Assembly (NCBI GenBank): GCA_946407715.1 | Contig: CAMJPH010000057.1 | Location: forward strand, 1 to 15,924 | Direction of reading: 5' to 3' | DNA length: 15,924 nucleotides | DNA from: an uncultured Bacteroidales bacterium | Lineage (GTDB): Bacteria; Bacteroidota; Bacteroidia; Bacteroidales; WCHB1-69 | Shown here: piece by piece, positions 1 through 15,924 of the stretch | How the letters are laid out: each line of letters opens with the position of its first letter | Position numbering within the stretch: the first letter of the stretch is position 1 | Program-made: the position numbers and the translations under genes | The notes under the pieces: generated by a model | What the model saw: only the letters and a program-made list of their open reading frames with translations | Told to the model about the DNA's origin: nothing | The model's database searches: none

Positions 1-611
1 TGCAAAATCAAATTCAAATCTACATAAATGAGAATTGTAATGCCATAGGTCAGCCTAAAATCCCGTTTTCAGATTTAGTAGATGTCAATCCGACCACAAA
101 AATCAACGAAAACGAAGTTTCTCTAATTACGATGCCAGATGTATCAGAAGAAGGAGAAATAATGCATCAGGAAAAAGCTGTTACTTCTGATTATAAGAAC
201 AAAGGCTTAACACCATTTCAAGAAAACGACATTCTATTTGCGAAGATAACTCCTTGCATGGAAAATGGCAAAGGTGCAATTGCAAAAGGATTAATCAATG
301 GTTTGGGATTGGGAAGCACAGAATTTCATATACTTAGGCCTAAATCAGCATCGGATTTGTGTTTTTGCTATTATCTGACAATGTCAAAAAAATTCAGAAA
401 ACTAGCAGAAAAGCAAATGACAGGAAGTGCAGGTCAAAAAAGAGTTCAAGTTGAATTCTTCGTTTTCTACAAGCTATGTGCACCATCAATAGATGAACGT
501 AAAATAATTGGAGAAAAATTGTTCAAAATGGATTGCAGTATATCCGCATTAAAACAACAAATCTCCTTATCACAACAGATAAAGCAGGAATTAATCAATA
601 AAATATACTAG
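1..611 (+). CDS. hsdS: Type I restriction-modification specificity subunit HsdS, 3' part
   Basis: The reading frame is already open at position 3 and runs to the TAG at 609-611, so the gene is cut by the window edge; the ATG at 132 is internal. HsdS reads the two half-sites of the DNA target for the HsdM/HsdR complex. What is visible is the last target-recognition domain and the C-terminal helix. The domain opens with IPFSDLVDVNP, continues with the family-typical NDILFAKITPCMENGKGA and GSTEFHILRP, and then MTGSAGQKRVQVEFF. The end, SALKQQISLSQQIKQELINKIY-like, is the coiled helix that spaces the recognition domains. The gene is AT-rich, like the next gene and unlike hsdR. The OLD-like gene follows after 3 nt, suggesting cotranscription. 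Family assignment is secure; the target sequence cannot be read from this. Confidence 0.93.
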   Translation, partial: QNQIQIYINENCNAIGQPKIPFSDLVDVNPTTKINENEVSLITMPDVSEEGEIMHQEKAVTSDYKNKGLTPFQENDILFAKITPCMENGKGAIAKGLINGLGLGSTEFHILRPKSASDLCFCYYLTMSKKFRKLAEKQMTGSAGQKRVQVEFFVFYKLCAPSIDERKIIGEKLFKMDCSISALKQQISLSQQIKQELINKIY

Positions 612-614
612 ACC

Positions 615-2534
615 ATGTACCTAAAAAACATACACATAGAAAATTACGGTCCCATAGAAAAACTTCAATATTCATGCAAATTTGATGATGAAGGCAAACC
701 ACAACCATTAGTATTAATTGGCAAAAACGGATGTGGAAAAACATTAGTGTTATCAAATATTATCCACAGTCTGATTGAAATGAAGCGAAAACACTATGAT
801 ACTTTAATGGAAGTTTCTGAGAACAATTATTATAGGGTTGGCAGCAAGTCTTATATTAAAGAAGGTGCACAATATGCATATATTAATATTGAATACGCTA
901 ATGGCAAGTCTTATACTGATTTAATGACAAACAATTATTCTTTTTTTAAAGATAATATTTATAAAAGTAATGTTCACCAGCATATAAACATTGACGATGG
1001 TAAGTTGAAAGACTCTGGTTTTTATAATAAAACAGATGAGACAAATAAAGCTGAGATTGACAATCACATTTACTTATATTTTCCAGTTGATCGATACTAT
1101 ACTCCTCAATGGTTCAATAAAGAAAATAAGTCACCACATATTAATATTCATAGAAACTATGTTGGTAGATCAGTTAATAATATGATATGTCACGATTTAT
1201 TATTCAATATTGAATCATGGATTTTAGATGTTATTATGGACCAACTCTTGTATGAAGAAAAAACCGAGTCCATATCTGGTCAAACAGTGAAGATCGGCTA
1301 TGAAGGGAAAAACACTAATATTATATCGAATATTAACCATGTTCTTTCTAAGTTGTTTTATGGAAAATATCCTGGTGTTAGAATAGGCGTTTCGCCCAAA
1401 AACAATAATCAAAGAAATATCTCTATTATAGGGACGGCTGATGATGGTAATATTGAAAAAAAAGTCGTTTCTTCTTTTGCTAATCTATCTTCTGGCGAAG
1501 TGATGATTTTTTCAATCGCTTGTATGATTTTAAAGGAATACGATAGAATAACAAACAATTTTAACTCTAAACTCGAAGACATTTCTGGAATAGTATTAAT
1601 TGATGAAATTGATATCCATCTTCATTCCGACTTTGCAAAGAATATTGCTCCGCAGTTAATTCAACTATTTCCAAGAATTCAATTCATTATTTCTAGCCAT
1701 TCGCCATTCTTCCTACTTGGAATGAATGATCTATTTAAAAACAAATGCCAATTTCTATCATTACACAGCGGAATTCTAATGGAGAACGTCGAACACTTTG
1801 AAGAAATAAGAGATTGTTACAACTTAATAGACGATGGGTATAACAAATTGGAAGAGAGTCTGTCTTTATACAAAGATCGTATTAAAAGTTTAACCAAACC
1901 CCTAATAATAACGGAAGGGAAAACCGATTGGAAACATATTAAAAACGCATTAGTAAGATTCCAAGAACAAGGTGAATTTACTGATCTTGATGTTGAATTC
2001 TATGAATACACATTTGATATGGGAGACCGTTTGCCCAATATCATTTCCAATATTAAAGTTGTTCCAAATAATCACAAAATCATTGCTGTTTTTGATACAG
2101 ACAAAAAAATCGTCAAAGAAGGTGTTCCATATGAGAAAATGGGCAATAATGTTTATCAATGTGCCATACCCGATCCTCATAATTATGGTTGTGGAATATC
2201 TATTGAAATGATGTATCCTGAAGATGATATTAAAAAACTTGATAACAATAATCGACGTTTGTTTCTAACAAATGAATTCTCAACAAGAAGTGGAGCTTTA
2301 TTATCAAACCACTCCATTATTTGCAGAAACAAAACATTAACTGATGCGGAAAAGAATAATCGTGTTAAAATTGTTGACTTTGGTGTGATTGATGTTGAAA
2401 CAGATGAGAACATAGCTCTATCAAAAGAGGATTTTGCGACAAATGTTTTAAATAGAGTTACTCCATTTGACAATGTAAATATTGATGGTTTCCGTTCTTT
2501 ATTTGAAACCATCAGACAAATACTAAACGATTAA
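615..2534 (+). CDS. OLD-like ATP-dependent nuclease: ABC-type ATPase fused to TOPRIM domain
   Basis: A 639-residue protein with an N-terminal SMC/ABC-like ATPase: Walker A GKNGCGKT (36-43), signature LSSGE (291-295), Walker B LIDEID (328-333) and H-loop SSHSP (360-364). A TOPRIM-like domain follows, with TEGKTD (433-438), FDTDK (493-497) and a further acidic SIEMMYP (529-535). This order is that of the overcoming-lysogenization-defect (OLD) nucleases, which cut DNA with the TOPRIM acidic residues. No UvrD-type helicase partner is adjacent, so this is not a Gabija pair. The start is 3 nt after the hsdS stop, and the stop is 4 nt before a copy of the hsdR start, so it sits as an accessory gene inside the type I operon. 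It resembles in principle the ATPase genes embedded in some hsd loci (rlo genes); I infer a phage-defence role. It is strongly AT-rich. Domain call is firm; biological role is inferred. Confidence 0.85.
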   Translation: MYLKNIHIENYGPIEKLQYSCKFDDEGKPQPLVLIGKNGCGKTLVLSNIIHSLIEMKRKHYDTLMEVSENNYYRVGSKSYIKEGAQYAYINIEYANGKSYTDLMTNNYSFFKDNIYKSNVHQHINIDDGKLKDSGFYNKTDETNKAEIDNHIYLYFPVDRYYTPQWFNKENKSPHINIHRNYVGRSVNNMICHDLLFNIESWILDVIMDQLLYEEKTESISGQTVKIGYEGKNTNIISNINHVLSKLFYGKYPGVRIGVSPKNNNQRNISIIGTADDGNIEKKVVSSFANLSSGEVMIFSIACMILKEYDRITNNFNSKLEDISGIVLIDEIDIHLHSDFAKNIAPQLIQLFPRIQFIISSHSPFFLLGMNDLFKNKCQFLSLHSGILMENVEHFEEIRDCYNLIDDGYNKLEESLSLYKDRIKSLTKPLIITEGKTDWKHIKNALVRFQEQGEFTDLDVEFYEYTFDMGDRLPNIISNIKVVPNNHKIIAVFDTDKKIVKEGVPYEKMGNNVYQCAIPDPHNYGCGISIEMMYPEDDIKKLDNNNRRLFLTNEFSTRSGALLSNHSIICRNKTLTDAEKNNRVKIVDFGVIDVETDENIALSKEDFATNVLNRVTPFDNVNIDGFRSLFETIRQILND

Positions 2535-2538
2535 CAGC

Positions 2539-2730
2539 ATGTCCTTCAACGAAATAAACGCAGTAGAAAACTTCGTCATCTCCCTCACCCCCTGGCCCCT
2601 CTCCCAAGTGGAGAGGGGAGTTCAGCGACTCGGTAATCGTTTCATTTCCACGCACACACCATTCTCCTCCCCTTTAGGGGAGGTTGGGAGGGGTAAAATA
2701 TCCGGGAGGGGTAAAAAATCACAACTATGA
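2539..2730 (+). pseudogene. Duplicated hsdR start fused to repeat sequence (63-codon chimeric ORF)
   Basis: The first 14 codons encode MSFNEINAVENFVI, identical in protein to the start of hsdR at 3250. The DNA differs at three third-codon positions (GCA/GCC, GTA/GTC, GAA/GAG). The similarity also covers about 8 nt upstream (TTAACAGC versus TTAACATC), including the OLD gene's stop. After codon 14 the frame enters repeat copy 1 and reads Pro/Arg/Gly-rich sequence of no protein-like character. It ends at TGA 2728-2730, which overlaps the DUF559 ATG (2727) as ATGA. I read it as the stranded start of a former or alternative hsdR. It could still be translated and act as a leader that delivers ribosomes to the DUF559 gene by coupling. 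Confidence 0.7.
2577..2699 (+). repeat. Direct repeat copy 1 flanking the DUF559 gene
   Basis: It starts at CATCTCCCTCACCCC and ends at GGGAGGGGTAAAA, and matches 3096-3220 in order and orientation. It holds a hairpin with stem CCCCTCTCC (2596-2604) and GGAGAGGGG (2610-2618). A second hairpin has stem CCTCCCC (2666-2672) and GGGGAGG (2677-2683) with loop TTTA. The stretch between the hairpins is poorly conserved apart from CTCGGTAA. The GGGAGGGGTAAAA end is partly repeated again just downstream (near 2703-2716). Confidence 0.85.
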
Positions 2731-3197
2731 AACACGACTTCAGCAAGACCAAAATATTCCAAGGTGCCTCGCCAGAGATATTCGCACGGGCAAAAGAGCT
2801 ACGAAAGAATATGACCCCTGCAGAAAAGCTGCTCTGGCAACACCTGCGCAATGACCAACTCAACGGCTATCACTTCCGCCGCCAGCACCCCATCAAGCAG
2901 TTTATCGCCGACTTCTATTGTGCCAAAGCAGACCTGATTATAGAATTGGATGGCGGAATCCACAACAACCCAGATGTGCATGAACGCGACATCAACCGCA
3001 CTGCAGAACTCGAAAATCTCGACATCACCGTCATCCGCTTCACCAACGAAGAAGTATTAAATGATATAAATAACGTAATTGAAAGAATAAAAAAACATCT
3101 CCCTCACCCCCCTGGCCCCTCTCCCAAGTGGATAGGGGAGTCCAATGCCTCGGTAACCGTTCCGAGACATCGCACTCCGTCGTCTCCTCCCCTTTAG
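2727..3197 (+). CDS. DUF559 / Vsr-like PD-(D/E)XK endonuclease
   Basis: A 156-residue protein of the DUF559 family, predicted nucleases related to very-short-patch-repair enzymes. The hallmark order is present: AKELRKNMTPAEKLLWQHLR (about 21-41), GYHFRRQHPI (47-56), ADFYC with D62, IIELDGGIH with E73 and D75, then ERD..R and VIRFTNEEVLND (102-113). The family core ends near residue 123. The remaining ~33 residues (HPPGPSPKW onward) are read from repeat copy 2, and the TAG stop lies in its CCTCCCCTTTAGGGGAGG hairpin. So the native protein may once have ended elsewhere, or the tail is tolerated. The start is chosen at 2727 because the core begins soon after and it overlaps the upstream ORF stop (ATGA). 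It is flanked by direct repeats, which suggests the gene travels with them. No biochemical target is known to me. Confidence 0.88.
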   Translation: MKHDFSKTKIFQGASPEIFARAKELRKNMTPAEKLLWQHLRNDQLNGYHFRRQHPIKQFIADFYCAKADLIIELDGGIHNNPDVHERDINRTAELENLDITVIRFTNEEVLNDINNVIERIKKHLPHPPGPSPKWIGESNASVTVPRHRTPSSPPL

Positions 3198-3220
3198 GGG
3201 AGGCTGGGAGGGGTAAAAAA
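3096..3220 (+). repeat. Direct repeat copy 2 flanking the DUF559 gene
   Basis: Matches 2577-2699: CATCTCCCTCACCCC, the CCCCTCTCCCAAGTGGA block, CTCGGTAA, and the CCTCCCCTTTAGGGGAGG hairpin followed by GGGAGGGGTAAAA. The first hairpin is damaged here (GGATAGGGG in place of GGAGAGGGG). One C is inserted in the C-run near the start. The left part encodes the C-terminal tail and stop codon of the DUF559 protein. Thirty bases after its end the hsdR start codon follows. Confidence 0.85.
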
Positions 3221-3249
3221 GCCGAGAGAAATATTAAAAACTTAACATC

Positions 3250-6210
3250 ATGTCCTTCAACGAAATAAACGCCGTCGAGAACTTCGTCATCCATACGATG
3301 ACAGGAGTGAACTTGAATGAGACCAGCATAGCGCACGAAGCGCAGGCGCCTTACGGGGCGCAGTGGGAGTACCTGCCCGCCACGGAGCTGCCGCGCGAGG
3401 TTACCGAGGTGATGGTGGAAACGGAAGTGAAAAAGGCCCTTGTCCGCCTCAACCCCGAGATTGCCGCACAGCCCGAACGCGCCGACGAGGTCATCTTCAA
3501 GCTGCGTTCCATCCTGCTGTCGGTCCACAGCACTGGCCTCGTGCGCGCCAACGAGGAGTTCGCCGAGTGGCTCAAAGGCAACAAGACCATGCCTTTCGGC
3601 AAGAACTACGCCCACGTGCCCGTCCGCCTCATAGACTTCGAGCATATCGCCAACAACAAGTTCCAGTTGGTCAACCAGTTCAGCATCCGCAACCGCGAGA
3701 CCAAACGCCCCGACATCGTGCTGTTTGTCAACGGCTTCCCCTTGGTGGTGGGCGAGACCAAAACGCCCGTGCGGCCTTCTGTCTCATGGCTCGATGCCGC
3801 CTCCGACATCCACGACGGCTACGAGAACAGCGTGCCCGAACTCTTTGTGCCCAACGTGTTCAGCTTCGCCACCGAAGGACGCGAACTGTTCTACGGTGCC
3901 GTGCGCACGCCTTTGGAGTTCTGGTCGGCCTGGCGGCTCAACGAAGGCAGCGAGGATTCGGAAATGCCCGGCTTGGAGAACGTCTCCGCCGAAATGCGGC
4001 AGCTGCTGTCGCCCAAAACCTTGCTCGACATTCTCTACAACTTCACCACCTACACCACCAACAAGAGCCGTCAGCGCATCAAGGTGGTGTGCCGCTACCA
4101 GCAATACGAAGGCGCCAACAAGATTGTGGAACGCGTGCTGGAAAACAAGATCAAACGCGGCCTGATATGGCACTTCCAAGGCTCCGGCAAGTCGCTGCTG
4201 ATGCTCTTTGCCGCACAGAAGATGCGCCGTATGCCCGAGCTGAAAAGCCCCACGGTGATGATTGTGGTCGATCGCATCGACTTGGACTCGCAGACACAGA
4301 ACGTCTTCAAGGAGGCACCCAATGTGATGCCCACCGAGGACATCGACACGCTGAACAAATTCTTGGAGAACGACGCCCGCTATATCATCATCACCACCAT
4401 CTTTAAGTTCAAGGACGCCAAGCCCAACATCAACCGCCGCGACAACATCATCGTGATGGTGGATGAGGCGCACCGCACGCAGGAGGGCGACCTCGGTCAG
4501 CGTATGCGCGCCGCCTTGCCCAACGCCTTCTTCTTCGGCCTCACGGGAACGCCCATCAACAAGTCGGAGCACAACACCTTCTGGACTTTCGGTGCGTTGG
4601 AGGACCAAGGCGGTTACATGAGCCGATACTCGTTTGAAGACGCTTTGCGCGACAATACCATCTTGCCGCTGCACTTCGAGCCGCGCCTGTTGGACATCCA
4701 CATCGACCGCGACGCCGTGGACGAGGAGTTTGAACGCCTCTCCAACGAGCTGGACGAGGATGCCAAAATCACCTTGAGCAGCAAGGCCGCCAAGATGCTG
4801 GAGTTTTTGAAATCGCCCGAACGCATCCAGATTGTCTGCAAAGATATTGCCGAGCATTACCGCAACAAGGTGGAGCCGCAAGGTTTCAAGGCGATGATTG
4901 TCACGCCCGACCGCGAGGCCTGCCATCTCTACAAGATGGAGCTGAATAATTACTTCCCCGATTCCGCCTCGGCGGTGGTCATCTCCACCTCGGGCAAAGG
5001 CGAGGATGAGCTGAAACGGCTCTACAGCCTCACCAAAGACGAGCAGGAGAAGGTGATTGAGAAATTCAACAAGCCCGATTCCGAACTCAAGTTTTTGATT
5101 GTCACCGCCAAACTGCTCACGGGTTTCGACTCGCCCATCTTGCAGACCATGTATTTGGACAAATCGCTGAAAGACCACACTTTGCTGCAGGCCATCTGCC
5201 GCACCAACCGCAAGTTCCCCAACAAGACCTTCGGTCGCATTGTGGATTACTTCGGTGTGTTCGACGATGCCGCCAAGGCATTGGAGTTCGACGAGGATGT
5301 GATGAAGAAAGTCATCACCAACCTCAATGATCTAATCAACGAGCTGCCGCAAGCCATGGCCGACACACTGTCGCATTTCGAAGGCGTTGACCGCACCGTT
5401 GACGGCTTCGACGGTCTGCAGGCCGCGCAGGAAGCCATCAACACCAACGAAAAACGCGATGCTTTTGCCGCCGACTATCGCCGTTTGTCCAATATCTGGG
5501 AGTCGCTTTCTCCAGACCCCGCCTTGGAACCCTACCGTTTGGATTACAAATGGCTGTCGAGTGTCTATCAGTCCGTCAAACCCTCCGGTCCCGATGCCTT
5601 GGGCAAGCTGATTTGGCTCTCGTTGGGTGCCCAGACCAAGAAAATCATGTACGAGAACATTCACGTATCGGGCATCCACACCGATATGGAAGAGGTGATT
5701 TTGGATGAAACCATGGTTTCGGCGTTGATGGGCAACAAGGATATGAAAGCCGCCAAGAAGATGGAGCGTGAACTCATCAAGCGGTTTAAGAAACACGCCG
5801 ACAAACCCAAGTTTATCGAATTGAGCAAACGCTTGGAAGCCCTGCGTGACAAAGCCGAACAAGGCCTGATTTCGAGCATCGAGTTCATCAAGGAGCTCTG
5901 CCAGATTGCCCGAGAAACCTTGCAAGCCGAAAAGCAGGAAGCCGAGGTGGAAGTACGCAAAACCGGCAAGGAAGCCTTAACGGAGCTGTTTTTGGAACTC
6001 CGTACCGAAGACACACCCGCCGTCGTTGGCCGCATCGTAGCCGACATCGACAGCATCGTGAAAGTGGTGCGTTTCCCCGGCTGGCAGACCACCAACGCTG
6101 GCGAACGCGAGGTGCAGAAAGCCTTGCGCAAAACCCTGTTGAAGTATAAGTTACACAAGGAGGAGGCGTTGTTCCAGAAGGCGTATATGTATATCAGGGA
6201 GTATTACTAA
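3250..6210 (+). CDS. hsdR: Type I restriction enzyme endonuclease/translocase subunit HsdR
   Basis: A 986-residue protein, normal for HsdR. It is the ATP-driven translocase and nuclease of the type I complex, pulling in DNA from unmethylated sites and cutting at a distance. The N-terminal nuclease has the PD-(D/E)XK pattern: RPDIVLFV (D155) and GETKTP (E169, K171). The superfamily 2 motor shows HFQGSGKS (308-315, a Walker A variant usual for HsdR), DEAHRT (405-410), LTGTPI (431-436), TAKLLTGFDSP, and LLQAICRTNRKF near 655. The C-terminal helical part is complete to the TAA. The start MSFNEINAVENF matches the duplicated fragment at 2539, supporting 3250 as the true start. Base composition and codon use are GC-rich, in sharp contrast to hsdS and the OLD-like gene upstream. 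It looks intact and functional. Confidence 0.97.
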   Translation: MSFNEINAVENFVIHTMTGVNLNETSIAHEAQAPYGAQWEYLPATELPREVTEVMVETEVKKALVRLNPEIAAQPERADEVIFKLRSILLSVHSTGLVRANEEFAEWLKGNKTMPFGKNYAHVPVRLIDFEHIANNKFQLVNQFSIRNRETKRPDIVLFVNGFPLVVGETKTPVRPSVSWLDAASDIHDGYENSVPELFVPNVFSFATEGRELFYGAVRTPLEFWSAWRLNEGSEDSEMPGLENVSAEMRQLLSPKTLLDILYNFTTYTTNKSRQRIKVVCRYQQYEGANKIVERVLENKIKRGLIWHFQGSGKSLLMLFAAQKMRRMPELKSPTVMIVVDRIDLDSQTQNVFKEAPNVMPTEDIDTLNKFLENDARYIIITTIFKFKDAKPNINRRDNIIVMVDEAHRTQEGDLGQRMRAALPNAFFFGLTGTPINKSEHNTFWTFGALEDQGGYMSRYSFEDALRDNTILPLHFEPRLLDIHIDRDAVDEEFERLSNELDEDAKITLSSKAAKMLEFLKSPERIQIVCKDIAEHYRNKVEPQGFKAMIVTPDREACHLYKMELNNYFPDSASAVVISTSGKGEDELKRLYSLTKDEQEKVIEKFNKPDSELKFLIVTAKLLTGFDSPILQTMYLDKSLKDHTLLQAICRTNRKFPNKTFGRIVDYFGVFDDAAKALEFDEDVMKKVITNLNDLINELPQAMADTLSHFEGVDRTVDGFDGLQAAQEAINTNEKRDAFAADYRRLSNIWESLSPDPALEPYRLDYKWLSSVYQSVKPSGPDALGKLIWLSLGAQTKKIMYENIHVSGIHTDMEEVILDETMVSALMGNKDMKAAKKMERELIKRFKKHADKPKFIELSKRLEALRDKAEQGLISSIEFIKELCQIARETLQAEKQEAEVEVRKTGKEALTELFLELRTEDTPAVVGRIVADIDSIVKVVRFPGWQTTNAGEREVQKALRKTLLKYKLHKEEALFQKAYMYIREYY

Positions 6211-6231
6211 GCATTATTCCCCAATTTTTTA

Positions 6232-6239
6232 TACCTTTG
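6232..6239 (+). promoter_or_regulatory. Bacteroidetes-type -7 element TACCTTTG
   Basis: TATACCTTTGCC matches the TAnnTTTG -7 consensus and lies 22 nt after the hsdR stop and just ahead of the flippase-like gene. No clear -33 TTTG is visible. It would separate transcription of the 6254-8953 operon from the restriction locus, although no terminator is seen between them. Confidence 0.65.
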
Positions 6240-6253
6240 CCGTTTGATTTCGA

Positions 6254-7333
6254 ATGATTCAGGAATACATGGAAAAACTGAAGAAAATATTACCCGACAT
6301 CCTCAAGGTTATCCTGTTTTTAGGATTAGGAATTCTATTTATTTGGTTGTCAATCAAAGATTTAAGCAAAGAAGATGTCCAGATGATCTTCTCTTCGATG
6401 TCGCTGGTCAACAACCCGCGCGGATGGTTTTACATCACCCTCTCGGTGGCCGCAATTGTAGCGGCGGACCTTGTCCGCGCCGCCAGAGCGAAACTTCTGC
6501 TCAAGTCCATTCACTACAAACCTCGCTTCTCCATGATGTTCTACTCCGTGATGGTCTGCTACCTGGCCAACCTCGCCCTGCCCCGTCTAGGAGAAGTCCT
6601 CCGCTGCTCCTTCCTGCAACGTTACGAAAACGTTCCCTTCCAGAAATCCCTTGGCACGGTCATCCTTGAACGCGCCGTTGACTTGGTGTGCTGGCTCTTT
6701 TTGCTCATCGTGGCGATGCTGCTGAACAACGGCCTGCTGTCGCAACTTGTCGTGGATCAGGAAACGGGCACGACCCTTCAGGAATGGTTCGCGCAAAAAG
6801 GGCTTAGCTATATCGGCAACTATTTGATTTACATTATTATAGCCGTTATCATCCTGTTAGTTGTTATTATCCGTGCAACACGTAACTGGTGGCAGAAGAA
6901 ACCCGCATTGGTCAAAGTTGCTGATTTCTTCAAGGGCATCTGGCATGGCTTTGTTTCCATCAAGGATATCCCGAAACCGTGGCATTTTGTGTTCTGGACC
7001 GTTGCCATGTGGGTGTTCTATTTCTCCGGTGTCTATCTTTTCTTCCACGCCCTGCCCTATCTGCAGCATGTCGGTCCCGGTGCCGCGTTCACCGTGCTCG
7101 TTTTCGGCACCATCGCCTTCATCATCTCACAAGGTGGTTTGGGGGCATACCCACTCATCACCGCCGGAATCGTTATGCTGTACGGCATCTCCTATCCGCA
7201 GGGACTTGCTGCCGGATGGATCGGCTGGATTCTGCAAACAGCTGTCTCATTGGTGCTTGGATTTTTCTCCCTCGCCGTCACTTCGCTCTACAAGAAACAT
7301 GATGCCGCTCTAAATCCAGAAGATAATGAGTGA
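6254..7333 (+). CDS. Flippase-like integral membrane protein (LPG synthase TM region family, PF03706-like)
   Basis: A 359-residue multi-pass membrane protein. Hydrophobic segments lie at about 14-33, 58-77, 90-110, 143-160, 188-206, 246-265, 276-296, 300-312 and 320-343. It carries the family's landmarks [12 protein letters not shown] (106-117), [12 protein letters not shown] (133-144) and [10 protein letters not shown] (291-300). The same fold forms the membrane half of lysyl-phosphatidylglycerol synthase (MprF), but the aminoacyl-transfer domain is absent, so a lipid or glycolipid transport role is only inferred. ATG 6254 would leave a leader of about 10 nt from the -7 element. An in-frame ATG at 6269, preceded by AGGA (6261-6264), is a good alternative start. 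It overlaps the rfaE2 start by 8 nt, so the two are likely translated from one message. Confidence 0.85.
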
Positions 7334-7814
7334 CTCTAATATAAATATTGAACGAAAAATTGTCGGGCGTGACTTTTTCACTGAAAAGGCACACGAACTG
7401 CACCGAAAGAAAATCGTCTTCACCAACGGTTGTTTTGACGTACTGCACTTCGGGCATGTTCATTATCTTTTGGAAGCCAAGAAATTAGGCGATATACTTG
7501 TGGTGGGATTGAACAGCGACAATTCTGTGCGGCGGTTGAAAGGGCCGGCAAGACCCATCAACGGGGAAAATGAACGGGCCTTTGTGTTAGCCGCACTTAG
7601 TTTTGTCGATTATATAACTGTCTTTGAGGAAGATACACCTCTGAATCTCATCAAAATCGTCCAGCCGGAGGTGTTGGTGAAAGGCGGCGACTACGCTCTT
7701 GACCAAATTGTCGGAGCAGACTTCGTGAGCCAAAACGGCGGCATCGTCACCACTATTCCTTTTGTGGAGGGTTACTCCTCTTCCCGAATCATCGAACAAT
7801 TAAAAACCGAATAA
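7326..7814 (+). CDS. rfaE2: D-glycero-beta-D-manno-heptose 1-phosphate adenylyltransferase (RfaE2)
   Basis: A 162-residue cytoplasmic nucleotidyltransferase corresponding to the C-terminal domain of HldE. It transfers AMP from ATP to heptose 1-phosphate, making the ADP-heptose used for lipopolysaccharide core or glycoprotein glycans. Seen directly: [20 protein letters not shown] with the HxGH nucleotide-binding motif at 41-44, [13 protein letters not shown] (61-73), [17 protein letters not shown], and the closing [11 protein letters not shown] (149-159). Length fits the stand-alone form common in Bacteroidetes, where the kinase HldA is a separate gene. It overlaps the upstream membrane gene by 8 nt, and its TAA overlaps the next ATG (TAATG), indicating coupled translation. 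Confidence 0.95.
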
Positions 7815-8953
7815 TGAAAAAGTTAACCGTTATCCTATTTTCTTTTTTCGCGACCGCTTTGATGGCGCAAAATCCGGATATCACTGCCTACTCGCAAAAC
7901 ATCCCCCTTGTGGACTCGTTTAACATCCATCATAATATCACCAGACAGCTCGCATCATATCCCTCAATCTCAGAATCTTACGAAATTCCGTCATACAGTT
8001 TGTACCAACGGTATTGGGACACAACGAACCTGCGGAGCAAGATGCTGGAGATTCCGTTCTCCAACGACCGCCTGATGCTGATGTTGGTGCAGGATGCCAA
8101 CAATCCGTTTGTGATGCCCTGCCAGTTCGAAAAAATCCGCACCGTCTATGGCGAAACAAAGAACGGCAGCTTCCATCCCGGCATCGACCTGAAGACCGAG
8201 CCGCAAACGCTGGTCAAGAGCTGCTTCGACGGCGTGGTGCGCATGGCCAACCATTATGGCGACTATGGAACAACCGTGGTGGTGCGTCATTATAACGGAC
8301 TGGAGACTGTGTACGCCCATTTGGACAAGGTTAGCGTGAAACCCAACCAAATCGTGAAAGCCGGGCAAGTAATCGGGCAAACCGGCACTTCCGGCAACAC
8401 CAAGGAATGTATCCTTCATTTTGAGACTCGATTTATGAACGAATATTTTGATCCTGAGATTGTTGTTGATTTTGAGGAGGAAGACGTTGTGCAAAACAAT
8501 ATGGCATTGATGTCCCGCGATTTCAACATCATCCCCCTGAATGAAGTGGGCAACTGGAAACCTTCCACCCCGAAGCCCAAAGCTGAAGCTCCCGCCATCC
8601 AACCTGAAAAAGTACAGGACGTTGCACAGGAAGAAAAACCTCAACCTAAAGTTTCGGGGTTGGATCCAGACACACAATCCCCTGAAATGACAAACCACCA
8701 GGAGCGATCAGAACAGTCTCGCAGCTTGGATCCGGACGCACAATCCCCCGAAATATCCGGACAATCTGTCCCACAAGCACAACCTAAACCCCAGGAACAG
8801 GATTCTGAAGCGGTTTATCACACCGTCGTCGCAGGGGAAAACCTCTACCGGATTTCTGTGAAATATAACACCACCGTTGATAAAATCCTTAAACTCAACG
8901 ATTTGAAGAACGCTGACAGAATTGTCGAAGGCCAAAAATTGCGGGTGAAATAG
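7814..8953 (+). CDS. Secreted M23 (LytM)-family protein with C-terminal LysM domain
   Basis: A 379-residue envelope protein with signal peptide [19 protein letters not shown]. The M23/LytM domain spans about 105-215: zinc-ligand motif HPGID (H121, D125), VYAHLDKV (H169), then ILHFETRF (H202). In active M23 peptidases the last motif is HxH; here the first histidine position is Ile200 (preceding residues GNTKECI). The enzyme may therefore be catalytically weak or a regulatory pseudo-peptidase. A Pro/Gln/Glu-rich linker (about 250-332) contains a duplicated stretch LDPDTQSPEM / LDPDAQSPEI, encoded by DNA repeats at 8660 and 8726. A LysM peptidoglycan-binding module closes the protein (YHTVVAGENLYRISVKYN onward, 335-378). 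The ATG overlaps the rfaE2 stop. Domain call is firm; activity is uncertain. Confidence 0.92.
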   Translation: MKKLTVILFSFFATALMAQNPDITAYSQNIPLVDSFNIHHNITRQLASYPSISESYEIPSYSLYQRYWDTTNLRSKMLEIPFSNDRLMLMLVQDANNPFVMPCQFEKIRTVYGETKNGSFHPGIDLKTEPQTLVKSCFDGVVRMANHYGDYGTTVVVRHYNGLETVYAHLDKVSVKPNQIVKAGQVIGQTGTSGNTKECILHFETRFMNEYFDPEIVVDFEEEDVVQNNMALMSRDFNIIPLNEVGNWKPSTPKPKAEAPAIQPEKVQDVAQEEKPQPKVSGLDPDTQSPEMTNHQERSEQSRSLDPDAQSPEISGQSVPQAQPKPQEQDSEAVYHTVVAGENLYRISVKYNTTVDKILKLNDLKNADRIVEGQKLRVK

Positions 8954-8956
8954 TTC

Positions 8957-9051
8957 TTGGCTTTTAGCTATTAGCCATTGGCTATTGGCTAACATAATAC
9001 CTTATTTCAATAAAATAGCAATGCTAAAATAAAGCCAAAAGCCAAAAGCTA
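8957..9051. repeat. Heptamer tandem arrays in inverted orientation between convergent genes
   Basis: Five 7-bp units (TTGGCTT, TTAGCTA, TTAGCCA, TTGGCTA, TTGGCTA) fill 8957-8991. Three units in the opposite sense (AAAGCCA, AAAGCCA, AAAGCTA) fill 9031-9051 and overlap the stop codon of the minus-strand permease. The halves can pair, and they are followed by T- or A-rich sequence. The region may act as a bidirectional terminator for the convergent genes. The 40 bp between the arrays are AT-rich with AATAGC/GCTA echoes. Confidence 0.7.
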
Positions 9052-10317
9052 ATTATTTTTCTCTTCCTTGAACGCGAAAATGAACGTCACCGCTACCACT
9101 AATGCGTATGCGGCGAAAACAAACCATGCATTGGACCAGCCTTGCATAATAGCGGTTGGTTCAGCACCTTGTCGCAGCGGATTGAACACCAAACGGTTAA
9201 GTATCGCCTGCGCACCGAATGTACCCAGCGTGGCACCTATGCCGTTGGTCATCAGCATGAACAAACCTTGAGCGGAAGAGCGAATGGAAGCATCGGTCTG
9301 CTGGTCCACAAACAGAGAACCACTGATATTGAAGAAGTCGAAAGCAACACCATAGACAATGCAGGAAAGGATGAACAGCCATACGCCAGGGCCGGGGTTA
9401 CCCAAGCCGAAGAATCCGAAGCGCAGCACCCAAGCGAACATGGCGATCAGCATCACTTTCTTAATGCCGAATTTCTTCAAACAGAAGGGAATCAGCAAGA
9501 TACACAACGTTTCGGAGATTTGCGACAGGGAAATCAGCATGTTGGCGTGTTTCACGCCGAAAGTGTCAGCATATTCGGCAATATGACCAAAACTATGCAG
9601 GAACGGGTTGGCGAATCCGTTGGTAATCTGCAACGAAACTCCCAGCAACATGGAGAAAATAAAGAAAACCGCCATTTTCCTCTGTTTGAAAAGAGTGAAC
9701 GCTCGCAACCCAAACATATCCACCACAGAGGTGACTTTACCGTCATTGTTGCTGTTGCATTTCGGCAGGGTGAAGGCATACAATCCCAACACCAAACCAA
9801 TGCAGCCGCTCATCACAAACTGGGAAGCTGTCGGTTGGAAGCCCAGCAGATCGACACACCACATGGCCACAATAAAGCCGATGGTGCCAAAGACGCGGAT
9901 AGGCGGGAAATGTTTCACACGGTCAAGACCGGCGGATTCCAGCGCATAATAGGCCACTGAGTTGGAAAGCGCTATAGTGGGCATATAAAACGCAACACCG
10001 ATAGTATATAAGGCAAACAGCGGGCCGAACTGCACCGCATCACCCGCATTCAGACCGTAAAGGCCCGCGCATATCATGGCGGCGGCGGATATCAAATGAC
10101 TAATACCCAGCATCTTCTGAGCCTGAATCCACCGATCAGCGATGATGCCGATGATGGCGGGCATGAAAATGGATACGATACCCTGTATCGAATAAAAAAT
10201 CCCAATCTGACGGCCCAATCCATGAATATGCAGATAGGTGCCCATACATGTCAAATACGCTCCCCAGACAGCAAACTGGAGGAAATTCATGAGAACGAGT
10301 CTGACTTTTACGTTCAT
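9049..10317 (-). CDS. MFS nucleoside permease, NupG/NHS family
   Basis: A 422-residue major-facilitator protein of the nucleoside:H+ symporter family, expected in the inner membrane with 12 segments. The N-terminus MNVKVRLVLMNFLQFAVWGA and following YLTCMGTYL are typical of the family. So are FYSIQGIVSIFMPAIIGIIADRW (about 41-63) and the later VLRFGFFGLG, DFFNISGSLFVDQQTD and RSSAQGLFMLMTNGIGATLGT. It would import nucleosides by proton symport. Its start is 41 nt downstream of the FAH-family gene with no recognisable -7 element in that gap, so it probably shares that transcript. The stop falls inside the heptamer array at 9031-9051. Exact substrate is not determined from sequence. Confidence 0.9.
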   Translation of the reverse strand: MNVKVRLVLMNFLQFAVWGAYLTCMGTYLHIHGLGRQIGIFYSIQGIVSIFMPAIIGIIADRWIQAQKMLGISHLISAAAMICAGLYGLNAGDAVQFGPLFALYTIGVAFYMPTIALSNSVAYYALESAGLDRVKHFPPIRVFGTIGFIVAMWCVDLLGFQPTASQFVMSGCIGLVLGLYAFTLPKCNSNNDGKVTSVVDMFGLRAFTLFKQRKMAVFFIFSMLLGVSLQITNGFANPFLHSFGHIAEYADTFGVKHANMLISLSQISETLCILLIPFCLKKFGIKKVMLIAMFAWVLRFGFFGLGNPGPGVWLFILSCIVYGVAFDFFNISGSLFVDQQTDASIRSSAQGLFMLMTNGIGATLGTFGAQAILNRLVFNPLRQGAEPTAIMQGWSNAWFVFAAYALVVAVTFIFAFKEEKNN

Positions 10318-10358
10318 AATTTAAATATTAATGGTTTAAGTTTAAGTCTAAGTTCCGA

Positions 10359-10970
10359 TTACTTCACTTTAAAATCAAAAAGACATTCATCCTCGAGGTA
10401 TCCCTGAAGATGGTCGTTGATATGCACCGGGCCAACCCCCACGGGGGTTCCCGTAAACAAAATGTCACCCATCTTCAGTGTCATAAAGCGGGAAACATAC
10501 GAAATGAGCGTGTCGATAGAGAAGAGCATATCACGGGTGTGTCCGGACTGCACCTTTTCCCCATTCAGCAGCAAATGAAAATGCAAATCCTGCACATCCG
10601 CAAACCGGGTTTTGGGGACAAACTTCCCCACAACTGCGGAGCCGTCGAAGGCCTTGGCGATTTCCCACGGTTCTCCCTCGGCCATGCACTTGCGCTGGAT
10701 GTCGCGGGCGGTGAAATCCACCCCGAGACCGATTTCATCATAATATTTATGTGCAAACTTTTCGGAAATACACTTCCCCAACCGATTGATCTTCACGATA
10801 ATCTCAGTTTCATAATGCACCTCGTCTGAAAAATCAGGTAAAAAGAAAGGGCGATTGCAGCGGGTAATTGCCGATTCCGGTTTCAAGAAGAATACCGGTT
10901 GAGACGGAACCGCATTATGTAACTCCGCCGCATGTGCCGCATAATTCCGTCCGATACAAATGAACTTCAT
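10359..10970 (-). CDS. Fumarylacetoacetate hydrolase (FAH) family protein
   Basis: A 203-residue protein of the short bacterial FAH/FAHD1-like type, Mg-dependent enzymes that hydrolyse or decarboxylate acylpyruvates and related keto acids. Visible family motifs are MKFICIGRNYAAHAAEL at the start, EVHYETEI with metal-binding acidic residues (E54, E56), GLGVDFTARD (81-90), AKAFDG (105-110) and LFTGTPVGVGPV (171-182). The sequence is complete. The start lies only 5 nt after the stop of the outer membrane protein gene, and the permease follows 41 nt later, so the three genes look like one transcription unit. The substrate cannot be decided: acylpyruvase, oxaloacetate decarboxylase and isomerase activities all occur in the family. 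Confidence 0.92.
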   Translation of the reverse strand: MKFICIGRNYAAHAAELHNAVPSQPVFFLKPESAITRCNRPFFLPDFSDEVHYETEIIVKINRLGKCISEKFAHKYYDEIGLGVDFTARDIQRKCMAEGEPWEIAKAFDGSAVVGKFVPKTRFADVQDLHFHLLLNGEKVQSGHTRDMLFSIDTLISYVSRFMTLKMGDILFTGTPVGVGPVHINDHLQGYLEDECLFDFKVK

Positions 10971-10975
10971 GCCGA

Positions 10976-11755
10976 TTAGAAGAAATTGATATTCACGGCA
11001 ATCTCCACACAGCCGAGATTGGCGCGTTGATCCACCTTGCTGAGACTGTTCTGTGCTTTTCCTTTACCCTTGAAATAATTGGTAATACCTTGTATATAGT
11101 TGACCATCAAGCCCGCGCGCATATTGCGGGTAATGGAATACTCAAATCCGAGACCCGCGATAAAAGACTCCCGCAACAAAGCCGCCTCCTCGGAAGGCAC
11201 TCTTTGACGTGACCACACCTCATTTCCGATCATATAGCTGTCGATGTTGGAGGCCTTTACATTGAAACTGTGCAATAATCCGGCATTACCGCAGATAAAG
11301 AAATTATTGATGGAACCTGTCTTTAACGTAATCATCGTAGGAATAGTGAGATAGGTAGCTCGATATGTCCGCTGCGTGTGAGTACTGTCAGCAATTACAA
11401 ACGAACCGAATGGGATATTGTCTAAAAATTCCATCTTCCCACCTCTGTGTTCAACGAAAAAGCCAGTTGAAAAATAAAAACTTTTCTTTGGTGTAAGGTT
11501 GATATTCAAATTCAGTCCATAGCGAAGTCCTATCACTATACCGTTTTTCTCATATCCTTCTGTATGGTTGTACATCCAGTCAAAAGCTTGTCCAAAAGTG
11601 ACTCCGAAGTTGATACGCCCCCCGTTGCACGGGTCTTTGATATACGTCGAGGACATCCGTGGCTTTTTTGATTTGTTCACGTCCTGTGCGCTGAGAATCA
11701 TCGTGCTCGCGCATAGCAAAACTGCCAATAACAGAATTGTCTTTTTCATATCCAT
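10976..11755 (-). CDS. Outer membrane beta-barrel protein, PorT-like
   Basis: A 259-residue secreted protein with signal peptide MDMKKTILLLAVLLCASTMI ending near SAQ. The mature part alternates short hydrophobic and polar segments typical of a Bacteroidetes beta-barrel (INFGVTFGQAFDW, GIVIGLRYGLNLNINLT, SFYFSTGFFVEHRGGKM, LTIPTMITLKTGS, AGLGFEYSITRNMRAGLMVNY). It ends in the C-terminal Phe expected for outer membrane insertion (NINFF). The LTIPTMITLK segment recalls PorT-type barrels, where it is often LEIPLLLK-like. The start could also be the second Met (11749). A -7 element lies 20 nt upstream. Specific function is unknown. Confidence 0.8.
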   Translation of the reverse strand: MDMKKTILLLAVLLCASTMILSAQDVNKSKKPRMSSTYIKDPCNGGRINFGVTFGQAFDWMYNHTEGYEKNGIVIGLRYGLNLNINLTPKKSFYFSTGFFVEHRGGKMEFLDNIPFGSFVIADSTHTQRTYRATYLTIPTMITLKTGSINNFFICGNAGLLHSFNVKASNIDSYMIGNEVWSRQRVPSEEAALLRESFIAGLGFEYSITRNMRAGLMVNYIQGITNYFKGKGKAQNSLSKVDQRANLGCVEIAVNINFF

Positions 11756-11775
11756 AGGTTTTAATTTTGAAACAG

Positions 11776-11783
11776 CAAAAATA
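11776..11783 (-). promoter_or_regulatory. Minus-strand -7 element TATTTTTG for the PorT-like gene
   Basis: Reads TATTTTTG on the minus strand, a match to TAnnTTTG, 20 nt before the ATG at 11755. It lies in the 35-nt gap between the two outer membrane protein genes, so the 10976-11755 gene and the genes after it can be transcribed independently. Confidence 0.55.
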
Positions 11784-11790
11784 CAATTTT

Positions 11791-12315
11791 TCAGAATGTG
11801 TAACGCACTCCGAAATTCAAACCCCAGTCAAATTTGTGATCGGCAAAATACCGGTTGAAGACGCAGCGGTAACCTGGGCGAAAATCGAACTGGAAGGCGA
11901 GGTAAGTGTCGATGAGGTATTCCAAACCGAAAATGGCATTCGCGCCGCCTTTGGCGTTGTGGCGACTCCATTGCTGCCAATATTCGTTGAAATAGCTGAA
12001 AAGATTGTTCCAAGTGTAGCCGATGCTTCCGCCCACACCCACGAGTCCGAACAAGTCGCCGGAGAGCCGTCCCTCGTACATGAAATTCGGGGCGAGTTCC
12101 GCCGACCAAAGATGGGAGCCATAGACATAACAATATTTGGTACCCGCATCAAGCTGGATAGTGAAGTGGTCGCCGAGGAAAGTCTTGTACGAAACGGCTT
12201 GCGTGGTACCTACGGTCACGCCAATGCCGTGTTTGTAGGGAGCTTGACCGTTGGCATGAAACATAATGCCGGCAAAAAACATAACAAGAAGTATGAAGAC
12301 GTGTGTTCTTTTCAT
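11791..12315 (-). CDS. Small outer membrane beta-barrel protein
   Basis: A 174-residue protein with signal peptide MKRTHVFILLVMFFAGIMFH and cleavage probably after ANGQ. The mature part has repeated amphipathic strands: KHGIGVTVGTTQAVSYKTFL, HFTIQLDAGTKYCYVYG, LVGVGGSIGYTWNN, TYLAFQFDFRPGYRCVF and DWGLNFGVRYTF. The C-terminal Phe is an outer-membrane signature. Size suggests about eight strands. It resembles no family I can name. It lies 35 nt upstream of the PorT-like gene in the same direction, with a TAnnTTTG element about 70 nt before its start. Confidence 0.78.
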   Translation of the reverse strand: MKRTHVFILLVMFFAGIMFHANGQAPYKHGIGVTVGTTQAVSYKTFLGDHFTIQLDAGTKYCYVYGSHLWSAELAPNFMYEGRLSGDLFGLVGVGGSIGYTWNNLFSYFNEYWQQWSRHNAKGGANAIFGLEYLIDTYLAFQFDFRPGYRCVFNRYFADHKFDWGLNFGVRYTF

Positions 12316-12384
12316 GATAATATGGTTTTATTTTTCTGATTTACAATAAATTATAATACATTTGCGCGTACTGGAGCGTAGCGA

Positions 12385-12392
12385 CAAAAATA
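12385..12392 (-). promoter_or_regulatory. Minus-strand -7 element TATTTTTG for the small OMP gene
   Basis: TATTTTTG on the minus strand, about 70 nt upstream of the ATG at 12315 and identical to the element before the neighbouring barrel gene. The leader between them is AT-rich. Confidence 0.5.
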
Positions 12393-12406
12393 CGAAATAA
12401 TGAAGA

Positions 12407-12441
12407 ATGATGAATTATGAATGCTGAATGCTGAATGTAAA
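12407..12441. repeat. Heptamer tandem array, ATnnTGA type
   Basis: Five consecutive 7-bp units: ATGATGA, ATTATGA, ATGCTGA, ATGCTGA, ATGTAAA. It lies in the divergent intergenic region 12316-12550 and differs in unit sequence from the TTRGCYA arrays but shares the 7-bp period. Confidence 0.7.
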
Positions 12442-12468
12442 ATAGGGAGATATGCTTTGGGATAAACT

Positions 12469-12522
12469 TTGGCTTTTGGCTTTTAGCTAAAAGCTAATAG
12501 CCAAAAGCTAATAGCCAATAGC
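12469..12522. repeat. Heptamer tandem array, TTRGCYA type, self-complementary
   Basis: Seven full 7-bp units and part of an eighth: TTGGCTT twice, TTAGCTA, AAAGCTA, ATAGCCA, AAAGCTA, ATAGCCA, ATAGC. The first half is nearly the reverse complement of the second, so it can fold into a hairpin around 12489. It is the same repeat class as 8957-9051 and ends 11 nt before the -7 element of the GH114-like gene. Confidence 0.75.
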
Positions 12523-12532
12523 AAAAAAAATG

Positions 12533-12540
12533 TACCTTTG
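12533..12540 (+). promoter_or_regulatory. Bacteroidetes-type -7 element TACCTTTG before the GH114-like lipoprotein
   Basis: GTACCTTTGCGG matches TAnnTTTG. An ATG at 12530 lies just before this element and cannot be the start of a transcript made from it. This shifts the gene start downstream to 12551 (or 12545), leaving a very short leader. Confidence 0.65.
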
Positions 12541-12550
12541 CGGCATGTTA

Positions 12551-13531
12551 ATGAAGACTCGAAATAATAGGACATGCGGACTGCTCCTTTTAGCAGTCCT
12601 GCTCACCACCGCCTGCAATCGGACGGAGGTGGTTCCCTGCGACGACTACCGGCAGGCGATGCGCGATTTTGTGGTGCGCATCAGCGAAACAGCGCGGTCG
12701 CAACATCCTGATTTCATCGTGATCCCGCAAAACGGCATCGAGTTGGTGACCGTGGGCGAGGATGCCGATGTGGAGCTCGCCGCAACGTATCTGGCCGCCA
12801 TTGACGGTCACGGACAGGAGGATCTCTTCTACGGGTACAATCGCGACGACAAGCCCACGCCCGCAGCCGAGACGGACTACCTGCTTTCGTATCTCCGCCG
12901 CTCGAAGCAGGCGGGGAATTGCATCCTCGTGTCCGACTACTGCTCCCGGTCGGAGTATGTGGCCGGCGCCAGAAGCCGTTGCGACGCGGAGGGCTTTGTC
13001 TCCTTCGCCGCCCCGAGCCGCGAGCTGGACGTCATTCCCGCGGGTGCGCCCACGCACGAGAACGCGCAGGACATTGTCCATCTGAGCGATGTCCAAAACT
13101 TCCTGTATCTTCTTAATTGCGAACGCTTTTCCAGTAAGGCAGCATTTCTGGATGCCGTTTCCGCCACCAACTATGATCTCCTCATCCTGGATCTGTTTTT
13201 CGAAGATGACATGGCATTCACGGCGGCTGAGGTGGAACGGCTGAAGCATAAGGCGAACGGCGGTAAGAGGCTGGTTATCTGCTATATGTCGATTGGCGAG
13301 GCGGAGGATTACCGTTACTATTGGCAGTCGGAGTGGAAGCGCGACAAACCGGCGTGGCTGGCCCGTGAGAACCCTGAGTGGCGGGGCAACTACAAGGTCC
13401 GCTACTGGGACTCCGAGTGGCAGGAAATCATCTGCGGTGCTGACGACGGCTACCTCAACCGCATTCTCGCTGCCGGCTTCGACGGGGTGTATCTGGATAT
13501 TATTGATGCGTTTGAGTATTTTGAGAAGTAG
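12551..13531 (+). CDS. GH114 / TM1410-like putative glycoside hydrolase lipoprotein
   Basis: A 326-residue lipoprotein of the MJ1477/TM1410 family, related to GH114 endo-alpha-1,4-polygalactosaminidases, with a predicted TIM-barrel fold. Chosen start MKTRNNRTCGLLLLAVLLTT gives a short basic N-region, a hydrophobic core and lipobox LTTAC with the lipidated Cys at 22. Family segments: DFIVIPQNGIEL, ETDYLLSYLRR, VSDYC, YDLLILDLFF, LVICYMSIGEAEDYRYYW, PAWLARENPEWRGNYKVRYW and AGFDGVYLDIIDAFEYF near the C-terminus. Acidic residues in GEAEDY and YLDIIDA are candidate catalytic sites. It is GC-richer than the gene after it. Some family members were misannotated as cysteinyl-tRNA synthetase-like. Substrate is unknown; a role in polysaccharide turnover at the cell surface is inferred. 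Confidence 0.88.
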   Translation: MKTRNNRTCGLLLLAVLLTTACNRTEVVPCDDYRQAMRDFVVRISETARSQHPDFIVIPQNGIELVTVGEDADVELAATYLAAIDGHGQEDLFYGYNRDDKPTPAAETDYLLSYLRRSKQAGNCILVSDYCSRSEYVAGARSRCDAEGFVSFAAPSRELDVIPAGAPTHENAQDIVHLSDVQNFLYLLNCERFSSKAAFLDAVSATNYDLLILDLFFEDDMAFTAAEVERLKHKANGGKRLVICYMSIGEAEDYRYYWQSEWKRDKPAWLARENPEWRGNYKVRYWDSEWQEIICGADDGYLNRILAAGFDGVYLDIIDAFEYFEK

Positions 13532-13614
13532 GTCAGTGAGCACTGTGTTATTGTTTGGATATTTGCCGCTGCTGTGGTACTCTTTATAATTACAAACCAT
13601 ATAAAATTTTGAAT

Positions 13615-14394
13615 ATGAAAAAAATCCGCTTACTCTCTTTGTTATTGCTGCTTTGCTGCTCCTTTTCAGTAAAGTGCGAAGCGCAGGTGTCATTGGACTT
13701 TAACACACTCGGCGTTAACAATCTTAACAGCTGGACTAATCATAAAACCGATCCGGGAATTTTGTGTGAGTATCCGGGTACGGTCATGTCAGACGTATCT
13801 GTCAATATAACAGCCGAATTGACCAATACGAGTGATGCTGTTCTATATTTTGGCGATGAGGTCTATGGCGGTGCTGACAATGTCAGGTTGGCCATGTACT
13901 TTTATGAAATGGGTTCCGGATGGAAAAAAATGTATTTGTATAATCCAGCCTCGCACGATTTCAATGTGATGCCGGGTATTGGTTCTCTGGCTTCTGGAGA
14001 AAGTATAGCTCTGCAGGCAGCCGCCGTCTTCCCTGCCAGGCTTTTTGTGAAAGAAACACCGCTGTACTACATGTCCAGCATAGTGCCGACAATGTACTTG
14101 GTGCTTGAGATTCCTGGGCAAGAGCCGATATTTTCGGCATTGCCGGAAACTGTTTTTCTGAACGGTGTGAAGCTGAATCCAAGGAAAAGTAAGTGTTATT
14201 CTTGTGGAGAAATATATTTGTTGACCCATAATTCAGAGTCCATTGACGAATTGATGGCATGGGTACCTGGTGAAAGGACCAGTTTGACAGGTGTATTTGG
14301 AGATGTGTATAAAAGCTATTATATGCTGGAGAAAGCTTTTGTTTGCAACATGGATTACACACGCCGGTCGCTTCCTATTTACACGCATCCTTGA
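13615..14394 (+). CDS. Secreted protein of unknown function
   Basis: I do not recognise this 259-residue protein. The frame is open from an ATG at 13555, but the start at 13615 gives a clean signal peptide (MKKIRLLSLLLLLCCSFSVK) with likely cleavage after CEA before Gln. A lipoprotein is less likely because there is no good lipobox. The mature part looks beta-rich: VSLDFNTLGVNNLNSWTNHK, VSVNITAELTNTSDAVLYFG, YFYEMGSGWKKMYLY, and a later VFLNGVKLNPRKSKCYSCGE with a Cys-x-x-Cys pair. The ITAELTNTSD stretch is like an immunoglobulin-like or transglutaminase-adjacent accessory domain, but this is only an impression. It follows the GH114-like gene after 83 nt with no recognised promoter. Codon use is more AT-rich than its neighbour. 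Confidence 0.75.
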   Translation: MKKIRLLSLLLLLCCSFSVKCEAQVSLDFNTLGVNNLNSWTNHKTDPGILCEYPGTVMSDVSVNITAELTNTSDAVLYFGDEVYGGADNVRLAMYFYEMGSGWKKMYLYNPASHDFNVMPGIGSLASGESIALQAAAVFPARLFVKETPLYYMSSIVPTMYLVLEIPGQEPIFSALPETVFLNGVKLNPRKSKCYSCGEIYLLTHNSESIDELMAWVPGERTSLTGVFGDVYKSYYMLEKAFVCNMDYTRRSLPIYTHP

Positions 14395-14772
14395 TCACTC
14401 ATAGGTGTTTGAATCCATAGGGACGCGCCATGACGTCTCTACGATCATCGCTCCCGCTTTCCTTTGCTCTTCTTCATCTTGACAGATCTTAAATTAAAAA
14501 GGCGTTGTACGCTTTTAAATATTTAAAGATCAATATCTTATAGTTGACATCAAAAAAAATATCGCATCTATGGTGTCGTTGGTGTAACATTTTTGAAATT
14601 TCCATACTTATAGAGTGGAACAGATTAGAAGAAACATTTAAAACCGGTATAGGATGAAGCCAGAGAAACTTGCCGATGCGATGATCGTTTTCCTGTCGGC
14701 GTGAAGATTGGGCAATCCAAACGTCTCGTTATGTGAGACGGGGTGATGCTGTTTTTGACGAATCGCACAAAG
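14395..14772. other. Intergenic region without recognised gene
   Basis: No credible reading frame on either strand. Contents seen: a degenerate copy of the GGACGCGCCATG-ACGTCTCTAC palindrome (14417-14442), a bulged hairpin around GGCGT-TGT-ACGC with A/T flanks (14494-14518) that might end transcription of the secreted-protein gene, a small GATTGGGCAATC palindrome (14706-14717), and a CGTCTC/GAGACG hairpin (14722-14740). A 16-codon ORF at 14654 is too short to support. Confidence 0.6.
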
Positions 14773-15112
14773 CGTGCCAAAGGCACGATATTTCAATAAC
14801 CCCACATTAGGCCGTTAGGCCGCAGTGTGGGGTGTGCGGACAATGCGCGAGGACCAGCGTGCCAGCGACACGCAACTCACTCTCGCACAGGAAGAAGCGT
14901 CAAAATTCCGTGCAACATCAGGAACAGGTAGGCGGAAAGAGCAAACCATAGTCCGCCCACACCGGCAGGACGGTTACGGAGTCCAATAAAGCAAAGGACA
15001 CTAGTGGCGTGCCTTCAACACGCTGACCCCGTGTGCGCACGTCCAACCCCACACTGCGCTCCACTTCGTTACGCTGATGTGGGGTTATTAAGATTTCGTG
15101 CTTTCAGCACGA
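14773..15112. repeat. Mirror-symmetric hairpin block (large interrupted inverted repeat)
   Basis: Outer arms 14783-14807 and 15077-15101 are inverted copies with about 3 mismatches in 25 (GCACGATATTTCAATAACC versus the complement of the right arm). Three hairpin types occur in the same order from each end: CGTGCC/GGCACG (14773-14787) with CGTGCT/AGCACG (15098-15112); CCCCACA/TGTGGGG (14800-14832) with the same at 15047-15084; GCGTG/CACGC (14857-14873) with the same at 15007-15023. A 13-bp core CGCAGTGTGGGGT (14821-14833) is repeated inverted at 15046-15058. The centre holds a possible coding remnant. Confidence 0.8.
14877..14999 (-). pseudogene. Possible membrane-protein C-terminal remnant
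   Basis: On the minus strand, from about 14999 down to a TGA at 14877-14879, the frame reads VLCFIGLRNRPAGVGG, then LWFALSAYLFLMLHGILTLL, then PVRE. The second part looks like a transmembrane helix with a short charged tail. An in-frame stop lies just upstream (15015-15017), and the stretch is enclosed by the symmetric hairpins, so it would be a fragment. I cannot name a parent family, and chance hydrophobicity is possible. Confidence 0.25.
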
Positions 15113-15144
15113 AGGGTGGAACGCGTTCATTCTCGCCTCTGTCA

Positions 15145-15531
15145 TGTCCCGAAGGGACAACAGCTCGGTAGGACGGCGTGCATTCCGATTACCAAAGACC
15201 CCGGAGGGGTCAAAGCTCGGTAGGAGGCAACGTTCCCCGCTTGTCACAGACCCCGATAGGGGGCAAAGCTCGGTAGAACGGTGCGAATCCCGTTTTCCAG
15301 AGACCCCGGAGGGGTCAAAGCTCGGTAGGAGGCAACGTTCCCCGCTTGTCACAGACCCCGATAGGGGGCAAAGCTCGGTAGGACGGTGTGCATCTCGATT
15401 ACCAAAGACCCCAGCAGAGGTCAAAGCTCGGTAGGAGGCAACGTTCCCCGCTTGCCACAGACCCCGATAGGGGGCAAAGCTCGGTAGATGAGACGTTTCC
15501 CGCGTTTACCCAAGCCCCGGCAGGGGCGACA
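15145..15531. repeat. Tandem hairpin array with alternating units, 52/53-bp period
   Basis: The core GCTCGGTAG occurs at 15163, 15215, 15268, 15320, 15373, 15426 and 15479, a spacing of 52 or 53 bp throughout. Each core follows a short hairpin such as GACCCC-GGA-GGGGTC (15197-15211). Two unit types alternate: one continues GGAGGCAACGTTCCCCGCTT, the other GACGGTGTGCATCTCGATT or close variants, so the true period is 105 bp. The ends are decayed (TGTCCC-GAA-GGGACA at 15145; GCCCC-GGCA-GGGGC at 15514). Because 105 is a multiple of 3, long spurious reading frames appear on both strands. Confidence 0.88.
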
Positions 15532-15567
15532 CGCGGTTACGGGATTGTGATCCAGCGGCGGATGTAG

Positions 15568-15586
15568 GGACGTGTTGCACACGTCC
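15568..15586. repeat. Short palindrome GGACGTGT-TGC-ACACGTCC
   Basis: Perfect 8-bp stem with a 3-nt loop between the tandem array and the MITE-like element. It is of the same general kind as the other GC-rich palindromes in this gene-free stretch. Confidence 0.7.
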
Positions 15587-15623
15587 GTGCCTGCGGGGAT
15601 CGCGAGAGGGATTGCAGCGGAAA

Positions 15624-15719
15624 TGTTTTTGGCCAGAAACGAATTGTAAATCATTGTCGTATAATGGGTTGTAGGGGCGAATAATCATTCGCCCCTACGG
15701 TAATGGCGGGCCAAAAACA
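15624..15719. mobile_element. MITE-like element with 11-bp terminal inverted repeats and 12-bp target duplication
   Basis: The 96-bp segment begins TGTTTTTGGCC (15624-15634) and ends GGCCAAAAACA (15709-15719), perfect inverted repeats. It is bordered on both sides by the direct repeat TTGCAGCGGAAA (15612-15623 and 15720-15731), as expected for a target-site duplication. The interior has a palindrome with 12-bp stem GTAGGGGCGAAT / ATTCGCCCCTAC (15671-15698) and no coding capacity, so mobilisation would need a transposase supplied elsewhere. No matching transposase is in the window. Confidence 0.7.
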
Positions 15720-15769
15720 TTGCAGCGGAAAGCCCGACGGCGCGGCGGCGGACAGTAACGAAACGGGTC

Positions 15770-15797
15770 GTAGAGACGCGCCATGGCACGTCTCTAC
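15770..15797. repeat. Dispersed palindrome GTAGAGACGCGCCATGGC...
   Basis: The stem GTAGAGACG pairs with CGTCTCTAC around a GCGCCATGGCA centre. A degraded copy, GGGACGCGCCATGACGTCTCTAC, sits at 14420-14442, on the opposite side of the repeat region, so this is a repeated motif rather than a single hairpin. Confidence 0.7.
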
Positions 15798-15893
15798 ATC
15801 TGCGGGACGCAGATGCCTCCATAGCCGCGCCGGCTCGCCCAAATAATAAAGACAAAAAAACAACAATCATCTGTTTATATCCGAATATTTTTG

Positions 15894-15901
15894 TACCTTT
15901 G
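15894..15901 (+). promoter_or_regulatory. Bacteroidetes-type -7 element TACCTTTG at the right edge
   Basis: TTTGTACCTTTGCGCGG matches TAnnTTTG and comes after an AT-rich stretch (15840-15893). It points right, so the gene it serves starts beyond the window. Confidence 0.6.
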
Positions 15902-15924
15902 CGCGGTTTTTATTGAAAATCAAA

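Follow-up and report, generated by a model that had tools for sequence, protein, structure and literature searches.

The doubled hsdR start in this Bacteroidales contig is a real and recurrent feature, best read as a trace of the stacking of defence modules and not as a nuclease-specific insertion. Throughout the text, the window is the full 15,924-nt stretch, while L-, G- and C-numbers stand for compared loci, genomes and contigs, respectively. It seems probable to us that the upstream copy is a stacking scar at a defence slot located between hsdS and hsdR, in which modules are swapped through two homology ends, namely the hsdS tail and the hsdR start.

The features of the window considered here all lie on the + strand. 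At its beginning we found the 3' part of hsdS (3–611; Pfam Methylase_S, E 1.8e-6), whose conserved 3' tail, at approximately 574–611 (tail match at 574–602, one mismatch), would bound the slot on the left as one of its two homology ends. It is followed by a first cargo module (615–2534), an AAA ATPase of 639 aa (AAA_21, E 5.4e-11) with a C-terminal part resembling a Toprim-bearing defence protein, its residues 393–638 matching PADLOC PtuA (2.1e-30) and RT-Toprim_I-C (6.5e-29). The scar, in which the first 42 nt of hsdR are found a second time, occupies positions 2539–2580 and abuts the left hairpin-bearing repeat (direct repeat D1, 2581–2708) at the junction GTCATC/TCCCTCACC. Then comes a DUF559 nuclease-like gene (2727–3197; PF04480, E 1.6e-37, domain at residues 20–125; nearest solved chain PDB 3hrl, E 4.5e-22), whose ORF extends into the right hairpin-bearing repeat (3101–3228, placed from the repeat finder and the lead and hairpin positions), and finally an intact hsdR of 986 aa (3250–6210; TIGR00348, E 1.9e-160), the first 42 nt of which are best read as the right homology end. 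Between the two starts there is a 121-nt direct repeat with 81% identity (2588–2708 and 3108–3228). The G+C content along the series is 30.7% for the AAA gene, 45.7% for the DUF559 gene, 57.8 and 62.5% for the repeats and 55.8% for hsdR.

The initial annotation had described a doubled hsdR start around a DUF559-repeat cassette, and this is borne out by direct comparison, with 46 of 50 bases identical between 2531–2580 and 3242–3291. Counted from the ATG the figure is 39 of 42 (2539–2580 against 3250–3291), both copies being translated to MSFNEINAVENFVI with all three base changes synonymous, and the repeat finder extends the duplication to 67 nt at 87% identity. The idea that a divergent hsdR allele was joined here gains support from these three synonymous sites, which vary among hsdR alleles; the upstream copy in the window is identical to the first 42 nt of the real hsdR of L001. 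That a working hsdR start was left downstream also agrees with the intact gene found.

A chance origin of the start copies was rejected, given that a 21-base start pattern (≤1 mismatch) produced eight matches in five of the 104 family genomes, all of them at hsdR loci, and that shuffled controls (six loci, five single-base shuffles each) gave no start or tail match. An assembly fault or chimera also appears unlikely, because the same junctions recur in independent assemblies: GTCATC/TCCCTCACC is identical in the window, L001 and L006 (three assemblies, in each of which a different gene lies upstream), and L004, L005 and L024 have a second junction in common. In agreement with the initial annotation, a transposon target-site duplication was discarded, since the copies are not identical and their lengths vary with the cargo; over 42 nt the copies differ at three positions in the window, two in L001 and none in L006. 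A search for the start in viral contigs gave no matches, and a wider degenerate pattern matched four of the 393 genomes of the order, G085 and G168 among them (L075 of G375, a match to the degenerate pattern that resembles L016, was left out of the counts).

The genome scan provided 24 loci; in 21 of them, all from Bacteroidota, an hsdR start can be seen, and many of these 21 are ruminant-derived judging by their record titles. Complete intervals between hsdS and hsdR were available for 19 (the window, L001–L007, L009–L013, L015–L017, L020, L023 and L024), as L018 and L019 have no start and L008, L014 and L022 no complete interval; the distant hsdR of L021 (52%) was included in the start scan and excluded from the family count. 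Genes are present between hsdS and hsdR in all 19, with hsdS confirmed by Pfam in 18 and by its tail only in L006. Among them we found non-hsd defence genes of many kinds, i.e., Septu, Hachiman, Kiwa, SIR2-HerA, an AriA-like ATPase with DUF4435 (PARIS-like), OLD/Gabija-like genes, putAbiC, Mrr and TIR proteins; much of the scanned cargo matched defence families, and several proteins had no match at all. Measured in 17 loci (L001 via its upstream start copy), the distance from the cargo end to the hsdR ATG is between -2 and 12 nt. By its gene content, the hsdS–hsdR interval is a slot for predicted anti-phage genes in related Bacteroidales. In L012, the place of defence genes (2683–3773) is taken by a pair of 153-aa genes whose products agree in their first 40 and last 25 residues; the first of the pair codes for an IS200-like Y1 transposase. 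The hsdR frames of L022 (518 aa) and L023 (455 aa) end early, by either decay or sequence error.

Scanning 23 sequences for the start (20 nt, ≤5 mismatches) revealed upstream copies in six, the window, L001, L005, L006, L015 and L024, together with a decayed copy in L004 that has lost its ATG. Including the latter, seven of the 19 complete intervals carry a start copy and none was counted in the other 12, although L007 has a possible decayed one. L001 shows the order start, one repeat, start, with no DUF559 gene, and L006 the order start, repeats, DUF559, repeat, start, behind a different upstream gene from that of the window; among the seven scarred family loci, only the window and L006 have DUF559 in the slot. 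In the rest, the cargo found after the start copy is an OLD/Gabija-like ATPase (L005), a nucleotidyltransferase-TIR protein (L015) or Kiwa KwaAB (L024). The hsdS 3' tail comes directly after the start copy in L004, L005 and L024, forming a linker between cargo modules, and the layout of these loci is hsdS, module, hsdR start/hsdS tail, module, hsdR. Apparent decayed tails were seen by eye in L007, L015 and L022, and the DUF559 junction of the window has no hsdS tail. The three linkers have ACAAACAAA in common and are flanked by different modules on both sides. Because ACAAACAAA is lacking in all 17 resident tails of hsdS that were compared, as well as in those of L005 and L024, this linker probably spread as one unit. 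Judging by eye from the ORF content, L016 resembles a single-module version of the left part of L005, and L011 that of L024.

TIGR00348 is found in at least 133 of 198 genomes of the order, and we have fetched 100 loci of other hsdR genes, of which 11 were unusable and 89 were analysed. A start repeat scoring ≥18 appeared in five of the 89, or four after setting L156 aside as low complexity, against 11 of 408 other ORF starts in the same loci, most of these control matches being put down, by eye, to paralogy, low complexity or additional copies of hsdS. The counts alone are therefore modest when compared to the control, and the argument rests on the anatomy. The duplications measure 50 nt in L079, 66 nt in L089 (at the ATG), 29 nt in L090 (at the ATG) and 77 nt in L149 (G001:C12), the last one with 28 nt before the ATG and located 4.1 kb upstream, and these four loci also have the fragment of the displaced conserved gene beside the older module, as seen in the family of the window. 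The linker of L090 comprises 29 nt of the hsdR start, 3 nt and 69 nt like its own hsdS 3' end (two mismatches); from this composition, it is the same linker type in a different hsdR subfamily. DUF559 was absent from the 11 proteins scanned at the four loci (one of which precedes the L090 scar), where AbiEii-like, DUF3800, AAA with RloB, and PDDEXK with AAA proteins are found. In addition, by eye, the hsdS end (GGTTCAGAyAAATGA) is repeated just ahead of the start scar of L090 (about 3700–4200), and the first cargo of this locus may itself be flanked by hsdS-end copies. On the reverse strand of L079 (3009–6901), upstream of hsdS and the scar, a Schlafen AlbA_2 gene separates two N6_Mtase (hsdM-type) genes. 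G001, the genome nearest to the window among those compared, has in L149 another hsdR locus, dissimilar to its first and scarred in its own right.

Versions with a single start are also present. L002 and L009 have the AAA gene of the window followed, 4 nt on, by one hsdR start, and L020, with the same Septu pair, is the single-start counterpart of L001. Identity between L002 and L009 is 94.6% for the cargo versus 81.4% for hsdR, and between L001 and L020 99.2% versus 93.2%. Along the L002/L009 pair, identity is 38–52% over most of hsdS, then 80–100% from the hsdS tail and mostly >90% in the cargo, with a dip to 68–88% near 3242–3442, and is 66–88% over most of the 500 nt past the hsdR start; this cargo looks like a cassette swapped at its two ends. 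For distant pairs, codons 1–6 of hsdR are the most conserved 6-codon window at third positions (0.93; median 0.56), and among 13-codon windows the hsdR start ranks third, in a codon alignment of 19 sequences from which L022 and L023 were dropped (early frame ends) and L016 was left out (contig end). This conservation fits homogenisation, and it could also fit a translation-start constraint.

Scars, linkers, scar-free versions and a cargo identity bounded at both ends are features of the sequences themselves, and the explanation that we propose for them is one of exchange. Cassettes between hsdS and hsdR would be exchanged by recombination, presumably of the RecA type, using the hsdS 3' tail and the hsdR 5' start as homology ends, and the usual outcome would be the replacement of one module by another. 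Occasionally, the right end of an incoming module would bear an hsdR start of its own. If this module were attached within the hsdR start already present, by a short illegitimate join or through microhomology, plus homology in hsdR, the old start would be left as a scar of 27–66 bp and the new one would serve the gene; a module that also came with its hsdS tail would turn the scar into a linker of hsdR start and hsdS tail. The direct copies of the hsdR start flanking a scarred module would then allow its later moves via ordinary homologous recombination, and scars acting as homology in this way would explain the presence of one junction between different gene pairs. In the case of the window, the module would be the DUF559 gene in its hairpin repeats. 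This order of events, and any advantage of stacking, are inferred. The short lengths of the scars speak against the stacking reading, as a random join does not account for them, and so do the missing hsdS tail at the DUF559 junction and the 12 of 19 intervals with no counted start copy.

As an alternative to the joined allele, the initial annotation had seen the nuclease-repeat unit as the agent of a homing-like insertion; here, cleavage of the hsdR start by the DUF559 nuclease would be followed by the copying in of the unit flanked by repeats, together with a replacement start. The presence of DUF559 with repeats at the hsdR start in the window, L006 and probably L014 is in line with this, as are the single junction in three contexts, the nuclease-like nature of DUF559 and the preservation of an intact hsdR. 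The case of L014 relies on similar repeats before hsdR and on contig-end codons for VIERIRKEL, compared with VIERIKKHL at the DUF559 C-terminus, in a visible stretch too short to give a Pfam match. However, start copies without a nuclease occur in L001 (repeat only), L004 (decayed), L005, L015, L024, L079, L089, L090 and L149, and five of the seven scarred family loci have no DUF559 gene. Two starts with an unbroken hsdR and no nuclease cassette, the very situation that the initial annotation had named beforehand as contrary to its proposal, are thus found in related loci. Repeats and a duplicated host start accompany the DUF559 gene in the window and L006, and its close relatives at L033 and L034 have the same repeat type and no host duplication; in the repeat list of the DUF559 loci, checked by eye, the only duplicated host gene start was the hsdR case of L035 (the DUF559 copy of L006). 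Scar-based recombination yields an identical pattern, and nuclease-driven homing is both unnecessary and, in our opinion, improbable.

A rather unlikely origin is the fusion by deletion of tandem complete type I loci, the first hsdR start being joined into the second hsdS end with both cargos kept. A linker of hsdR start and hsdS tail is exactly the join expected from such an event, and the scarred L079 contains a pair of successive hsdM-type genes, which gives more weight to this origin and less to stacking; by itself, however, the deletion does not account for one linker between three different cargo pairs, leaves the scars without hsdS tail unexplained, and no complete tandem loci were seen in a set in which most loci were read only 4 to 6.5 kb upstream. 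We regard as very improbable the action of a dedicated site-specific recombinase with the hsdR start as attachment site. The short and bounded scars and the synonymous-site conservation of the first six hsdR codons would suit it, but scar ends vary from 27 to 66 nt, and none of the 36 PF00589 matches (tyrosine type only) in eight genomes shares a contig with an hsdR locus considered. An integrase-borne cassette was rejected on the same absence of PF00589 matches (tyrosine recombinases) from the eight hsdR contigs considered; contig C12 of G001, which carries L149, has an integrase about 290 kb away. Finally, we give hardly any credence to the idea that the upstream start is retained because it acts on the cargo behind it, as a leader peptide or as a signal for translation. 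There are short scar ORFs such as MSFNEINAV in L005 and MSFNEINAVEKQTNKYV in L015, and that of the window (2539–2730) shares 4 nt with the start of the DUF559 gene, an overlap compatible with coupling; against this, the L004 copy has no ATG, the possible copy in L007 is decayed, and the scar ORFs range from nine residues (L005) to about 100 (L006) in the six loci translated.

The slot as such was already known, going by the passages of the papers cited here. In E. coli, DarTG2 lies between hsdS and hsdR at a site termed a potential recombination hotspot (PMC12255303), and that locus is like ours in having defence genes in the same interval; unlike it, the family of the window has start scars and hsdR-start/hsdS-tail linkers, of which the passages seen of that paper describe none. 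TgvAB within a Vibrio type I locus (PMC11411939) and the rlo genes in type I loci of Campylobacter (PMC2610378, citing Miller 2005) likewise belong to the accessory defence genes that vary within type I loci, as far as excerpts of these papers tell. An hsdR relic beside rloC is reported as well (PMC2610378), but in the part of the source seen it sits in an IS4-family transposon setting in Geobacillus, with no serial scar at a stacked-cargo junction. Older modules that stay beside new ones are, from the extracts at hand, known in rhs loci, where orphan modules are retained next to a piece of the conserved gene that was displaced (PMC3967940), and in the T6SS orphan immunity arrays of Vibrio cholerae, for which homologous and homology-facilitated illegitimate recombination have been invoked (PMC8189183). 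These excerpts concern toxin-immunity loci, whereas here the fragments come from the ends of two restriction genes, and each module is a defence system in its own right. Judging by titles, abstract openings and passages of the literature, we found no earlier description of hsdR-start scars or linkers.

Scars and linkers bear on the assembly of defence systems into islands and on their exchange. They record single additions, with their likely order (older modules by hsdS, newer by hsdR) and the exact join points, and stacking thus becomes testable from sequence alone. It is possible, if somewhat short of probable, that the type I loci of Bacteroidales are an integrase-free platform and the linker a reusable junction for stacking and swapping defence systems, with hsdR restored each time. 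If so, with the hsdS tail and the hsdR start as shared ends, ordinary recombination would be enough to stack, insert and swap unrelated defence systems in a way akin to a cassette array. The boundary motifs also offer a way to new defence modules, to be sought between the hsdS tail or linker and the hsdR start.

The DUF559 gene and its repeats have a distribution of their own. PF04480 matches are present in 15 of the 20 genomes of the genus, and a perfect GC-rich hairpin was found in both 200-nt flanks of nine of the 16 evaluable DUF559 genes (two of 18 loci being cut by contig ends) versus one of 409 control ORFs, the copy of L006 passing on one flank only. Hairpin repeats flank the DUF559 gene in most copies, and the nuclease plus hairpins is a recurring unit, possibly a REP-like unit with a nuclease. 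REP/RAYT elements have a nuclease-type gene between hairpin repeats; the DUF559 gene is placed likewise but is no Y1 transposase, and its mobility is putative. The exact hairpin occurs at four places, all hsdR loci, in six genomes searched, and G007, which was not among them, has it beside a DUF559 gene (L033). The hairpins of the DUF559 loci (L033–L060) come in two arrangements, an inverted one, seen in one group as CCCCTTCT...AGAAGGGG with GGGGTAGTAATAT, and a direct one, seen in the group of the window. L041 and L044 also contain direct repeats, which in L044 are 52 nt long and 1.8 kb apart (1216–1267 and 3029–3080) with a DUF559 fragment between them; the long repeat matches at L039 and L042 are contig-end artefacts. 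Hairpins of the CCCCGATAGGGG type are also found further along the window, at 15154–15526, in a tandem array with 3.2 copies of a 105-base unit (alternatively, units of 53).
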